A DNA stretch of 64,000 nt from Stratiformator vulcanicus (GTDB taxonomy: Bacteria; Planctomycetota; Planctomycetia; Planctomycetales; Planctomycetaceae), in assembly GCF_007744515.1 (NCBI RefSeq), contig NZ_CP036268.1:3926088-3990087 (forward strand). The letters run 5' to 3'. The translations under genes were made by a program, and so were the position numbers. Under the pieces are notes generated by a model that searched no databases, was not told where the DNA came from, and worked only from the letters and a program-made list of their open reading frames with translations. This document shows, piece after piece, positions 1 through 64,000 of the stretch. Numbering within the stretch: position 1 is the stretch's first letter; the number at the start of each line of letters is the position of its first letter.

Positions 1-627
1 AATGTGATCGGCGGTTCGCAGTTCGTCGTCGAAGACGATGTGCTCTATAACGTCGCCTATTTGTTCGGCCGCAACGGGTCGATCGGCAAGCAATATAAAT
101 TGCATATTACGCCCAGTGAGCGGAAGTGGTGGGGCGTCAGTCCCGGCGACACCGTCGAAGTCTTCGAGACCGACTGCGGGCCGATCGCGATTCAGGTTTG
201 CTACGATATTGAATTCCCCGAACTGGCCCGCATCGCGGCCAAGAAGGGGGCTCAGATCATCTTCGTCCCCTTTAATACCGACACGCGACACGGCTATTTA
301 AGAATCCGCAATTGCGCGATGGCCCGCTGCGTCGAAAACCATGTTTACACCGCGATCTCCGGCTGCACGGGTAACCTCCCTTTTGTGGAGAACGCCGATA
401 TCCACTACGCCCAGTCGGGTATTTTCACACCCGCGGATGCCGAGTTCGCCCGCGACGCGATTGCCGCAGAGTGCAATCCGAACGTCGAAACCGTGATTAT
501 CCACGACCTCGACTTAGAAATGCTCCGCCGACATCGTGAATACGGCTCTGTCCGCAATTGGAACGACCGGCGCGGCGATTTATACAAAGTTCGCTACTGG
601 GAGAACGGAGTGGAATCGGATGTTTAG
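1..627 (+). CDS. Carbon-nitrogen hydrolase (nitrilase superfamily), C-terminal part
   Basis: The reading frame is already open at base 1, so the N-terminus lies outside the window. The visible 208 residues carry two of the three nitrilase catalytic elements: the lysine in YKLHITPSE and the nucleophilic cysteine in [10 protein letters not shown]. The family normally hydrolyses amide or nitrile C-N bonds with a Glu-Lys-Cys triad; the Glu would be upstream. The [16 protein letters not shown] stretch and the C-terminal [16 protein letters not shown] resemble the bacterial type in which the hydrolase follows an N-terminal GNAT acetyltransferase domain (YhcX-like), so a fused GNAT domain may lie upstream. 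This fusion is inference. The stop codon overlaps the convergent polyketide synthase gene by 4 bp. The substrate cannot be told. Confidence 0.85.
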
Positions 628-1733
628 GCCGCGTCGATTAACGCCGCCTCAATCGTCAGTCCGGGGCCGAAGCCCAGTGCCACGATCGGCCCGGTCCGGC
701 CCTCGTGACGCATGCGGTCGAGAATGAACAGCAGCGTCGGCGACGACATATTGCCGTGATCGGCCAGCACGCGCGCACTTGTTGCAACCGCGTCCAATCC
801 CAGCCCGAGCGTCTCAGCAGTGGCAGCGAGAATACGGGGTCCGCCGGGATGGACGGCCCAACCGGCGATTTCATCTCTCGACACTCCTTGGCGGCCGAGC
901 CACTCATCCATCCACGGCGCTAAATGACGACCAATCAGGTCGGGCACTTGCGACGAGAGGGTCATTTCGAATCCGAAGTTGCCGATCTTCCAGGTCATCG
1001 CGTCGGCGGTGTTCGGGATGACGAAGGAGCCGGACGAGCGAAGTCGCAATTGCGTGAGGCCGTCGGACTGTTTCGGCGACCCCGCGGTGCAGACGACGGC
1101 GGCGGAACCATCCGCGAATAGAGAATTGGCGACGATCCGATCGGGGTTCCAGCCGTATTGATAGTGCAGGGAACACAACTCCGTCGCACACAATAACACG
1201 ACCGCTTTCGGATCAGCCGCCGCGTAGGCTTGCGCGGTCCGCAGCCCGTTGAGCGCTCCATGGCAGCCCATAAAGCCGAGGTGCGTGCGGGCCACGTCGG
1301 GCGGCAACGGCAATTCATTAAACAGCTCAAGATCGAATCCCGGGGCAGAAAATCCGCTGCATGAAACGGTCACAAGATGCGTGATCCGCTTCGGCTCGAT
1401 CCCCGCCGCTTCAAGGGCCGCCCGAGACGATTGCGTGGCTAAGCCGACCGCCTCCTCGGCGTACCGCTGCATCCGTTGCTCGGTGCTCGGACCGTCGAGA
1501 CACTGTTCCGACCTCGGCGGGAGAAATTCCTGCAGTTCCTGGGTCCCTTCGCCAGTCGTTCCGAGCAGCACGCTCCCCCGGTGCTCGACACCCGACTTGC
1601 GATAAAGTGCAGCGAGGACGCGCTCCTGACCGGCACGCTCGCAGGAAATCCCCTTCGCATATTCGAGCGCGGTCTCTTGTGAGGCGCTGTTGGGAGGGAC
1701 GGCGGTACCGAAGGAAAGCAGATTTAAAGTCAT
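624..1733 (-). CDS. Type III polyketide synthase (chalcone/stilbene synthase family)
   Basis: A 369-residue enzyme of thiolase fold, close to the usual 350-400 residues of the family. It condenses malonyl-CoA units onto an acyl-CoA starter using CoA thioesters directly. The triad is visible: Cys157 in [13 protein letters not shown], His295 in WAVHPGGP and Asn328 in [10 protein letters not shown]. The start at 1733 ([14 protein letters not shown]) is chosen because the open frame upstream of it is proline/arginine-rich and falls in the end of the preceding gene. It is the last gene of a minus-strand trio with a methyltransferase and an FAD reductase; the gap from the reductase is 37 bp. The context suggests a lipid-like resorcinol or pyrone that is then reduced and methylated. 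Starter unit and product are not readable from sequence. Confidence 0.93.
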
Positions 1734-1770
1734 AGCGGCGGGCAATCGAACCGGAAGGCGAGGAGGTTCC

Positions 1771-2976
1771 TCAGGAACCGACCGCGGGTGCGGCCGAAAG
1801 CTGAAGGTGTGACAGCAGAGGCTTCGCAACCTGCGGAAAACTGGAAAGGAGTCGAACCGAGCAGCCCGTCAGCCATGGGCTACGTAGTCCGGTGGCGATC
1901 GGATGACACAATCGCTGCTTCGACACGACCGCGCGGCGATAATCCCGGTGCCATCGGCTGGCCAATTGGCTCGACCACCGCTCGCAGGCATCGTCGACCA
2001 AAGGGGCGACCGCTTGACCGGATAGAAGCCCCCAGCCAATGCCCTCGCCGGTGAACGGCTCAATATAGCCGGCCGCATCGCCGACAATGAAAACGCGTTC
2101 GGCGGCAACGGGCCGCAGCGTTCGAGTCAACGCGGGTGTCCCCGTCCAATCGGCGGAGAGCAGGCACTGCGGATCAATACGACCGGTCCGGTCCGCCAGC
2201 GTGGCGATTGCTGCGGCCATGCCGTCGCGTTTGACCGATGTCGCGTCGACCGCCGCGGCTGCGTGAATTGCACCGTCGCCGGTGCGGACGAGTCCGCAAT
2301 AACCTTCCGGCCCCGAAAGCATCAGCAATCGCCCACCAACAAGATCGCAGGCATCGCTCGATGCTTCCGGCGCAAGGATCGCCCCGGCTCCGAGCCGTGA
2401 CTTTGGGCGAACCCGCAAGGCAAATTCGTCCGAGGGAGGGCGGGTCACTAGTCCGGTCGCCAAGACCACGGTCGAAGCAGTAATTCGCTCAGACCCGGAC
2501 GGCGACTTCAAAGTGACTTCCCGAACGTCACCTGCGACCGGTCCGAGTGTCGCCGACGTGCCGTCGCGAAACTCCACTCCCGCGTTCACAGCTTCTCGCA
2601 CGAGAAGGGCATCGAGTTCCGATCGCGCGATCGACCATCCGCCGGAGGTCGCCAGTTCCAATTGAGAAGTCCCGTGCCGCAATTCGTAGGATGTCAGCCG
2701 CCGGGCCGTGCCTGCCTCATCGAGAATGTGCCGCAGCCCCATTGATTCCAAGCATTTCACAGCGGTTCCGCTCAGGCAGGTGCCGCAGACCTTGGGCCTC
2801 GGAAACGCTTTTCGTTCAACCAGCAAGACCCGGCGTCCCCGCCGCGCGATCTGAAGCGCTGCGGTCGCACCAGCCGGACCGGCGCCGATCACCACAGCAT
2901 CCCAAGCGGAAGACGATCGACCATTTGATCGACCATTCGACTGACCGTGGTCGCGACTGCCCAATGCGTCGGTCAT
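1771..2976 (-). CDS. FAD-dependent oxidoreductase, geranylgeranyl-reductase type
   Basis: A 401-residue flavoprotein. The N-terminal Rossmann FAD site is VVIGAGPAGATAALQIA (about residues 26-42), followed by VERKAFPRPKVCGTCLSG, typical of the geranylgeranyl reductase/PHBH-like group. The second FAD motif is FIVGDAAGYIEPFTGEGIGW. The start at 2976 is fixed by an ATGA overlap with the stop of the methyltransferase upstream; the longer open frame would run through that gene. Its place between the methyltransferase and the type III PKS argues for a tailoring role, as hydroxylase or reductase on the polyketide. A stand-alone isoprenoid reductase is the alternative. The FAD fold is clear; the substrate is inferred. 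Confidence 0.88.
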   Translation of the reverse strand: MTDALGSRDHGQSNGRSNGRSSSAWDAVVIGAGPAGATAALQIARRGRRVLLVERKAFPRPKVCGTCLSGTAVKCLESMGLRHILDEAGTARRLTSYELRHGTSQLELATSGGWSIARSELDALLVREAVNAGVEFRDGTSATLGPVAGDVREVTLKSPSGSERITASTVVLATGLVTRPPSDEFALRVRPKSRLGAGAILAPEASSDACDLVGGRLLMLSGPEGYCGLVRTGDGAIHAAAAVDATSVKRDGMAAAIATLADRTGRIDPQCLLSADWTGTPALTRTLRPVAAERVFIVGDAAGYIEPFTGEGIGWGLLSGQAVAPLVDDACERWSSQLASRWHRDYRRAVVSKQRLCHPIATGLRSPWLTGCSVRLLSSFPQVAKPLLSHLQLSAAPAVGS

Positions 2977-3707
2977 GTCGATGCCCCCGCCGTCCCCGGC
3001 CACGTGAGAACGAATCGCTGGGGCCACACTCGACGAACTTGATGCTCGGTGATCCCGGCTTCGGCGCACAATTCGGGAAGCTCCGAGAGTTGAAAGGCCG
3101 CTTTGACCGACAGCGGGCCGTCGTTATGCACGATCGGCGATCGCGACAGAATCCGCGTGCCCGCCCAGGCGAGGGCGTAACCGAGCCGGCTGCGTCGCAA
3201 GTCACACACGATCACCCGTTGCCGGGCCGCCGCCGTCATGGAGCGCATCAACTCAACGGCGCCGGGTCGTTCCAGATGATGGAGAAACAGGTTACAGGTG
3301 ATCACGTCATAGCCGGTCGGAAACGCGTCGCCGAACAGATCGCAAACGAAGAAGTTGATCGCCACGCCGCGATGCTCGGCCGATTCATTCGCAAAATTGA
3401 CGGCGGTCAGGCTGATGTCGCATCCGGCGACGTCGATGTCGAGCGACTCCCGCCGGGCACGCTCGGCGACGTACTGCGCGAAGTCACCGCCGCCACACGC
3501 CAAGTCAAGCACCCGCAATCGCTCGCCATCGGGCAGGGCAGTGGCAGCCGCTTTGATCTGTTGCCAAACCGCTTGTCGAGCGCGGCTGAAGCGGTTGATC
3601 GTGGCCAGTCCCCGGAGCGCCGCGGCATGGTCCGATTCATCCAGCCCCGGCTGATCCATCACCTCAGCCTGGCGGTCACGTCGGTCGAGCTGAGGGAGGA
3701 TCGGCAT
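2973..3707 (-). CDS. Class I SAM-dependent methyltransferase of the PKS trio
   Basis: A 244-residue protein with the SAM-binding motif I LRVLDLACGGGDFAQYVA, an acidic motif II region (VAGCDISLTAV) and NLFLHHLE as post-motif. The start at 3707 (MPILPQLDRRDRQ) is preferred because RRxRQxEVMDQPGLD lies just after it and matches the N-terminus I remember for planctomycete relatives; the open frame extends about 67 codons further upstream without family-like sequence. It is the first gene of the minus-strand trio, and its stop overlaps the start of the reductase as ATGA, so the two are probably translated in a coupled way. It probably O- or C-methylates the product of the type III PKS; the acceptor is inferred only from context. 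Confidence 0.88.
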   Translation of the reverse strand: MPILPQLDRRDRQAEVMDQPGLDESDHAAALRGLATINRFSRARQAVWQQIKAAATALPDGERLRVLDLACGGGDFAQYVAERARRESLDIDVAGCDISLTAVNFANESAEHRGVAINFFVCDLFGDAFPTGYDVITCNLFLHHLERPGAVELMRSMTAAARQRVIVCDLRRSRLGYALAWAGTRILSRSPIVHNDGPLSVKAAFQLSELPELCAEAGITEHQVRRVWPQRFVLTWPGTAGAST

Positions 3708-3867
3708 CCCCCAAGCATATCGACTTCGCACGATCCCGACACTCCCTGCGGAAAAACCGTCGCCGGGCCGTAACGCTTGGTGAACCACTCGCGGCGAACA
3801 TGCGTTGCGATCAGCAATGAAACCGAACAAGGTAACCCAGTCACCGGAGGCCAAAGCGACCAGCCAC

Positions 3868-4686
3868 ATGAACGACCGATACGATGAGCTTGCCGATCGA
3901 AAAATCATTCAGACCGTCGAGCGACTCGAACTGCGGATCGCCGACCGATTCCCGAAATCGGGAATCCGGGCAGTCTGCGGTCGATTGCTGGAAATCTCGC
4001 AGCAGGCTTCCGCCCGCTGCCGCAAAATTCGCAGCCCGCTCTGGGGCATTCGGCTGCTGATCGGCACGTGCGTGTTGGCGATCATCGCGGGGAGCACCGC
4101 CGTGTCGATCTACCTCATTCGTCCGCCCGACGGAGGTCGGTTCGGATTTGCCGAGGGCGTGCAGATCTTCGAAGCCGGGATCAACGACTTGATCCTGTTG
4201 GGCGCGGCGATCTTCTTCCTGACGACCATCGAAGCCCGCATCAAACGCTCCCGCGCACTGCGGGCCCTGCACGAGTTGCGATCGCTGGCGCACATCATCG
4301 ACATGCACCAGTTGACCAAGGACCCGGAGCGGACGCTGACCGCGACGGGGCGGACGAAGCACTCGCCGCAGTCCCAACTGACCGCCTTCGAGCTGAGCCG
4401 CTACCTCGACTACTGCAGCGAGATGCTCTCACTGATCGGCAAGAACGCCGCGCTGTATGCCCAAGGCTTCAACGACGCCCAAACCGTCGCCGCCGTCAAC
4501 GACATCGAATCGCTGACCTCCGGCATGTCCAGAAAAATCTGGCAGAAGATCATGATCTTAAACACGTACCGCCAAGGCCCGACTTCAGCGAGCAGTTCGC
4601 CGGCGGAACAGTCCGAACCAACCCGCCCAACCAACCCATTCGAAGCAGCCCCGATCGATCTGCCGGGGAAGCGGGAGAAGGAATAG
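3868..4686 (+). CDS. Two-helix membrane protein of unknown function
   Basis: A 272-residue protein from the MNDRYDELADRKII start; in-frame starts at 3805 and 3817 are possible and none has a convincing ribosome site. Two hydrophobic helices are visible, LLIGTCVLAIIAGSTAVSIY at about residues 56-78 and INDLILLGAAIFFLTTIEA at about 105-125. Charged soluble segments lie on both sides, including an N-terminal IIQTVERLELRIADRFPKSG and a C-terminal helical region. The C-terminal 35 residues are low-complexity Ser/Pro/Glu. It is divergent from the PKS trio with about 160 bp between. The family is not recognised by name; the N-terminal pattern seems shared with conserved hypothetical proteins in other bacteria. 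No function is claimed. Confidence 0.75.
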   Translation: MNDRYDELADRKIIQTVERLELRIADRFPKSGIRAVCGRLLEISQQASARCRKIRSPLWGIRLLIGTCVLAIIAGSTAVSIYLIRPPDGGRFGFAEGVQIFEAGINDLILLGAAIFFLTTIEARIKRSRALRALHELRSLAHIIDMHQLTKDPERTLTATGRTKHSPQSQLTAFELSRYLDYCSEMLSLIGKNAALYAQGFNDAQTVAAVNDIESLTSGMSRKIWQKIMILNTYRQGPTSASSSPAEQSEPTRPTNPFEAAPIDLPGKREKE

Positions 4687-4699
4687 AATCAAACCGAAG

Positions 4700-4889
4700 G
4701 TGGCCCCCAGGTTGCCACCTCCGGGCGGCGGAACCGCAAGAGGTTTGATGTTCAATTCCATCGGCTGCGGGATGGCACCGAGTCCTCGTCGGCCTTGGCT
4801 GAATATTAATTATGAACCGGCGCTTTGCATTGAAAGCCCGCCCCAAAACCTCTTGTCGCTTCGCGACCCGGAGATGTGATCTCCGGGCT
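4700..4889. repeat. Palindrome-ended intergenic repeat, copy 1
   Basis: This is a family-1 repeat. The left end contains CCGGGCGGCGGAACCGCAAG and the right end TGTCGCTTCGCGACCCGGAG, so the two ends are inverted copies of the same double-hairpin module. The interior 4715-4869 is a close direct repeat of 5341-5495. No coding capacity was seen. Confidence 0.75.
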
Positions 4890-4897
4890 ATCTGCGG

Positions 4898-5212
4898 CTA
4901 TCCCAACAAATTTAGAATGAATATAACAAAATAAAATAGACCGCTTGCACAGGTTAAGGCGAGTGGCGTAATGGTTTTTCGTTGAGCATACACGACTACA
5001 AGAATTGATATAGCCATGGAAATAACTCCGACTGGTATTCCGGTGACAATCACTATCGACCACCTGGCGGCAAGCGCTTTGTAGTCATATTCGGCTGTGC
5101 CAACCGCCGTATCTAACGAGAAATCGTAGAAGAGAAGCCCAAGTGGCCCGAGAAGATTAATCAAGATGCTCGTCAATGCCATGATCCAAGCAATACGAAT
5201 GAGAGTTGTCAC
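4898..5212 (-). CDS. Small multi-helix membrane protein, unknown function
   Basis: A 104-residue protein, almost wholly hydrophobic. Likely helices are ALTSILINLLGPLGLLFYD, WSIVIVTGIPVGVISMAISI and LALTCASGLFYFVIFILNLL. The start is taken as GTG at 5212 because AAGAGGAAA stands just upstream at good spacing; the ATG at 5242 lies 10 codons further upstream and has no such site. The gene is A+T-richer than its neighbours and lies between two copies of the same 155-bp repeat, which suggests a late arrival. No family was recognised. Confidence 0.6.
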   Translation of the reverse strand: MTTLIRIAWIMALTSILINLLGPLGLLFYDFSLDTAVGTAEYDYKALAARWSIVIVTGIPVGVISMAISILVVVYAQRKTITPLALTCASGLFYFVIFILNLLG

Positions 5213-5325
5213 GGTATTTCCTCTTGCTCGATGACGTAGCATCTTAAATATTCTGTAAACAAGTCTAATCTACGTAGTAGCCAAGGCCACGGAACGTGGC
5301 CATGGACGAGGAGCCTCCATGCGGA

Positions 5326-5495
5326 GTGCCCCGAAGGTGACCACCTCCGGGCGGCGGAGCCGCAAGAGGATTTGTGTTCGGTTCCATCGGCTGCGGGATG
5401 GTACCGAGTCCTGGTCTGCCTTGGCTGAATATTAATTGAGAATCGGCGTCGTGCATTGAAAGCCCGCCCCACAACCTCGTGTCGCTTCGCGACCC
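5326..5495. repeat. Palindrome-ended intergenic repeat, copy 2 (right end truncated)
   Basis: 5341-5495 matches 4715-4869 over 155 bp in the same orientation, with scattered substitutions and no evident net length change. The left module (CCGGGCGGCGGAGCCGCAAG) is intact. The right module stops after TCGCTTCGCGACCCG and lacks the final hairpin arm. It occupies most of the 5213-5533 non-coding gap. Confidence 0.75.
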
Positions 5496-5533
5496 GTCTG
5501 TCGTCTGAAAGGCAATCGTCTGAATTAAATTTG

Positions 5534-6028
5534 CTAAGTCAGATTAATGTTACGTTCGATAACTACCTCACTCGGCTCTTCTCCAAATCCTCGAAAGAAG
5601 ATGCGATTTTCGACGCAGCAAGCTAACAGCTTATCCGAGAATTTTTTTATTGCAGATATAAACTGGCCGATGACATCCAATTCAAGCCGACGCAATTCCG
5701 CGACGAATTCATCGTCGCTTTCAGAATGATCCTCGGCAATATGATAGTACTCGTCTTGCACCCACTGAAGGCGAACACTCCAACTATCGCGCGGCGATTG
5801 GTCGCTATCCCCCGGAGCCAAGAAAGCAACCGTAAGCATTCCCGTCCCGCTGTAGCAGACAAAATCGACTGCGATGATTTCTCTTCCATTGGAGCCACTT
5901 GCAAACGTATCCACTGAGAAAACGAGTAAATCATCTAGCACTGCAACAGCTTGCTGGCGACTCTGCAGATTCGTCATCCCGATATATGTATTGAACTGCT
6001 TACCAGAGTTTTTTTGCCAAGTGATCAT
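5534..6028 (-). CDS. Hypothetical acidic protein of the A+T-rich islet
   Basis: A 164-residue soluble protein starting MITWQKNSGKQFNTYIG. It shows a probable alternating-strand N-terminal half (AVAVLDDLLVFSVDTFASG, then IIAVDFVCYSG) and an acidic helical C-terminal half rich in Asp/Glu (EDHSESDDEFVAELRRLELD). There is no signal peptide or membrane helix. Codon use is A+T-richer than the surrounding housekeeping genes, like the small membrane gene at 4898-5212 on the same strand. The family is not recognised. Its size and acidity resemble immunity-type proteins, but no toxin gene stands beside it, so that is only a thought. Confidence 0.6.
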   Translation of the reverse strand: MITWQKNSGKQFNTYIGMTNLQSRQQAVAVLDDLLVFSVDTFASGSNGREIIAVDFVCYSGTGMLTVAFLAPGDSDQSPRDSWSVRLQWVQDEYYHIAEDHSESDDEFVAELRRLELDVIGQFISAIKKFSDKLLACCVENRIFFRGFGEEPSEVVIERNINLT

Positions 6029-6296
6029 AGTAATAGTCTCGTTATTTCTTGCAATTGGCTTCGCGAAGGTGCGCGCCCGCTTCCAGGTCCGCGAGGAATG
6101 ATTCTTTCGCCTCGTCTTGCATCGAACTCTGCCAACATTCTGCCTACGCGTATCCCGCTGAATTTTCGATCACCCCGGCTGCAAATTCCAGTCAGGACTT
6201 CGATCGGTCGGGTTTGGGGGCTTCTCTTTTGCCGCGAGGCGGTTAACATCTGCCAGAAGCCTGTTGTCACAACCTTTTTCTTCAGGGACGCACGTT

Positions 6297-7385
6297 ATGG
6301 CCGGCGAACTGATTTCTGCGTATGAACTTGGCGATCTGACCCTGAAGAATCGCATCGTGATGGCCCCGATGACCCGCGGACGGTGCGGGTCGAGCGGCGT
6401 TCCGGGGGAGATGAACGCCACCTACTACCGGCAGCGAGCCGGGGCGGGGTTGATCATTACGGAAGGGACTTTCATCTCGCCGCAGGCCAATGGCTGGGTC
6501 GGGGCGCCGGGCATCTTCTCGCCGCAGCAGGTCGAAGGTTGGAAGCCCGTCGTCGATGGCGTGCATGACGCAGGCACGCCGATCTTCTGCCAGCTTTGGC
6601 ATTGCGGACGGGCGTCGCACAGCACGTTTCAGCCGGGCAATCAGAAGCCGGTGGCCCCGTCGGAAATCGCGATCAATTCCGATTACATCCACACTCCCAA
6701 TGGAAAGCAGCCGAATGAAACGCCGCGGGCGCTGACGACCGAGGAACTCCCCGGCATCGTCGAGGACTACCGGCTGGCCGCCCGCAACGCCAAAGCCGCG
6801 GGCTTCGACGGCGTCGAGATTCACGGGGCAAACGGTTACCTGATCGATGAGTTTCTGCAGACCAAAACGAACGAGCGGAGCGATCAATACGGCGGCTCCC
6901 TTGAGAACCGTTTTCGATTCCTGAAAGAAATCGTCGAAGCCGTCACTTCGGTCTTTCCGTCGAATCGCGTGGGCGTCCGGCAATCGCCCAACGGCGTCTA
7001 CAATGACATGGGTTCGCCCGACTATCGTGACACGTTTTTGTACGTCGCAGAGCAATTGGCGAAGTTCGACCTCGGCTATTTGCACGTGATGGACGGCCTC
7101 GGCTTCGGGTTCCATGAACTGGGAGAACCCGTCACGCTCGGCGATTACCGGAAAGTGTATCCCGGCACGTTGATGGGCAATTGCGGTCACACCAAAGACG
7201 ATGGCGAACAACGCATTGCCGACGGTGTGGCAGAGTTGATCGCGTTTGGTCGACCGTTCATCACTAATCCGGATCTCCCAGCCCGATTCGAGAATGGCTG
7301 GCCGCTCGCGGACGATCCGCCGCAGGCGATCTGGTACTCGCCGGGCCCGGAAGGCTATATCGATCAGCCGGCCCATTCGGCGTGA
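6297..7385 (+). CDS. Old yellow enzyme family alkene reductase
   Basis: A 362-residue FMN-dependent TIM-barrel enzyme of the OYE/NemA type, which reduces activated C=C bonds or nitro groups with NAD(P)H. Visible family features are LKNRIVMAPMTRGR near the N-terminus, CQLWHCGRASH, the substrate-binding HGANGYLIDEFLQ, the NERSDQYGGSLENRFRF stretch, and a C-terminal FGRPFITNPDLPAR phosphate-binding loop. The start at 6297 has AGGGA about 9 bases upstream; the open frame extends a further 11 codons without a better site. Length is normal for the family. It stands alone, with a repeat downstream, and likely serves in xenobiotic or electrophile detoxification. Confidence 0.93.
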   Translation: MAGELISAYELGDLTLKNRIVMAPMTRGRCGSSGVPGEMNATYYRQRAGAGLIITEGTFISPQANGWVGAPGIFSPQQVEGWKPVVDGVHDAGTPIFCQLWHCGRASHSTFQPGNQKPVAPSEIAINSDYIHTPNGKQPNETPRALTTEELPGIVEDYRLAARNAKAAGFDGVEIHGANGYLIDEFLQTKTNERSDQYGGSLENRFRFLKEIVEAVTSVFPSNRVGVRQSPNGVYNDMGSPDYRDTFLYVAEQLAKFDLGYLHVMDGLGFGFHELGEPVTLGDYRKVYPGTLMGNCGHTKDDGEQRIADGVAELIAFGRPFITNPDLPARFENGWPLADDPPQAIWYSPGPEGYIDQPAHSA

Positions 7386-7472
7386 AATGGAGTAACTAGC
7401 GCGACGCCCGAGCGAGGGGGATTTTTACGCAGGTCGACCTGCGGCACGCTATCACCGGCAAGCCAGTTGCGA

Positions 7473-7612
7473 GTGGCACGGACAACGTCCGTGCGGCAAA
7501 GCCGCCAGAGCATCTAGCTACCGGCCACATACGACATTCGATGCCAGATTAGCAGGGATATCTCTGCCTGAGTACTCTTGTCGCTGCGCGACCCGGACGC
7601 TGTCCGGGCCAC
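7473..7612. repeat. Palindrome-ended intergenic repeat, copy 3
   Basis: The left end GTGGCACGGACAACGTCCGT folds back on itself and is followed by GCGGCAAAGCCGC. The right end is TTGTCGCTGCGCGACCCGGA followed by CGCTGTCCGGGCCAC. The same double-hairpin module therefore stands at each end in inverted orientation. The interior differs from copies 1 and 2. It lies in the 478-bp gap before the Gfo/Idh/MocA gene. The rest of that gap holds only a half-palindrome near 7405-7425 and no gene that I can support. Confidence 0.7.
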
Positions 7613-7863
7613 GCTTCAACTAGATTTTCGCACGCCTTTTGGACGGCACCTTGTGCTTATTGGCATTCGGTCAAGAGAGGCCGGGCTACTCGGTTTGCTT
7701 TGCTCAGGGAGATAGGGCATTCAGTTATTACGTCCCTTACCTGCGCTGCGGGCTTGTGTGGCGTCGTTGCGGAACGAATCAGCGCGGACCGTTGCGTTTG
7801 GTGCGGAATCTGTCGACACTGGCACGCAAGCGATCCACGCCGAGTATCAATTTGGAGCGACCG

Positions 7864-9219
7864 ATGAAGCTGCCCGTTTCCCGTCGAGACTTCCTGCAGA
7901 CGACCGCTCTCGGTGCAGCGGCCGTTTCCGTTTTGCCGAAACCGCTGTTCGCGGCGGAAGCTGGGGGCCGGTTGAAGGTCGGGTTTATCGGCACGGGCAA
8001 TCAGGGCATGGGGCTGATCAAAAGAGTCCTGAGGTTTGACCTGGCCGACATCGTCGCGGTCTGCGACGTCAACGAGGGTAGTCACGGCTACCGCGACCCC
8101 GGTCACTTCTACGGACGCGAACCGGCGAAGAAGATGGTCGAAGACCACGGCAAGCGGCACAAAGGTAAGGCGGCCCATGAGTGCAAAGCGTACGCCGACT
8201 TCCGCGACCTGCTCGCCGACCCGCAGATCGATGCCGTCTTCGCGATCGTGCCCGATCATTGGCACGCCCCCGTTTCCATTCTCGCCGCGAAGGCCGGCAA
8301 GCACGTTTACTGCGAAAAGCCGCTGACGCTGACCGTGGCTGAAGGTCGGGAGATCATGGCTGCGGTCGATGAAGCCGGCGTTGTCTTCCAAGTGGGAAGT
8401 CAGGAACGTTCCAACCCGGTCAGCCAGTTCGTATGCAACTCCGTCAAGAATGGCGCGATCGGCGACGTGACCCGCATCGAAACGGTCGTCGGTTACAACA
8501 ACAAGGTCGGCCCCGGTCCCGGTTGGTCGGCCGATCCAGTACCTAAAGAATTCGATTATAAGATGTGGCTCGGGCCGGCTCCGCAGGTTCCGTATCACCA
8601 CGACCGGTGTCTCTATCGATTCCGGTTTAACTACGATTATTCTGGTGGGCAAATTACGAATTTCGGTGCGCACTCCAATGACATGGCTCATTGGGGCATG
8701 GGAATGGACACCTCCGGTCCGACCGAAATTCAGTGCAATCATGCCGAGTTCCTGCCGGAGGGCAGCCTGTTTAATACGGCGACGGTCACCAGTTATCGTT
8801 GCAAGTATCCGAACGGCGTCGAACTGGTTTGCAAGTCGAGCGAGGAGAAAGTCCAGACGCGGTTCGAAGGCTCCAACGGCTGGATGCAGACCGGTTACGC
8901 GGGCACCACGGCTTCTAGCCCGGAGTTGTTAAAAGGGCTACCGGACAAGAACGGTCCGGACGGAATCGACCCTCACTCGGCGCACATGAAGAACTTCGTC
9001 GAATCGGTGCAGGGCGATGCGACGGTCAATGCGCCGCTCGAAGTCGGCCATGCCTCCGCCGTGCTGTGCCATATCGCCAATGCGGCGATTCGTCGCTATC
9101 CAGAACACGGCGACGAAGTGCTGAAGTGGGATGCCGAAGCGGAACGCTTCACCAACAGCGACGGCGCGAACGATATGCTCGCCCGCCCCCGCCGGGCACC
9201 TTGGGATGACTTGGCTTAA
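7864..9219 (+). CDS. Tat-exported Gfo/Idh/MocA family oxidoreductase
   Basis: A 451-residue NAD(P)-binding sugar dehydrogenase-like protein. The N-terminus MKLPVSRRDFLQTTALGA is a twin-arginine signal followed by a hydrophobic stretch ending near FAAEAG, so it is probably exported folded with its cofactor. The Rossmann motif is VGFIGTGNQGMG, and the family's CEKPLTLTVAEG (the EKP motif) follows. The start at 7864 is set by GGAG 6 bases upstream and by the Tat signal beginning there; the open frame upstream (7639) is not signal-like. Such genes are highly multiplied in planctomycetes, usually linked with carbohydrate use. The substrate is unknown. It is monocistronic, flanked on both sides by palindromic repeats. 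Confidence 0.93.
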   Translation: MKLPVSRRDFLQTTALGAAAVSVLPKPLFAAEAGGRLKVGFIGTGNQGMGLIKRVLRFDLADIVAVCDVNEGSHGYRDPGHFYGREPAKKMVEDHGKRHKGKAAHECKAYADFRDLLADPQIDAVFAIVPDHWHAPVSILAAKAGKHVYCEKPLTLTVAEGREIMAAVDEAGVVFQVGSQERSNPVSQFVCNSVKNGAIGDVTRIETVVGYNNKVGPGPGWSADPVPKEFDYKMWLGPAPQVPYHHDRCLYRFRFNYDYSGGQITNFGAHSNDMAHWGMGMDTSGPTEIQCNHAEFLPEGSLFNTATVTSYRCKYPNGVELVCKSSEEKVQTRFEGSNGWMQTGYAGTTASSPELLKGLPDKNGPDGIDPHSAHMKNFVESVQGDATVNAPLEVGHASAVLCHIANAAIRRYPEHGDEVLKWDAEAERFTNSDGANDMLARPRRAPWDDLA

Positions 9220-9235
9220 GGATCGCTCCTTTAGC

Positions 9236-9345
9236 GATAGCCCGTCGCGCCAGCGAGGCCGTCACTGGCGGACGATGGATCGCGCTAGTGCTGTGGGCTC
9301 ACCGCCTTCGGCTAAAGTTCACCCTCGCTTGCGCGTCGGGCTATT
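9236..9345. repeat. 110-bp inverted-end repeat, copy A
   Basis: It begins GATAGCCCGTCGCGCCAGCG and ends CGCTTGCGCGTCGGGCTATT, so the two ends are near-perfect inverted repeats of about 23 bp. It is the same length as copy B at 9608-9717 and the interiors match at most positions. It starts 16 bp after the stop of the Gfo/Idh/MocA gene and could act as a strong hairpin terminator. Confidence 0.8.
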
Positions 9346-9501
9346 CTCGTTGCCGGATCGATTCGCTTGCTTGCAGAGCTATTCGCGGTATCGATCAATT
9401 TCACCGTCACGGCGTGTCGGGCTTTCACCAGAGCATTCAGGCAATAGTTTACCCGTCGAACGGGCATCAAATTTTAATGTGGTCGGTAGCTGCATGCTCT
9501 A

Positions 9502-9534
9502 GCGGCTGCGCCGCACGGACGGTGTCCGTGCCAC
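9502..9534. repeat. Half copy of the palindrome-ended (family 1) repeat
   Basis: GCGGCTGCGCCGC followed by ACGGACGGTGTCCGTGCCAC matches the right-end module of the family-1 repeats and, inverted, the left end of the copy at 7473. No partner module was found nearby, so it may be a remnant. Confidence 0.55.
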
Positions 9535-9607
9535 TCGCATTTGGTAATTAAGGCCCGTCGATTAATTACATCGATCTGCTAAATTCATTTCCCCTATGCA
9601 TTAAGTC

Positions 9608-9717
9608 GATAGCCCGACGCGCAAGCGAGGCCGTCACTTTCGGACGATCGAGTGCGCTAATGCTATGGGCGCACCGCCTTCGGCTAAGGCTCACCCTCGC
9701 TTGCGCGTCGGGCTATC
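9608..9717. repeat. 110-bp inverted-end repeat, copy B
   Basis: GATAGCCCGACGCGCAAGCG at the left end is the exact inverse of CGCTTGCGCGTCGGGCTATC at the right end. It is in direct orientation to copy A, 372 bp away. With copy A and the half repeat at 9502 it accounts for most of the 563-bp gap 9220-9782; I see no gene in that gap. Confidence 0.85.
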
Positions 9718-9782
9718 TGAGTTACGAAACTTTTCGGTCGCGCATCGGCTGCCAGCAGTACCGCGCTGATGCTAAGCTCGAA

Positions 9783-11180
9783 CTAAAGCGCATCGATCAA
9801 CTGCATGATCTTGCCGAAGTCGTTTTCGACCTGCGTCGGCGCGTTGGCGTGGGGGAACTCGGTGACGTTGCTGAATTTTGACTGCGTGGCAAACTTCTCG
9901 GCGTCGGAGCTGTGATAGGCGACGGTGGCGTCGGGGTCTTTCAGTTCGTGTCCGGTAAGAATACAGACGACGCGGTCGGAGGGGGCGATCGTCCCTTCAC
10001 GGCGAAGTCGTTTCACCCCCGCGACGCTGGCGGCTGACGCTGGCTCACAGCCGAAGCCACCGGCCCCGATGATCGCCTTGGCATCGAGGATCTCCTGGTC
10101 GGTGACTTCGGTCACCAGTCCGTCGCACACTTCGAGAGCACGCAGGCACTTGTAAAGATTGACCGGTCTGCCGATCTGAATGGCGGTCGCGAGCGTATAG
10201 GCTCGGCGATCCTCGGCGTCCATCTCGCCGTAGAACTGGCCGATCAGATTTTCGTCGGGCCGACCGTCGTTCCAGCGGAGGCCTTGTTGCCACAATCTGT
10301 TGAGCGTATTCGAACCTTCGGCGTTAATCACCGCGAGCCGCGGGACGCGATCGATCAGGCCGAGTTGCTTCAGTTCCATGAAGGCTTTGCCGAACGCGGA
10401 ACTGTTCCCCAGGTTGCCGCCCGGGACGACGATCCAGTCAGGAACTTCCCAGCCGAGGCCCTCGAGCACGCGATACATAATCGCTTTCTGCCCCTCGAGC
10501 CGGAACGGGTTCACGCTGTTGCACAGGTAGATGCTTCCTTCCTGACAGACGGCCCGCACCTGTTTGAGGGCGTCGTCAAAGTCGCCGAGAATTTGGATCG
10601 TCTTCGCGTCGTAATCGAGAGCCTGGGCAAGTTTGCCGAGGGCGATCTTGCCGGAGCCCACGAACACGATCGTCTTGAACAGCCGCGAGACGGAGGCGTA
10701 AATCGCGAGGCTGGCCGACGTATTGCCGGTGCTGGCGCAGGCGGCGAATTTCGCTCCGACCATGCGGGCATGAGTCGACGCCGCGGTCATGCCGTTATCT
10801 TTGAAGCTGCCGGAGGGGTTCATGCCCTCGTACTGCAGATAAAGCTGCCCGGAGTCCATGCCGGCGTAGCGGCCCGAATAATCGTTTTGCTGCAGGATCG
10901 TCTGTCCTTCACCGATCGTGACGATCTGTTCCGGCGGGGCGAAGGGGAGCAGTTCCCGGAATCGCCACACGCCGCTGAAATCGAGAGGATGACGCCGCGT
11001 CGACCAGCGTTTCTCAAACTCCTTCAGCGAGGACGGAACCTCAACTCGGTCCCAGTCGTATTCAATGTCGAGCAATCCGCCGAGGCCTTTGACCTCCGGC
11101 AAAACGGACCCGAGATCAAAAGTGGAGGCGTCGTCGGGATCGAGCGCAGATTGAAAGGCGATATCGGTGGCGGAGACCAT
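9783..11180 (-). CDS. thrC: Threonine synthase
   Basis: A 465-residue PLP enzyme converting O-phosphohomoserine to threonine and phosphate, the last step of threonine synthesis in the cytoplasm. The PLP lysine lies in [12 protein letters not shown]; the phosphate-binding glycine loop PGGNLGNSS and the C-terminal TGHELKDPD also fit. The start at 11180 ([13 protein letters not shown]) is preferred because the upstream frame overlaps the divergent DUF4274 gene. The N-terminal roughly 90 residues precede the fold-type II core, as in the longer threonine synthase class. It appears to be transcribed alone. No leader peptide or riboswitch was seen in the 168 bp before it. Confidence 0.93.
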
Positions 11181-11348
11181 GGAACTGATCCGGTTGGATG
11201 CGTAGAGTGTCGGCGCGTGGTCAGGTCGTCGGAAATCGGAACTTGCCGCCACGACCGGACCAAACGCAGCCCGATTGTCCTGAGTTGCCCGCATCCGGGC
11301 AAGCCGCGATCCTCGATTCGCCTCGCATCGCAACGGAGTGTGTCCGAA

Positions 11349-12338
11349 ATGAACGCTCGCAAGGCCGCTGAAGAACTTCTTCAGCAATGGTTGGAACAGG
11401 CGGACCCGACCGATCGCCATCGCCTCGCGTCGGCCTGGGAGTTGCGGCGTGGTCCGAAGCCGCTGGCGTGGATCGTGCGGCAGGACGAATGCGACCGCGG
11501 GACGGCGATGCTCATCTATTGGCGGGTCGCCGCGTGGTGGGCCCGGACGCGCAACGACGGTCGCTGGCTCGACTTGGCAAAGAAGATCAATCGACGGGAT
11601 GACGAGGGCTTCTATTCACGTGCCGAGTTGGCGTTCGATCCCGCGACCGTCGAGGGGGCCGACCGCATCAAGGCGGAGCCCCGGCTGAGCGAGCCGGTGG
11701 CGGGCGCGTCAATCGAGCCCCCCGACGACTTTCTCGGCGGCGTACCACCGGAGGTGCGTCAAAAGGTCCATGACCTCATCGCCGAGGTTCCGGCCGAAAA
11801 GCACCGGCTGTTCGCCGATTGGCTGCGGAGCGCCTCGCCCGCTCAGTGGCACAAGGTCGCTCGTGGTTGGAACTGGCAGGGCGGGATTCGCGAACTGTCG
11901 TGGATCGCACGACAGCCGACTTGTGATCGGGCTACGGCGCTGATGATCTTTTGGCGGGGTTCGCCTCGCTACTTCGCCCAATTTCATTTCGCCGATGAGG
12001 TTCCGGAATCGCGATTCGACGAGTTCCAATTGCTCCGCGACATCGAGCGGCGTTACCTGAGCGGGTTTTACGAGCAGTGCCGTTTCACCTACGACCCGCG
12101 GGGCGACGCGGGGCACGATTTGACGACGGAGATTGAAGTCCCGCAGCGACACGTGATTTCGGAGGACTTGTGTCTGCCCGCGTGGGGCGACGAGGCTGCC
12201 CCGGAGGAGAACTATCCGAACGGTATCCCTCCTGAGGTCGCCGAAGCTCATCAGCAGTTTGAGCGAGAGATTGCGGAACATTACGGCTTCAGTGATGCCG
12301 TTTTGAACATCGACGCCGAAGTCGTCTCAATCGGATAA
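11349..12338 (+). CDS. Tandem DUF4274 domain protein
   Basis: A 329-residue protein from the ATG at 11349. Two copies of a DUF4274-like motif are visible. The first, about residues 20-65, contains [20 protein letters not shown]. The second, about residues 175-220, contains [20 protein letters not shown]. Each has the W-I-x-R-Q-x-x-C-D-R pattern followed by a hydrophobic helix. The linker (about 95-150) and the C-terminal 60 residues are acidic. The family is of unknown function and usually found as single-domain cytoplasmic proteins. The open frame continues upstream to 10284, but that part is antisense to thrC and is not family-like. It is divergent from thrC and upstream of lptB, with no overlap. 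Confidence 0.85.
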
Positions 12339-12506
12339 TGATCAGCCCGCCGCTGATCCGAGAAGAGCGATATCGGGCAGGAAGTCGGGTTTCCCCAAGT
12401 GGCGGCTTCGTGCTAAGAGTCGACGGCGTGCCCGCAGGTGCTTCCTTGCCGACGCCGCCGGGCAGAAAAGATGAGCCTGAGTCGCAAATCGCACGAGGAC
12501 GGACTG

Positions 12507-13280
12507 ATGCCGCTGTTGGAATGCACGGGAATGGTGAAGGTCTATCCGGGCGGCAAAAGAGCCGTTGACGGTATCGACCTGTACGTCAATCCCGGCGAAA
12601 TCGTCGGTCTGCTCGGCCCGAACGGTGCCGGCAAGACAACGACGTTTCGGATGACCTGTGGGATGATCGGCCCGACGCAGGGCAGGGTGATCCTCAGCGG
12701 GACCGATGTCACCCGCTGGCCTATGTACAAACGGGCACGCTGCGGTATGGGCTACCTGCCGCAGGACGACAGTGTCTTCCGCAAGCTCAGCGTCGAACAG
12801 AATCTCTACGCCGTCCTCGAATTCCTTAACATTACCCGTCGCGAACGCTACGAGCGAACCGACGAATTGCTCGATCAGTTCGGACTGGACGAAAAGCGGA
12901 AGCAAACGGCCGGAACCCTCTCCGGGGGTGAACGACGTCGCCTCGAGATCGCCCGCTGTCTCGCCTGCCGACCTGATCTGATTCTGCTCGACGAACCCTT
13001 CACAGGGATCGACCCGGTCACGATTCACAGCATTCAGGACATCATCCGCGACCTCCGCGACTCCGGAATCGCGATCCTGCTGACCGACCACCGCGAGCGG
13101 GAAACACTCACGATCACCGACCGCAGTTACGTCGTGTGTGCTGGGCGAGTGATTGTCTCCGGCGATGCTCAGACGGTCTTGAGCGACGAGACGGCCCAGT
13201 CGCTTTACTTCGGCAAACGCTTCGACGCGACATCGATTATCGAAGGTCGCCAGTCCTTCGATATCGGCCGAGCGGCGTAA
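12507..13280 (+). CDS. lptB: LPS export ABC transporter ATP-binding protein
   Basis: A 257-residue ABC ATPase of the LptB type, powering LPS transport with LptF/LptG at the inner membrane. Visible are Walker A GLLGPNGAGKTTTF, signature LSGGERRRLEIAR, Walker B LILLDEPFTGIDP and the H-loop LLTDHRERE. The LptB hallmark is the combination of this signature with the FTGIDP and TDHxxxETL context. The start at 12507 has GAGGA about 7 bases upstream and gives the normal family N-terminus; ATG 12471 is a possible longer start. The lptF, lptG, lptA and lptC genes are not in the window, so the complex is encoded in pieces. It is convergent with the flavin oxidoreductase 45 bp away. Confidence 0.9.
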   Translation: MPLLECTGMVKVYPGGKRAVDGIDLYVNPGEIVGLLGPNGAGKTTTFRMTCGMIGPTQGRVILSGTDVTRWPMYKRARCGMGYLPQDDSVFRKLSVEQNLYAVLEFLNITRRERYERTDELLDQFGLDEKRKQTAGTLSGGERRRLEIARCLACRPDLILLDEPFTGIDPVTIHSIQDIIRDLRDSGIAILLTDHRERETLTITDRSYVVCAGRVIVSGDAQTVLSDETAQSLYFGKRFDATSIIEGRQSFDIGRAA

Positions 13281-13325
13281 GGCTATTGGATCGTCGCTCG
13301 CAGATATTTGTTACAGCGTGAGCAA

Positions 13326-14789
13326 CTATTCTGCGGACGCCGCTTCCTCGCGCCGCGTTTTGACTTCGTCCCAAATTGGCCCGTAAACCTCCTTATCGAA
13401 CGGCGGGCAGCCGGTCGGGTATTGGCCGAGCGGGTGGTCTTTGGCCCGCATCAGGTTCGTGCAATACGAGAAGGTCCGGCAGACCGACTTGCGGCGCAGA
13501 GAACCGGTTTCGCGCAACGTTTCAGCGAAATCGGGATGAGACAACGCGCCGCGACCGATCCCGACGATCGCACAATTCCCCGCGGCAACGTTGGCCGCCC
13601 CGGCGTGGGGCGCGAAGTCCTGCAGCCAACTGTACCCGCTGCCGATCACCGGGATGGAGACTGCCTGCTGAGCAGCCCGGGTGAGGCGAAAGTGTCGCAA
13701 CACACCAAGTAGCGGATGCTCCGGCGCATCGTAACCATCGACCGGTGCGAACTCGGCGGGGCGAACGTAATGCGGGGCCGCGTAGGGATTGCCCGCGGAG
13801 ACGTTCAGCATCGTCACGCCCCATGCCTCCAATTGCCGACAGAGTTCCAGCGGCTCCTCGGATTCTTCGCTTTCGGCGTCGTCGATATTGACTCCGAAAC
13901 CGGCCTTTAACGGCAGTTGCTGCGGAACAGGCACGCCGGTCCCGTTCGAATCTTTGACGTAAGGCACGCCGTCGTAGAGATTGACTCGAGAGGCAATAAG
14001 CAGGTCGGGCAACTCGTCGCGGATGCGGCCGACGACATTGCGAATCAGGCGGGTCCGATTCTCAAAACTGCCGCCGTATTCGCCCGGCCGATTCTTAGCG
14101 CCGAGCAACTCCGAGAGCAGATATCGATGGCATTGTTTTAAGTCGATAAAATCGACGCCGATGCGAAACGCGAGATGGGCGGCCGACACGAATTGGTCCT
14201 CAATTCGCTTCAGGTCGTCATCGGACAGCAACGGGTAATCGCGGCCGACTGCCTTGCCGGTTGATTTGTCGATCGTGTGTTCGGCGAGTGCCGGGTCGTT
14301 CATTGCCAGAAGTGGTTTGCGAAAGCTGTAGCGCCCGGAATGCGTCAGTTGCAGGCCGAGAACCAGATCGTCGTCGGTGCCGCATTGCTCGCGGTGTCGC
14401 CCGCGGCAGTCGAGCAGCATTCGGTCGAGATCGGGCAGATTCTTTTCATTAATCCAAAGCTGCCGAGGATTCATTCGGCCTTCGTCGGCGATCGCCGTCG
14501 CTTCGCCCCAAATGATCTTCGCACCGCCGGCGCCGAATCGTTGATACCGCCGATAGGTGAGCTCGTCCGGCCGGCCGTCGAGGGTGCCGTCGCAACCCTC
14601 CATCGGTTGGATGGCGAGCCGATTTCCCGCCGTGCGAGCGCCGATCTCGACCGGCTTGAACAGCGGTGAAAAATCTTCGGTCAACTCGATCGCATCGCCG
14701 AGTTCTTCCGCGGCAGCGCTGAGGTCACTGAGCGACTTAAATTTGAAGTATCGAGCCACAGATTGCCGTCCTCGCTCAGGCGAACTCAT
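13326..14789 (-). CDS. NADH:flavin oxidoreductase, OYE-like TIM barrel
   Basis: A 487-residue protein related to the old yellow enzyme and 2,4-dienoyl-CoA reductase N-terminal domain. It begins with about 45 extra residues, then GNRLAIQPMEGCDGTLDGRP, the LQLTHSGRYS strand, KQCHRYLLSELLGA in place of the usual HGAHGYL-type loop, and ENRTRLIRN. The C-terminus has Cys residues in RTFSYCTNLMRAKDHPLG, but the second NAD/FAD domain of dienoyl-CoA reductases is absent. The replaced active-site loop and longer barrel inserts set it apart from the classical enzyme at 6297. The substrate is unknown. It is convergent with lptB. Confidence 0.85.
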   Translation of the reverse strand: MSSPERGRQSVARYFKFKSLSDLSAAAEELGDAIELTEDFSPLFKPVEIGARTAGNRLAIQPMEGCDGTLDGRPDELTYRRYQRFGAGGAKIIWGEATAIADEGRMNPRQLWINEKNLPDLDRMLLDCRGRHREQCGTDDDLVLGLQLTHSGRYSFRKPLLAMNDPALAEHTIDKSTGKAVGRDYPLLSDDDLKRIEDQFVSAAHLAFRIGVDFIDLKQCHRYLLSELLGAKNRPGEYGGSFENRTRLIRNVVGRIRDELPDLLIASRVNLYDGVPYVKDSNGTGVPVPQQLPLKAGFGVNIDDAESEESEEPLELCRQLEAWGVTMLNVSAGNPYAAPHYVRPAEFAPVDGYDAPEHPLLGVLRHFRLTRAAQQAVSIPVIGSGYSWLQDFAPHAGAANVAAGNCAIVGIGRGALSHPDFAETLRETGSLRRKSVCRTFSYCTNLMRAKDHPLGQYPTGCPPFDKEVYGPIWDEVKTRREEAASAE

Positions 14790-14865
14790 TCGCCTGCGTC
14801 TGTTGTCGGATCAAGGTCCGATTATAGCGAGGGTCGTCTCGGGACCGCCATTGACTCAGATCGTG

Positions 14866-15297
14866 TCACCACAAGTTGCGAAATTCCGCGGCGAGGACAT
14901 CGGCACTTCGGCCCGCTTCATACCGGGCCGGCGCCTCCGCCAATATTCGCAGCCACACCTGATACCCTTGATATTGCCCGATCACGGCCACGTTCGGTCC
15001 GACTTCGTCGCCCTCACCCGCTTCGACCGCTTGCCACCCGAACGATGCGACTTCCGTCATGATGCCGCGGAGTTGATCCAGATCGAGCCAGAACCGGCTG
15101 GCTGTATTGCGGCCGTCATCGGGGCCCCCAATGATTTCGGTCTTCGCGGCGAACAGGGTGATCTCCCATTCGTCGCGCAGTTCGTTGTGACGATAGTGAC
15201 AACCGAGGGGAGCCGGGACATCAATTCCAATGATGCTTTCGACGGCAGATGTAACGAGCTCCTTCAGTTCTTTGGGGAGCTCTCTCGAAGATGACAT
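14866..15297 (-). CDS. Conserved hypothetical protein, 143 aa
   Basis: A soluble 143-residue protein without signal or membrane helix. The middle reads DEWEITLFAAKTEIIGGPDD and then SRFWLDLDQLRGIMTEVASFGWQA, consistent with alternating strands and one helix. The C-terminal part ends in AEAPARYEAGRSADVLAAEF. I do not recognise the family. It lies upstream of the flavin oxidoreductase on the same strand with a 76-bp gap, so co-transcription is possible. Codon use is like its neighbours. Confidence 0.7.
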   Translation of the reverse strand: MSSSRELPKELKELVTSAVESIIGIDVPAPLGCHYRHNELRDEWEITLFAAKTEIIGGPDDGRNTASRFWLDLDQLRGIMTEVASFGWQAVEAGEGDEVGPNVAVIGQYQGYQVWLRILAEAPARYEAGRSADVLAAEFRNLW

Positions 15298-15618
15298 ATC
15301 TTACTTGCCGGCACGCTACCCGGGTCGGTAACACAGCGGCCCTCAGGAGTGCGGCGGCCTGCATTGCTTCAATTCGGCGAGGCTGGGAATGGCGCCGTGC
15401 CGGAGAACAATCGATTCGATTGCAATACCGATGCCGCTTCGCAGAGTGGTGGGTTTCCGGAGTCAACAGACCGCTAAAATCGTTCCATTGATTACTGACG
15501 TAAGGGAGAACCCCGGCAAAGAGGTCAGCGTGTTAAGATTGGCGATACATTCGTGAAACGCGGATGTTTCAATATCTTTACAAGTTAACACCGCGTTCTG
15601 CGCCAACTCCGACCCGAA
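15298..15618. other. Non-coding gap, nothing recognised
   Basis: 321 bp between two minus-strand genes. The short open frames here lack family-like sequence or ribosome sites. No tRNA, repeat or clear terminator was seen. The part near 15530-15600 is A+T-richer and might hold regulatory sequence. Confidence 0.5.
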
Positions 15619-16554
15619 TTAAGTCGTGAGCAAGCCGTCGATCATCATGATTGCGGCCGGGCCAACGAGCACGACGAAGATGCCCGGGAAAATGAACAGC
15701 ACGAGAGGAAAGATCATTTTCACCGCCGTCTGCTGGGCCCGCTCTTCGGCAAGCTGGCGACGTTTGACCCGCATGCTGTCCGACTGCACCCGCAAGGCCT
15801 GCGCGATGGACGAGCCGAATTTGTCGGCCTGAATCAGGATCGCGGCGAGCGCTTTCATATCGTCGACGCCGGTCCGGATGCCGATGTCGTGCAGAACTTC
15901 ACGACGGGGACGCCCCATTTGCAACTGCATATTGCATAGGTTCATTTCTTCGGTCACGGCTTTGTGAGAGTCTTCCAACTCCTCGGCGACTCTTCGCATG
16001 CCCGCATCGAGCCCCAGACCCGCTTCAACGCAGACGACCAGCAGGTCGAGCACGTCGGGAAGGCCCAGAAAGACCTCTTCCTGACGCTTCTTGACCATCA
16101 GCATCAAAGCCAGTTCGGGCAGATAGAATCCCGCACCGCCGCCAATCACGAACGACACGAGGCCATTATAGGTCAGCCCGAAATTCGCCAATCCGTAACC
16201 GGTGCCGATCACGCCGCCCGCGACGAGCATCATGACCTTGATCGCCAGATACAATTGCGGGGCGCCCGGTGAATTGAAGCCTGCGTTCGCCAAGCGAACC
16301 TTGAGCTTATCCTGCTCAAGGTCTGTCTTGGGTTGAATCGCCTTCGAGATCGTCGGGGCCGCTCTGTTGAGCATTCCCTTCATTCCGCCTTCTTCGGGCG
16401 CGCCGCCAGTGCCACGACGGCGGGAAGGGTCGCGCAGTTCGTCGAGCCGTTCGTCGGCCCGCGTTCGGTCCTTCATCAGGACAGCCGCGATCGACCAGAC
16501 CAGAAAGGTGATCAATCCGAAGATGGCGTAGGGCAGCAGATCGGTAAGTGACAT
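15619..16554 (-). CDS. tadC: TadC-like pilus assembly membrane protein (T2SS F family)
   Basis: A 311-residue inner-membrane platform protein of the tight-adherence (Tad/Flp) pilus. There is an N-terminal helix (YAIFGLITFLVWSIAAVLM), a second helix pair near residues 107-150 (VMMLVAGGVIGTGYGLANFG and a following segment), the T2SSF domain (VLDLLVVCVEAGLGLDAGMR, then DDMKALAAILIQADKFGSSI), and a C-terminal helix (MIFPLVLFIFPGIFVVLVGP). It is the last gene of the tadA-tadB-tadC order, 70 bp after tadB. Confidence 0.92.
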   Translation of the reverse strand: MSLTDLLPYAIFGLITFLVWSIAAVLMKDRTRADERLDELRDPSRRRGTGGAPEEGGMKGMLNRAAPTISKAIQPKTDLEQDKLKVRLANAGFNSPGAPQLYLAIKVMMLVAGGVIGTGYGLANFGLTYNGLVSFVIGGGAGFYLPELALMLMVKKRQEEVFLGLPDVLDLLVVCVEAGLGLDAGMRRVAEELEDSHKAVTEEMNLCNMQLQMGRPRREVLHDIGIRTGVDDMKALAAILIQADKFGSSIAQALRVQSDSMRVKRRQLAEERAQQTAVKMIFPLVLFIFPGIFVVLVGPAAIMMIDGLLTT

Positions 16555-16624
16555 ATCGAAGCTCTCGGCGGATGCTGCGAGGGTTGAGCAGGTTGAGACT
16601 TAGCGGAAAACCGGCCGCGTCGGA

Positions 16625-17632
16625 TCAGATCTTAATGGCCACAATCTTCTTAATCACCACGGCACCGAGGACCTGCAATACGGCGGCGACCGCGATCATC
16701 TTCCGCCCCAGTTCTTCGGTGAACAGCAGCATGACATAGTCGGGATTGAGGTACCAAACGGCGACGAAGATCGCGACCGGCAGAATCATCAGCACGACGC
16801 CGCTGATGCGGCCTTCGCCCGTCAAAGCCATCACCTGGCCCATGATCTTAAATCGTTCGCGAATGATGTAGCTGATTTTGTCGAGGATCTCGGCCATATC
16901 GCCGCCGGCCTGACGTTGAATTGCGACGGCGGTCACGAAGAACTTCAGGTCCATGTTCGGCATCCGCTTGAGCATGTTCTTAAGAGCCTGCTCCAGCGGG
17001 ACGCCGAGGTTCTGCTCTTCATAGGCATTGCCGAATTCTGTCGAGATCGGGTTGGGCATCTCCTGCACAACGACATGCAGGCCGGAGGCGAGACTGTGTC
17101 CCGAGCGCAACGCCCGCCCGACCAGTTCCAACGCGTCGGGCAATTGGGCGGCAAATGCTTTGAACCGCTGTTTGCGGCGATACATCAACCACATCAGCGG
17201 GAGGAGTGCGGTCAGCACGGCGGCGAGCGGGACAAGCGGCAGCGGTGCTTGAAAGGCGACCGCCGCGACGGCACCGACCAACGCACATCCGCCTGAAATC
17301 AGGAAGAACGTTTCCGGCTTGATCGGAGAGTCGGCCTGTTCGAACAGCAGCCCCAGAGAGTTTAAGCGATCGCTGAACCCGCGGAAGATTCCGCTCAGGC
17401 CGTCCATCCCTTCCTTGACGATTTCCTCGCGCATCGCGCCATCCGACTTGCGCCCGGTGAGGGTCGCCAGCCGGTCCTCGGCGGTGCTCGTTCCCATTTC
17501 ACGAACCAGAATCATCACCGCGGCAACCAGGGCAGCGGCCGCGCAAAAGACAGTCACGCCGACAAGGAGCGTCGGGTTGATTCCGCCGGTGAATTGACTC
17601 AGTTCGCTGAAGATTGCAAACAGGGCGTTCAT
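16625..17632 (-). CDS. tadB: TadB-like pilus assembly membrane protein (T2SS F family)
   Basis: A 335-residue platform protein, partner of TadC under the TadA ATPase. Its N-terminal helix is PTLLVGVTVFCAAAALVAAV. A helix pair follows near FFLISGGCALVGAVAAVAF and VPLAAVLTALLPLMWLMYRR. The T2SSF domain has LPDALELVGRALRSGHSLAS and AVAIQRQAGGDMAEILDKIS, and two C-terminal helices end the protein. Spacing is 53 bp from tadA, consistent with one operon. Confidence 0.93.
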   Translation of the reverse strand: MNALFAIFSELSQFTGGINPTLLVGVTVFCAAAALVAAVMILVREMGTSTAEDRLATLTGRKSDGAMREEIVKEGMDGLSGIFRGFSDRLNSLGLLFEQADSPIKPETFFLISGGCALVGAVAAVAFQAPLPLVPLAAVLTALLPLMWLMYRRKQRFKAFAAQLPDALELVGRALRSGHSLASGLHVVVQEMPNPISTEFGNAYEEQNLGVPLEQALKNMLKRMPNMDLKFFVTAVAIQRQAGGDMAEILDKISYIIRERFKIMGQVMALTGEGRISGVVLMILPVAIFVAVWYLNPDYVMLLFTEELGRKMIAVAAVLQVLGAVVIKKIVAIKI

Positions 17633-17685
17633 GTGCGAATGCTCAAAGTTTTCGATCGAAAGAAATGTCGCTGTGATGCGTCAGA

Positions 17686-19014
17686 TCAGCTTCCAAGGGC
17701 ACGGGCCGAGAAGAGGTTCTGCGGCAGTCGGACGCCGGCCGATTCGAGCCGGTCCATAAAGGCCGGGCGAACGCCCGTTGATTCGAAGTGACCGAACGCC
17801 TTGCCGTCTTCGTCGATGCCGTCCTGCACGAACAGGAACAGGTCCTGCATAATGATCGTGTCCCCTTCCATGCCGACGACCTCAGTGATGTGTGTCACCT
17901 TCCGCGGGCCGCCCTGCAGCCGGTTCGACTGGATAATGAGGTCGACCGCGGATGAGAACTGGTGTCGCAATGCGCGGATCGGAAGTTCGATGCCGCCCAT
18001 GCTGATCATCGTTTCCAGACGACTGACGGCATCCCGCGGCGTGTTGGCGTGAATGGTCGTCAGCGAGCCTTCGTGGCCGGTGTTCATCGCTTGAAGCATG
18101 TCGAGCGATTCAGGGCCACGACACTCACCGATGATGATTCGGTCTGGCCGCATCCGCAGGGCGTTCTTCACAAGGTCGGTCGCATTGACGCGGCCTTTGC
18201 CCTCGATATTCGGCGGTCGGGTTTCGAGCCGCAGCACGTGCGGCTGCTGCAACTGCAGTTCGGCCGCGTCTTCGATCGTGATGATTCGATGGTCGGGCTG
18301 AATGAAGCTCGACAGCGTATTGAGCAGCGTCGTCTTACCGGAACCGGTACCGCCCGAAATGATGATGTTGAGCCGGGCTTTCATAGCCCCTTCGAGCAGC
18401 ATCACCATCTCCGGCGTGAACGCGCCGAAGTTAAGCAGCTTTTCGAGTGTAAGCGGGTTCGAACCGAAACGACGAATCGTCATGCTCGGCCCGTCGAGCG
18501 CCAGCGGTGGGATGATCGCGTTTACACGCGAGCCGTCCGGCAGGCGGGCGTCGCACATCGGGCTGGTTTCATCGATCCGTCGGCCGACCTTCGAGACGAT
18601 CCGGTCGAGCACCTGCATCAGGTGATCGTTATCGCGGAAGGTCACTTTCGACTTAATGATCCGGCCGCCTTTTTCCAAGAAGATGTTCTTGGGGCCGTTG
18701 ATCATGATGTCCGCGACGTCTTCTTCTTTGAGGAGCAGTTCGAGCGGACCGAAGCCGAAGGTCTCATCGAGAACTTCTTCGATCAAACGCTCGCGTTCGC
18801 TGCGGTTGAGCAGTGGGTTTTCGGTATCGCACAGGTGCTCAACGACGAGGCGAATTTCTCGGCGGAGCGTATCGCCTTCGAGCGCACCGAGTCGCGACAG
18901 GTCGAGTTTGTCGACGAGCTTGCCGTGAATCAGCCGCTTGAGGTTCTCGAAGTCGAGCTGCTGGTTTTCCATGCCGCGTCCGAGGGCGCGGGCCGTTGTA
19001 CTTGGGCTGGGCAT
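17686..19014 (-). CDS. tadA: TadA/CpaF family secretion ATPase
   Basis: A 442-residue hexameric ATPase driving Tad/Flp pilus assembly. The N-terminal domain (residues 80-200) contains [20 protein letters not shown] and the [20 protein letters not shown] stretch. Walker A is [14 protein letters not shown] with Lys227, the Walker B region is [16 protein letters not shown], and [16 protein letters not shown] is the His box. The start at 19014 gives a short flexible N-terminus; [11 protein letters not shown] at 18972 is an alternative. It is first in the operon. Pilin, prepilin peptidase, secretin and TadZ genes are not nearby, as is common where planctomycete tad genes are scattered. Confidence 0.95.
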
Positions 19015-19412
19015 TATCTCTTCCGCTATCGAATCCGGAGGGGGAGAATCCGAGGTCTGACGGGATGTCGTCTCCTGCGGAAACCTATCTCACGAATCCG
19101 CCCGATGACGGCGGACTTTTTCGATTCGTTGCGAAAAGGCAGCGCCGCAAGCGAAGTGATTTGCCGAAGTTTCTCCGGTCGCGCCGGTCGTTACGAAAGA
19201 AACGATTTTGATGTCGCCACCAGCGAGCAACGACCATCCACCGGCGATGGCGCAGGCTCAGTTTCCAACCGAAGCACGCGAATGAAGAATCTGTGAAATC
19301 GGGCGGACCGGCCTATCCACGTTCAGACATCGCTTGTCTCGCATGCCCGGCTGAACTATCGTGCCGGAACCAAGGACAAACCGTCCCGCATCGCCGTCAT
19401 CGAGGTTGATGA
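19015..19412. other. Divergent intergenic region between tadA and the PIN-PhoH gene
   Basis: 398 bp that should carry both the tad operon promoter and the PhoH promoter. No convincing -35/-10 pair, repeat or RNA was found by eye. The GAGG just before 19413 is the ribosome site of the PhoH gene. Confidence 0.5.
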
Positions 19413-20774
<1,362 letters not shown>

Positions 20775-20800
20775 GAGGGGTGGCTGCAAAGTAATCATGG

Positions 20801-20990
20801 GTGGCCCGGACGCTACACGTCCGGGCGGCGCAGCCGCAAGAGGTTCGGGGTTAAATATCGGCTGCTGAGTAGACTGTTGATTCTCTTTTAGCGGCTACTC
20901 AATGCAATTCGTGATCGGTATGATTGAGTTAAAGCCTCTCCCTGAGACCTCGTGTCGCTGCGCGACCCGGACGTTTCGTGTCCGGGCCAC
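20801..20990. repeat. Palindrome-ended intergenic repeat, copy 4
   Basis: The left end is GTGGCCCGGACGCTACACGT followed by CCGGGCGGCGCAGCCGCAAG. The right end contains CCTCGTGTCGCTGCGCGACC and then a GGAC...GTCC hairpin ending in GGGCCAC. The ends are inverted copies of one another over about 39 bp, with a 110-bp interior unlike the other copies. It fills most of the gap between the PhoH gene and the next secreted protein. Confidence 0.75.
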
Positions 20991-21026
20991 CCGCGTACCA
21001 GGTAAAGACTCTTGAGGATGCCCGCG

Positions 21027-21758
21027 ATGAAGGCTGTTCTTCTCTTCGCTGCCCTCATTCCGCTCGAAGCCCCTAAGCCGGAGCGGGTGCCTGCTTTAAA
21101 AATCACGGTCATCGTGCACGAAGTTTGCCAAGCCACGAAAACCGCGGAGGTAAGCCGAAAGGCGGTGAGCGAACACTCGTTCCTGGTGACGGAAGGTCGC
21201 TGGAACGGCGTCGTCTTCACGCAGAAACTTCGACCGTACCGAAGCAAGCGCGGCGATCATTTCATCACGATCGACTCGGCTCGAATTCGATTCGATGCCC
21301 GGTCAGCCCGCGTGGATTCCTTCCAAGGCAATTCAGAGAAATTGAAGGTCGTCGAATGTCAGGTTATAGCCGGGCCGATTTCCGATGGGCAGATCCGGGG
21401 AGTCGCGATTGGCTGGGATTGGACCTCGGGCGAAGAGCTACCGCAAATCGATCAGAAAATTTTCAGCGAGGAGTCTCATACTTACCACTACACAGTGGAA
21501 CTGCATCAAAGTGTGGCCGATGGAGACGTCGCATCGTTCGGCTCTGTCGATGAGCCCAAATGCTATGTCCCCAAAGTGTCATTGGCCCTAGCACAGATTT
21601 TGCAGTTCAACCGTGACGGATCAAGTGATTACGTCCCGCCGTACTTCCGCGAAGTCAGTTTCGAAGACCGATTGGGCGCAGCTTGGAAAGTTAATCCGCT
21701 ATCGCTCCGTGAGCCCGTCGAAGCCGCCCGACCCGAGCCGCCGATCGAATGGCCGTGA
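21027..21758 (+). CDS. Small secreted hypothetical protein
   Basis: A 243-residue protein with an N-terminal signal-like stretch MKAVLLFAALIPLEAPKP. The start at 21027 has GAGG nine bases upstream, whereas the in-frame ATG at 21018 and TTG at 21012 have no site. The rest is a soluble, mixed-charge chain with a likely beta-rich core (RSKRGDHFITIDSARIRFDA). No catalytic motif was seen. The C-terminus is proline-rich (AARPEPPIEWP). The family is not recognised. It is followed after 69 bp by a DUF4177 gene on the same strand, perhaps as an operon. Confidence 0.65.
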   Translation: MKAVLLFAALIPLEAPKPERVPALKITVIVHEVCQATKTAEVSRKAVSEHSFLVTEGRWNGVVFTQKLRPYRSKRGDHFITIDSARIRFDARSARVDSFQGNSEKLKVVECQVIAGPISDGQIRGVAIGWDWTSGEELPQIDQKIFSEESHTYHYTVELHQSVADGDVASFGSVDEPKCYVPKVSLALAQILQFNRDGSSDYVPPYFREVSFEDRLGAAWKVNPLSLREPVEAARPEPPIEWP

Positions 21759-21827
21759 AGCGAGCAGCAGACTCGCCATCAGAGGTTCGGCCTCACTTTT
21801 CTTAACACGTTCACCGGCACGGTCGTC

Positions 21828-22028
21828 ATGAAGGAATACAAAACAATATCAGTCGAAACCGATCAGAATTGGGGCGGCGCGAAGGGGAGTGTGAATACGG
21901 CAGCGCTGGACGAAACATTGAATTTAATGGCAAGGGAAGGCTGGGAGTTGGTCTGCGTTGAAGACTTGAAACACACCGCGGGGAGTGGGACGTTGCTGTG
22001 TATTTTTTCGCGGGATATGCAATCTTGA
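21828..22028 (+). CDS. DUF4177-like small protein
   Basis: A 66-residue protein, MKEYKTISVETDQNWG at the N-terminus, then ALDETLNLMAREGWELVCVE and a final TLLCIFSRDM. The EYK strand, the (L)N..A.EGWELV helix-strand and the C-terminal strand ending in R are the DUF4177 pattern. The role is unknown. It is too small for more detail. It ends 64 bp before the convergent GGDEF gene. Confidence 0.75.
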   Translation: MKEYKTISVETDQNWGGAKGSVNTAALDETLNLMAREGWELVCVEDLKHTAGSGTLLCIFSRDMQS

Positions 22029-22091
22029 GCCGTACAGCGAGCGAAGTTCCGGCCGGCCATTGCTCTTTAATGCTGTCAGCTTCGTAGGCCC

Positions 22092-23600
22092 TCACGCCTC
22101 GACGGCCGCTTCCACGCATCGAATCCGACGTATCTTGCTGCTCGCCGGTCTCTTGGTAAATTCAGGTTGGAATTGCTGGAAGACCACGTGGGCTTTGCCG
22201 CTGCTCTTCGCTTGATAAAGCGCCGCGTCAGCGGCGCGGACGAGGTCTTCCGGCGTGCCGACTTCTGACGTCGTCACGGCCACGCCGAGACTCGCGGTTA
22301 ACTTAAATGTTCCGCGGGGTGTTTCGATCGGACGCGAAACGCTTTTTAAGATTCGTTTCGCGACGAGTTCGGCGTCGGCGGGCGAGGCCAGATTGGTCAG
22401 CAATACGACGAATTCGTCGCCGCCCAGACGTGAGGCGAGGCTGCTGTCGGTTGCGCGTGAGACACTGTCCGTCGTGCGCAGCGTGTCGCTCAGGCGGTCG
22501 GCAATTTCGCACAGCACGAGGTCACCGGCCTCATGACCATGATTGTCATTGACCGCCTTAAAGCCGTCGCAGTCGATCATGACGACCGCGAAGTCATGCC
22601 GACCGGTCCGCCGTGACGTCTGCATCGCCTGGCCGATGCGGTCGAACAGCAAGGCCCGATTGGGCAGCCCGGTCAGCGGGTCGTGCAGAGCGGCATAACG
22701 CAGGCGGTCTTCGGCTTCTTTGCGACGCGTGATGTCTTCGACTGTGCCAACATACCCGGTGACCTGCTCACCGACGAGAATGGGGGACGCAGTTACGTGC
22801 GTCCAAATCGAACTGCCATCCGGCCGCAGAAAGCGATGATCACTTTCATACGTTTCGTTTAAATCAGCTGACTCGTGCCACTCTTGAAAAACTCGTTCGC
22901 GATCGTCGGGATGAATCGCCCGCGACCACCCGTCGCCGGAGCATTCCTGATGCGAGTAGCCGGAGAGTTTCGTGTATTGCTCATTGACGCGGAGGCAAAA
23001 ACCTTGTTCGTCGGTTTGAAACATCCCCAGCGGTGACGCGGCTTGCAGAGCGGACCATTCCGATTCGCGACGCTTTAAACGATCCTCGAGAGCGTCCCGA
23101 TTTAATTTTTCTTCAAACCATTGGGCGGCAAGCGTAACCAGTTCGAGCTCTGCCGGGCTGAAGTCACCGAAGCGGGGAGTAAACGTTGAGAAATTAATTG
23201 TGCCCCAGACTTTTCCTCCGACGACAAGCCTTCGTCCGATATAGGAGTCGATGGGAAACGATTGATAAGCCGGATGCCTGGCCCACTCGGACCGACTCGC
23301 GTTGACGAAGCGGACGGTCCCTTCGCACCGAATCGTTGTTTCGCAGAACGTATCGGCGCAGCGAAACGAGGCTCCCTCTCCAACTTCCACTGACCCACGA
23401 TTCGCCACGTAGGCGACGTGGTAGGCTTCACCATTGATCTTGGCCACGATACCCAGATCGAGCCCGAGTCGGTCGAGGCAGACGTAAAGCACGTCGCGAA
23501 TACGGTCGGCCTGGTCCCGGTCCGGCGAGTTCATCGCCCGCATCAGCCGGTATAAGACGTCGGCGGAAAGACCGCCAGCGCAGCGATCGAAAGATTGCAT
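22092..23600 (-). CDS. GAF-PAS-GGDEF diguanylate cyclase
   Basis: A 502-residue sensor enzyme making cyclic di-GMP. The GAF domain (about 35-165) has GEGASFRCADTFCETTIRCE. The PAS domain (about 185-300) shows FQTDEQGFCLRVNEQYTKLS and a PAC segment VTGYVGTVEDITRRKEAED. The GGDEF domain (about 310-480) has DPLTGLPNRALLFDRIGQAM and an intact active site SRLGGDEFVVLL; the usual RxxD inhibitory site is not obvious. There is no membrane helix, so it senses cytoplasmic signals. The GAF cysteines may reflect redox or ligand sensing, which is speculation. It is transcribed alone. Confidence 0.93.
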   Translation of the reverse strand: MQSFDRCAGGLSADVLYRLMRAMNSPDRDQADRIRDVLYVCLDRLGLDLGIVAKINGEAYHVAYVANRGSVEVGEGASFRCADTFCETTIRCEGTVRFVNASRSEWARHPAYQSFPIDSYIGRRLVVGGKVWGTINFSTFTPRFGDFSPAELELVTLAAQWFEEKLNRDALEDRLKRRESEWSALQAASPLGMFQTDEQGFCLRVNEQYTKLSGYSHQECSGDGWSRAIHPDDRERVFQEWHESADLNETYESDHRFLRPDGSSIWTHVTASPILVGEQVTGYVGTVEDITRRKEAEDRLRYAALHDPLTGLPNRALLFDRIGQAMQTSRRTGRHDFAVVMIDCDGFKAVNDNHGHEAGDLVLCEIADRLSDTLRTTDSVSRATDSSLASRLGGDEFVVLLTNLASPADAELVAKRILKSVSRPIETPRGTFKLTASLGVAVTTSEVGTPEDLVRAADAALYQAKSSGKAHVVFQQFQPEFTKRPASSKIRRIRCVEAAVEA

Positions 23601-23781
23601 GGAAATGATTTTTGAAGGGAAGGGCGTGCGGAGAACCCGCGGGAATCCGTCCTCAATCTCACTGTGGGACAGAAAGCCCGACGACGTTTCGACAATGGCT
23701 CCGGCGTTGCCAGCTTAAAACAACTCAGGTCCGAATATTCTTAATTTGCCGAATGTAAGGCCCAGTCCGGCTTAAAAATAT

Positions 23782-24486
23782 TCAGCGGCCACTGATAGTC
23801 ACAACCAGATAGCTACCCGGGTTGCTCTTGGCGAACTGTTCGACAGACATCGCTCGCGTGGCGATGAACGGTCGATCGCCTTCGACGTAGAGGAGGTATT
23901 CGCGATCGCCGCCGAGGTAGCCGTGGAAGACTTGGCGAGCCGCGATCACCGGGCGGGTCAGGGCAATGCCGTAGTCGCCACCACCTTGGGGGGTGGCCGG
24001 GCGACCGAACGATATGTGAACCGTTTCGGTCTTTTTTGCTGCGGGCGTGACGATGTTGTACGGAGGGACCGAGTTGGCTCCGATCGGAGTCACGGGATCG
24101 GTCCGCAGCACGAACGCACCGTCGATGGCGAAGGGCGTTCTGGTTCGGCGACGCATCCAGCCTGACATGCTGCCTGCTTCTACGACGCTTCCCGCGTTCA
24201 CGATGTAGTACTTCATCGTAAAGCCCTGATCGAACCGCCCGTCGATGACGGCGAGCGTGCGATCAACGGTCGCCGCGCTGGGAGTTACTCCGCGCGGCGG
24301 AAATTTTGCAAGGGGCTTTTCCCACACCCGCAGGGGCCTGAGCCGGGGATAATCGAGCAGTCGCCCAATCGACCCGTTTCGCATTCCCCAATAGAGCATG
24401 ACATGCCCGATCAGGAGTCCGATGACCGCAAAGCGAATCCATCGGTTGTTCCAACCGCTGCGAAACGTTTTAACGATCCAAGACAC
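23782..24486 (-). CDS. Single-helix membrane-anchored hypothetical protein
   Basis: A 234-residue protein with a positively charged N-terminus (FRSGWNNRWIR) and one transmembrane helix, FAVIGLLIGHVMLYWGM (about 19-36). The rest is predicted outside the membrane and beta-rich, with KYYIVNAGSVVEAGSMSGWM and a C-terminal PFIATRAMSVEQFAKSNPGS. No known domain was recognised. It lies 50 bp downstream of the hydrolase-like gene at 24537-26918 on the same strand, so both may be made together with the kinase further upstream. Confidence 0.65.
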   Translation of the reverse strand: MSWIVKTFRSGWNNRWIRFAVIGLLIGHVMLYWGMRNGSIGRLLDYPRLRPLRVWEKPLAKFPPRGVTPSAATVDRTLAVIDGRFDQGFTMKYYIVNAGSVVEAGSMSGWMRRRTRTPFAIDGAFVLRTDPVTPIGANSVPPYNIVTPAAKKTETVHISFGRPATPQGGGDYGIALTRPVIAARQVFHGYLGGDREYLLYVEGDRPFIATRAMSVEQFAKSNPGSYLVVTISGR

Positions 24487-24536
24487 TGACGCCGCAACTT
24501 TCTAATCGAAGCAGCAGAGCCTTCGAAGGACGAAAG

Positions 24537-26918
24537 TTACTCCACCACGATCTCAACCGGATAGGTCTTCCGCCGGTCACCGGTGCGCTTAAATATTTTG
24601 AGGAGCGTCTTCACGGAGGGTTGCACGAAATCGTTAAATCGAATGCGGCCGCCGGAGCGGACGCGGAGCCGTTGATCCAACTTGATTAAGTCGCCGGTTA
24701 ATCGGAGGGTGTTTTTTCGTGCGCCCGATTGCAGGTAGATCGAATTGCCCGGTGTAATTTTCGCGGTGACTTTCAGTGCTCGCTTGGCATAGCCTGCCGT
24801 TGGATCCACCCGCAGCGGGGCATCGTCGAATGAGAGCCAATAGAAGCGGTCTTCGCTCGGTCGCAGCACTTCGACTTCCAACTCGCTCGGGTCGTCAACC
24901 CGCCGGTGCCGGTCCATCCAATCAAAGATGTTGTGGATTTCCTCATAAAAGGTTTCATACCCGCGACCGATGTATTCGGTGTAAATGACGTCGAACTTCG
25001 CCTTCAACATGCGATAGACGACCATCGAATTGACTTCGAGGGAAAAGCGATCGAGTTCGCCATTGACGATATAAAACGGCACGCGTTCGACGTTCTCCCA
25101 ATTCCATATCGCGGTCTTACGGGCGAGGCCGGAGATCGGGACGACACCGGCGAACAGGTCGGGGTGCGACATTGCGATGTCGAAGCAGGCTTCGCCTCCC
25201 ATGCCGTGACCGGCGAGGAACACGCGATCGGAATCGATATGAAATCTCTGACAGGCGTCTTTAATCACCTTTAAGACGGCGTCATGCTCTTGAGCCGAAT
25301 AGCCGTACTCCTGTTGGACTTCATCGGCATAGTCGGGCGCCACGACGATATAGCCACGTCGCTGCGATTGCCCAGCGCTCGGTGTCGATCCGCCCGACGT
25401 ATTAGCGCTGCCCCACCACGCGACCGCGCCTTCGATCGTCGTCTCAGACGGTCGGAGCGTGACGATCAGCGGATAGGCTCGATTCGGGTCATACTCAGAC
25501 GGCAGGGCCACGGCGTATCGCGTGCCTGACGCTCCGTCGTCGCTTGAGTCCGGTTCCACCACTCCGCCGGCGCCGGTGCGGAGGGTCGCGATTTCGTCCG
25601 GGGCGACGCCGATCGCGTCGGCCCAGGCGGGGAGATGTTCAATGATTCGCCGGGTCGACTCGATGCCGACCCCTTCCAAGCCGGCAACGGCGTCGAGCAA
25701 TTGGTCTTCGCGGAAGGGATCGTCGCTACGAAGAAATTCCAAAATCAATCCGCGTCCTCGCCACAACGCGAGCGCTTTGTCGAGACTCGTCTCCGCCCCC
25801 GTGGGGCCCACGACCCAGCCGGAAATGGCCAGCGCGAGCCGTTCGCGGGCATCGAGTGACGGGTCGTCGGCGAAGTCGAGAAACGGCTTGAGACGGTCCA
25901 ACGTCTCCCAGCCGATTTGATCGCGAATGATCGGTCGGATGGATGCGATCAGGTCCCGCTCGGCATCTTCGGTTAACTCCGACTCAGCTTTTCCCAGCAA
26001 GAACACCGCTCGCTCGGCCCTTTCGCGTACCGCGTCATATTCGTCGAGGATCGTGCGGACCTCATTGGCGATTGCGGCATCGAACAGGTCGGTCGGAAAC
26101 GTCCGTGCCGCGGCGACGGCGAGGCGGTGCTGACCGACCCGTTTTCGTCGACGAAGTTCGGCCAATAGCTCCTGCGCCTGAAAACGTCGGATTTCCTTCT
26201 CGACTTCGTCAATGCGATCGCTGAGCTCGGGAAAATCGATGCGGACTTCAGCCAGCTCAGCCAACGCCTCGCGATGCAGCCCCGATTGAAGAAGAAATCG
26301 CACGATCCCGAGCCGCTCATCGGGATTCTTCACATCGACGGCGGTTCGCAGCATCCGCTTCAGTTCATCGATGGGAATCGATGTGGTCGCGAGTCCGAAC
26401 TCCCATTCGTTGTTGAGTCCCTCGACGGAGACATACCGGGGAGACAGTTCCCGCACCCCCTGAATGACTTCGAGCGGCCCGCGGGAAGTTTGAATTGTGA
26501 CTGAGCGGCGCCCCTTCGCATCGAAGGGCGTGATATTGGCGACCCGACCGAGCTGTTCCAACTTCAGCCCGCGACTGGTGCGGCGCTGTGGTAACTGGAA
26601 GCTATCAAAGCGAGACAGTTCTGCTTCGCGCTCGGCCCGCTCGACCTGAATTTGCGACACGAAGTATCGCTTGTAGCCCGCATCGACCATCAAGATCGGA
26701 TAGACATCGATCGCGCCGCTCTTCTGCATCAACTGCCGCTTGGACAGGCCCTGCACCGGGACGAGATCACCCGACAGGACGGTCCCGTTCTTCAAGACGG
26801 CTTTGCCGCCGGCGACGGCAGATGTCGCCCCGCTCGCGAGAAGTGCGAAACCGGCACAAAGTACAACCGCCAATCGTAGGCGACCGAAGTTAGCAAGTGA
26901 TCGGGTGCGGATGCTCAT
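24537..26918 (-). CDS. Secreted alpha/beta-hydrolase-like protein without the nucleophile
   Basis: A 793-residue exported protein. The signal peptide runs from MSIRTRSLANFG through LAVVLCAGFALLASGATSAV. An N-terminal region follows, then helical repeats (about 200-400). The C-terminal region has an alpha/beta-hydrolase fold of the peptidase/PHB-depolymerase type (about 475-720), with DSDRVFLAGHGMGGEACFD where GHSMGG is usual, so the serine is Gly572. GRGYETFYEEIHNIFDWM has Tyr where relatives often have the catalytic His. The enzyme is probably inactive and may bind a ligand or partner. ATG 26918 is preferred to the TTG nine codons upstream. The kinase gene lies 124 bp upstream on the same strand. 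Confidence 0.8.
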   Translation of the reverse strand: MSIRTRSLANFGRLRLAVVLCAGFALLASGATSAVAGGKAVLKNGTVLSGDLVPVQGLSKRQLMQKSGAIDVYPILMVDAGYKRYFVSQIQVERAEREAELSRFDSFQLPQRRTSRGLKLEQLGRVANITPFDAKGRRSVTIQTSRGPLEVIQGVRELSPRYVSVEGLNNEWEFGLATTSIPIDELKRMLRTAVDVKNPDERLGIVRFLLQSGLHREALAELAEVRIDFPELSDRIDEVEKEIRRFQAQELLAELRRRKRVGQHRLAVAAARTFPTDLFDAAIANEVRTILDEYDAVRERAERAVFLLGKAESELTEDAERDLIASIRPIIRDQIGWETLDRLKPFLDFADDPSLDARERLALAISGWVVGPTGAETSLDKALALWRGRGLILEFLRSDDPFREDQLLDAVAGLEGVGIESTRRIIEHLPAWADAIGVAPDEIATLRTGAGGVVEPDSSDDGASGTRYAVALPSEYDPNRAYPLIVTLRPSETTIEGAVAWWGSANTSGGSTPSAGQSQRRGYIVVAPDYADEVQQEYGYSAQEHDAVLKVIKDACQRFHIDSDRVFLAGHGMGGEACFDIAMSHPDLFAGVVPISGLARKTAIWNWENVERVPFYIVNGELDRFSLEVNSMVVYRMLKAKFDVIYTEYIGRGYETFYEEIHNIFDWMDRHRRVDDPSELEVEVLRPSEDRFYWLSFDDAPLRVDPTAGYAKRALKVTAKITPGNSIYLQSGARKNTLRLTGDLIKLDQRLRVRSGGRIRFNDFVQPSVKTLLKIFKRTGDRRKTYPVEIVVE

Positions 26919-27042
26919 TCCGCTATCTTCGACGGCTGCGGACAATGAATCCAGCCGAATTGATGCGTCATCGGGTAGGAAAATCGGGTTCGATCTTCAG
27001 TTTGATGCAATCTCGCACGATTAACGCCAGGGCGATTTCAAT

Positions 27043-28656
27043 TTACTGGGCGTCAGGTGCGTCGGGCGTCGATGTCGGAGCCGACGTCGCTGCACCCGGC
27101 AGGTAGGGCTGCACGTAGCCCCAACCGAAGTATACGACCGCCCCGATCCCGCCGAAAACGATTGCCAACCACAGCAGCAGGCTGAGCAGTCCCTTCATCC
27201 CTTGAAACAAATTGGTGATCGGTTTAAGCCGCTGCTGCCAAAGTCGCTTTCGTTCCAACCTCGCGATTTCAGCAGCCATGCCGACCGATTTCTTCCCGGC
27301 CACATCGTGGGCCGCGCGGGAATTCGCGATTGCTTCGAACTCGTTAAATTGCGCGAGAGGCAGGAAGGAGCCGTCCTTTGATTTCCGCGCTTTGGACTGC
27401 AGGTCGAGCAAGTTCCCTTTCAGACCGCGGATGACCTGCTCGGTGGTCATCTTGCTCGTAACCGGCTTGCCTTCTTTGTTGCGGTACGAAACCTCCCAGA
27501 ATTGGCCTTTAGCCGATGTCACGGATTTCTTGACGGCATCGGCTCGAGAATCGGCCGGCTTTGACATCCGCTTCGTTTTGCTTTTCGGGATCGCGGTCAC
27601 CGCGCCCGTCCCCGCGAAGGAGGCGGGCAGGGCGTCGTCGATGAAGCTCAGTTCGACACCGGCGAGATCGAGCTTTCTCAGATCCGTCAGAAATTCGTCG
27701 ACCGTCTGGTAGCGATGGTCGGCCTCTTTGGCCATCGACTTGTCGATCATCAGATCGAGTCGTTCCGGAATCTCCGGGTTCATTTTCCGAGCCGAAGGAA
27801 AGGTCGCGGTCTCTTTTAATGTGATCAGTTCGATCGTGTTTTCCGCCGTAAACGGCAGTTTGCCGACGAGCATATAGTACAGCGTGCAACCGAGGGCATA
27901 GATGTCGGTCCGCTGATCGACGTGCTTGGCGTTGCGGGCTTGTTCGGGCGGCATATAGAGCGGCGTGCCCAAGCCGATTCCGCTGGCCGTGAGACTCTGG
28001 TCTTCGTCAACGGCTTTGGCGAGGCCGAAGTCGGCGACTTTGATGACGCCCCGTTTCGTGACAAGGATGTTGTCGGGCTTGATATCCCGGTGAATCATGT
28101 TGATCTCGTGGGCGTGCTTAAGCGCCTCGCCGACCACGAGCGTCACGCACAACGCGTCGGCCTGAGATAGCTTGCCGAGCTTGTCCATCCAGTCCTGCAT
28201 GCTGCAGCCGTCGACGTACTCGATCGCCACGAAATTCATGCCCCGGACGGTGTCGGCAGCGAAGACCTTCACAATGTTCGGGTGATCGAGCTTCGCCATC
28301 GATCGGGCTTCACGCAGGAATCGCCCGACAAAATCGGTCCGCTTGGCCAACTCTTTCGACAGCGTCTTGATCGCGACTTTTCGATCGAGGCTGACCTGCT
28401 TGGCCAGATAGACCGTCCCCATCCCGCCCTGTCCCAGTTTCTTGACGAGTTGAAAGTCGCCGAGCTTCGTGACCTTTTTGGGAGCCCCGGCGGGTGATTT
28501 TCCCGCCTGCGGTTTGCTCGATGGACGAGACTGCTGCCCGCCGGCGTTCTGGCCGGGGGAATCCAACTGCGTTTGATCGCGATCGGCGTCCGGCGTCCGT
28601 TCGGGCACGTAGGTGGAATCGGGATCGACCGCGGTTTCTTTGGGTTCTGTTGACAT
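27043..28656 (-). CDS. Membrane-anchored Ser/Thr protein kinase with a GYF-like domain
   Basis: A 537-residue Hanks-type kinase. A disordered N-terminus (1-60) precedes the catalytic domain (about 67-335): glycine loop KKLGQGGMGTVYLAK, Lys97 in VAIK, catalytic Asp191 in MIHRDIKPDN, DFG at 209-211 and PPEQ in place of APE. A 50-residue domain (FWEVSYRNKEGKPVTSKMTT) resembles the GYF-like bacterial domain. A C-terminal helix near 490-515 (LLLWLAIVFGGIGAVVYFGW) anchors it, leaving a short tail. All kinase residues needed for activity are present. It is first of the possible transcript with the hydrolase-like and single-helix proteins downstream. Confidence 0.93.
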   Translation of the reverse strand: MSTEPKETAVDPDSTYVPERTPDADRDQTQLDSPGQNAGGQQSRPSSKPQAGKSPAGAPKKVTKLGDFQLVKKLGQGGMGTVYLAKQVSLDRKVAIKTLSKELAKRTDFVGRFLREARSMAKLDHPNIVKVFAADTVRGMNFVAIEYVDGCSMQDWMDKLGKLSQADALCVTLVVGEALKHAHEINMIHRDIKPDNILVTKRGVIKVADFGLAKAVDEDQSLTASGIGLGTPLYMPPEQARNAKHVDQRTDIYALGCTLYYMLVGKLPFTAENTIELITLKETATFPSARKMNPEIPERLDLMIDKSMAKEADHRYQTVDEFLTDLRKLDLAGVELSFIDDALPASFAGTGAVTAIPKSKTKRMSKPADSRADAVKKSVTSAKGQFWEVSYRNKEGKPVTSKMTTEQVIRGLKGNLLDLQSKARKSKDGSFLPLAQFNEFEAIANSRAAHDVAGKKSVGMAAEIARLERKRLWQQRLKPITNLFQGMKGLLSLLLWLAIVFGGIGAVVYFGWGYVQPYLPGAATSAPTSTPDAPDAQ

Positions 28657-29025
28657 TAATTCGATCCTGATGCGAGACGGGATGCGTATTCTCGGATGGT
28701 CGGATGATCGAAACCGTCGACCGACCTTCCGACAGGCGACGAAAACCGGGCAGTGTCAGTATGCCGAGAACAACCTCGTGAGCCAAAGGTTTTCGGCACG
28801 CCTTACCCGCAGCGGCCGCAATCTTATTCGAGAATTCACAGAGACCGAGCTTCTTTTCGTCTCTATTTGTGTGGCCCGGACAACGTCCGGGCGGCGGAGC
28901 CGCAGGAGAACTCAGTGGGCGACCGCGACCGACATTCGACGCCTGTTCTGCGGGAATACGGTCAGCGAAATGCTCGGTTCGCTACGCGGCCTAGCCCGGT
29001 TCACCTCCCGAATAGTCCATCAAGG
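28657..29025. other. Intergenic region with a family-1 half repeat
   Basis: 369 bp between the kinase and purC, both on the minus strand. 28871-28908 is the left module of the palindrome-ended repeat. A weak, degenerate right module may follow near 28980-29000. Open frames in this gap lack family-like sequence and I call no gene. Confidence 0.5.
28871..28908. repeat. Left module of palindrome-ended repeat, copy 5
   Basis: GTGGCCCGGACAACGTCCGG followed by GCGGCGGAGCCGCAGGAG: two adjacent perfect or near-perfect hairpins identical in design to the left ends at 7473 and 20801. The complete element is not recognisable here. Confidence 0.7.
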
Positions 29026-29922
29026 TCAGGCATTCGAAGTTGAAAACGGATGACCGGTCAGTCTCTCGAAGGCCTCGCGATAGCGGTTGACGGTTCCCGC
29101 AATCACGTCTTCGGGCATCGGCGGCGGCGGGCTGTTCTTGTCCCAACCGCATGACGAGAGCCAGTCGCGGACGTACTGCTTGTCGAACGAGACTTGCGGG
29201 CCGCCCGGTCGATATTCCTCGGCGGGCCAGAACCGTGAGCTGTCCGGCGTAAGGACTTCATCAATCAGGATGACCGAGCCGTCGGGGAGCCGGCCGAACT
29301 CGAATTTGGTATCCGCGATGATGATGCCCCGCTCGGCGGCCCGCTCTTGAGCGAACTGATAGAGATCGAGCGTCAGACCGCGGAGCTTGTCGGCGAGGTC
29401 CGCCCCGACGAGACGACACATCTCTTCGAAAGAAATGTTTTCATCGTGACCTTCCTCCGCCTTCGTCGCGGGAGTGAAGATCGGTTGCGGCAATAGGTCC
29501 GACTCACTCAGCCCGTCAGGCAGAGCGACGTCGCAGACTGAACGTGACTGACAATATTCCTTCCAACCGGAACCGGCGAGATAGCCCCGCGCCACGCACT
29601 CGATCGGCACGACATCGGTCTTGCGAACGACCATGCTGCGACCGCGCAGAGCGTCAACGTCGGTTCCGGATGGCAGCGAGACATCCGACGGATCGGTGGA
29701 AAGCAGATGATGAGGGCAATCGACCTGAGCGAACCACCACTGACTGATCGCCGTGAGAATTCGTCCTTTCTCCGGGACCGCGTTCGGAAGGACCCAGTCG
29801 AACGCGCTGATGCGGTCGGTTGCGACGATCAACAGGCGATCACCGAAGTCGTAGACGTCCCGGACTTTCCCGCGACGGGGCTGGAGGCCGGGAAGTTCGG
29901 AGTGCAGCAACGATCGGGGCAT
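29026..29922 (-). CDS. purC: Phosphoribosylaminoimidazole-succinocarboxamide synthase
   Basis: A 298-residue SAICAR synthetase (cytoplasmic), joining CAIR and aspartate with ATP in purine synthesis. Key features: [20 protein letters not shown] (nucleotide binding), [20 protein letters not shown], the second motif [17 protein letters not shown], and [14 protein letters not shown]. Length agrees with the longer plant/bacterial type. It stands alone; no purine riboswitch was seen upstream. The start at 29922 is the only good choice, as the preceding 245 bp have no extension. Confidence 0.95.
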
Positions 29923-30167
29923 GAGATTAAGTGTGCCTGTGTCACCTGAAGTCGCAAAGCCGGCCCGCGATGCGAGTTTCGCTGCGCGGCCCGAGTCGCA
30001 CGCTAGCGGAGGCCGCCCGGTTGAACAATCGAGTCGGGCGGGCTAATACGTTGGGGCAACATGATTCACGCATTGCTCGCGCTTGCGGGCCCATCGCGCG
30101 GTGTTCGCTCGTTGGAGATGCGGATTCGACCGACATCACCGATTCAGATTGCACCCGAGGCATTCGG

Positions 30168-31655
30168 ATGGCCGAGTTACGATTTCGTCTCGCCGATCCG
30201 AACGATCCGGCCATTCAAGACGGCGTATCACAGGCCCATTTCTCGACGGCCGAGGGACAGATTCATCAGGTCTCCTTCAGTTGGGATGGCGAAATTCTCA
30301 TCTGCGATCGTCCGATGGCCGAAAGCGGAAAGCTGACGATTCCGTGGTTGGTGCCGGGTTACGGGCGTCTGATGCTCAGCACTGCCTCCTTGATGCAGCG
30401 AGACGAGCCTTACTTTTTGCCGCTGGAATTGGCCCGCGGCAAACTTGTGCAGCTACGGGATCAACTCTCCGCTTGGTCAATGAACGGGATGACCATTCCG
30501 GGTGAGATCGCTGAATTGCTGCGAATCGCCCACCGCCATTTCGCTCTGGCGGCAACGTCTCAGGATGACGTCGAAACCGCTTCCGCCGAAGCGGCCGAAG
30601 CACTTCGCGTCACCAAGCAGACGATCGACGTGTTGACCGCCTCATTCAGCGATCAACGCTTAAAGTTGATGCCGCGTCGTCACGGCAGCCTCCCTGCCGC
30701 GCTGATGCTCGAAGTGAACGAGATTCCGACCGGAGACGCAGAGTCGACCGTCCTTTCCGGCTTCGGCACGACTTCGATCAACTTTCGATGGCCGGAAATC
30801 GAAGAGAACGAGGGGGATCGGCAATGGGAGAAGAGTGACCGGCTCGTCGATTGGTGTGAGCAGCACCGACGTTTCATCGTCGGTGGTCCGTTGCTCGACC
30901 TCGGACCGGCCGGACTGCCGCAATGGGCACTGTCATGGTCGGACGACCCCAACAATCTTCAAAGCCTCATCTGTGACTTCGTCGAATCGGCGATCTCGCG
31001 GTATGCCGGACGAATCCGACGGTGGCAAATTGCGACCTGCGCCGCGTCCGGAGGCGGCGTGGCCGTAACGGAAGAGCAGCGGCTGGTGCTGGCGGCCCGA
31101 GCGATCGAGGTCGCCCGTCAGGTCGATACCGAATGCGAACTCTTCCTGCGGATCGATCGGCCGTGGGGCGAATACCGTCGGCACGGCAAACACCGGGTTT
31201 CGCCGATTCAGTTCATCGATGCGATGACGCGATCGGGCGTGCGGCTGGGCGGGCTGACTCTGGAATACGCCGTCGGCTATCGGCCCGGCGGAAGCGAACG
31301 ACGGGATGAAATCGAATTGAGCCGGTTAGTCGACACCTGGTCGAAATTCGGATTGCCCCTCTCGGTCATGCTGCGGTTCCCGAATCAATTTCCCGACCCT
31401 AAAGATACGATCAAAGAAAATTGCCAAGCGATTACGATCGAAAATGCCGATGAGGCCGCGCAGGCGGAATGGTTGCTACGGACGGCCAAATTTCTGGCGG
31501 CGAAGCAGCCGGTCGTCTCGATCGATTGCGGCCCGCTGATCGACCCCGGAATGGACTCCGCCTTTCCGGCGTCCGGCTTGTGTCGCGACGCGGCAACACC
31601 GCGGCAGGCATTGTCCGACTTGGCAGCGCTCGGCAACGCGAAAGCGGCGGACTAG
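30168..31655 (+). CDS. GH10-like (xylanase-fold) protein lacking the acid/base Glu
   Basis: A 495-residue protein. The start at 30168 (MAELRFRLADPNDPAIQDG) has GAGG eight bases upstream; the open frame upstream is not family-like. The N-terminal region (about 1-130) looks like a carbohydrate-binding-like sheet. The C-terminal half has the GH10 barrel cadence: LVDWCEQHRRFIVGGPLLDL, a PQWALSW strand, and FVESAISRYAGRIRRWQIAT, where the normal WDVVNE Glu is replaced by Cys291 in RWQIATC. A following LGGLTLEYAVGY might hold the nucleophile position. There is no signal peptide. It could be a lectin-like or degenerate enzyme. Activity is doubtful. Confidence 0.7.
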   Translation: MAELRFRLADPNDPAIQDGVSQAHFSTAEGQIHQVSFSWDGEILICDRPMAESGKLTIPWLVPGYGRLMLSTASLMQRDEPYFLPLELARGKLVQLRDQLSAWSMNGMTIPGEIAELLRIAHRHFALAATSQDDVETASAEAAEALRVTKQTIDVLTASFSDQRLKLMPRRHGSLPAALMLEVNEIPTGDAESTVLSGFGTTSINFRWPEIEENEGDRQWEKSDRLVDWCEQHRRFIVGGPLLDLGPAGLPQWALSWSDDPNNLQSLICDFVESAISRYAGRIRRWQIATCAASGGGVAVTEEQRLVLAARAIEVARQVDTECELFLRIDRPWGEYRRHGKHRVSPIQFIDAMTRSGVRLGGLTLEYAVGYRPGGSERRDEIELSRLVDTWSKFGLPLSVMLRFPNQFPDPKDTIKENCQAITIENADEAAQAEWLLRTAKFLAAKQPVVSIDCGPLIDPGMDSAFPASGLCRDAATPRQALSDLAALGNAKAAD

Positions 31656-31811
31656 CGATTTGCGGCAGATTCGGAATCTGAGGGCAAGTCGCACTGTCCC
31701 TCTCGGCTGCCCCTGCGATATCCTTACGATATGATGTCGACCGAAAGTGCCGGGTCGGAGACCGGGCTGCGCGGCCGATTGCCAGGAACGCTTTCAAACC
31801 CGAAGGATAGG

Positions 31812-34800
31812 ATGATCCGACGCTTCGCCCTTCGCATCGTGACGCTGCTGGCAATCGCCCTGCTTGCGATCGCGGTCCCCGGTTCCGCCGCCGCACAGTT
31901 TCTGATTCGCCCCGTCGCTCCGCCGGCGGGACGGATGAATCGGGAGTGGCAGCCATATTTGTTCGATCGTGATGCGGCGAGTCGGCTCGATGCCGCCCGG
32001 CAGGCGATCGACGACGGAGAGTACGCCCAGGGCGTGCGGCTTTTGATGCGGCTGAATCGCACATTGAACGAAGACGTATTTCTGCGTGCCGAGAGCAAGG
32101 ACTCCGAATACGTCAGCGCAAAGACGACCGTGCGTGAATTGCTCACCACGCTACCTCCCGAAGGCCGACGAACCTATCGCGATCTGGCGGAAACGGAATC
32201 GGAAACGGCGCTGCGTGCGGCTCGGGCGCGCGGCGATGCCGAGTCGCTGCGGGTCGTCGCGGATTCCTACCCCGGACTCGCGGCCGGTGAAGCAGCCGCT
32301 TACGAACTGGCGTGCCGACATTTGGACCGGGGGGACTATCTCAGGTCGGCATTGCTCTTTGAACGACTGATTGAACGACCGCAGTCACCCGGCACCGTCG
32401 ATAGTGCAATGGTCCGAGTTCTCGCCGCGGTGGCATGGGCGCGGTATGGATTGGTCGACCGGGGACTGGAGCGACTTTCGGACGTCAACCTTCAAAAAGT
32501 CTTGGCAGTCAGCGGTACCGGCATCGGACGCGAGGAATTCACCCGCGCTGAAATCGCTCGACCGCTCCTAATGCGTCTGGCTTACGGAGAGGGTGCCAAC
32601 GGTCCCCGTCGCCCGTTGGAAAGACCTCTTGAGTGGCGTCGCCCCGGTGGAGACGGAACCGGAAATCTGATCGCGCGGGCGGCCGCGCCGATCGACATCG
32701 ACGCAACCGCAATCGACTTGATTGAAGCCAAGCCCGGAACAGATCGGATTGGCAAAACAGCGGCGACCCTAATTCGCCGACAGTTCGATGACCTCGTACT
32801 GAAGCATGACGGCACTGAATTTTTGCAGTTCCCAGCGACGTATCCGCTCATCGTCGATGGTCAGGTCGTCGTGCGGTCGTTCGATGGAATTTCCTCATTT
32901 TCGGCCCAGTCGGCAGCGCGACGATGGTCCTCCGTGCGGCTGCCCGGCGCGATCCTCGGCCGAGTCGCGACTCACACCGATGCGAGTCGAGGTCCGACGG
33001 TCTTTGCGCGGCGTCAGACGAGCGGATTGGAAGTCTTCACTGAAGAGCGGGCGTGGCAGGACCTGGCGACCGGCACGCTGACTTCCGATGGCGAATATGC
33101 GTACGCGGTCGAGCTCTCGGGTGTGTCGAGACCGCTCGTTTCATCGACGCCCGGTCTCGTCGGCGGTACCCCCTTCGGCTCTCCGTCGTCGAACATCATC
33201 GCCGCTTATTCAGTCGACGGCGGTCGACTTGTCATGTGCAGCGATCCGGCTTTGGAGACGTTCTTTCTCGGTCCGCCGCAGCCTTGGGGCGATCGGCTCT
33301 ATGCGATTGGCGAGGTCAAAGGTGAGGTTCGGCTCCACGAGTTCGCTCGGCGACCGGGACTCGGCACACTCGAACTTGTCTGGTCCCAGTCGCTTGTCGT
33401 TCCAGAGATGGAGTTGCGGGGCGACTCGCTGCGACGTTTCGCGGGGCTGACCCCAGTTGTTGCCGGGGGAGTTCTAATATGCCCGACTGCCTCGGGCGTC
33501 GTCATCGCCGTCGATCCGGCCTCGCGCCGCCTCCTCTGGGAGTCGCGCTATGAGCGGAATTTGGAGAATCTCAATTTAACTCCGCGGGCGCGGTTGATGG
33601 CGCGGTTCGGGACCGGCCAATTCGGCGTCAGCAGCCAGGATGCGGTCGACCGCTGGGCAGCCGGGCAGGTCACGATCAGCCATGATCGTGTCTTCGTCAC
33701 ATCGCGCGACAGTGACGAACTCCTCTGCCTGTCACTGACCGACGGCGAACTCCTTTGGAAAACAGAGCGGGGCGACTCCCTGTATCTCGCTTCCGCGGAT
33801 GAAGAGCGCGTCTATTTGGCTGGCCCGACTGCGTTCACCGCGCTCGATGCGAAGACCGGCGAACCAGCTTGGCCCGCGCCGGTACCAATCAAGGAGCCGA
33901 GCGGTCAGGGCGTGCGATGCGGGGACGTTTACCACATCCCGCTGCGAACCGGTGTGATCTCAACGATCTCTCTTGAGCAGGGAATGGTTCTGACCTCAAG
34001 CCGTTGTCCGGATGATCTTGTGCCGGGCAATCTGGCCGTCGCTGATGGGGTCCTTGTGGCGCAGTCGCCGGAACACCTCATCGTGTTCCCGCCGCTGGCT
34101 CACATCCAAACAGCCGCGAATCAATTCGAGCAAACAGATCAAACAGCCTCAGCGCTGGAACTGAAAGCGGCGAGCCGACTCCATTTGGGCGACGAAGAGC
34201 AGGGGATCGAATTGCTCCGAGCCGCCGCGCAGCAAAAGGAGGCGACATCGGCCCGCGACCGACTCTTCGCTTATCTTGAAGAGCGATTGCGAATCGACCC
34301 CGCGAGTAAAGAACGTCTCGAGGAGCTTTATGGACTGGGCGACGCCGAGGATGGCGATTTCGATCTGCAGCGCCGCCGCGCCGAAATGAGACTTGCGGCA
34401 GGTGAAACCGCCGAAGCGGTCAAAACATTCTTGAATCTGGCGGTCGACACGCCGCCGGGCGAATTAGAACGGATCGATAAATTATGGTCCGCGTCGCGGC
34501 TTCACCGAATCGCCGGTCGACTTGCCGAGATCTATGCCGGAGCCGATCCGGCAACGCGGTTGCTGCTGGACCGAACGGTGATCGACGACATCGGGCGAGA
34601 GGTATTTTCGACCGATGAACCCGACAGGCACCGGCGATTTGTTGACGGAACTCGTCCCTTCGGCGCGGCGCGGCCCTATCAGGAGCAGTGGATTAACTCT
34701 CTATCGGCGGAACGTCGATGGAGCGAAGCGGAACGCGAAATTCAATCGCTGGTCGTCCCGGAGGAAGAACGACGGGAACGACTCGCGGTCCTATATCGTC

Positions 34801-36308
34801 GGGCCGAGCTTCCGTACGCCGAGGCTGCGAACCGTGCCGATCCCGATGCAGTGAAAGCGGTATCGGTCGAAAACGACAGACGTTGGACGACCCGCCCGCT
34901 TCCCAATGTGCCCGATACGACCTACGAAGTGCAGCAAATCGGTGCGTTTCCCCCGCAATTTGATCTGTGGAACGCGCAGATCGAATCGGATCGCACCACG
35001 ATGTCGTTGTCGGACGGTAAGGGAAGCGTTCGCTTCCGACTCGACATCCGACCCGATGACGAAACGATCGATCCGCGAGCTGATACGACGAACAACAAGA
35101 TATTGATCGACGGTCACATCGCTGTGGCAGTCCTGACCGATCGATTCGTCGTGTTCGATCTGCTCTCCGATCCCCGCTCGCCTCGCCGGCTCTATGCGGG
35201 TCAGTTGCAGCCGCGTCGCGGAGAAGATGGCAGTCGGCGAATCACCATCGGTCAGGTTCAGCAGGGGGGACGCATTCAAATCATCGCGACCGATCCCGAC
35301 GGATTCGAGTTCCCCGACGTCGGCCCGCTCATCGGTCGTCAGTTGATGGTTCAATCGGAGCGGGAATTGCGTGCCGTCGACGTATTGACCGGCAAGACGA
35401 TTTGGACCCGCGGCGGCATTGCCCCCCGCAGCGAGACGCTGGGCGACCAGAAATATGTCATCTCCATCCCACCTCGAAGTGACCGCGCCCTCGTGCTTCG
35501 GACCGTCGACGGGGCGAAGATCGGTTGGAGCGACGTGCCGGAGAATTATCTTTGGGAAGCGACACACGGACGGCACGTTGTCATCGGGGCGACAAATGCC
35601 AACAACCAATACGGCCTGGCGGCGATTCCGCTTGGCGAGGGCACTGACGCGCGGCCACGCTGGTTTCGACGAATCGGGGAACGATCGCAAATCGTCCGTG
35701 TCGGCGCAGCCGAATTGTCGTCGGATCACATCTCCGCCGCAGAACTCGCGGTTGAAGAATTGGCCGTCAAAGACGAAGACGGGACCGTTCGGATCATCCG
35801 CGTGTCCGACGGGCACGAGGTGCTTTCGACGCGTCTTCCGATCGAGGTTCGACGATCGCCGATCTCCGATTTCGTCGTGATGCGAACGCAATCTCGCTAC
35901 CTGTTATTTTGGCGGCTGCGCGATCAATTGAGCCGATCTTTCGTTTCGCTGCCGACCAACCGGAGCGACTACGGCAAGGTCGATGGCCCGATCGTTGCCA
36001 TCGACCGAGACAGCGGCGAGGTCGAATGGAGCCGAATGCTGCGCGGCACCGGAGTATTCTACAATCAACCGCGTGGCTTGCCGTTGGTGTTCTTGTTCGG
36101 CAAGGCCGGGACCGCCGAGGATGCGAGCCGGAATCTTCACGTGACGGCGCTCGATCTGAGCACCGGCGATATCGCATTCAACTCGAGTGAGATCACGCGG
36201 CTCTATCCGTTCGAGCTTCGCTCAGCCGGACGAGCCGAGCCGCAGGGGGTCGACCTGCTCCTGCCTCGCGGCTCCGTTCGCATTCAGCCCGAAGCGCGCA
36301 ATCCGTAG
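31812..36308 (+). CDS. Giant secreted PQQ-type beta-propeller and TPR-like protein
   Basis: A 1498-residue exported protein. The start at 31812 has AGGA just upstream and gives the signal peptide MIRRFALRIVTLLAIALLAI followed by the PGSAAAQF cleavage region. The first third is helical, TPR-like (QAIDDGEYAQGVRLLMRLNR). Next comes a propeller with strand repeats such as VVIAVDPASRRLLWESRYE and LLCLSLTDGELLWKTERGD. A further helical part precedes a second propeller with LRAVDVLTGKTIWTRG and PIVAIDRDSGEVEWSRM. No PQQ-enzyme catalytic residues were seen, so a scaffold or cell-surface role is likelier. It is the longest gene in the window. Sequence is continuous without stops. Confidence 0.85.
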   Translation: MIRRFALRIVTLLAIALLAIAVPGSAAAQFLIRPVAPPAGRMNREWQPYLFDRDAASRLDAARQAIDDGEYAQGVRLLMRLNRTLNEDVFLRAESKDSEYVSAKTTVRELLTTLPPEGRRTYRDLAETESETALRAARARGDAESLRVVADSYPGLAAGEAAAYELACRHLDRGDYLRSALLFERLIERPQSPGTVDSAMVRVLAAVAWARYGLVDRGLERLSDVNLQKVLAVSGTGIGREEFTRAEIARPLLMRLAYGEGANGPRRPLERPLEWRRPGGDGTGNLIARAAAPIDIDATAIDLIEAKPGTDRIGKTAATLIRRQFDDLVLKHDGTEFLQFPATYPLIVDGQVVVRSFDGISSFSAQSAARRWSSVRLPGAILGRVATHTDASRGPTVFARRQTSGLEVFTEERAWQDLATGTLTSDGEYAYAVELSGVSRPLVSSTPGLVGGTPFGSPSSNIIAAYSVDGGRLVMCSDPALETFFLGPPQPWGDRLYAIGEVKGEVRLHEFARRPGLGTLELVWSQSLVVPEMELRGDSLRRFAGLTPVVAGGVLICPTASGVVIAVDPASRRLLWESRYERNLENLNLTPRARLMARFGTGQFGVSSQDAVDRWAAGQVTISHDRVFVTSRDSDELLCLSLTDGELLWKTERGDSLYLASADEERVYLAGPTAFTALDAKTGEPAWPAPVPIKEPSGQGVRCGDVYHIPLRTGVISTISLEQGMVLTSSRCPDDLVPGNLAVADGVLVAQSPEHLIVFPPLAHIQTAANQFEQTDQTASALELKAASRLHLGDEEQGIELLRAAAQQKEATSARDRLFAYLEERLRIDPASKERLEELYGLGDAEDGDFDLQRRRAEMRLAAGETAEAVKTFLNLAVDTPPGELERIDKLWSASRLHRIAGRLAEIYAGADPATRLLLDRTVIDDIGREVFSTDEPDRHRRFVDGTRPFGAARPYQEQWINSLSAERRWSEAEREIQSLVVPEEERRERLAVLYRRAELPYAEAANRADPDAVKAVSVENDRRWTTRPLPNVPDTTYEVQQIGAFPPQFDLWNAQIESDRTTMSLSDGKGSVRFRLDIRPDDETIDPRADTTNNKILIDGHIAVAVLTDRFVVFDLLSDPRSPRRLYAGQLQPRRGEDGSRRITIGQVQQGGRIQIIATDPDGFEFPDVGPLIGRQLMVQSERELRAVDVLTGKTIWTRGGIAPRSETLGDQKYVISIPPRSDRALVLRTVDGAKIGWSDVPENYLWEATHGRHVVIGATNANNQYGLAAIPLGEGTDARPRWFRRIGERSQIVRVGAAELSSDHISAAELAVEELAVKDEDGTVRIIRVSDGHEVLSTRLPIEVRRSPISDFVVMRTQSRYLLFWRLRDQLSRSFVSLPTNRSDYGKVDGPIVAIDRDSGEVEWSRMLRGTGVFYNQPRGLPLVFLFGKAGTAEDASRNLHVTALDLSTGDIAFNSSEITRLYPFELRSAGRAEPQGVDLLLPRGSVRIQPEARNP

Positions 36309-36500
36309 TTTCTGCGAGCAACGATTGCCGAAATCTGGGCGTTTACGGACCCCGCTCTGAATCGCGATTCGTTGACACTTGGCGATCGCGTTCTTACGGT
36401 GCCGGTCTGCCCTTTGACCGATCTCGACGTTCTCGTCACGGGTTTTTCGCCCGCTCGATCCGTCTTCCATCCCTGTTTTCATCGCCGTGAGGTACTCGCC

Positions 36501-37514
36501 ATGGCCCGTCCTGTGACGCTCTTTACCGGCCAATGGGCCGATCTGAAACTCGAAGACCTCTGCAAAATGGCCGGCACAGCCGCCGACGGCAGCGGATTCG
36601 GGTATGACGGCCTCGAACTGGCCTGCTGGGGCGATCACTTCGAGGTCGACAAGGCTTTGGCGGATGACACGTACTGCGCGAAAAAGCGGGAACTGCTGGA
36701 GCGGCATGGGCTGAAGCTGTTCTCGATTTCGAACCACCTCGTCGGGCAGGCGGTGCTCGACAACATCGACGGCCGACACCAGGCGATCTTGCCGGAATAC
36801 GTCTGGGGTGACGGCGACCCGGCCGGCGTCAACGAGCGCGCCTCCGAAGAAATGAAGAACACCGCGCGAGCCGCACAAAAGCTCGACGTGAAGGTCGTCA
36901 ACGGATTCACCGGTTCGAGCATCTGGCCTTTGCTCTACGACTTTCCGCCGACGCCGCGCGACATGATCGACGGCGGTTTCGACCTGCTCGCCGAACGCTG
37001 GAATCCGATCCTCGACGTGTTCCAGGAATGCGGCGTCCGCTTCGCGCTGGAAGTCCACCCGACCGAAATCGCGTTCGACATCTATTCGGCGGAACGCTCC
37101 CTTGAAGCGCTCGGCCATCGCGAAGAGTTCGGTTTCAATTTCGACCCCAGTCACCTGATTTGGCAGGGCATCGATCCGGTCGAATTCATCCGCGCCTTCC
37201 CGGACCGCATCTATCACGTCCACATGAAGGACGCGAAGGTCACGCTCAACGGGAAGACCGGCATCCTGACGAGCCATCTGCCATTTGGCGATGCGCGACG
37301 CGGATGGGACTTCCGCAGCGTCGGCCGAGGCGGCGTCAACTTCGAGGACATCATCCGCGCCCTCAACGATATCGGATACGACGGACCGCTGAGCGTCGAA
37401 TGGGAAGACAGTGGAATGCAGCGTGAGCAAGGGGCCAAAGAAGCAGCCGCCTACTGCAAGAACATCGATTTCCAACCCTCCGGCCGCGCCTTCGACTCTG
37501 CCTTCGGCGACTGA
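36501..37514 (+). CDS. Sugar phosphate isomerase/epimerase (AP endonuclease 2 fold)
   Basis: A 337-residue TIM-barrel metal enzyme of the xylose isomerase-like superfamily. The start at 36501 ([17 protein letters not shown]) has GAGGT about nine bases upstream. Metal-binding candidates are Glu in [13 protein letters not shown], Asp/His in [12 protein letters not shown], His in [10 protein letters not shown] and Glu in [10 protein letters not shown]. There is no Tat or Sec signal, so it is cytoplasmic. Such genes are common in planctomycetes near carbohydrate genes. The substrate is unknown. It has about 190 bp upstream and is followed by a secreted metallopeptidase-like gene. Confidence 0.92.
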
Positions 37515-37656
37515 TTTCATATTGAATTCGAAAGCATTTCCCCCCAAAGCCCACGGGCCACGCCCCGTGGGTCCGCCAATCGCGGGTTCTCGTCGGCACG
37601 TCGAACCTCTACAATCGACCACGACGCCGTTTTGAAACTAAACGCGAAGGGCGGAT

Positions 37657-39213
37657 ATGAAATTACGACACTCCGTTGGGGTCGTGGCCGCGCTCACGTT
37701 GGTCTTCGGCATCTCGGCATCGACCGAGGCGCAATTTTCGAGTTCGATCGACGAACGACGACTGGAGTCGTTGAGGCAACGGTACACGCAGGAGCAGGAC
37801 CGGCTGGTCCTGAAACTCGAAACGATCGCGGTCAGCCGCGAGAGTGCCGGCGACTTCGACTCGGCTCGGCAAATCAGAGATCTGGCCGTCCCACCCGATC
37901 GCCGCGTGATTACCGTCCGGAAGCTGCCGGAGACACTGCGGCCCGAAATCCCGCTCAGTCTCCAACCGGATGAGCGGGCGTGGCGGCTGAAACTGCGGCA
38001 GACGCTCGATGACTACTCGCTCGATCTGTACCGGCTCTCCCGCCAAGCCGTGGGATTGAGTCAGGCCAGTCTCGCGTTCGAACTGCTGCGTCAGTCAGCA
38101 CATTACAATCCGGACAACGTGGCTGCCCGCAAGTTGCTCGGATACGTCCGCGGAGGCGACGGCTGGGTTCGGCCGTACGAGTCAATTAAGCGACGGCGCG
38201 GCGAAGTCGACCACGCCACCTTCGGTTGGATTCCCGCCTCACACGTGGAGCGCTACGAGAACGGGGAACGGTATTTCCGCGGCACGTGGATCTCGGCCGA
38301 TCGCGAACGAGAGATCCGGCGCGATTTTAAGAACGCGTGGTCGGCTGAAACCGAACACTACATCGTAAAGACCAATCACAGCTTGGAGCGGGGCGTCGAA
38401 ATCGCGCGGGCGTTGGAGACGTTTCACTCGGCGTTCTTTCAGGTCTTCGCCGCGTTTTTTGAGTCGCCTGACGAGATGCAGCGGCTGTTCAACACGTCGT
38501 CACGGGCACGGACTTCGGATGACCGGTACGTCGTTCATTTCTACGCCGATAAAGATCAGTACGTCGATGCGCTGATCCGGAAGATGCCGCAGATCGCGAT
38601 TACCAACGGCTTCTATTATCCCGCCGACCGTGTCGCCTACTTCTACCACTCCGACGACCCGGCGAATTTGGAGACGGTATTCCACGAAGCCACGCATCAA
38701 TTGATGTACGAGGCCCTGCCGTTCGATCGCGCGATCGCGACGCGGGCTCACTTCTGGGTCGTCGAAGGAATTGCCTGCTATATGGAGTCGTTCCGCGTTG
38801 AAGATGGTCGGGGCTCGCTGGGCCGTCCCGACCATGTCCGATTTCGCGCCGCACGGTTTCGACTCGACCATGATGAGTACTACGTGCCGCTGGCCGCGTT
38901 CTCCTCAATGGGCATGGCCGAATTTCAGACGTCGCGGAACATTAAGCAGAACTATTCGCAAGCCGCAGGACTGGCTCACTTCTTCATGCACTTCGACGAC
39001 GGCAGTTATCGCGACGCCCTGATCGAGTACCTGTCCGACATTCACGCCGGGGACCAGGGCCGCCGGCGAGCGGTCCGCAATCTCGCCGCCCTGACCGGGG
39101 TGGCCTACCAGACTCTCGACAAGCAGTACAAGCAGTACATTGCGGGATTAGGAGAAGTGCCTCGGGCAGAGGCAGCGCAGCCTCGGCGTGTGCTGATTAA
39201 TCCGCAGCGGTAA
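37657..39213 (+). CDS. Secreted zinc-metallopeptidase-like protein (DUF1570 type)
   Basis: A 518-residue exported protein with signal peptide MKLRHSVGVVAALTLVFGIS and cleavage near STEAQF. The N-terminal part (30-180) is helical. The C-terminal half contains an HExxH motif at residues 343-347 (TVFHEATHQLM) and a downstream Glu370 in FWVVEGIACYME, the gluzincin-like H-E-x-x-H plus E pattern. The likely function is proteolysis outside the inner membrane. The 3' end overlaps the convergent ribD gene by 17 bp. Family assignment to DUF1570 is by remembered pattern and is less sure than the motif. Confidence 0.82.
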   Translation: MKLRHSVGVVAALTLVFGISASTEAQFSSSIDERRLESLRQRYTQEQDRLVLKLETIAVSRESAGDFDSARQIRDLAVPPDRRVITVRKLPETLRPEIPLSLQPDERAWRLKLRQTLDDYSLDLYRLSRQAVGLSQASLAFELLRQSAHYNPDNVAARKLLGYVRGGDGWVRPYESIKRRRGEVDHATFGWIPASHVERYENGERYFRGTWISADREREIRRDFKNAWSAETEHYIVKTNHSLERGVEIARALETFHSAFFQVFAAFFESPDEMQRLFNTSSRARTSDDRYVVHFYADKDQYVDALIRKMPQIAITNGFYYPADRVAYFYHSDDPANLETVFHEATHQLMYEALPFDRAIATRAHFWVVEGIACYMESFRVEDGRGSLGRPDHVRFRAARFRLDHDEYYVPLAAFSSMGMAEFQTSRNIKQNYSQAAGLAHFFMHFDDGSYRDALIEYLSDIHAGDQGRRRAVRNLAALTGVAYQTLDKQYKQYIAGLGEVPRAEAAQPRRVLINPQR

Positions 39214-40342
39214 CCGGCCCGCCAATCCAATCCCGAGACCGTTGGCCGTGTAGATAAACGTCATCGCCGGTCTGCTTGATAGAGAAGTCACGGAACTGCG
39301 ACTTTGAAGGTATTGTCGCAAGCCCTTCGCCACCGACCGGGTCAATCGCGTCCTTTCCACCGACCAGCTTCGGGGCGACGAAGACGTGGGCTTCGTCGAT
39401 CAGATCGCGATCGAAGAACGACCCGAGCAGGCCGCCGCCGCCTTCGATGAGGACGTTGGTCATCTGCCGCCGGCCGAGTACCTCGAGTACTGCGGCGGGG
39501 TCGAGATGTGAGGCGCCGTCGACCGGAAGCTGGATCACTTCCACTCTGGCGGCTTGCAGCGCAGCGACACGTTCTGCCCCCGCTTTCTCGCCGGCAAAAA
39601 CGAGCACGGGAACCTCGCGGGCGGTCGCCACCAGTTTCGATTCGAGTGAGAGCATCGCCCCGGAATCGATGACGATCCGGGTGGCAGTCCTTGGACCCGG
39701 CGGGCGGGCGGTGAGTTGGGGATCGTCGGCCGCGGCCGTTCCCGCGCCGACGATTACCGCGTCCATCCGACCGCGAAGTTCGTGCACGACTTGCCGCGAC
39801 TCTGCTCCGGAGATCCATTGCGAGTGACCGGTCCGGCTCGCGATTTTGCCGTCGAGAGTCATCGCCCACTTGGCATGAACCCACGGGCGTTTTTCACTGA
39901 TGAGTGTGACGAAAGGGGCTGTGAGCTCGCGAGCTTCGCGTTCGCACAGCCCGACCACAACTTCGAGACCCGCCGCTTCGAGTTCACTGAGGCCTCCGCC
40001 GTCGACGTGCGGAGCCGGATCCCGCATTGCGACGACGACGCGTTTGATACCGGCTTCAATAACCGCCCGGCTGCAGGGGCCTGTCTTACCGGTGTGACAG
40101 CAGGGTTCGAGTGTGACAAACATCGTCTGGCCACGGGCACGATCGCCCGCAGCGACGAGCGCGTTGACCTCGGCGTGCGGGCCGCCGAAGCGTTCATGAA
40201 AGCCTTCGGCAATCAAGTTTCGGTGCTTATCGACGATCACCGCACCGACCGGGGGATTCGGCTCGACATACCCGAGGCCGCGACCGGCCAGTTCGAGAGC
40301 GCGGCGCATGGCCGCTTCGTCATTGGGGAAGGTATGCGCCAT
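39197..40342 (-). CDS. ribD: Bifunctional riboflavin deaminase/reductase
   Basis: A 381-residue enzyme carrying out the second and third steps of riboflavin synthesis in the cytoplasm. The N-terminal zinc deaminase has GGPHAEVNALVAAG and TLEPCCHTGKTGPCSRAV. The C-terminal NADPH reductase has WVHAKWAMTLDGKIASRTGH and MTNVLIEGGGGLLGSFFDRD. The start at 40342 is chosen because a longer frame enters the TPR gene upstream; the gap to that gene is then 17 bp, so co-transcription is likely. Other rib genes are absent here. No FMN riboswitch was noticed. Confidence 0.95.
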   Translation of the reverse strand: MAHTFPNDEAAMRRALELAGRGLGYVEPNPPVGAVIVDKHRNLIAEGFHERFGGPHAEVNALVAAGDRARGQTMFVTLEPCCHTGKTGPCSRAVIEAGIKRVVVAMRDPAPHVDGGGLSELEAAGLEVVVGLCEREARELTAPFVTLISEKRPWVHAKWAMTLDGKIASRTGHSQWISGAESRQVVHELRGRMDAVIVGAGTAAADDPQLTARPPGPRTATRIVIDSGAMLSLESKLVATAREVPVLVFAGEKAGAERVAALQAARVEVIQLPVDGASHLDPAAVLEVLGRRQMTNVLIEGGGGLLGSFFDRDLIDEAHVFVAPKLVGGKDAIDPVGGEGLATIPSKSQFRDFSIKQTGDDVYLHGQRSRDWIGGPVTAAD

Positions 40343-40359
40343 GGCGGCATCGCCCGTCG

Positions 40360-42480
40360 TCAGCTTCCCGGAACCCAAAGTTTGCCGCCGCCCGTCTTCG
40401 GCTCCGCCGCCGATTCGGGCGTCCAAAGTCCGCCGCTCGAGGCGTCGGGTTCGTCCTTCCCGACGATCGAAGGGCCGACATCAATTTTATAGGCGGCGAT
40501 CAATTGCTGCAGGTAGTCTTCAAACTGCGGCAGCTTCGGCCCGTAGTACGAACGCAGGCGTGAGATCAGTCCGGGAAGCTCCGGGTCCTTCGGGTCTTCC
40601 ATGCGGAGAGACAGTTCTCTCATGTCCCAGCGAAAGACCTCCTCGAAGCCTTCTTCTTTTTTTGCCCGCGAGACGTCACGACCGGCTGACAACATTTCCA
40701 GAGCCCGTTCGACTTCGCCACGATCGCGGCACAGGTCGGTCATCGTTTGATAGATGCGGACCATATCGACGTCGGCGGGGGGCCGCTCCAAGGCCTCGCC
40801 GAGTACCTTGTAGAGCATTTGCCGGTGCCGCAGAATCAAGGCCCGATTGAGAATCAGCCCCAGTTGTTTTTCATCGGTCTCGGCAAGCGGGACGCGGCGA
40901 AGCTGCAATGTTGAGAACGAATTGAGCGACTCCGAAGCCGCCGCCCGCCGCTCCAATGCCGGAAGCCCGAGTGCGGTTCGGAACTCGTCGAGATCGAGTT
41001 CGTAGCGGGCCCGGTCGCAGAACGCATCGAGGACATGGATCGCCCCGACCACGCGGGCTCGCATCGATTCGTCGCCGGCCGCGACCGCGGGTGTTTTGCC
41101 GTCAAGGGCATGCAGCGGCGAGTCTTTCCAATCTTCGAAAACGACTTTGCGGTAGCGATGATGTTCGAGTTCCCGCTGCTTTCGAACCGGCATCTCTTCG
41201 GGGAACGCCGGAGTCCAGTAGAGGGCGGCGAGATCGGCCGGCCAGCCTTCGCCCGAGTCAACGGCCTCTCCGTCGGCATTCAGCGGCAGGTCGGCGTCGC
41301 CGAGTAATTGCGCCGCCGAGTCGAATCCGGTTCCGCTCAAGCCGCTTAAAATAACGATACCGGCTCCGTTATCACTTCGGTCGTAGACCGCCACCTGCGC
41401 AATGACGCGGGGCGTGTCTTCCAAAGCGACCTGACCGGCATCATCGGTCGCGGGGATCGGCTGATCGAGCACTTCGAACATCGCGTCAGGCAGGTCGTCT
41501 CGCTCCTCCTGCGGAGGCTGTGGGAGTCGCCTCACGCGGTCGACGTCATCGAGCACGGTGAGCAACCGAGAGACTCCCTCGCACTGAAATCTCTGCGAGC
41601 GAATCGGCAGCAGTCGTTCTTCATCGCTCAATTCGAATAGCTGAGCGAGCGCCTCATATTCGGCGGCGACTTCGAAATCAGACTCCTCACCGGCGGCCCG
41701 GTGAAGCAGTTCGGCCGCCTTCGACTCATCACCGGTCCACGCGTGAGCAAGAGCGGCGTTGTAAGCCAAGGCCGCATTGACGCTTTCTCCCAAAAGCTGC
41801 TCGTAGCGGTCCGCCGACTTCCCGAACACACCAAACGAGGCGAGTACATAGGCCTTGTGAGCCTGATCTGCTTGCTCGCCGGACAAATCGGGCACCGGCT
41901 CGATCAAGTTATGTGAGCCGCGCAGCAGATAGGGGACGTCGGAATTGCCGTCGAACTCGAGCAGCCGGACGAAAATGTCCTGCCGGTGTTCGGGCGGGGC
42001 GAATCGCATCGCGAGGACGAGATGCTGCCGGGAGGCCGGGAACTTTCGCATCGCGAAGAACTCGGCCGAAATGCCCAGCGCAAGGCTGCTGATCAAGTCG
42101 GCGTGCGACTCGACGCACCGGTGAAACGCCCTCCAGATCGAGTTGCGAGCCGAATCGTAGCCTTCGGCGGCGAAATTGGTGACAGCGTGCAGAGCGACAA
42201 CCGTCAGATTCTTCGAGTCGACTCGGATGAGCCGCTCCATGATCTCGAACGCCTGTTGAGGATCGCCTTCGTTCAGCAGGATCGACGCGCGAGTCGCCTG
42301 ATTCCAAATAGTGTCCGGGTTCGACTCGGCCAACTTCTCGAGGATGCGCAGCGCTGCCCGTGGCTGATTCGATTCCTGCAGCTTGGCGACTTTGCCCATT
42401 TCTTCGGCAATGCCCGCGCAGCAGAACTTCATTTTGCGGTCGGTACACAGCGGGCAAGGCTGGTAAACGTCGTAAGCCAT
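40360..42480 (-). CDS. TPR-rich protein with an N-terminal SEC-C-like zinc knuckle
   Basis: A 706-residue soluble protein. Close to the N-terminus MAYDVYQPCPLCTDRKMKFC is followed by C, giving a CxxC plus CC arrangement like the SEC-C zinc motif. From residue 30 on there are helical repeats of TPR type (AALRILEKLAESNPDTIWNQ, AFEIMERLIRVDSKNLTVVA and others). The C-terminal 300 residues are also helical, with less regular repeats. It has no signal peptide. The start at 42480 is the first ATG that gives the zinc knuckle; the frame upstream extends 42 codons without family-like sequence. Probably co-transcribed with ribD. Function unknown. Confidence 0.75.
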   Translation of the reverse strand: MAYDVYQPCPLCTDRKMKFCCAGIAEEMGKVAKLQESNQPRAALRILEKLAESNPDTIWNQATRASILLNEGDPQQAFEIMERLIRVDSKNLTVVALHAVTNFAAEGYDSARNSIWRAFHRCVESHADLISSLALGISAEFFAMRKFPASRQHLVLAMRFAPPEHRQDIFVRLLEFDGNSDVPYLLRGSHNLIEPVPDLSGEQADQAHKAYVLASFGVFGKSADRYEQLLGESVNAALAYNAALAHAWTGDESKAAELLHRAAGEESDFEVAAEYEALAQLFELSDEERLLPIRSQRFQCEGVSRLLTVLDDVDRVRRLPQPPQEERDDLPDAMFEVLDQPIPATDDAGQVALEDTPRVIAQVAVYDRSDNGAGIVILSGLSGTGFDSAAQLLGDADLPLNADGEAVDSGEGWPADLAALYWTPAFPEEMPVRKQRELEHHRYRKVVFEDWKDSPLHALDGKTPAVAAGDESMRARVVGAIHVLDAFCDRARYELDLDEFRTALGLPALERRAAASESLNSFSTLQLRRVPLAETDEKQLGLILNRALILRHRQMLYKVLGEALERPPADVDMVRIYQTMTDLCRDRGEVERALEMLSAGRDVSRAKKEEGFEEVFRWDMRELSLRMEDPKDPELPGLISRLRSYYGPKLPQFEDYLQQLIAAYKIDVGPSIVGKDEPDASSGGLWTPESAAEPKTGGGKLWVPGS

Positions 42481-42761
42481 GCGATTGATTCCGGTTAGGC
42501 GGGAGCGAGCCGCGGCGGTCGGCCGTCTGGTGCCCGACAGGGCGAAGCCGTTCGGCTGCGAAGCATGTCTGAATGGAAGCGGTTTCGAAGCGAGCCAGTC
42601 TACCAAATCGACTTGTGGACTGCACCGGTCGGTCGATTCTCGCCCGGTCGCCAGTCAGGTTGCGGACCGAATCGTCGTTCCGCCGATGTTCTCGGTAATG
42701 GTGATTCAACGTTGAACTCACTTCGATCTTTTTTGTTCCGACTCTGTCAGTCGCGGTCATC

Positions 42762-44690
42762 ATGTGCGGAATTCTGGGAATCGTCGATCTGCCGGGACGA
42801 TCACCGCGACTATCGCGAGCCGATGTCGACGCGATGCGCGACACCATGGCCGATCGCGGTCCCGACGGAGCGGGGACATTCGCCGAGCGAAATGTGATCC
42901 TGGCCCATCGCCGACTGGCCATTCGCGACCGAGAGGGTGGCACGCAGCCTTGGGTCACCGAACGGCCGCCGCTGGCACTCGTTTACAACGGCGAAATCTA
43001 CAACGACACCGAACTCAAACGGCTGTTATCGACCGGCGTCAGTGGTGAGTTTCAGACCCGCTGCGACACCGAGGTCATCCCGGCGGCTTATCTCCGCTGG
43101 GGGGAACGCTGCGTCGAGCATTTCGCGGGCATGTTCGCATTCGGCCTGTATGATTTGCGACAGGACCGCTTGCTGCTGGCTCGCGATCGATTCGGAGTAA
43201 AGCCTCTGTACTTCAGTGTGATCGGGTCGCAGTTCGTTTTCGCCAGCTCGATCGCGTCGATCCTGCGACATCCTGAATTGACACCTGAGCCCAACTATCG
43301 AGCCGTCAGCCATTACCTGTCGACACTGCGGCTCACGTTGGCTCGAGAGACAATGTACCGCGGCATCTTCTCGCTACTGCCGGGAGAGCGATTGATTTGG
43401 GACCGCGGACAAATCCGCATTGAACGGTATTGGAATTACCCCTCCGCCGGCATGGCATCAGAAAAGCCGGACGATGTCTGGGAGGCCGCCGAGACACTTC
43501 AGCAGGACCTTCGCCGATCGGTTTCTCGGCGTCTGCGGGCCGATGTTCCCGTCGGATTGTTTCTCAGCGGAGGGGTCGATTCCTCGACGTTGTCAGTCGC
43601 CGTTCGCGATCAGACGAATCGCGATCTGCCCGCCGTGTGCGGATTCGGCACCGGCGCGGAGGAGGACCTTTCCGCCGCGAAACGCTGCGCAGACCATGTG
43701 AAGGCCGATCTCACACCGGTCAGGGTGGATGCTGATCGGTACCGGGGCAGGTGGGAGGCGATGGTCGAACGCTTTCGGCTACCGATGGCAACGCCGAATG
43801 ACGTCGTGATCGCGGAGATTTCGGCGGCGATCAAACCGACCGCGGGCGTCGTGCTCGGCGGCGAAGGGGCGGACGAATTGCTGGCCGGATATGACGCCGT
43901 CAGCCGCGGGGCCGATGACTTTGATCGACTGCGAGCGATCGAAACGGGGCAGTCCGGACTGACCCCATCGGCCGAGCGACTCTTTCGAAGCTCGTTGCTT
44001 CGCTATTCGGGCCGGACACAATTTGAATCGGCGGTCGACTATTACTTCGCCACAAACAGCCTCTTGTTGCCGGAAGCGAAACGGGCTTTGTTGCGTCCCC
44101 AAGTTTGGGAGGCGATTGATGCCGACGACGCGGTCCGCCAATGGTATGCCGGCTTCTTCGAAGCTGGGCAACAGACGGCAGACGGATACGCGCGGCTGCT
44201 GCATGAGGTCAATTTGGAATCGCTGCTGTCGAGACTGGATCGCGCGACGATGTCGGTCGGGCTGGAAGCTCGAGTGCCCTATACCGATCACGAGTTGGTG
44301 GCGACCGCCTTTCGCATGCCGCACGAGTTGAAAATCGCCGTTGCTCCGGAGGAGCCGGCACCGTTTCTGGCGGCGGGCGAATTGAAACGGCGTGGGACGT
44401 TGGAAGGCAAGCGCCCGCTCCGCACGCTGGCTCGGTCGGTTTTGCCGCATGCACTTGCCGATCGGCCAAAAACCAGTTTTCCGACTCCGGTCGGTCGTTG
44501 GCTCTCACAGGAATGGTCTGCCTCGACGGCCGAACGGCTGCGTTCGAGCGAATTTCTGCGGACGATGCTGACCGATGAAGCGGTCGATGGACTCGCCGAC
44601 GCCACTCCTCATCTGGGAATGCAGGCGTGGCCGCTGGTCAATTTGGCGATGTGGGGCGATTCGGAATTCGAAAATCGCGCCGCGGCGTGA
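42762..44690 (+). CDS. asnB: Asparagine synthase (glutamine-hydrolysing)
   Basis: A 642-residue two-domain amidotransferase. The N-terminal Ntn glutaminase begins MCGILGIVDL with the nucleophile Cys2, followed by RGPDGAGTF, LAHRRLAI and ALVYNGEIYN. The C-terminal ATP-pyrophosphatase domain has the PP-loop GLFLSGGVDSSTLSVAV, and GGEGADELLAGYD later. Products are asparagine and glutamate from aspartate, ATP and glutamine. No exopolysaccharide genes are near, so it is more likely a housekeeping enzyme than a wall-modifying homologue, though planctomycetes often have several copies. Confidence 0.93.
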   Translation: MCGILGIVDLPGRSPRLSRADVDAMRDTMADRGPDGAGTFAERNVILAHRRLAIRDREGGTQPWVTERPPLALVYNGEIYNDTELKRLLSTGVSGEFQTRCDTEVIPAAYLRWGERCVEHFAGMFAFGLYDLRQDRLLLARDRFGVKPLYFSVIGSQFVFASSIASILRHPELTPEPNYRAVSHYLSTLRLTLARETMYRGIFSLLPGERLIWDRGQIRIERYWNYPSAGMASEKPDDVWEAAETLQQDLRRSVSRRLRADVPVGLFLSGGVDSSTLSVAVRDQTNRDLPAVCGFGTGAEEDLSAAKRCADHVKADLTPVRVDADRYRGRWEAMVERFRLPMATPNDVVIAEISAAIKPTAGVVLGGEGADELLAGYDAVSRGADDFDRLRAIETGQSGLTPSAERLFRSSLLRYSGRTQFESAVDYYFATNSLLLPEAKRALLRPQVWEAIDADDAVRQWYAGFFEAGQQTADGYARLLHEVNLESLLSRLDRATMSVGLEARVPYTDHELVATAFRMPHELKIAVAPEEPAPFLAAGELKRRGTLEGKRPLRTLARSVLPHALADRPKTSFPTPVGRWLSQEWSASTAERLRSSEFLRTMLTDEAVDGLADATPHLGMQAWPLVNLAMWGDSEFENRAAA

Positions 44691-44884
44691 GTGACGAGCT
44701 TCCCGCAATAGCCAGCAGTGATCGCGTTTGATTGCGACCCGCCACGGCAAGCCGTTCCGCCTCGTTCAAACTCATGCGAAAACGGTGGGGTTTCGCGACG
44801 TGGGGCGTTACACTCCCGATTTGTCGGCGGGACAAAGCAGTCCTGCCGGTCGTGAGATCGCTTTCGCACCAAGGGTATTCTTCG

Positions 44885-46351
<1,467 letters not shown>

Positions 46352-46445
46352 GCGAGGTCGAGTGGCGGGGCGAAGGTGCTCGACATCGGCCCGTCGCTAT
46401 TGCGAAAACCAGTCTCGGGATCGTTCAGAAAATTACGGCTGACAC

Positions 46446-46883
46446 ATGGAAGTTCGACAAATCGGACAGGAAGATCGCGACGAATGGCTGAAGCTGCGAA
46501 CGCGGCTTTGGCCGACCGAATCGGGCGAGCCGATGACCTCCGCATCGCACGTTACGCTCGACAATCAACACGCGGCCGTATTTGTGGCTGAGCATGAGGG
46601 CCGGCTCGTCGGGTTCGCGGAAGTCTCCGTTCGCGCGCAAGCGGAGGGTTGTCGGACGTCGCCGGTCGGCTATTTGGAGGGTTGGTACGTCGACGCGGCC
46701 AACCGTTCCAGCGGCGTGGGCGGAACGCTGGTGAAGGCGGCCGAAGACTGGGCGAGTCAACAGGGTTGCCGCGAAATGGCATCCGACTGCGTGCTGGGAA
46801 ACACAGTCGGACTCGTCGCGCACGAGCATCTCGGCTATCGTCCCACGGTGAAAAGCGTATTTCTGCGAAAGTCGCTGTCTTAA
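46446..46883 (+). CDS. GNAT acetyltransferase, AAC(6')-like
   Basis: A 145-residue acetyl-CoA-dependent acetyltransferase. The pattern runs LRTRLWP, then VAEHEGRLVGFAEVSVRAQA, CRTSPVGYLEGWYVDAANRS with SGVGGTLVKAAEDWA for acetyl-CoA, and MASDCVLGNTVGLVAHEHLG. This is the layout of aminoglycoside 6'-N-acetyltransferases, including the SPV-x-(F/Y)LEG segment and the ASD-x-x-x-x-N block. Function by resemblance would be acetylation of an aminoglycoside or related amino sugar. It is flanked by core genes, with no integron or transposon signs. Experimental substrate is unknown. Confidence 0.8.
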   Translation: MEVRQIGQEDRDEWLKLRTRLWPTESGEPMTSASHVTLDNQHAAVFVAEHEGRLVGFAEVSVRAQAEGCRTSPVGYLEGWYVDAANRSSGVGGTLVKAAEDWASQQGCREMASDCVLGNTVGLVAHEHLGYRPTVKSVFLRKSLS

Positions 46884-46985
46884 GGACAAGTATGCAATGA
46901 GGGGTCAGCGGCACCGAAGTGAGCAAGCAGCCGCGAACGCGATGCTCGCCGGAACGCTCCGTTCTCATTCGTCGCGGGGCCTTCT

Positions 46986-47729
46986 ATGAAGTTGATCTTC
47001 CTCGGAACCGGTGGATTTCAGCCGACCGATTCGCGCCACACGCTCTGCCTGATGATTCCGGAACTCGGAATCGTATTCGACGCCGGAACCGGGGCGTATC
47101 GAATTAAGAATTATCTGGCGACGAAAGACATCACGTTCTTTATGTCGCACGCCCACCTCGATCACATCGTCGGGCTGACCTATCTGCTCCCGGAAATGAC
47201 GATGGGTACGGTCGAAAGCGCGACCGTGCATGGCGAGCAGGCCAAATTGGATGCGATCCAAGAGCATCTTTATTCAGAGCATGTCTTCCCGGTAAAAATG
47301 AAATATGCGTGGACGCCGCTGGATGGTCCGGTCGACGTGCCGGGCGGCGGTCGTCTGACATACCGCCACCAGGAGCACCCCGGCGGTAGTATCGGCTATC
47401 GGATCGACTGGCCCGATCGCTCGATCGCTTACGTGACCGATACGACCGCCAACGGCTCACCGGAGTCGATCGATTTCGTTCGAGGGGTCGACCTTCTGGT
47501 GCATGAGTGCGACTTCGAAGACAAGGATGAATCATTTGCCCACATGACGGGGCACAGCCACACCACGCCCGTCGCCGAACTCGCCCGTGACGCGGAAGTG
47601 GGGCGATTGATGCTGGTTCATTTCGATCCTCTCGCTGCCGACACCGATCACCCGATCGACATCGAAGTGGCCCGAAATATCTTCCCGAAGACCACGATCG
47701 CCAACGATCTGGATGAGATCGACTTCTGA
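46986..47729 (+). CDS. MBL-fold metal-dependent hydrolase
   Basis: A 247-residue metallo-beta-lactamase-fold protein. The zinc motif is FMSHAHLDHIVG (HxHxDH), preceded by FDAGTGAYR. Further metal ligands are likely His in GHSHTTPVAELA, Asp in YVTDTT and His in LMLVHFDPLA. It resembles the RNase Z/phosphodiesterase-like branch, with no signal peptide. It lies in a plus-strand run with the GNAT and Uma2 genes, but spacings of 100 and 56 bp do not force one transcript. Substrate unknown. Confidence 0.88.
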   Translation: MKLIFLGTGGFQPTDSRHTLCLMIPELGIVFDAGTGAYRIKNYLATKDITFFMSHAHLDHIVGLTYLLPEMTMGTVESATVHGEQAKLDAIQEHLYSEHVFPVKMKYAWTPLDGPVDVPGGGRLTYRHQEHPGGSIGYRIDWPDRSIAYVTDTTANGSPESIDFVRGVDLLVHECDFEDKDESFAHMTGHSHTTPVAELARDAEVGRLMLVHFDPLAADTDHPIDIEVARNIFPKTTIANDLDEIDF

Positions 47730-47785
47730 TTGCCCGTGCCGATTGTGTAGAATTTTCGGACGGCCCCGTTCATCCGGAGAATTCC

Positions 47786-48490
47786 GTGACGCAAACGCTC
47801 ATCCACCGTCGCCAACAGTCCCCCACGCGGGGCAACAGTCTCGCGAACGGCGATCATCTCGACCGACCGACCTTTCATCGGCTTTACGAAGATACGCCTG
47901 AGTCCTTCCGAGCGGAATTGATTGGAGGAATCGTCTACGTGGCCTCTCCCGTCTCACGGCAGCATAGTAATGCCACGGCGACATTCACCGGTTGGCTCGT
48001 CAATTACAGAGCGATGACCCCCGGTGTGAAATCTCCGACGGATGGGACCGTCCTGCTGGGCGAATTCGACGAAGTGCAACCTGATTGCATGCTCTACGTT
48101 CTCCCACAGTTTGGCGGTCGCCTTTGCTATCAGGACAAGTACCTCGCCGGCGGGCCCGAGTTGGTATGCGAAGTCGCGACGACCAGCGCCGCGATCGATC
48201 TGCATCGGAAGCTAAAGTCTTACCAACAAGCCGGAGTTCTCGAATATCTCGTTTTGACGACTGATCCCGCTGAACTGTTCTGGTTCCACAGGGTCGACGG
48301 AAAATTTGAACGCCTTGACTTACCAAGAGACGGCACCTTTAAGTCGGCCATATTTCCCGGGCTGTGGCTGAATGTCGAGGCAATAATTTCGGACGATACA
48401 AGAGCGGTGCTGGCGACGCTGCAGCGGGGCCTTGCCGACGAGTCGCACGCCAAGTTTGTTGCTGAGTTGGAAAGTAGGCGGACGTCTTGA
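47786..48490 (+). CDS. Uma2 family PD-(D/E)XK endonuclease-like protein
   Basis: A 234-residue protein of the Uma2/DUF820 family, common in cyanobacteria and planctomycetes. The core has ELIGGIVYVASPVSRQHSNA, then the acidic residue of QPDCMLYVLPQFGG, ELVCEVATTSAAIDLHRKLK with Glu and Lys, and YLVLTTDPAELFWFHR. The start is GTG at 47786 with GGAG about seven bases upstream. Its stop overlaps the TTG start of the methyltransferase (TTGA), so translation may be coupled. The biological role of Uma2 proteins is still unclear. Confidence 0.85.
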   Translation: MTQTLIHRRQQSPTRGNSLANGDHLDRPTFHRLYEDTPESFRAELIGGIVYVASPVSRQHSNATATFTGWLVNYRAMTPGVKSPTDGTVLLGEFDEVQPDCMLYVLPQFGGRLCYQDKYLAGGPELVCEVATTSAAIDLHRKLKSYQQAGVLEYLVLTTDPAELFWFHRVDGKFERLDLPRDGTFKSAIFPGLWLNVEAIISDDTRAVLATLQRGLADESHAKFVAELESRRTS

Positions 48491-49443
48491 CCGGAGCAAG
48501 GGCGCAACCGACGCCGGATTTGGTCGAGTCACTGCGTTCTCCTCGTGGCGGTGGGTTTCAGTACGACCGCGCCCGTGGCGTCCTTCGCGACGAAGGCGGC
48601 GCGGAGATTCCGGTCATCGGCGGTATTCCACGCTTTGTGCGATCAGAGCATCTGGAGAGCTTCGGGCGACAGTGGACGACTTATGATGTCGCCCACGATG
48701 AGGAGGACCGGGCGACCTTTCAGGCGAAGACCGGGGTGTCCCTCGATGAGCTTAAGGGCTTAAAAGTTCTTGATGCCGGCTGCGGGGGAGGGCGGTATTG
48801 CAAAATAGCCGGCGAAGCCGGGGCGTCGGTCGTCGGTGTCGATCACACGCAGGCCGTCGATAAGGCCCAAATACTATGCGGTCACCTGCCGGACGTTTCT
48901 TTCGTGCAGGGCGACCTTAAGAGACTGCCGTTCGAGCCGGGATCGTTTGACTTCGTGTTCTCCATCGGAGTGATGCATCACGATGCCGACACCCGGAAGG
49001 TCTTCGACGCTGTCGCGAACATGGTGCGCCCCGGTGGTCGATATTCGGCCTGGCTTTACCGCCGCAATCAATGGTGGCAGGAACGAATTAATGACGCGCT
49101 GCGTGCTCGCTCGACGAAGATGAATCCGGAACAATTAGAGCGGTACTGCCGCCTCGGTGCGACGCTCGGCGGTATTCCGATCTTAAAGCAGACGCTCAAC
49201 AAGGTCATTAATTTCAGTGCTCACCCCGACCCCGAGAACCGGCTGTGCGACACCTTTGACTGGTACGCACCGCAGTATCAATATCACCACACAGTCGAGG
49301 AACTTTGTGACTGGTTTGGCGACGCCAGCTTCGAAAACCTCCGCGTCTTGCCGCCGGAGAAGAGCGGGCGGTTTTACCGTTGGGCGTATGAACGGAATCT
49401 GTTGGTGGGAAGCGGGGTGAACGTGACTGGGGTGCGGGGCTGA
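48487..49443 (+). CDS. SAM-dependent methyltransferase with a Trm112-like N-terminus
   Basis: A 318-residue class I methyltransferase. Residues 15-50 (FQYDRARGVLRDEGGAEIPV, then IGGIPRFV) resemble the small Trm112-like domain seen before some methyltransferases. Motif I is LKVLDAGCGGGRYCKIAGEA, with DFVFSIGVMHHDAD later. The start is TTG at 48487, inside the stop of the Uma2 gene; no better ATG is present before the Trm112-like part. The C-terminus reads FRYWAYER-like FYRWAYERNLLVGSG. The acceptor is unknown. Products of this shape often act on lipids or sugars. Confidence 0.85.
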   Translation: MTGARAQPTPDLVESLRSPRGGGFQYDRARGVLRDEGGAEIPVIGGIPRFVRSEHLESFGRQWTTYDVAHDEEDRATFQAKTGVSLDELKGLKVLDAGCGGGRYCKIAGEAGASVVGVDHTQAVDKAQILCGHLPDVSFVQGDLKRLPFEPGSFDFVFSIGVMHHDADTRKVFDAVANMVRPGGRYSAWLYRRNQWWQERINDALRARSTKMNPEQLERYCRLGATLGGIPILKQTLNKVINFSAHPDPENRLCDTFDWYAPQYQYHHTVEELCDWFGDASFENLRVLPPEKSGRFYRWAYERNLLVGSGVNVTGVRG

Positions 49444-49447
49444 ATCC

Positions 49448-49749
49448 TCACGTTCGTGCCTTCCAGTATCCGGGTTGCCTGCGAACATGGGCGACAGCGA
49501 CGATGAGTAGTTGCTCATCGCCGATGAACTCATAAATGACCAATTAGGGAAACTTCACTAACTTCAGGAAGCGATAAGGATCCTCGTAGCGAGGCCATCG
49601 CAGCGGAAATTGAGAGACCTGAACCATGACGCGGTCGATCTCCGCCACGAAAGCGTCGCGGATTTCCGCCCAGCCTCCCTGCGGTACCAGCGTTTGGCTT
49701 CCCGCAACTCCCTCGCGGCATCCGGATGAAAAGTAACTCGAGCGGGCAT
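49448..49749 (-). pseudogene. ParE/RelE-type toxin, frameshifted and with an internal stop
   Basis: From ATG 49749 the frame reads MPARVTFHPDAARELREAKR then WYRREAG, the usual ParE/RelE start. The family sequence then continues in another frame (GWAEIRDAFVAEIDRVMVQV, SQFPLRWPRYEDPYRFLKLV), so one base is missing near 49680. In that second frame a TAA at 49544-49546 stands where KFPYLVIYEF is usual, followed by LVIYEFIGDEQLLIVAVAHV and a normal end ARRQPGYW-like (VRRQPGYWKART). With one base restored the gene would be 100 codons, the normal length. Two separate lesions make it a likely pseudogene. It follows the antitoxin by 4 bp. Confidence 0.82.
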
Positions 49750-49753
49750 ACCG

Positions 49754-49975
49754 CTACTCGTCACACTCGTTCTTAAGAGTTTCCCACGCAATCCCAATCG
49801 AAGGGTCTGCGGAAAACTCGTCGCTACGGCGGTTCAATTCCGCGACCCAATCCGTGTCACGAACATCCGATAAATCAGGTCCCACGCTCAGCATGAGACT
49901 CGAAGCGATCTGAAGCCGCTCCGCATCGGGAAGTTCTAGAGCCTCGGAAATGAGCTGTTCGGTCTTCGATGACAT
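49754..49975 (-). CDS. Addiction module antitoxin-like protein
   Basis: A 73-residue protein (MSSKTEQLISEALELPDAER at the start) with the pattern of the unstable antitoxin/addiction module component family: a helical N-terminus with LPxxER, a central region DTDWVAELNRRSDEF and an acidic end. It normally neutralises a ParE/RelE-type toxin encoded just downstream. Here the downstream toxin is broken, so the antitoxin is an orphan or protects against a toxin encoded elsewhere. Codon use does not stand out. It lies 50 bp from the 3' end of the propeller lipoprotein gene upstream. Confidence 0.82.
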   Translation of the reverse strand: MSSKTEQLISEALELPDAERLQIASSLMLSVGPDLSDVRDTDWVAELNRRSDEFSADPSIGIAWETLKNECDE

Positions 49976-50024
49976 CTGACTGACTATAATTTTGAGGCAG
50001 GAATTGGCGATATCAGGAGCTGAA

Positions 50025-51593
50025 TCACTTCACATTAAAACACAGCAATTTGTCCTGATCCCTTAAAAACAGCCGTCCCTTAGCCACGACCGGGTGTGGC
50101 CATGCCGGTCGGCCGCTACGTTCGGGTTGGTCGAAGCGGGCCATTTCTTCGTAGCCGTTCGATGTCGCGCGGACTAACGCGACCGGGCCGCGTTCACTGC
50201 GGACGATTAATTTCCCGTCGACATAGATCGTCGCCCCTTTGCCGACGCTGCGATCACGCCAGATGGTTTGTCCGTTGTTAAGATCGACACAGGCGAGGAT
50301 GCCTGCATCGCCGCTCGTTCCATAGACGTAGTCGCCGTCGATGGCCATTCCGCCGTGATGGTTCTTCAGGTCGTCGGTGTGAAAGGCGACCGCGGCCTGA
50401 AATCCGCCGCCGCGATTATTGATGCGGACGAGCGATCCGCCGGTGCCGTAGTCGGACGAATAAAATACGCTTGAACCGAATTGCAGCGGAATAGAGCAAT
50501 TCGCCGTTCCGTTGGAGGCGGAGTCGTCACCCCACAGGGGCATGGCGTTCTCGACGCTGATCCCGACGAGACCTTTTGAGGTGAATACGACGTACTGATT
50601 CAATCCGCCGGCTCCAAAGTTTCCGCCACTTGAGAGTTTAATCGGCGACGAATAACTCGGCTGCGGGTTGCCCGGGATGGAGCACGTCCAACTGGTCGCG
50701 CCGCTCTCTTTATTCAGGCCGACGACCGTCCCCTGTCCGTTCTGGCTGCCCGGCGTGACGACCACGGTGTCACCGTCGACAAGTGGCGACTCGCTGATGC
50801 CCCATACGATGTTCTGTCCGCCGAATTTCTGAAGGATGTTCAGATTCCAGTCGATCTGCCCGGACGCGGCGTCGATGCGGGCGAGATCACCGTTTGCTCC
50901 CAGGCAGTAGAGCTTACCGTTGTCATAGGTTGGCGTACTCCGCGGGCCATTGCCCTGACCGTCCTTATAAACGGTGCCGATCGGTGTCGACCAGACGGCT
51001 CGCCCGGAAGCAAGATCGAGGGCGAAGACCGTCTCCTGTCCGCCCTTCGTTCCGATCGTAAAGACGCGATCACCCACCACCGACACGCTCGAGTAGCCTT
51101 CGCCGAGACCGGATATCGTCCAAAGCCGCGGCGGGCCGTCGGCGGGCCAGTTCTCGTTGATGCCGGTCGTCGCGGAACGATTGTCACGATTCGGGCCACC
51201 GAACTGCGGCCATTCGTCGCTGCCGTCGGTCGGCGGAGCAGGACCGGCTTGGAAGCCGGGCGATGCGACCGGTGTTCGGGGCGATCCCGGCGGAGGTGTG
51301 TTCGATGCAGCCGGTGCTCCCGCACTGGTCGCCAGAATTAGTCGCGCTTCGCCTTTGCGACTGGCACTGATTTTGACCTGAAAGCCGGGACGCAAATCGG
51401 ACAGCTTGGCCGACTTATCGTCGAGTTCGATCCGCGTTCTCGTCGGAACTTGGAGCGTCTGGCTGCCCGACCCGTCGGCAGCCGAAATCGTTAGTTGACC
51501 TTCGCCGACCTCCGAGATGGTGCCGGTGACGATCGCCCCACTGGCGGAGCAGGAAGCGAGTGAGAGAACGGAAAACGCGATAAGCCAGCGCAT
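50025..51593 (-). CDS. PQQ-like beta-propeller lipoprotein (BamB-like)
   Basis: A 522-residue exported protein. The N-terminus MRWLIAFSVLSLASC has an LASC lipobox, so it is probably a lipoprotein anchored after processing at Cys15. Residues 20-90 form a small beta domain (DUF5666-like). A Pro-rich linker (95-125) leads to a propeller with repeats such as VFALDLASGRAVWSTPIGTV, LARIDAASGQIDWNLNILQ and ILACVDLNNGQTIWRDRSVG. No PQQ-enzyme active-site residues are obvious, so a binding or assembly role is likelier. It is divergent from the ABC importer genes and ends 50 bp before the antitoxin gene. Confidence 0.88.
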   Translation of the reverse strand: MRWLIAFSVLSLASCSASGAIVTGTISEVGEGQLTISAADGSGSQTLQVPTRTRIELDDKSAKLSDLRPGFQVKISASRKGEARLILATSAGAPAASNTPPPGSPRTPVASPGFQAGPAPPTDGSDEWPQFGGPNRDNRSATTGINENWPADGPPRLWTISGLGEGYSSVSVVGDRVFTIGTKGGQETVFALDLASGRAVWSTPIGTVYKDGQGNGPRSTPTYDNGKLYCLGANGDLARIDAASGQIDWNLNILQKFGGQNIVWGISESPLVDGDTVVVTPGSQNGQGTVVGLNKESGATSWTCSIPGNPQPSYSSPIKLSSGGNFGAGGLNQYVVFTSKGLVGISVENAMPLWGDDSASNGTANCSIPLQFGSSVFYSSDYGTGGSLVRINNRGGGFQAAVAFHTDDLKNHHGGMAIDGDYVYGTSGDAGILACVDLNNGQTIWRDRSVGKGATIYVDGKLIVRSERGPVALVRATSNGYEEMARFDQPERSGRPAWPHPVVAKGRLFLRDQDKLLCFNVK

Positions 51594-51693
51594 AGGAAAT
51601 TCCGGTGGAGACGCATGTGCCTAAGAACTCCGCTACTATCCGCACCTGCCACGATCACTGCAACATCAAACTTTGTTGATCCAATTGTCGAAC

Positions 51694-52629
51694 ATGTCGC
51701 CACGGACGCAACGACAACTTCGCACCGGCCTCGCCTTCGTCTCGCCGTGGCTGATCGGGTTCGGCCTGCTGGTGCTCTACCCGTTCGCGGCCACGCTTTA
51801 CTGGACGTTCTGTCGATACGATCTGCTGTCGTCACCCGAGTTCATCGGCCCCGATCATTTTGAACGGATGGCGAGAGAGATTGCCGATGCGAGCGGCTTC
51901 GGTGAGGCTTTGTGGAACACGTTTTACTTCGCAATCGTTTCGGTGCCCGCGAGCGTCGTGCTGGGTGTGATGCTGGCGGTGATTTTAAACCGGCCGACGC
52001 GGGGCCGAGGCATCTACCGCACGCTCGTGTTTCTGCCGTCGATCGTGCCGACAGTTGCAGCAGCGATCGTGTGGATGTGGCTGCTCGATCCGACCAAAGG
52101 CTTGGTCAATCGAATGCTCCAACCGCTCGGAGTGACGCCCGGATGGTTCAACAGCCCCTCCGAGTTCTTTAACCTCATGTCGTTGCTGAGTGGTCAGGCA
52201 GGACCCGGCGCGAAAGACGGCCTGATCCTGATGAGCCTGTGGGGCATCGGGAACTTTGTGATTATCTATTTGGCAGCGCTCGGCGGGATTCGGAAAGATC
52301 TTTACGAAGCCGCGATGCTCGACGGGGCCGGCCCGCTGTCTCGCTTTCGGCACGTGACGCTGCCGGCACTAAGCCCGGTGATCTTCTTCAATCTGATCAT
52401 GGGTTTGATCGCGTCGGTGCAGTACTTCACTCAGGCATACGTCGTCAGCGGAGGCAGCGGGGGTCCGCAGGGCACGACGACGGTGCTCTCGCTGTACATC
52501 TTTCTGTGGTCCTTCAAGTACGCCGAGGCGGGCTACGCGAGCGCGTGCGCGTGGGCGGTGTTCGTTGTGGTCGCGGTAGCGACGGTGCTCCTGTTCCGCG
52601 GTTCGAAATCGTGGGTGCATTACAGATGA
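51694..52629 (+). CDS. Sugar ABC transporter permease (MalF type)
   Basis: A 311-residue inner-membrane permease. The first helix is LAFVSPWLIGFGLLVLYPFA. The BPD_transp_1 domain follows, with ILNRPTRGRGIYRTLVFLPS and the EAA-like loop DLYEAAMLDGAGPLSRFRHV (EAAxxDGA signature). The start at 51694 (MSPRTQRQLR) follows an unhelpful TTG 21 bases earlier. Its stop overlaps the start of the binding-protein gene as ATGA at 52626-52629, so translation is coupled. It works with the binding protein and MalG-type permease next to it; the ATPase is not in the window. Confidence 0.93.
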   Translation: MSPRTQRQLRTGLAFVSPWLIGFGLLVLYPFAATLYWTFCRYDLLSSPEFIGPDHFERMAREIADASGFGEALWNTFYFAIVSVPASVVLGVMLAVILNRPTRGRGIYRTLVFLPSIVPTVAAAIVWMWLLDPTKGLVNRMLQPLGVTPGWFNSPSEFFNLMSLLSGQAGPGAKDGLILMSLWGIGNFVIIYLAALGGIRKDLYEAAMLDGAGPLSRFRHVTLPALSPVIFFNLIMGLIASVQYFTQAYVVSGGSGGPQGTTTVLSLYIFLWSFKYAEAGYASACAWAVFVVVAVATVLLFRGSKSWVHYR

Positions 52630-54023
52630 GCGCCGAACACAAACCCGAAGCGCGAGCGAGGGACCTTAGAAAAACATCACCTCTTCCCGGGAAATCTCTC
52701 GCTCGCGCGTCGGGCTTATGTGTTGCTTGCGTTGCGGGCTTATTTGGCATCGCCTTTGTCATGTGGGCGATGAGTGGCGAGGCGGGTCTTCCCGCGGGGC
52801 GTGAGCGGGTCGTCTTCTGGCACTTTTGGGGCGGTGCCGAGCGTGAGGCGGTGCGGGACGTTGTCGCGCGCTTTAATGCCTCACAGGACGAGTACGAGGT
52901 CGAAGAAGTGCCCGTGCCCGGCCAAAACCTGGACATGAAATTCTTCATGGCGGTCGCCGGCGGCAGCTATCCCGACTTGATCAATCAAGACGATCAAGTC
53001 ATCGCTCAATGGGCGTCACGCGGCGTGCTGACGCCGATGCGTGAGTTGTGCGAGGACGAAGCCGAATACGAACGACTGATGCGATGGCTCTCACCTCCGG
53101 CAAAGCGGATCGGAACCTACGAAGGCGAGCTTTTCGCCCTTTGCAACGCGCTGGACATCCGCGCGATGTTCTACCGCTCCGACTTTCTCGCCGATCGGCC
53201 GGTGCCGCAGACGATCGAAGAGTTTGACGCGCTCGCTATGAACCGAATCGCCGACCCGAACCGGATCAGCTACCTGCCGGATGATCGCCGCCTGTGGGCA
53301 TGGGGCACGGCCTTCGGCGGAGACTTCGTCGATCCGATTTCCGGCGAGACTTCGATCGATGATCCCGAAGTCGTCACCGCGTTGGAATGGATGCGGTCGT
53401 ACGCCGACTTCCACGGTCGTGATACAGCGGTCGCATTTCGCAGCACGGCTCGGGAGACGGGTGCGGGCTCGATGTTGCTCGACGGCCGCTACGCGATCGT
53501 GATGGACGGCCAATGGCGGGTGGCCGAACTTGACGCTGCCGCGGAACAAGCGATTGCTGCGGGGCAGATGCCAATCCGCTACGAAGTCGGGCCGTTGCCT
53601 TATCCGCCGGGCGGACGTCCGCGGGCCGGTTGGGTGAACGGCAACTTCTTTCTCGTTCCCCGAGGCGCTCGGAATCCGGACGGAGCGTGGGCCTTCATGA
53701 AGTTCTGGGCAGGCTTCGACAATGAATCCGAGGCTGCTGACACAGCGGCGACGGGCGGTTGGATCCCGGCGAGCCGCAAGGTGATTGAGCAGCCGACGTT
53801 TCAGGCTTACCTCGACGAGCACCCGAAGTTTCGACTGTTCGTCGAACTGACGCAGAGTGAGGCGCAGATTCCAACGCCCGCCGTTTCCGTGCAGACTTTT
53901 CTCTATGAGCGGGTCAACCGGGCGGCCGACGAAGCAATCTCCGGCGGTGCCGCCCCCGCCGAAGCACTACGGCGGGCCGACGTTGCAGTTGAAGCTCGCC
54001 TCAAAGCGGGAGGCGGCCTATGA
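52626..54023 (+). CDS. Extracellular sugar-binding protein of the ABC importer
   Basis: A 465-residue SBP family 1 protein (MalE-like). The start at 52626 is fixed by the ATGA overlap with the permease. Residues 7-30 are encoded by an in-frame palindromic repeat (52644-52715), so the N-terminus MSAEHKPEARARD is unusual. The hydrophobic stretch LCVACVAGLFGIAFVMWAM (about 31-49) follows and serves as signal or anchor. The mature part begins near ERVVFWHFWGG, with AVAGGSYPDLINQDDQVIAQ and ARNPDGAWAFMKFWAG typical of the family. Its stop overlaps the next permease start as ATGA. Confidence 0.9.
   Translation: MSAEHKPEARARDLRKTSPLPGKSLARASGLCVACVAGLFGIAFVMWAMSGEAGLPAGRERVVFWHFWGGAEREAVRDVVARFNASQDEYEVEEVPVPGQNLDMKFFMAVAGGSYPDLINQDDQVIAQWASRGVLTPMRELCEDEAEYERLMRWLSPPAKRIGTYEGELFALCNALDIRAMFYRSDFLADRPVPQTIEEFDALAMNRIADPNRISYLPDDRRLWAWGTAFGGDFVDPISGETSIDDPEVVTALEWMRSYADFHGRDTAVAFRSTARETGAGSMLLDGRYAIVMDGQWRVAELDAAAEQAIAAGQMPIRYEVGPLPYPPGGRPRAGWVNGNFFLVPRGARNPDGAWAFMKFWAGFDNESEAADTAATGGWIPASRKVIEQPTFQAYLDEHPKFRLFVELTQSEAQIPTPAVSVQTFLYERVNRAADEAISGGAAPAEALRRADVAVEARLKAGGGL
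52644..52715. repeat. Palindromic repeat inside a coding sequence
   Basis: CCCGAAGCGCGAGCGAGGGA at the left and TCGCTCGCGCGTCGGGC at the right are inverted repeats with a spacer of about 35 bp. The same core (CCCGACGCGCAAGCGAGG) forms the ends of the 110-bp repeats at 9236 and 9608. The 72-bp element is exactly 24 codons and keeps the frame of the binding protein. Confidence 0.75.
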
Positions 54024-54832
54024 GGCGTTCGACACTCCCGGCGGAACTACTTGGCCTCGCGACCGCGGCGTTGTTCGCCTTGCCCGTCGTGTGGATGCTG
54101 CTTTCGTCGCTGAAACCTCCGGGGCAGCCGGAGTCTGAATTCTGGCCCGCGACGTTCTATTGGCAAAACTATGCCGAGGTGATCGAAGACGAACGGCTGC
54201 TGGTCTTCCTCGGTAATTCGCTCTTCTATGCGGTCGCGACGTCAGCCGGCACGACGGTCAGTTGCTGTGTTGTGGCGTACGGGTTCGCAAAGCTGGAATG
54301 GCCGGGACGTGATGCCCTGTTTCTCGTGCTGATCGCGACAATGCTGCTGCCGTTTCACGTCACGATGCTGCCGCGGTTTCAGCTGTTCGCCGCGCTGGGC
54401 CTTTACGGCACCTATTGGCCGCTGATTCTGCCGAACTGGTTGGCTCAAGAGGCGTTTTCCGTATTCCTGTTGCGGCAGTTCTTCCTGACGATTCCCGACG
54501 AAGTATGCGATGCGGCAAGAATCGACGGGGCAGGGGAATGGACGATTCTGTCGCGGATCGTCGTGCCGATGTCCTATCCGGCGCTGGCGACGGTCGCGGT
54601 GCTGCAGTTTTTGGCGACTTGGAATGAGTTCGCCGGCCCGCTGCTTTATCTGAACGACCCGGCGAGATATCCGCTCGCTTACGCTCTGCAGCAATTCGTC
54701 AGTGCCTATCGCACGCAGTTCGGCCCGCTGATGGCCGGAGCGGTTTTGTTCACGCTGCCCGCGGCGATCCTCTTTATGATCGCCGGCCGCATTTTCACCC
54801 GAGGCATCGCCGCAGGGGGCCTCAAGGGATGA
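54020..54832 (+). CDS. Carbohydrate ABC transporter permease (MalG type)
   Basis: A 270-residue inner-membrane permease, shorter than MalF as usual. The first helix is LLGLATAALFALPVVWMLLS. Residues SLKPPGQPESEFWPATFYW form the usual periplasmic loop. The permease core has FLGNSLFYAVATSAGTTVSC and the EAA loop EVCDAARIDGAGEWTILSRI. The ATG at 54020 overlaps the binding-protein stop. It is the last gene of the importer operon. No regulator or sugar enzyme in the immediate neighbourhood reveals the substrate. Confidence 0.93.
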   Translation: MRRSTLPAELLGLATAALFALPVVWMLLSSLKPPGQPESEFWPATFYWQNYAEVIEDERLLVFLGNSLFYAVATSAGTTVSCCVVAYGFAKLEWPGRDALFLVLIATMLLPFHVTMLPRFQLFAALGLYGTYWPLILPNWLAQEAFSVFLLRQFFLTIPDEVCDAARIDGAGEWTILSRIVVPMSYPALATVAVLQFLATWNEFAGPLLYLNDPARYPLAYALQQFVSAYRTQFGPLMAGAVLFTLPAAILFMIAGRIFTRGIAAGGLKG

Positions 54833-54925
54833 GGCAGACGCGTTTCGCCCCCCCTTTGGAGAGCGCGTACGCTTATCGCCAAGCAATCCCGACGGGAAAG
54901 CGATCGGAGGACTGGGGCGAGGAAC

Positions 54926-55015
54926 TCAGCCTTTGCGGTGACGGATCTTGGCCCGCATCCGCCGCTTTTTGCGACCGATCTTGCGGCGACCCTTACCTGT
55001 TTTCTTCGTTCCCAT
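54926..55015 (-). CDS. 29-residue highly basic protein, AURKAIP1/COX24-like
   Basis: ATG at 55015 opens 29 codons encoding MGTKKTGKGRRKIGRKKRRM then RAKIRHRKG. Over half of the residues are Lys or Arg. The RKKRRMRAKIRHRK block resembles the short AURKAIP1/COX24-type proteins found with ribosomes in other bacteria (bS22-like). CAGGGT lies immediately upstream of ATG, too close for a normal site. It lies between the MalG-type permease gene and the divergent CPXCG gene. Its GC-rich, strongly biased composition and conserved-looking motif argue for a real gene. Confidence 0.6.
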   Translation of the reverse strand: MGTKKTGKGRRKIGRKKRRMRAKIRHRKG

Positions 55016-55137
55016 ACCCTGTCTGACTCTCAATCGAAAAGAATGGCGTTTGCCTGTGATATTTCCGGATCGACGAGTCTATCGTGGATCAAATAATCAC
55101 GCAAATGAATCCCGCTCGATCTGGGGGAAATGCCGAC

Positions 55138-55338
55138 ATGGACGAGATCGAATTCCGAGAGGATGACGCCACCTACGATTGCCCGTCGTGCGGCGAGGCC
55201 ATCGTCATTCCGCTCGACCTGACCGAAGGGAATGAGCAGCAGTTCATCGAAGATTGCCCGGTCTGCTGTCATCCGAACCAGATTTACGTCAGCTTCGGCC
55301 CGGAGGGCGAAGCGGTCGTATCTTCCGAGTCGACATAA
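55138..55338 (+). CDS. CPXCG-motif cysteine-rich zinc protein
   Basis: A 66-residue protein with two Cys pairs: ATYDCPSCGEAIVIPLDLTE and EDCPVCCHPNQIYVSF. This is the CPXCG family pattern, a small zinc ribbon. The start at 55138 (MDEIEFREDD) has GGGGGA about ten bases upstream; the ORF extends 18 codons earlier without family-like sequence. Function unknown. It lies before the rpmF operon but is separated from it by about 320 bp with its own promoter candidate. Confidence 0.85.
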   Translation: MDEIEFREDDATYDCPSCGEAIVIPLDLTEGNEQQFIEDCPVCCHPNQIYVSFGPEGEAVVSSEST

Positions 55339-55657
55339 ACTCGCTGCGCTCGCGGTTGAGAGTTGATAGTCGAGGGTCGAGAGTGGGAGAATCGGAAACG
55401 TTGCTATTGCTTCGCTCGTTCCCCCGCCTCTCCCATCGCCCCCGCCGACGGCCCCGCGCCTCGCCACTTCCCGCCGGTTCCTTGACACATTCTTCGGGCC
55501 GGAACTACGATGCCGCCTCGATCGATCGCTCTGCCTGTCCGTCCGACTGACATCAGCGTACGCCGCCTGACGACGTTCGCCCGGTCTACCGCCTCGCTGA
55601 GGCCACGGCCGCTTTCGCTGCTCGTCGGACGAATTGCTACCGTTAGGAATTTTGAAG
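55339..55657. other. Leader region of the rpmF-plsX-fabD block
   Basis: 319 bp without a supported gene. It contains the promoter candidate at 55482-55511 and about 145 bp of untranslated leader before rpmF. No repeat or riboswitch was recognised. Confidence 0.5.
55482..55511 (+). promoter_or_regulatory. Sigma-70-like promoter candidate for rpmF-plsX-fabD
   Basis: TTGACA at 55482-55487 is a perfect -35 hexamer. An 18-bp spacer leads to TACGAT at 55506-55511, four of six matches to TATAAT. It points at rpmF and is the best such pair noticed in the window. No start-site data exist. Confidence 0.5.
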
Positions 55658-55840
55658 ATGGCTGTTCCCAAAAGAAAAACATCGAAGGCGCGAAAGCGGA
55701 AACGCCGCAGCCACATGGCTGTCAAACCGATGAATTTGGCCGCCTGCACGCAGTGCGGCAACATCGGGCCGACCCATGTCGTCTGCCCCAATTGCGGCTA
55801 CTACATGGGCCGCACGCTCGTCGAAACCGAGGAAGACTGA
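55658..55840 (+). CDS. rpmF: 50S ribosomal protein bL32
   Basis: A 60-residue ribosomal protein. MAVPKRKTSKARKRKRRSHM is the hallmark N-terminus. A zinc ribbon follows with CTQCGNIGPTHVVCPNCGYY, so this is the zinc-binding (C+) form of L32. The start at 55658 has AGGA about ten bases upstream. plsX begins 4 bp after its stop, the classical rpmF-plsX arrangement, and both likely share the promoter candidate at 55482. Confidence 0.96.
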   Translation: MAVPKRKTSKARKRKRRSHMAVKPMNLAACTQCGNIGPTHVVCPNCGYYMGRTLVETEED

Positions 55841-55844
55841 CGCT

Positions 55845-56837
55845 ATGCGGATCGCCCTCGACGCGATGGGCGGCGACCATGCTCCCGAGCCGAACGTGCA
55901 CGGGGCGATCGCGGCTCTCGATTTGCTGCCTGAAATCTCGGTTTGTCTCGTCGGAGACCGCCCTCGCCTTGAAACACTGCTCTCAGAGGCAGCTTACTCG
56001 GGCGACCGGATCACCGTGCACGCAGCCGAAGGCTTCATTGAGATGCACGAAAAGCCGGTCGAAGCGCTTCGGAAAAAGCCGAAGTGTTCGCTGGCGGTCT
56101 GCTGGCAGATGATGGCCGGCAAAGAAGTCGACGCCGTCGTTAGTGCCGGAAATACCGGGGCGGTCGTCGCCGCGGGTCTGCGAACGCGACTGTTCCTTAA
56201 AGGTGTTAAGCGGCCCGGCATCGCCGTGACGCTTCCAACCCTCAAAGGTAAGAGCGTCTTGATCGACGTCGGCGCTAACCCGCAGGCCCGGTCGGAACAC
56301 CTCTATCAATACGCCGTGATGGGCTCGATCTACGCGAAGTCGATCTTCAAGATTGATTCCCCGCGGATCGGGCTGATCAACATCGGCAGTGAAGATGGCA
56401 AAGGCAACGAACTGTATCGCGAGACTCACCAGCTCCTGACTTCGAGCGACTTGAAAGATCAATACGTCGGCAATGTCGAAGGTCGGGGGCTTTACGCCGG
56501 TGAAGCCGACGTCCTCATTTGCGAAGGGTTTGTCGGCAATGTCGTGCTGAAGACCAGCGAGGGAATTGCCGACTTCCTCATGAAATCGATCTCCGAAGCG
56601 ATCATGCCCGCCTTGGACGCCGACCGAGACAAGGTCATGGAGGCCTTCAAAGGCCTTGGTAAACGGTTTCAATACCATGGCACCGGCGGGGCCCCGTTGT
56701 TGGGCATCGACGGAATTTGCATTATTTGTCACGGATCGAGCAGCGCAGACGCAATTACCAACGCTCTGCGTGCGGCGACCAACTACGAACATCAGCACGT
56801 CAACGAGCGGATCACCGCCGCCCTCGTCCGCGACTGA
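55845..56837 (+). CDS. plsX: Phosphate acyltransferase PlsX
   Basis: A 330-residue enzyme converting acyl-ACP to acyl-phosphate at the start of phospholipid synthesis; it is peripheral at the membrane. Visible are MRIALDAMGGDHAPEPNVHG, the VVSAGNTGAVVAAGL loop, LIDVGANPQARSEHLYQYAV, and GFVGNVVLKTSEGIADFL. The ATG at 55845 is four bases from the rpmF stop. fabD follows after 97 bp. It acts with PlsY, not in the window. Confidence 0.96.
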   Translation: MRIALDAMGGDHAPEPNVHGAIAALDLLPEISVCLVGDRPRLETLLSEAAYSGDRITVHAAEGFIEMHEKPVEALRKKPKCSLAVCWQMMAGKEVDAVVSAGNTGAVVAAGLRTRLFLKGVKRPGIAVTLPTLKGKSVLIDVGANPQARSEHLYQYAVMGSIYAKSIFKIDSPRIGLINIGSEDGKGNELYRETHQLLTSSDLKDQYVGNVEGRGLYAGEADVLICEGFVGNVVLKTSEGIADFLMKSISEAIMPALDADRDKVMEAFKGLGKRFQYHGTGGAPLLGIDGICIICHGSSSADAITNALRAATNYEHQHVNERITAALVRD

Positions 56838-56934
56838 CGTGACCACACGGTCGCGGCTTCATGTCGGGCGAGCATGCCGAAACGATTTGCGTCGTGGCGG
56901 TTGATCGGGCTCTGGCAATTTCAGGGAGGCCATT

Positions 56935-57843
56935 ATGGCGAAGCGCGCATTCCTCTTTCCCGGCCAAGGCGCCCAACACTTGGGGATGGCCCGGCAACTG
57001 ACCGAAGAGTTGCCGGCTGCCAAGGATCTATTCGATCACGCGGCCGATGTCCTCGGATTCGACCTGCTCGACGTTTGCGTGAACGGGCCGAAAGAAAAAC
57101 TCGATCAGACCGACGTCAGCCAACCGGCGCTGTTCGTCGCCGCTTTGGCCTCGCTGGAAAAGCTTAAAGCGGAGTCGCCGGAGCTGATCGACGAATGCGA
57201 ATTGACAGCCGGGTTGAGCCTGGGCGAGTACACGGCCCTGGTCTTTGCCGAATCTCTCACATTCGAAGAGGGGCTTAAGGTCGTCAAAGTTCGCGGCGAG
57301 GCGATGCAGGCCGCCGCGGAAGCCAGTCCTTCGGGGATGGTCAGCGCCCTGTTGCTCGACCGCGATCAGGCCAAAGCCATCCGCGATGAAGCGTCCAACA
57401 CCGGGCTGATCGAACTGGCGAACTTCCTTTGCCCCGGCAATACGGTTCTTTCGGGCGAGAAAGCGGCGTGCGAGAAAGCGATCGAACTGATCGAAGCCGC
57501 CGGCGGTCGACCGATCGAATTAGCCGTCGCCGGAGCGTTTCACACGGAGCTGATGCGACCGGCCGTTGATCGGCTGGCTGAAGCCCTCTCGGAAGTTCAG
57601 TTTCAGCCGCCGAGGATCCCAGTGATTTCCAACGTGACGGCCGAGCCGACATCGGACGCCGCCGAAATTCAAAAGGTTCTCGCTCAACAGGTCGTTTCAC
57701 CGGTACGCTGGGAAGACTCGATCCGTCACATGCTCGATCAGGGTATCGAAGAATTTGTGGAAGTCGGTCCGGGGCGAGTGCTCACGGGACTGCTGAAGCG
57801 GATCGATCGGAAAAAGAAGTGCACCGCGACCGAGTGCCCGTAA
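56935..57843 (+). CDS. fabD: Malonyl-CoA:ACP transacylase
   Basis: A 302-residue transferase loading malonate onto ACP. N-terminus MAKRAFLFPGQGAQHLGMAR. The active Ser95 is in TAGLSLGEYTALVFA. The partner His203 is in VAGAFHTELMRPAVDRL. VRGEAMQAAAEASP is the usual Arg-containing strand. It sits between plsX and acpP, in the standard fatty-acid order. The stop is followed by a 321-bp gap before acpP. Confidence 0.95.
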   Translation: MAKRAFLFPGQGAQHLGMARQLTEELPAAKDLFDHAADVLGFDLLDVCVNGPKEKLDQTDVSQPALFVAALASLEKLKAESPELIDECELTAGLSLGEYTALVFAESLTFEEGLKVVKVRGEAMQAAAEASPSGMVSALLLDRDQAKAIRDEASNTGLIELANFLCPGNTVLSGEKAACEKAIELIEAAGGRPIELAVAGAFHTELMRPAVDRLAEALSEVQFQPPRIPVISNVTAEPTSDAAEIQKVLAQQVVSPVRWEDSIRHMLDQGIEEFVEVGPGRVLTGLLKRIDRKKKCTATECP

Positions 57844-58164
57844 ACCCGTCGTGAGTCCGACGGACAGTGGCAACGATCGCTCAGAGGGAATTGACTCCTC
57901 TAATTGCTTGCCAGATCGTGCCACCGCGGTTGAACCGGAGAATCTCGCTGTGGTACAAGAGCGATGCGTGCAGAGAACCTGAGCAAGCCGCGTAAAGACG
58001 GATGATTTCTCGGCACAATTGCCGTTTACAGCCGAGAATTTGCAAACTATACAGCGTCGCTCCCCTGCGGTCTTGATCCGGGAAGCCCCCTCTGGGGCGA
58101 CAAGAAATCACAACTCAATCCAAAACTTACCGAAGTTCCGGACTGCCCCATGGAGGCCACAAGA
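57844..58164. other. Gap between fabD and acpP
   Basis: 321 bp. It contains a short GCCCC/GGGGC hairpin near 58084-58097 but no obvious T-tract, and GGAGG at 58152-58156 as the acpP ribosome site. No gene, repeat or regulatory RNA was recognised. Confidence 0.5.
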
Positions 58165-58413
58165 GTGTCTGACGAAAATCTGGAAGAAGGCGTCATTGCG
58201 ATCGTCAGCGATCAACTCAACGTCCCCGTTGAAGAGATCACGAAAGAGAGCAGTTTCATCGATGATCTCAAAGCCGACTCGCTCGATCTCGTTGAGCTGG
58301 TGATGGAGTTCGAAGACCGTTTCGAAGTCACCATCCCGGACGAAGACTACGAGAAGATCAAAACTGTCGGCGACGCGATCTCGTACATCAAGGAAAAGAG
58401 CGGGAATGCGTAG
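58165..58413 (+). CDS. acpP: Acyl carrier protein
   Basis: An 82-residue ACP carrying the growing acyl chain on 4'-phosphopantetheine at Ser39 in the [17 protein letters not shown] motif. The preceding [13 protein letters not shown] is typical. The start is GTG at 58165, because GGAGG lies eight bases before it; the in-frame ATG at 58150 overlaps that same site and adds five residues. Its last codons overlap fabF by 8 bp, implying coupled translation. Confidence 0.96.
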
Positions 58414-59650
58414 ACGGGTGGTTGTCACCGGCGCTGGTGTTGTCACCGCGCTCGGGTGCAATTTGGGCGAATATTGGGACGCGATCCTCGCCGGGAAGAG
58501 CGGGGTCGGTCCCATTCGACGTTTCGATCCGAGCGAATTCAAAGTTCGCTTCGGCGGGGAAATTTCGTATTTCAACGCAACCGAACTCGTCGATCTGCCC
58601 AAGAAAGAGCTCCGCCGGCTCGATCGCTTCAGCCAATTTTCCGTGGTCGCAACTGATCAGGCTTTCAAGCAATCCGGACTCGATCTCGGGGCCGAAGACC
58701 TGACGCGTTTCGGCGTGCTAATTGGCAGTGGGATCGGCGGCCTCAACGAAATCGAGGAGCAACACTCGACGTTGTACGGTCGCGGACCGACCCGCGTGTC
58801 CCCCTTCATGATCCCGAAGCTGATGGTCAACGCCGCCAGCGGGAACGTCTCGGTGCAGTGGGGGCTGAAAGGACCGAATTCGGCCGTCGCGACCGCCTGC
58901 GCTTCGGCGACAAACGCGATCGGTGATGCCTATCGGCTGATTCAGTACGGTACGGCTGACGTCATGGTCACCGGCGGTTCCGAAGCGGGTTTGACGCCGA
59001 TGGGGCTGTCCGGTTTCGGACGGATGAACGCACTTTCGACTCGCAACGACGATCCCGAGAAGGCAAGCCGACCATTCGATGCCGACCGTGACGGCTTTGT
59101 GCTGTCGGAAGGGGCGGGGATTGTCATTCTGGAAGAATACGAACGGGCGAAAGCCCGAGGCGCGAATATTCTGGGAGAATTGAACGGGTACGGCATGAGT
59201 GCCGATGCCACCCACATGACTGCCCCCGATCCCGAAGGCCGCGGTGCGGCAATGGCGATGGCGACCGCGATTCGTGACGCCGAACTGAATCCTGAAGATA
59301 TTCAGTACATCAACGCCCACGGCACGAGCACCCCACTGGGAGACAAGGCGGAAAACGTCGCAATACGCACGGTTTTCGGCGATCACGCTTCCAAACTGGC
59401 GGTCTCGAGCATCAAGGGTCATCTCGGTCACACGCTCGGTGCCTCCGGTGGCGTCGAAATCGTGGCCTGCCTGCTCGCTCTGCGCGATCAGGTCGCACCG
59501 CCCACGGCTAATCTCGATAAGCCGGGAGAAGGCTGCGATCTCAATTACGTGCCGAACGAGCCGCAGCAAATGCCGATCAAGTCGATTCTGAAGAACAGCT
59601 TCGGATTCGGCGGCCATAATGCCTGCTTGGTGCTTTCCGGGGTCCGATAA
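58406..59650 (+). CDS. fabF: Beta-ketoacyl-ACP synthase II
   Basis: A 414-residue condensing enzyme of fatty-acid elongation. The catalytic triad is intact: Cys165 in [18 protein letters not shown], His305 in [16 protein letters not shown] and His342 in [16 protein letters not shown]-terminus [16 protein letters not shown] is standard. It overlaps acpP by 8 bp. A second, catalytically altered ketosynthase follows after 279 bp, so the two may work as a pair. Confidence 0.96.
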
Positions 59651-59929
59651 GCCGCAAGCAACGATACGGCTCAGCTTTTTTGTGATTTGCGTCGAGCGTC
59701 ACGGTCGCATCGATTGTTTAATTCCGCTTTCCGATTTGCGGGAATTGGCCTACTCTTTGGCTGATTGGGGGCCAGGTGGTGCGATTTGGCAACACGTCGC
59801 CGCCTGTGTGCTACATTCGAGTGACACGATAGGCGCAGGCCGCCGATTGTGCCGCCTTTTACCAAAATGACGCCCCGCTCGGCCCGAACGCCCTTCGTCG
59901 CCGTCCCATTCGCGTACGGCTTAAGTGAC

Positions 59930-61237
59930 ATGCCTAACACCAGTAGTGAATCGTCGATTGTCGTCACCGGACTCGGTTTGGTCGGACCGCTCGGTCTGAC
60001 CGCGGATGAGTACGGCCAGCATCTCTTGGCAGGCGAAAGCGGTATCCGCCGAACCGACCTGATCAAAGGCCTCGCCGCACCTGAGAACGTCGGTGGTCAG
60101 GCATGGGGATTTGACGACAGCGTGACCAAAACGGTCATGCCTAAGAAACAACGAAAATTCGTGCGGGTGATGTGTCGGGAGATCGAAAGTGGCGTCGTCT
60201 CGGCGCTGAACGCCGTCGAACATGCCGGTCTCAATCTCGATGAAATGGACCGCTCCCGCATCGGGGTCGACTTCGGCGCTAACCTGATGTTCAGCCCGCC
60301 GGACGTGCTGCTCGATGCCTGCGTCAAATGCAGTGACGAAAATGGCGACTTTGATTACGACCAGTGGGGCACCACCGGTTTGAATGTGATGGAACCGCTG
60401 TGGCTGCTGAAATATCTCCCGAATATGCCGGCCTGCCACATCAGCATTGCGCTCGATGCCCGCGGTCCGAGTAACTCTTTAACGCTCGACGAAGTCTCGG
60501 GAATTAATGCAATCAGCGAAGCCTGTTCGATCATCCGACGCGGTCGAGCCGACGTCATGATTGCCGGCGTGACGGGAACCCGACTTCATCCGGTCAAGTC
60601 GATGCACGTCGCACTGTGGGACGATCTGGCTCAATACGATTCGCCGCCCGAAACCTGGTGCCGGCCTTTCGATCAATCGCGAAAGGGACAGGTTGTGGGG
60701 GAGGGAGCGGGAACGCTGATCCTCGAACGTCGCGATCACGCTGAGGCCCGCGGCGCAGAGATTCTTGCCGAAGTGCTCGGGACCGGCTCCTCGTGCGTAA
60801 TGGATCGCAGTGGCAAAGGCGACATGGTGAAATCGCTGACCAACGCAATTCGCGCCGCCCTCAGTGCTGCCGGCATTGCTCCCGACGAACTGGGGCACGT
60901 CAACGCGAATGCCGGCGGATCGCCTTCGGGAGATGCGGCCGAAGCCGAGGCGTTGCATCAGTCGCTCGGGGCGAAAGCCGCCGATATTCCGGTGACCGCC
61001 TTGAAGAGCTACTTCGGCAGTAGCGGAGCGGGATGCGGCGTCTACGAATTGGCAGGCTCGATTCTGGCCGGTCGGCAGGGTGTGATTCCCAAGACGCTCA
61101 ACTATGAATCGGGCGATTCAACTTTCCCGCTTAATGTCGTGCATGGCGAACATGCCTCAGCGGGCAGCAAGCTGTTTCTGAAGACGAACGTGACGCGGAT
61201 CGGTCAAGCCGCCGCCGTCGTTTTCAAGACGGCCTAG
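59930..61237 (+). CDS. Ketosynthase-fold protein with all catalytic residues replaced
   Basis: A 435-residue thiolase-fold protein aligned to FabF next door over its whole length. The active Cys is Glu188 (GPSNSLTLDEVSGINAI), the first His is Asn327 (HVNANAGGSPSGD) and the second His is Ser364 (ALKSYFGSSGAGCGV). The lysine two strands before (Lys359) is kept, as is QVVGEGAGTLILERR. The fold is kept but condensation is not possible, as in chain-length factors of type II PKS (usually Gln at the Cys site) or KS-beta partners. The start at 59930 (MPNTSSESSIVVTG) lacks a clear ribosome site; GTG 59849 and ATG 59867 are alternatives. Confidence 0.88.
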   Translation: MPNTSSESSIVVTGLGLVGPLGLTADEYGQHLLAGESGIRRTDLIKGLAAPENVGGQAWGFDDSVTKTVMPKKQRKFVRVMCREIESGVVSALNAVEHAGLNLDEMDRSRIGVDFGANLMFSPPDVLLDACVKCSDENGDFDYDQWGTTGLNVMEPLWLLKYLPNMPACHISIALDARGPSNSLTLDEVSGINAISEACSIIRRGRADVMIAGVTGTRLHPVKSMHVALWDDLAQYDSPPETWCRPFDQSRKGQVVGEGAGTLILERRDHAEARGAEILAEVLGTGSSCVMDRSGKGDMVKSLTNAIRAALSAAGIAPDELGHVNANAGGSPSGDAAEAEALHQSLGAKAADIPVTALKSYFGSSGAGCGVYELAGSILAGRQGVIPKTLNYESGDSTFPLNVVHGEHASAGSKLFLKTNVTRIGQAAAVVFKTA

Positions 61238-61341
61238 TTCGCTGACTCGATCGACATAGCCACGGTGGATCGGCGGGCGCGAATGGGGTTACGATCCCGC
61301 TGCTGAGCTTGCCCGCCTCTTACCGCTGGAAACCGTGCGTC

Positions 61342-62787
61342 ATGGAAGAAGCCGTCCCGGGGGAGGCTCCCGCCCGAGCCGAGATCGATACCGCCACGTT
61401 GCCGCCGCTCTGGCATGACCGCGCATTTTTGGGCATGACCGCGACCCAGTTTCTGGGTGCCTTCAACGACAACGTGTTCAAGCAGATGATCCTGCTGTTC
61501 ATTGTCGTGATGATTGTCGACAAGCAGTCCGCGGCTTCCTATCAGTTCGCGGCGACGGTCGTTTTCGCGGTGCCGTTCATTCTATTTTCCGGCTTCTGCG
61601 GTTTCTTGGCCGACCGGTGCGGAAAGTGGACGATCGTCTTTTCGAGCAAGGTCCTTGAGATCGCGATCATGCTTCTGGGCATGGCCGCATTCTACACCGG
61701 GCAAATCTGGCCGCTGCTGGTCGTGCTCTTTCTGATGGGTTCGCAGACCACGCTCTTTTCACCCGCGAAGTACGGAATTTTGCCCGAGATCTTTCGCCAC
61801 CGCGATCTGCCGCGCGTCAACGGCATCATTTCGATGACCACGTTTCTCGCGATCATCTTCGGGATGGTCATCGGTGGAGCGGCGAGCGAACTGGCGCGAA
61901 AGTATTTCGACGGAGAGTACTGGCTGGTCAACTCGTTCTGCGTGCTGGTCGCCATTGGTGGGACCGTCACTGCGCTGGTGATCCGTCGCCCTCCGCCCGC
62001 CAGTGCAAACCTGCAATTCCGACCGAGGGACGTCTTCATGACGTCTGAAACATGGACGATGCTCCGAACAGATCGTCCCCTGACTTTAGCCTTGGTGGTC
62101 AGCAGCACCTTCTGGTTTTTAGGGGCCATGGTGCAACTCGCGATCACCCAGTTCGGCGTGCAACAGTTAGATATCGGCGAACTGCGCACCAGCATCATGA
62201 GCGGCACGCTCTCGGTCGGCATCGCAATCGGTTTTGTCGTCGCCGGCCGGCTGTCTGAAGGAACGATCCGCTTTTCGCTTCTCAAATACGGAGCCTGCGG
62301 GATTGCCGCTTCAATGATCGGCATCGCGGTCGTCGCCGTGTTGCCAATCGTTTGGGGGCTTAAATATGCGGCGCTGCTGTTCGTGTTTCTGACGTCCGGC
62401 TTTTCGACGGGGTTATTCGCGCTACCGATCACCACTTATCTGCAGGTGAGACCCCCGTCCGATCAAAAGGGACGGGTGATCGCGGCGATGAATTTATTCA
62501 ACTGGATCGGTATCTGCTTTGCGGGCTTCGCCTATTTCGCCTGCGTCGCACTTCTAACCGCTTTCAAACTGCCGATGAGTTGGACCTTCGCAATTATCGG
62601 TTTGCTCATGGTTCCGGTTCCCCTGCTATATCATCCGCCCAACGAAAATATCGAAGCGGAAGACGATCAGCTTTGCCCGTCGTGCGGCGAAAGAAATCGG
62701 GCCGATGAATCAACGTGCGGCATGTGCGGCGCACCGCTCGACCCGCAAGACGAGGCCGTCGAAACTTCGGCCAGCCCGGCATCGTAG
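61342..62787 (+). CDS. LplT-like MFS transporter with a C-terminal zinc ribbon
   Basis: A 481-residue major facilitator protein. Twelve probable helices begin at residues 33-58 (GMTATQFLGAFNDNVFKQMI), and the FSPAKYGILPEIF and LPRVNGIISM segments are those of LplT-type lysophospholipid transporters. The last 50 residues are soluble and hold CPSCGERNRADESTCGMCGA, a Cys4 zinc ribbon. That fusion is unusual. The start at 61342 (MEEAVPGEAPAR) is preferred to TTG 61309. It follows the ketosynthase pair by 105 bp, in line with a lipid role. There is no acyltransferase (PlsC/Aas) domain. Confidence 0.85.
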   Translation: MEEAVPGEAPARAEIDTATLPPLWHDRAFLGMTATQFLGAFNDNVFKQMILLFIVVMIVDKQSAASYQFAATVVFAVPFILFSGFCGFLADRCGKWTIVFSSKVLEIAIMLLGMAAFYTGQIWPLLVVLFLMGSQTTLFSPAKYGILPEIFRHRDLPRVNGIISMTTFLAIIFGMVIGGAASELARKYFDGEYWLVNSFCVLVAIGGTVTALVIRRPPPASANLQFRPRDVFMTSETWTMLRTDRPLTLALVVSSTFWFLGAMVQLAITQFGVQQLDIGELRTSIMSGTLSVGIAIGFVVAGRLSEGTIRFSLLKYGACGIAASMIGIAVVAVLPIVWGLKYAALLFVFLTSGFSTGLFALPITTYLQVRPPSDQKGRVIAAMNLFNWIGICFAGFAYFACVALLTAFKLPMSWTFAIIGLLMVPVPLLYHPPNENIEAEDDQLCPSCGERNRADESTCGMCGAPLDPQDEAVETSASPAS

Positions 62788-62835
62788 GCAATCGATTTCG
62801 GGACGCTGAATACGAGAGTCGGGCCGCGCAATAGA

Positions 62836-62864
62836 AACGCCTTCGCGAAGATCGGGAAGGCGTT
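62836..62864. terminator. Hairpin terminator candidate between the MFS and cold-shock genes
   Basis: AACGCCTTC at 62836-62844 and GAAGGCGTT at 62856-62864 form a perfect 9-bp stem with an 11-base loop. On the minus strand the stem is followed by TCTATT, so it best serves the cold-shock gene ending at 62899; it may also stop transcripts of the MFS gene. Confidence 0.55.
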
Positions 62865-62898
62865 GTTGCGGTGTCGAATGAACTGAACTCGCCGCTGT

Positions 62899-63096
62899 TC
62901 AATCAACCGGGCGGATGTCTTCGGCGCGCGGGCCTTTGGGGCCTTGGCCCTCATTGTATTCGACCTTTTGACCTTCCTGAAGCTCCTCGAAAGTCACGCC
63001 TTCGAGTGCTGAGAGGTGAAAGAACAGGTCGCCTTTGTCCGTGCCGATAAATCCGAAGCCTTTGTCTGTCAGTTTCTTAATTGTTCCCTGAGGCAT
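62899..63096 (-). CDS. Cold-shock domain protein
   Basis: A 65-residue single CSD protein that binds single-stranded RNA/DNA. The motif RNP1 is DKGFGFIGTDKGD and RNP2 is LFFHLSALEG (in other members K-G-F-G-F-I and V-F-V-H-F). N-terminus MPQGTIKKLTDKG. The start at 63096 gives the usual length, with GGAG upstream of it at a longer-than-ideal distance. The C-terminus EGQKVEYNEGQGPKGPRAED is typical. A hairpin terminator lies 35 bp after its stop. It is convergent with the MFS transporter gene. Confidence 0.94.
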   Translation of the reverse strand: MPQGTIKKLTDKGFGFIGTDKGDLFFHLSALEGVTFEELQEGQKVEYNEGQGPKGPRAEDIRPVD

Positions 63097-63378
63097 GGCT
63101 GCCCGAATCTCCTGCAATCCCCCAAAAATCCGCGGGCAATTCGCGTCGCCGTTCCGCACAGAAATTAAGAAGCGTTGCGCCCCTTCGTACCCTCTGAGCC
63201 GTCAGCAAGACGGGACGTACGAATCCCCGTCAGAACGCACTTTCCTCCCGCCGCCGGACCCATCGGATCGCTGTTCGGTCCGGCTGTGGAGCGACCGGAA
63301 CAGACCGCCCATTCCGTGATCGCCATAGTTCCGAATGGTAACCAGCGAAATTGCGACATGTAACCCTAATCTCAGGGA

Positions 63379-64000
63379 TTACCCGATGGCCGGCCACAGT
63401 TCGAGGAGCTCATCGACGGCTTCGAAATCTTCGGCCAGATAGTCGGGAGCATGTTCGGCGAGTTGGTCACTCGAATAGACACCGGTCGCGACGGCGACAA
63501 CTTTGGCACCGATCGCTCGTCCACATTTCACGTCGGCAGGGGTATCGCCGATGACCCACAGCCGCCGCAGATCGATCTGTTCAGGATGCCGATGTGCTTT
63601 TAGCGTGTTGAATGCGACACGGGCGACTTCGTCACGATCGGCATGCGTGTCTCCGAAACCGCCGAGGGCGAAATCGAAATAGGCATCCAAATGGTAATGG
63701 CGAAGTTTTAAGCGGGCGCCTTCAATGAAATTACCGGTCAGCAAACCGAGAATCACATCTTCACGCTGGTGCAAATGCGCGAGCAATCGTTCGACCCCGG
63801 GCAGCACCAGTCCGGGGGATTGGCCGAGCATTTCGTCGAGATGCTCAACGTATCGGCCGAGAAAGTTTCGCAGCGCCGCGTCGCCGAAGTCGAGTTCATA
63901 GTGGCGAAAAATGTCGGCGACGATCGCACGGTCAGTGCGACCGGCATAGGGGATGTCGAGGGGGCGGTCCGACCCATCGGTCAACTCACCGACCGCCCGC
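63379..64000 (-). CDS. HAD family hydrolase, N-terminally cut by the window
   Basis: About 207 residues visible; the frame is open to base 64000, and the usual N-terminal DxDGT nucleophile motif must lie outside. The C-terminal catalytic Asp is in LRRLWVIGDTPADVKCGRA, with VVAVATGVYSSDQLAEHAP. The IPYAGRTDRAIV and ILGLLTGNF segments (the latter with HAD motif II Thr) resemble phosphoglycolate phosphatase. The substrate is unknown. The 282 bp between it and the cold-shock gene hold nothing I recognise. Confidence 0.85.
   Translation of the reverse strand, partial: RAVGELTDGSDRPLDIPYAGRTDRAIVADIFRHYELDFGDAALRNFLGRYVEHLDEMLGQSPGLVLPGVERLLAHLHQREDVILGLLTGNFIEGARLKLRHYHLDAYFDFALGGFGDTHADRDEVARVAFNTLKAHRHPEQIDLRRLWVIGDTPADVKCGRAIGAKVVAVATGVYSSDQLAEHAPDYLAEDFEAVDELLELWPAIG

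Follow-up and report, generated by a model that had tools for sequence, protein, structure and literature searches.

The protein encoded at positions 59930-61237 (+ strand) of the window, a stretch of 64,000 nucleotides from the genome of Stratiformator vulcanicus (5.23 Mb, single contig), is a full-length FabF-type ketosynthase devoid of the Cys-His-His triad, with its active-site lysine kept. We propose, with a probability of about 0.6, that this protein and its family, named KSE here, are dead subunits which keep the face docking the acyl carrier protein (ACP) and pair with an intact ketosynthase as the non-catalytic member of a heterodimer. This proposal is drawn from sequence comparisons, which reveal a dead site, a kept dock, a single clade, a tandem with the intact ketosynthase KS2 in several families and complementary losses in the two proteins. 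The features of the window on which we rely are the following.

55776-56837, + strand: plsX (family scan).
56935-57843, + strand: fabD (family scan).
58150-58413, + strand: acpP, acyl carrier protein (family scan).
58406-59650, + strand: fabF, ketosynthase with intact triad and a basic dock of its own, which may be the partner (TIGR03150, 609 bits).
59930-61237, + strand: KSE of the window type (type A), catalytically dead ketosynthase of 435 aa (open reading frame, Pfam, alignment, relatives by profile A1).
60143-60157, + strand: KKQRK, belonging to the basic patch of the ACP-docking helix (region of Lys65, Arg68 and Lys69 in E. coli FabF).
60392-60448, + strand: EPLWLLKYLPNMPACHISI, highly conserved block in the dimer-interface stretch, with Trp158 in 113/113 type A sequences.
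60491-60493, + strand: codon of Glu188, nucleophile (Cys) position (alignment; acid in 112/113 type A).
60908-60910, + strand: codon of Asn327, position of the first catalytic His (alignment).
61004-61006, + strand: codon of Lys359, retained catalytic Lys (alignment; Lys in 112/113 type A).
61019-61021, + strand: codon of Ser364, position of the second catalytic His (alignment).
61193-61210, + strand: TRIGQA, replacing the GFGG gating loop of FabF (alignment).

The genes are thus ordered plsX-fabD-acpP-fabF-KSE on the + strand, followed by an LplT-like transporter, and 279 bp separate the fabF stop codon from KSE. The KSE frame contains no internal stop, and an in-frame GTG at 59849 is an alternative possible start. 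The earlier note had described, from the sequence alone, a ketosynthase preserved along its full length but with no catalytic residues. Both Pfam ketoacyl-synt domains are matched (N-terminal, residues 8-271, 113 bits; C-terminal, residues 280-393, 65.8 bits), and our alignment confirmed the three substitutions: Glu188, Asn327 and Ser364 stand at the positions of Cys165, His305 and His342 of the neighbouring FabF. The wording was slightly too strong on one point: the Cys and both His are gone, but Lys359, the counterpart of FabF Lys337, remains. With TIGR03150, the protein scores 235.3 bits, under the equivalog cut-off of 493.75 for FabF/KAS II, and it lacks the triad expected of these enzymes. 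It shows the features of the KSE family, namely no triad, mostly an acid at the Cys site, a basic dock, no GFGG loop and mostly a Trp at FabF position 133. The AlphaFold model (pLDDT 90, pTM 0.89) predicts a FabF-like fold, and its best matches in the structure search were FabF enzymes (Foldseek TM 0.87, VIA Z 56.9); none of the 50 matches listed was a chain-length factor (CLF) chain, which has no bearing on kinship. KSE therefore resembles FabF in its predicted fold and nearest solved structures, and differs from it by its TIGR03150 score and the loss of triad and GFGG loop.

A first scan gave 217 relatives, the best 80 of which came from planctomycetes (78) or were labelled only 'bacterium' (2). 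The profile A1 was built from the window protein and 31 of these 80. At E 1e-95 it matched 198/198 sampled genomes of the class, in 109/109 genera; as this threshold also admits KS2 and intact sister proteins, the matches per genome are not counts of KSE. The best A1 match was at or below 1e-120 in 186/198 genomes and ambiguous in the remaining 12, where it overlapped the range of the intact sisters, the best of which reached 1.3e-119 (genome G007). Judged by score, nearly all of the genomes sampled in the class thus carry a dead ketosynthase, often near core fatty acid genes. On the same basis, a window-type copy is present in 51/51 genomes of the same family (best E 1.1e-166 or lower), which argues that the gene is not decaying.

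Relatives were labelled type A or type B by their best BLAST match, three rows being shifted to type A after the tree. Among 113 distinct type A sequences, some of them near-alike, the Cys site holds Glu in 94, Asp in 18 and Gly in 1; the presence of an acid rather than Gln at this site, pointed out in the earlier note, is hence borne out in 112/113. The Gly belongs to Alienimonas chondri (L025, 5001-6344), the sole type A sequence with neither acid nor Cys. The first His is retained in 99/113 and the second is replaced by Asn in 108 and by Ser in 5; the loss of both His, as in the window protein, is unusual within the family. The active-site Lys is present in 112/113, and the commonest state, found in 92 of the 110 distinct sequences named type A, combines Glu or Asp with His, Asn and Lys. 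Both His together with an acid (EHHK or DHHK) occur in some type B sequences and in some of the deeper KSE of the phylum. Orthologues with an intact triad had been named in the earlier note as evidence that would speak against its proposal: the triad is intact in 0/113 window-type sequences and in 15/15 members of the sister group. Two KSE of family f19 that stand alone (L192, 6175-7617; L193, 6314-7669) carry Glu, His, Glu and no Lys, and their active site is a different end state.

In a tree of 130 rows, 81/81 KSE rows fell on one side of a branch (SH-aLRT 100), and KSE grouped with the intact ketosynthases located upstream of KS2 in family f30 (support 98). In a tree of 86 rows, the KSE (53/53 rows, support 100) and the intact sisters (7/7, 99) were joined at 98, and the Streptomyces CLFs clustered with the Streptomyces ketosynthases (96). 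Both trees were obtained by 'quick' searches, near-identical rows and rows outside the length limits being dropped and the L176 ketosynthase being left out of the first one. KSE accordingly appears in these trees as one clade, sister to intact ketosynthases. Families f2, f3, f4, f6 and f8 also carry, apart from KS2, an intact relative belonging to the sister group, with Cys-His-His-Lys in 11/11 of those fetched. KSE and CLFs are separate in both trees, and an AU test on 34 rows did not reject their union in one clade (p 0.247), so that an origin of KSE apart from CLFs is favoured, not proved. On the 86-row tree, 2 changes are counted for the acid (two states), 12 for the first His (two states) and 13 for the second (three states), suggesting that selection holds the acid and not the histidines. 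The trees alone are silent on the direction of the Cys change; since FabF, KS2 and the intact sisters all have the Cys, we infer that it was lost in KSE.

In 10/10 type B loci fetched from families f2, f3, f4, f6 and f8, KSE directly precedes KS2 in the same orientation, at a distance of 11-93 bp. The cluster comprises FabZ-like dehydratases, ACP, KSE, KS2, an alpha/beta hydrolase and, in some cases, FabG. Among the matches listed for 24 genomes of these families, 20 genomes have a KS2 match 20-187 bp behind KSE in the same orientation; G145 adds one tandem, and G003, G058 and G070 display no KS2 among these matches. Among 11 deeper KSE of the phylum, 7 are beside KS2, 2 are cut by contig ends and 2 are alone. 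In these families and in most deep members, the KSE gene is placed directly beside that of an intact ketosynthase, as is the CLF gene; the window copy has fabF at 279 bp, a neighbour found near KSE in only 28/58 relatives. KS2 is the older neighbour of KSE, and would be its older partner. The separation of KSE from KS2 in many other families is evidence against the heterodimer: type B was beside KS2 in 0/10 loci of the window's own family and in 0/14 loci of f5, f7, f9, f10, f11, f13, f14, f16 and f17, one of which has a KS2-like gene 7 kb away. In G195, from the window's family, an extra KSE-range match was detected 409 bp upstream of a second KS2.

The ACP dock of E. coli FabF is formed by Lys65, Arg68 and Lys69 with Thr270, then Arg127, Lys128 and Arg206, and is completed by a hydrophobic patch (129-132 and 205-206); the ACP is contacted mainly by the monomer opposite to the one whose Cys is cross-linked to it (PMC7138838). 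Mutants of Lys65 are reported to be less cross-linked. At the corresponding positions, the residues of catalysis and gating and those of docking are distributed unequally among the planctomycete proteins. For type A, type B and deep KSE, respectively, the triad was found in 0/113, 0/34 and 0/11, GFGG in 0/113, 0/34 and 1/11, Asp265 in 0/113, 19/34 and 2/11, and Thr270 in 0/113, 0/34 and 0/11. Position 65 is Lys or Arg in 113/113, 34/34 and 11/11, and position 68 in 111/113 type A, the register of positions 64-69 being unsure by a few residues because of a small insertion in KSE, which does not affect the net charge. KSE has no basic residue at 69, and its position 206 is mostly acid or small. 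In KS2, the triad, GFGG, Asp265 and Thr270 are each present in 24/24, and position 65 is Lys or Arg in 2/24 and Asp or Glu in 15/24, position 68 being basic in 5/24. FabF possesses the triad, GFGG and Asp265 in 74/74, Thr270 in 67/74 and a basic residue at 65 in 71/74. In the intact sisters, triad, gates and dock residues are all present in 15/15.

The same distribution was obtained within 30 genomes of the window's family. FabF has the catalytic and gate set as well as the dock set in 30/30. KS2 has Cys, His, His, Lys, Asp265, Thr270, G399 and F400 in 30/30, with position 65 basic in 7 and acidic in 20. Type A KSE is basic at 64, 65 and 68 in 30/30, with Cys, Asp265, G399 and F400 in none and Thr270 in 3. 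By these residues, KSE keeps the dock only (with Asp265 in part of type B), KS2 mostly the acceptor set only, and FabF and the sisters both.

The net charge of the docking stretch was +4.9 in type A, +5.0 in type B, +5.4 in deep KSE and +3.6 in the sisters, compared with +0.5 in FabF and -0.9 in KS2 (Mann-Whitney P 0.013, KS2 versus FabF), -1.0 in the two Streptomyces ketosynthases and -1.5 in the Streptomyces CLFs; it is +6 in the window protein. In tandem pairs, the upstream member was the more basic in 19/19 (15 with KSE, 4 with an intact upstream ketosynthase), a count for which a P value would overstate the significance because the pairs share descent. L158 (KS2 in two frames), L183 (KS2 cut by a contig end), L189 and L190 (contig ends) were dropped from this comparison. 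The Streptomyces CLF was more basic than its own ketosynthase in 0/4. The KS2 of S. vulcanicus itself is a weak case, with a net charge of +2 and Asp, Lys and Leu at 65, 68 and 69. The Streptomyces ketosynthases show that such an enzyme can work another way with little docking charge, so the loss of the patch does not by itself prove that KS2 depends on KSE. In f30, both tandem members keep the Cys, and KS2 already has a strongly negative docking stretch (net -3 to -5); thus the dock of KS2 may have been lost before the Cys of KSE, in the order that these tandems suggest.

A second conserved region concerns the dimer interface. Over 34 genomes in which a single locus holds both genes, conservation averages 0.68 for KSE and 0.81 for FabF as a whole, and 0.90 versus 0.86 at FabF positions 141-160, where KSE has its most conserved block of 20 columns. 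In KSE, the block surrounding Trp158 (EPLWLLKYLPNMPACHI) is highly conserved. The Trp at E. coli FabF position 133, invariant in type A, presumably reaches the pocket of the partner. Seventeen of the 42 columns conserved in both proteins but with different residues fall within FabF positions 134-166, which account for 33 of the 410 columns. This stretch overlaps the described FabF dimer interface, made of residues ~140-180 plus loops 260-270 and 398-402 (PMC5206705). The interface Trp is absent in 4/34 type B sequences. As the intact sisters display both the Trp and the basic patch in 15/15, these traits alone do not prove that heterodimers form.

We infer from these data the heterodimer, its direction of loading and a Glu-Lys pairing, which would operate as follows. 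ACP would land on the basic patch of KSE, and the acyl arm would swing from the KSE-docked ACP into the Cys-His-His site of the partner. Wherever the partner's face no longer has a dock, the KSE pocket would not be fed, leaving its Cys free to go and its His free to drift; the Glu or Asp across from the conserved Lys may occupy the vacated site. KSE would most likely be the docking half, because ACP docks on E. coli FabF mostly through the opposite monomer (PMC7138838). Such a division of docking and catalysis between subunits would be a plausible reason for the survival of KSE. The general idea of the earlier note is supported to this extent: KSE is a pseudo-ketosynthase and probably requires an active ketosynthase as its partner.

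The earlier note had taken the adjacent FabF as this partner. KSE would then form a heterodimer with FabF in the main fatty acid pathway and shape the acyl pocket or set the chain length in a CLF-like manner, which we consider rather unlikely. This possibility is consistent with the gene order of the window, with the invariant Trp at position 133 and with the frequent linkage of the two genes: of the 58 loci with enough DNA (5 kb searched), 28 have fabF ahead of type A in the same orientation, 87-1344 bp away. The conservation of the FabF neighbourhood anticipated by the note thus holds in about half of the loci, but fabF lies on the opposite strand in 1 and is unseen in the flank in 29, one of which stands 1.6 kb after KS2. 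Of 30 same-family genomes, 20 have fabF no more than 5 kb upstream, 20 have nusA no more than 10 kb downstream and 15 have both, genes on different contigs being scored as unlinked (the case for 5 of the 10 genomes without a fabF link). Against FabF, its triad, gates and dock are kept in 30/30, and it therefore needs no partner. FabF sequences from lineages with and without type A (44 versus 28) differ at 12 mostly conservative columns, of which two (131 and 150) are in the docking/interface block 127-166, so that no adaptation of FabF to KSE is apparent. By tree distance, KS2 matches the window type no worse than FabF does: over 28 genomes, where all pairs correlate, the window type correlates at 0.941 with KS2 and 0.895 with FabF, and a thinned set of 15 (KS2 0.585, FabF 0.415, NusA control 0.600) singles out no partner. 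Elsewhere, finally, the neighbour of KSE is KS2.

For the window copy, we therefore slightly favour a heterodimer with KS2 acting in trans over one with the adjacent FabF; from sequence data, we would give KS2 somewhat less than an even chance, FabF about one chance in three, and no partner or another one about one in five. KS2 is at least as likely as FabF because FabF keeps its own dock. It gains further weight because KS2 mostly has no dock, because the interface block of the KS2-linked members is conserved in type A, and because in two genomes of the window's family (G116 and G180) the sole KSE-range match is a type A, while a KS2 (72% and 71% identical to ours) is present as well. One TGA was counted in the G180 span; the reading frame nonetheless runs uninterrupted over 429 aa and can be aligned over its whole length.

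A homodimeric pseudoenzyme would have no enzymatic partner at all: KSE would bind ACP, hold or sense acyl-ACP and regulate the plsX-fab operon. Its strong basic patch (+6 in the window protein), its kept fold and the many genomes in which its gene is apart from both fabF and KS2 are compatible with this. It would not predict that KSE and KS2 form a tandem in other families, nor that KS2 has correspondingly lost its dock, making this explanation an improbable one.

The earlier note had also considered priming by decarboxylation. KSQ decarboxylases are characterised by a Gln in place of the Cys with both His kept, and neither trait is seen in the window protein. That KSE decarboxylates malonyl-ACP to make acetyl-ACP primers could be suggested by the type B and deep members with EHHK or DHHK. 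Yet Gln occupies the Cys site in 0/113 type A, the second His is Asn in 108/113, the window protein has lost both His, and FabH is above its cut-off in 113/118 genomes, including that of S. vulcanicus (C1:4704124-4705086); KSQ-type priming is not supported and is very improbable on these grounds. A new acid/His activity, hydratase- or hydrolase-like, is scarcely credible although the commonest type A state (92/110) pairs an acid with a His, because the first His changes 12 times against 2 for the acid, so that a catalytic acid-His pair was dropped, and the window protein has no catalytic His.

The segment 55776-59650 of the window is a plsX-fabD-acpP-fabF operon without fabH and fabG. In E. 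coli, these two genes sit between plsX and acpP. A replacement of a missing FabH by KSE was ruled out, FabH being present elsewhere in the genome.

Returning to the docking subunit and its intact partner, the sequences suggest how the pair may have arisen. One ketosynthase would have been split into KS2, bearing the sole active site with its dock mostly lost, and KSE, bearing the dock without catalysis; the window-type KSE would later have been duplicated from this docking subunit into the plsX-fab-nusA region in part of Planctomycetia. This whole scenario is tentative, and we rate it slightly below even odds. If the split is real, each condensation needs an ACP that lands on one protein and reacts in the other; with the duplication, a KSE near plsX-fab-nusA could tie a second acyl pathway to the house-keeping one.

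Paired active and dead ketosynthases are known in polyketide clusters, in which the dead partner sets the chain length, and the hallmark of the CLF is a Gln at the Cys site. The four Streptomyces CLFs compared have Gln, Asp, Arg and Lys at the active site, with Gln in 4/4. Like the CLF of type II polyketide synthases (e.g. actinorhodin, 1tqy), KSE is a subunit without Cys and His found, in several families, beside an intact ketosynthase, with the Lys kept. It differs by an acid (112/113 type A, the other being Gly) instead of Gln, by a strong basic dock (about +5 versus -1.5), by its fatty-acid-type gene linkage and by its separate position in both trees, although the AU test (p 0.247) does not reject a union of the two. 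KSE is not a typical CLF, given the acid and a docking charge opposite in sign to that of the four CLFs. The AmcF-AmcG pair of cispentacin biosynthesis (KS-CYF), in the excerpt of PMC10698177, also associates an intact ketosynthase with a motif-less subunit in a reported heterodimer; it belongs to secondary metabolism, and AmcG is likened to KSE by description only. Background on FabF and on type II polyketide synthases was drawn from portions of a Yersinia FabF paper (PMC4606726) and of a catalogue (PMC10132072).

The separate branch supposed by the earlier note stands, but it was not entirely new, since the Cys to Glu/Asp substitution in planctomycetes had been published in 2009. In the portion of Rattray et al. 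consulted (PMC2649909), FabF paralogues without Cys163 are described in R. baltica (RB3714, Asp; RB4527, Glu) and in K. stuttgartiensis (Kuste3606, Val; 2805, Phe; 3348, Ser), the two R. baltica proteins being grouped with the divergent K. stuttgartiensis paralogues. The sites of the K. stuttgartiensis set are said there to point to another substrate and function, and substrate recruitment is proposed. RB4527, with Glu163, His298, Lys328 and Asn333, has the commonest KSE pattern, as judged by the published residues only. That portion contains no partner, docking split or class-wide conservation. In an excerpt of a 2016 paper (PMC4790861), non-canonical FabF/FabB of K. stuttgartiensis have locus numbers neighbouring those of canonical FabF (kuste3605/3606 and 2804/2805). 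These similar pairs of a canonical and a non-canonical protein occur within clusters proposed for ladderane synthesis in an anammox bacterium; the residues at their Cys site (Val, Phe) are not those of KSE, and they are likened to it by description only. Searches of open-access full texts yielded no paper assigning a partner or function to the planctomycete family. As far as the literature was searched, the wide family, the KS2 tandem and the docking/catalysis split are new, and they give a testable function to the 'non-canonical FabF' proteins noted in planctomycetes in 2009.

Downstream of KSE, the frame at 61309-62787 encodes an LplT-like MFS transporter with a C-terminal zinc ribbon, of which no BLAST relative (1e-5) was detected in the 80 loci L001-L080. 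In 5 of 10 listed fabF-KSE gaps of other genomes, one gene each was scanned: 3 had no Pfam match and 2 encode glycine-zipper proteins. The genome of S. vulcanicus contains one type A and one type B KSE. The latter (L094, 8715-10139; C1:2166861) has Glu, His, His and Lys at its active site and stands directly before a putative murC-murB-ddl group, assigned from reading frames, an odd place for an acyl gene. Type B was found at E 1e-130 in 28/30 same-family genomes, the copy of G164 being more distant. A second ACP-dependent acyl cluster of the same genome (L095, 7615-12535; C1:2231222), with counterparts in other families, comprises FabZ-like dehydratases, ACP, KS2 and an alpha/beta hydrolase. 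Finally, a further intact but very divergent ketosynthase, KS3, was identified in this genome (L096, 7978-11047), with frames resembling an ACP and an oxidoreductase (putative) on its 3' side.
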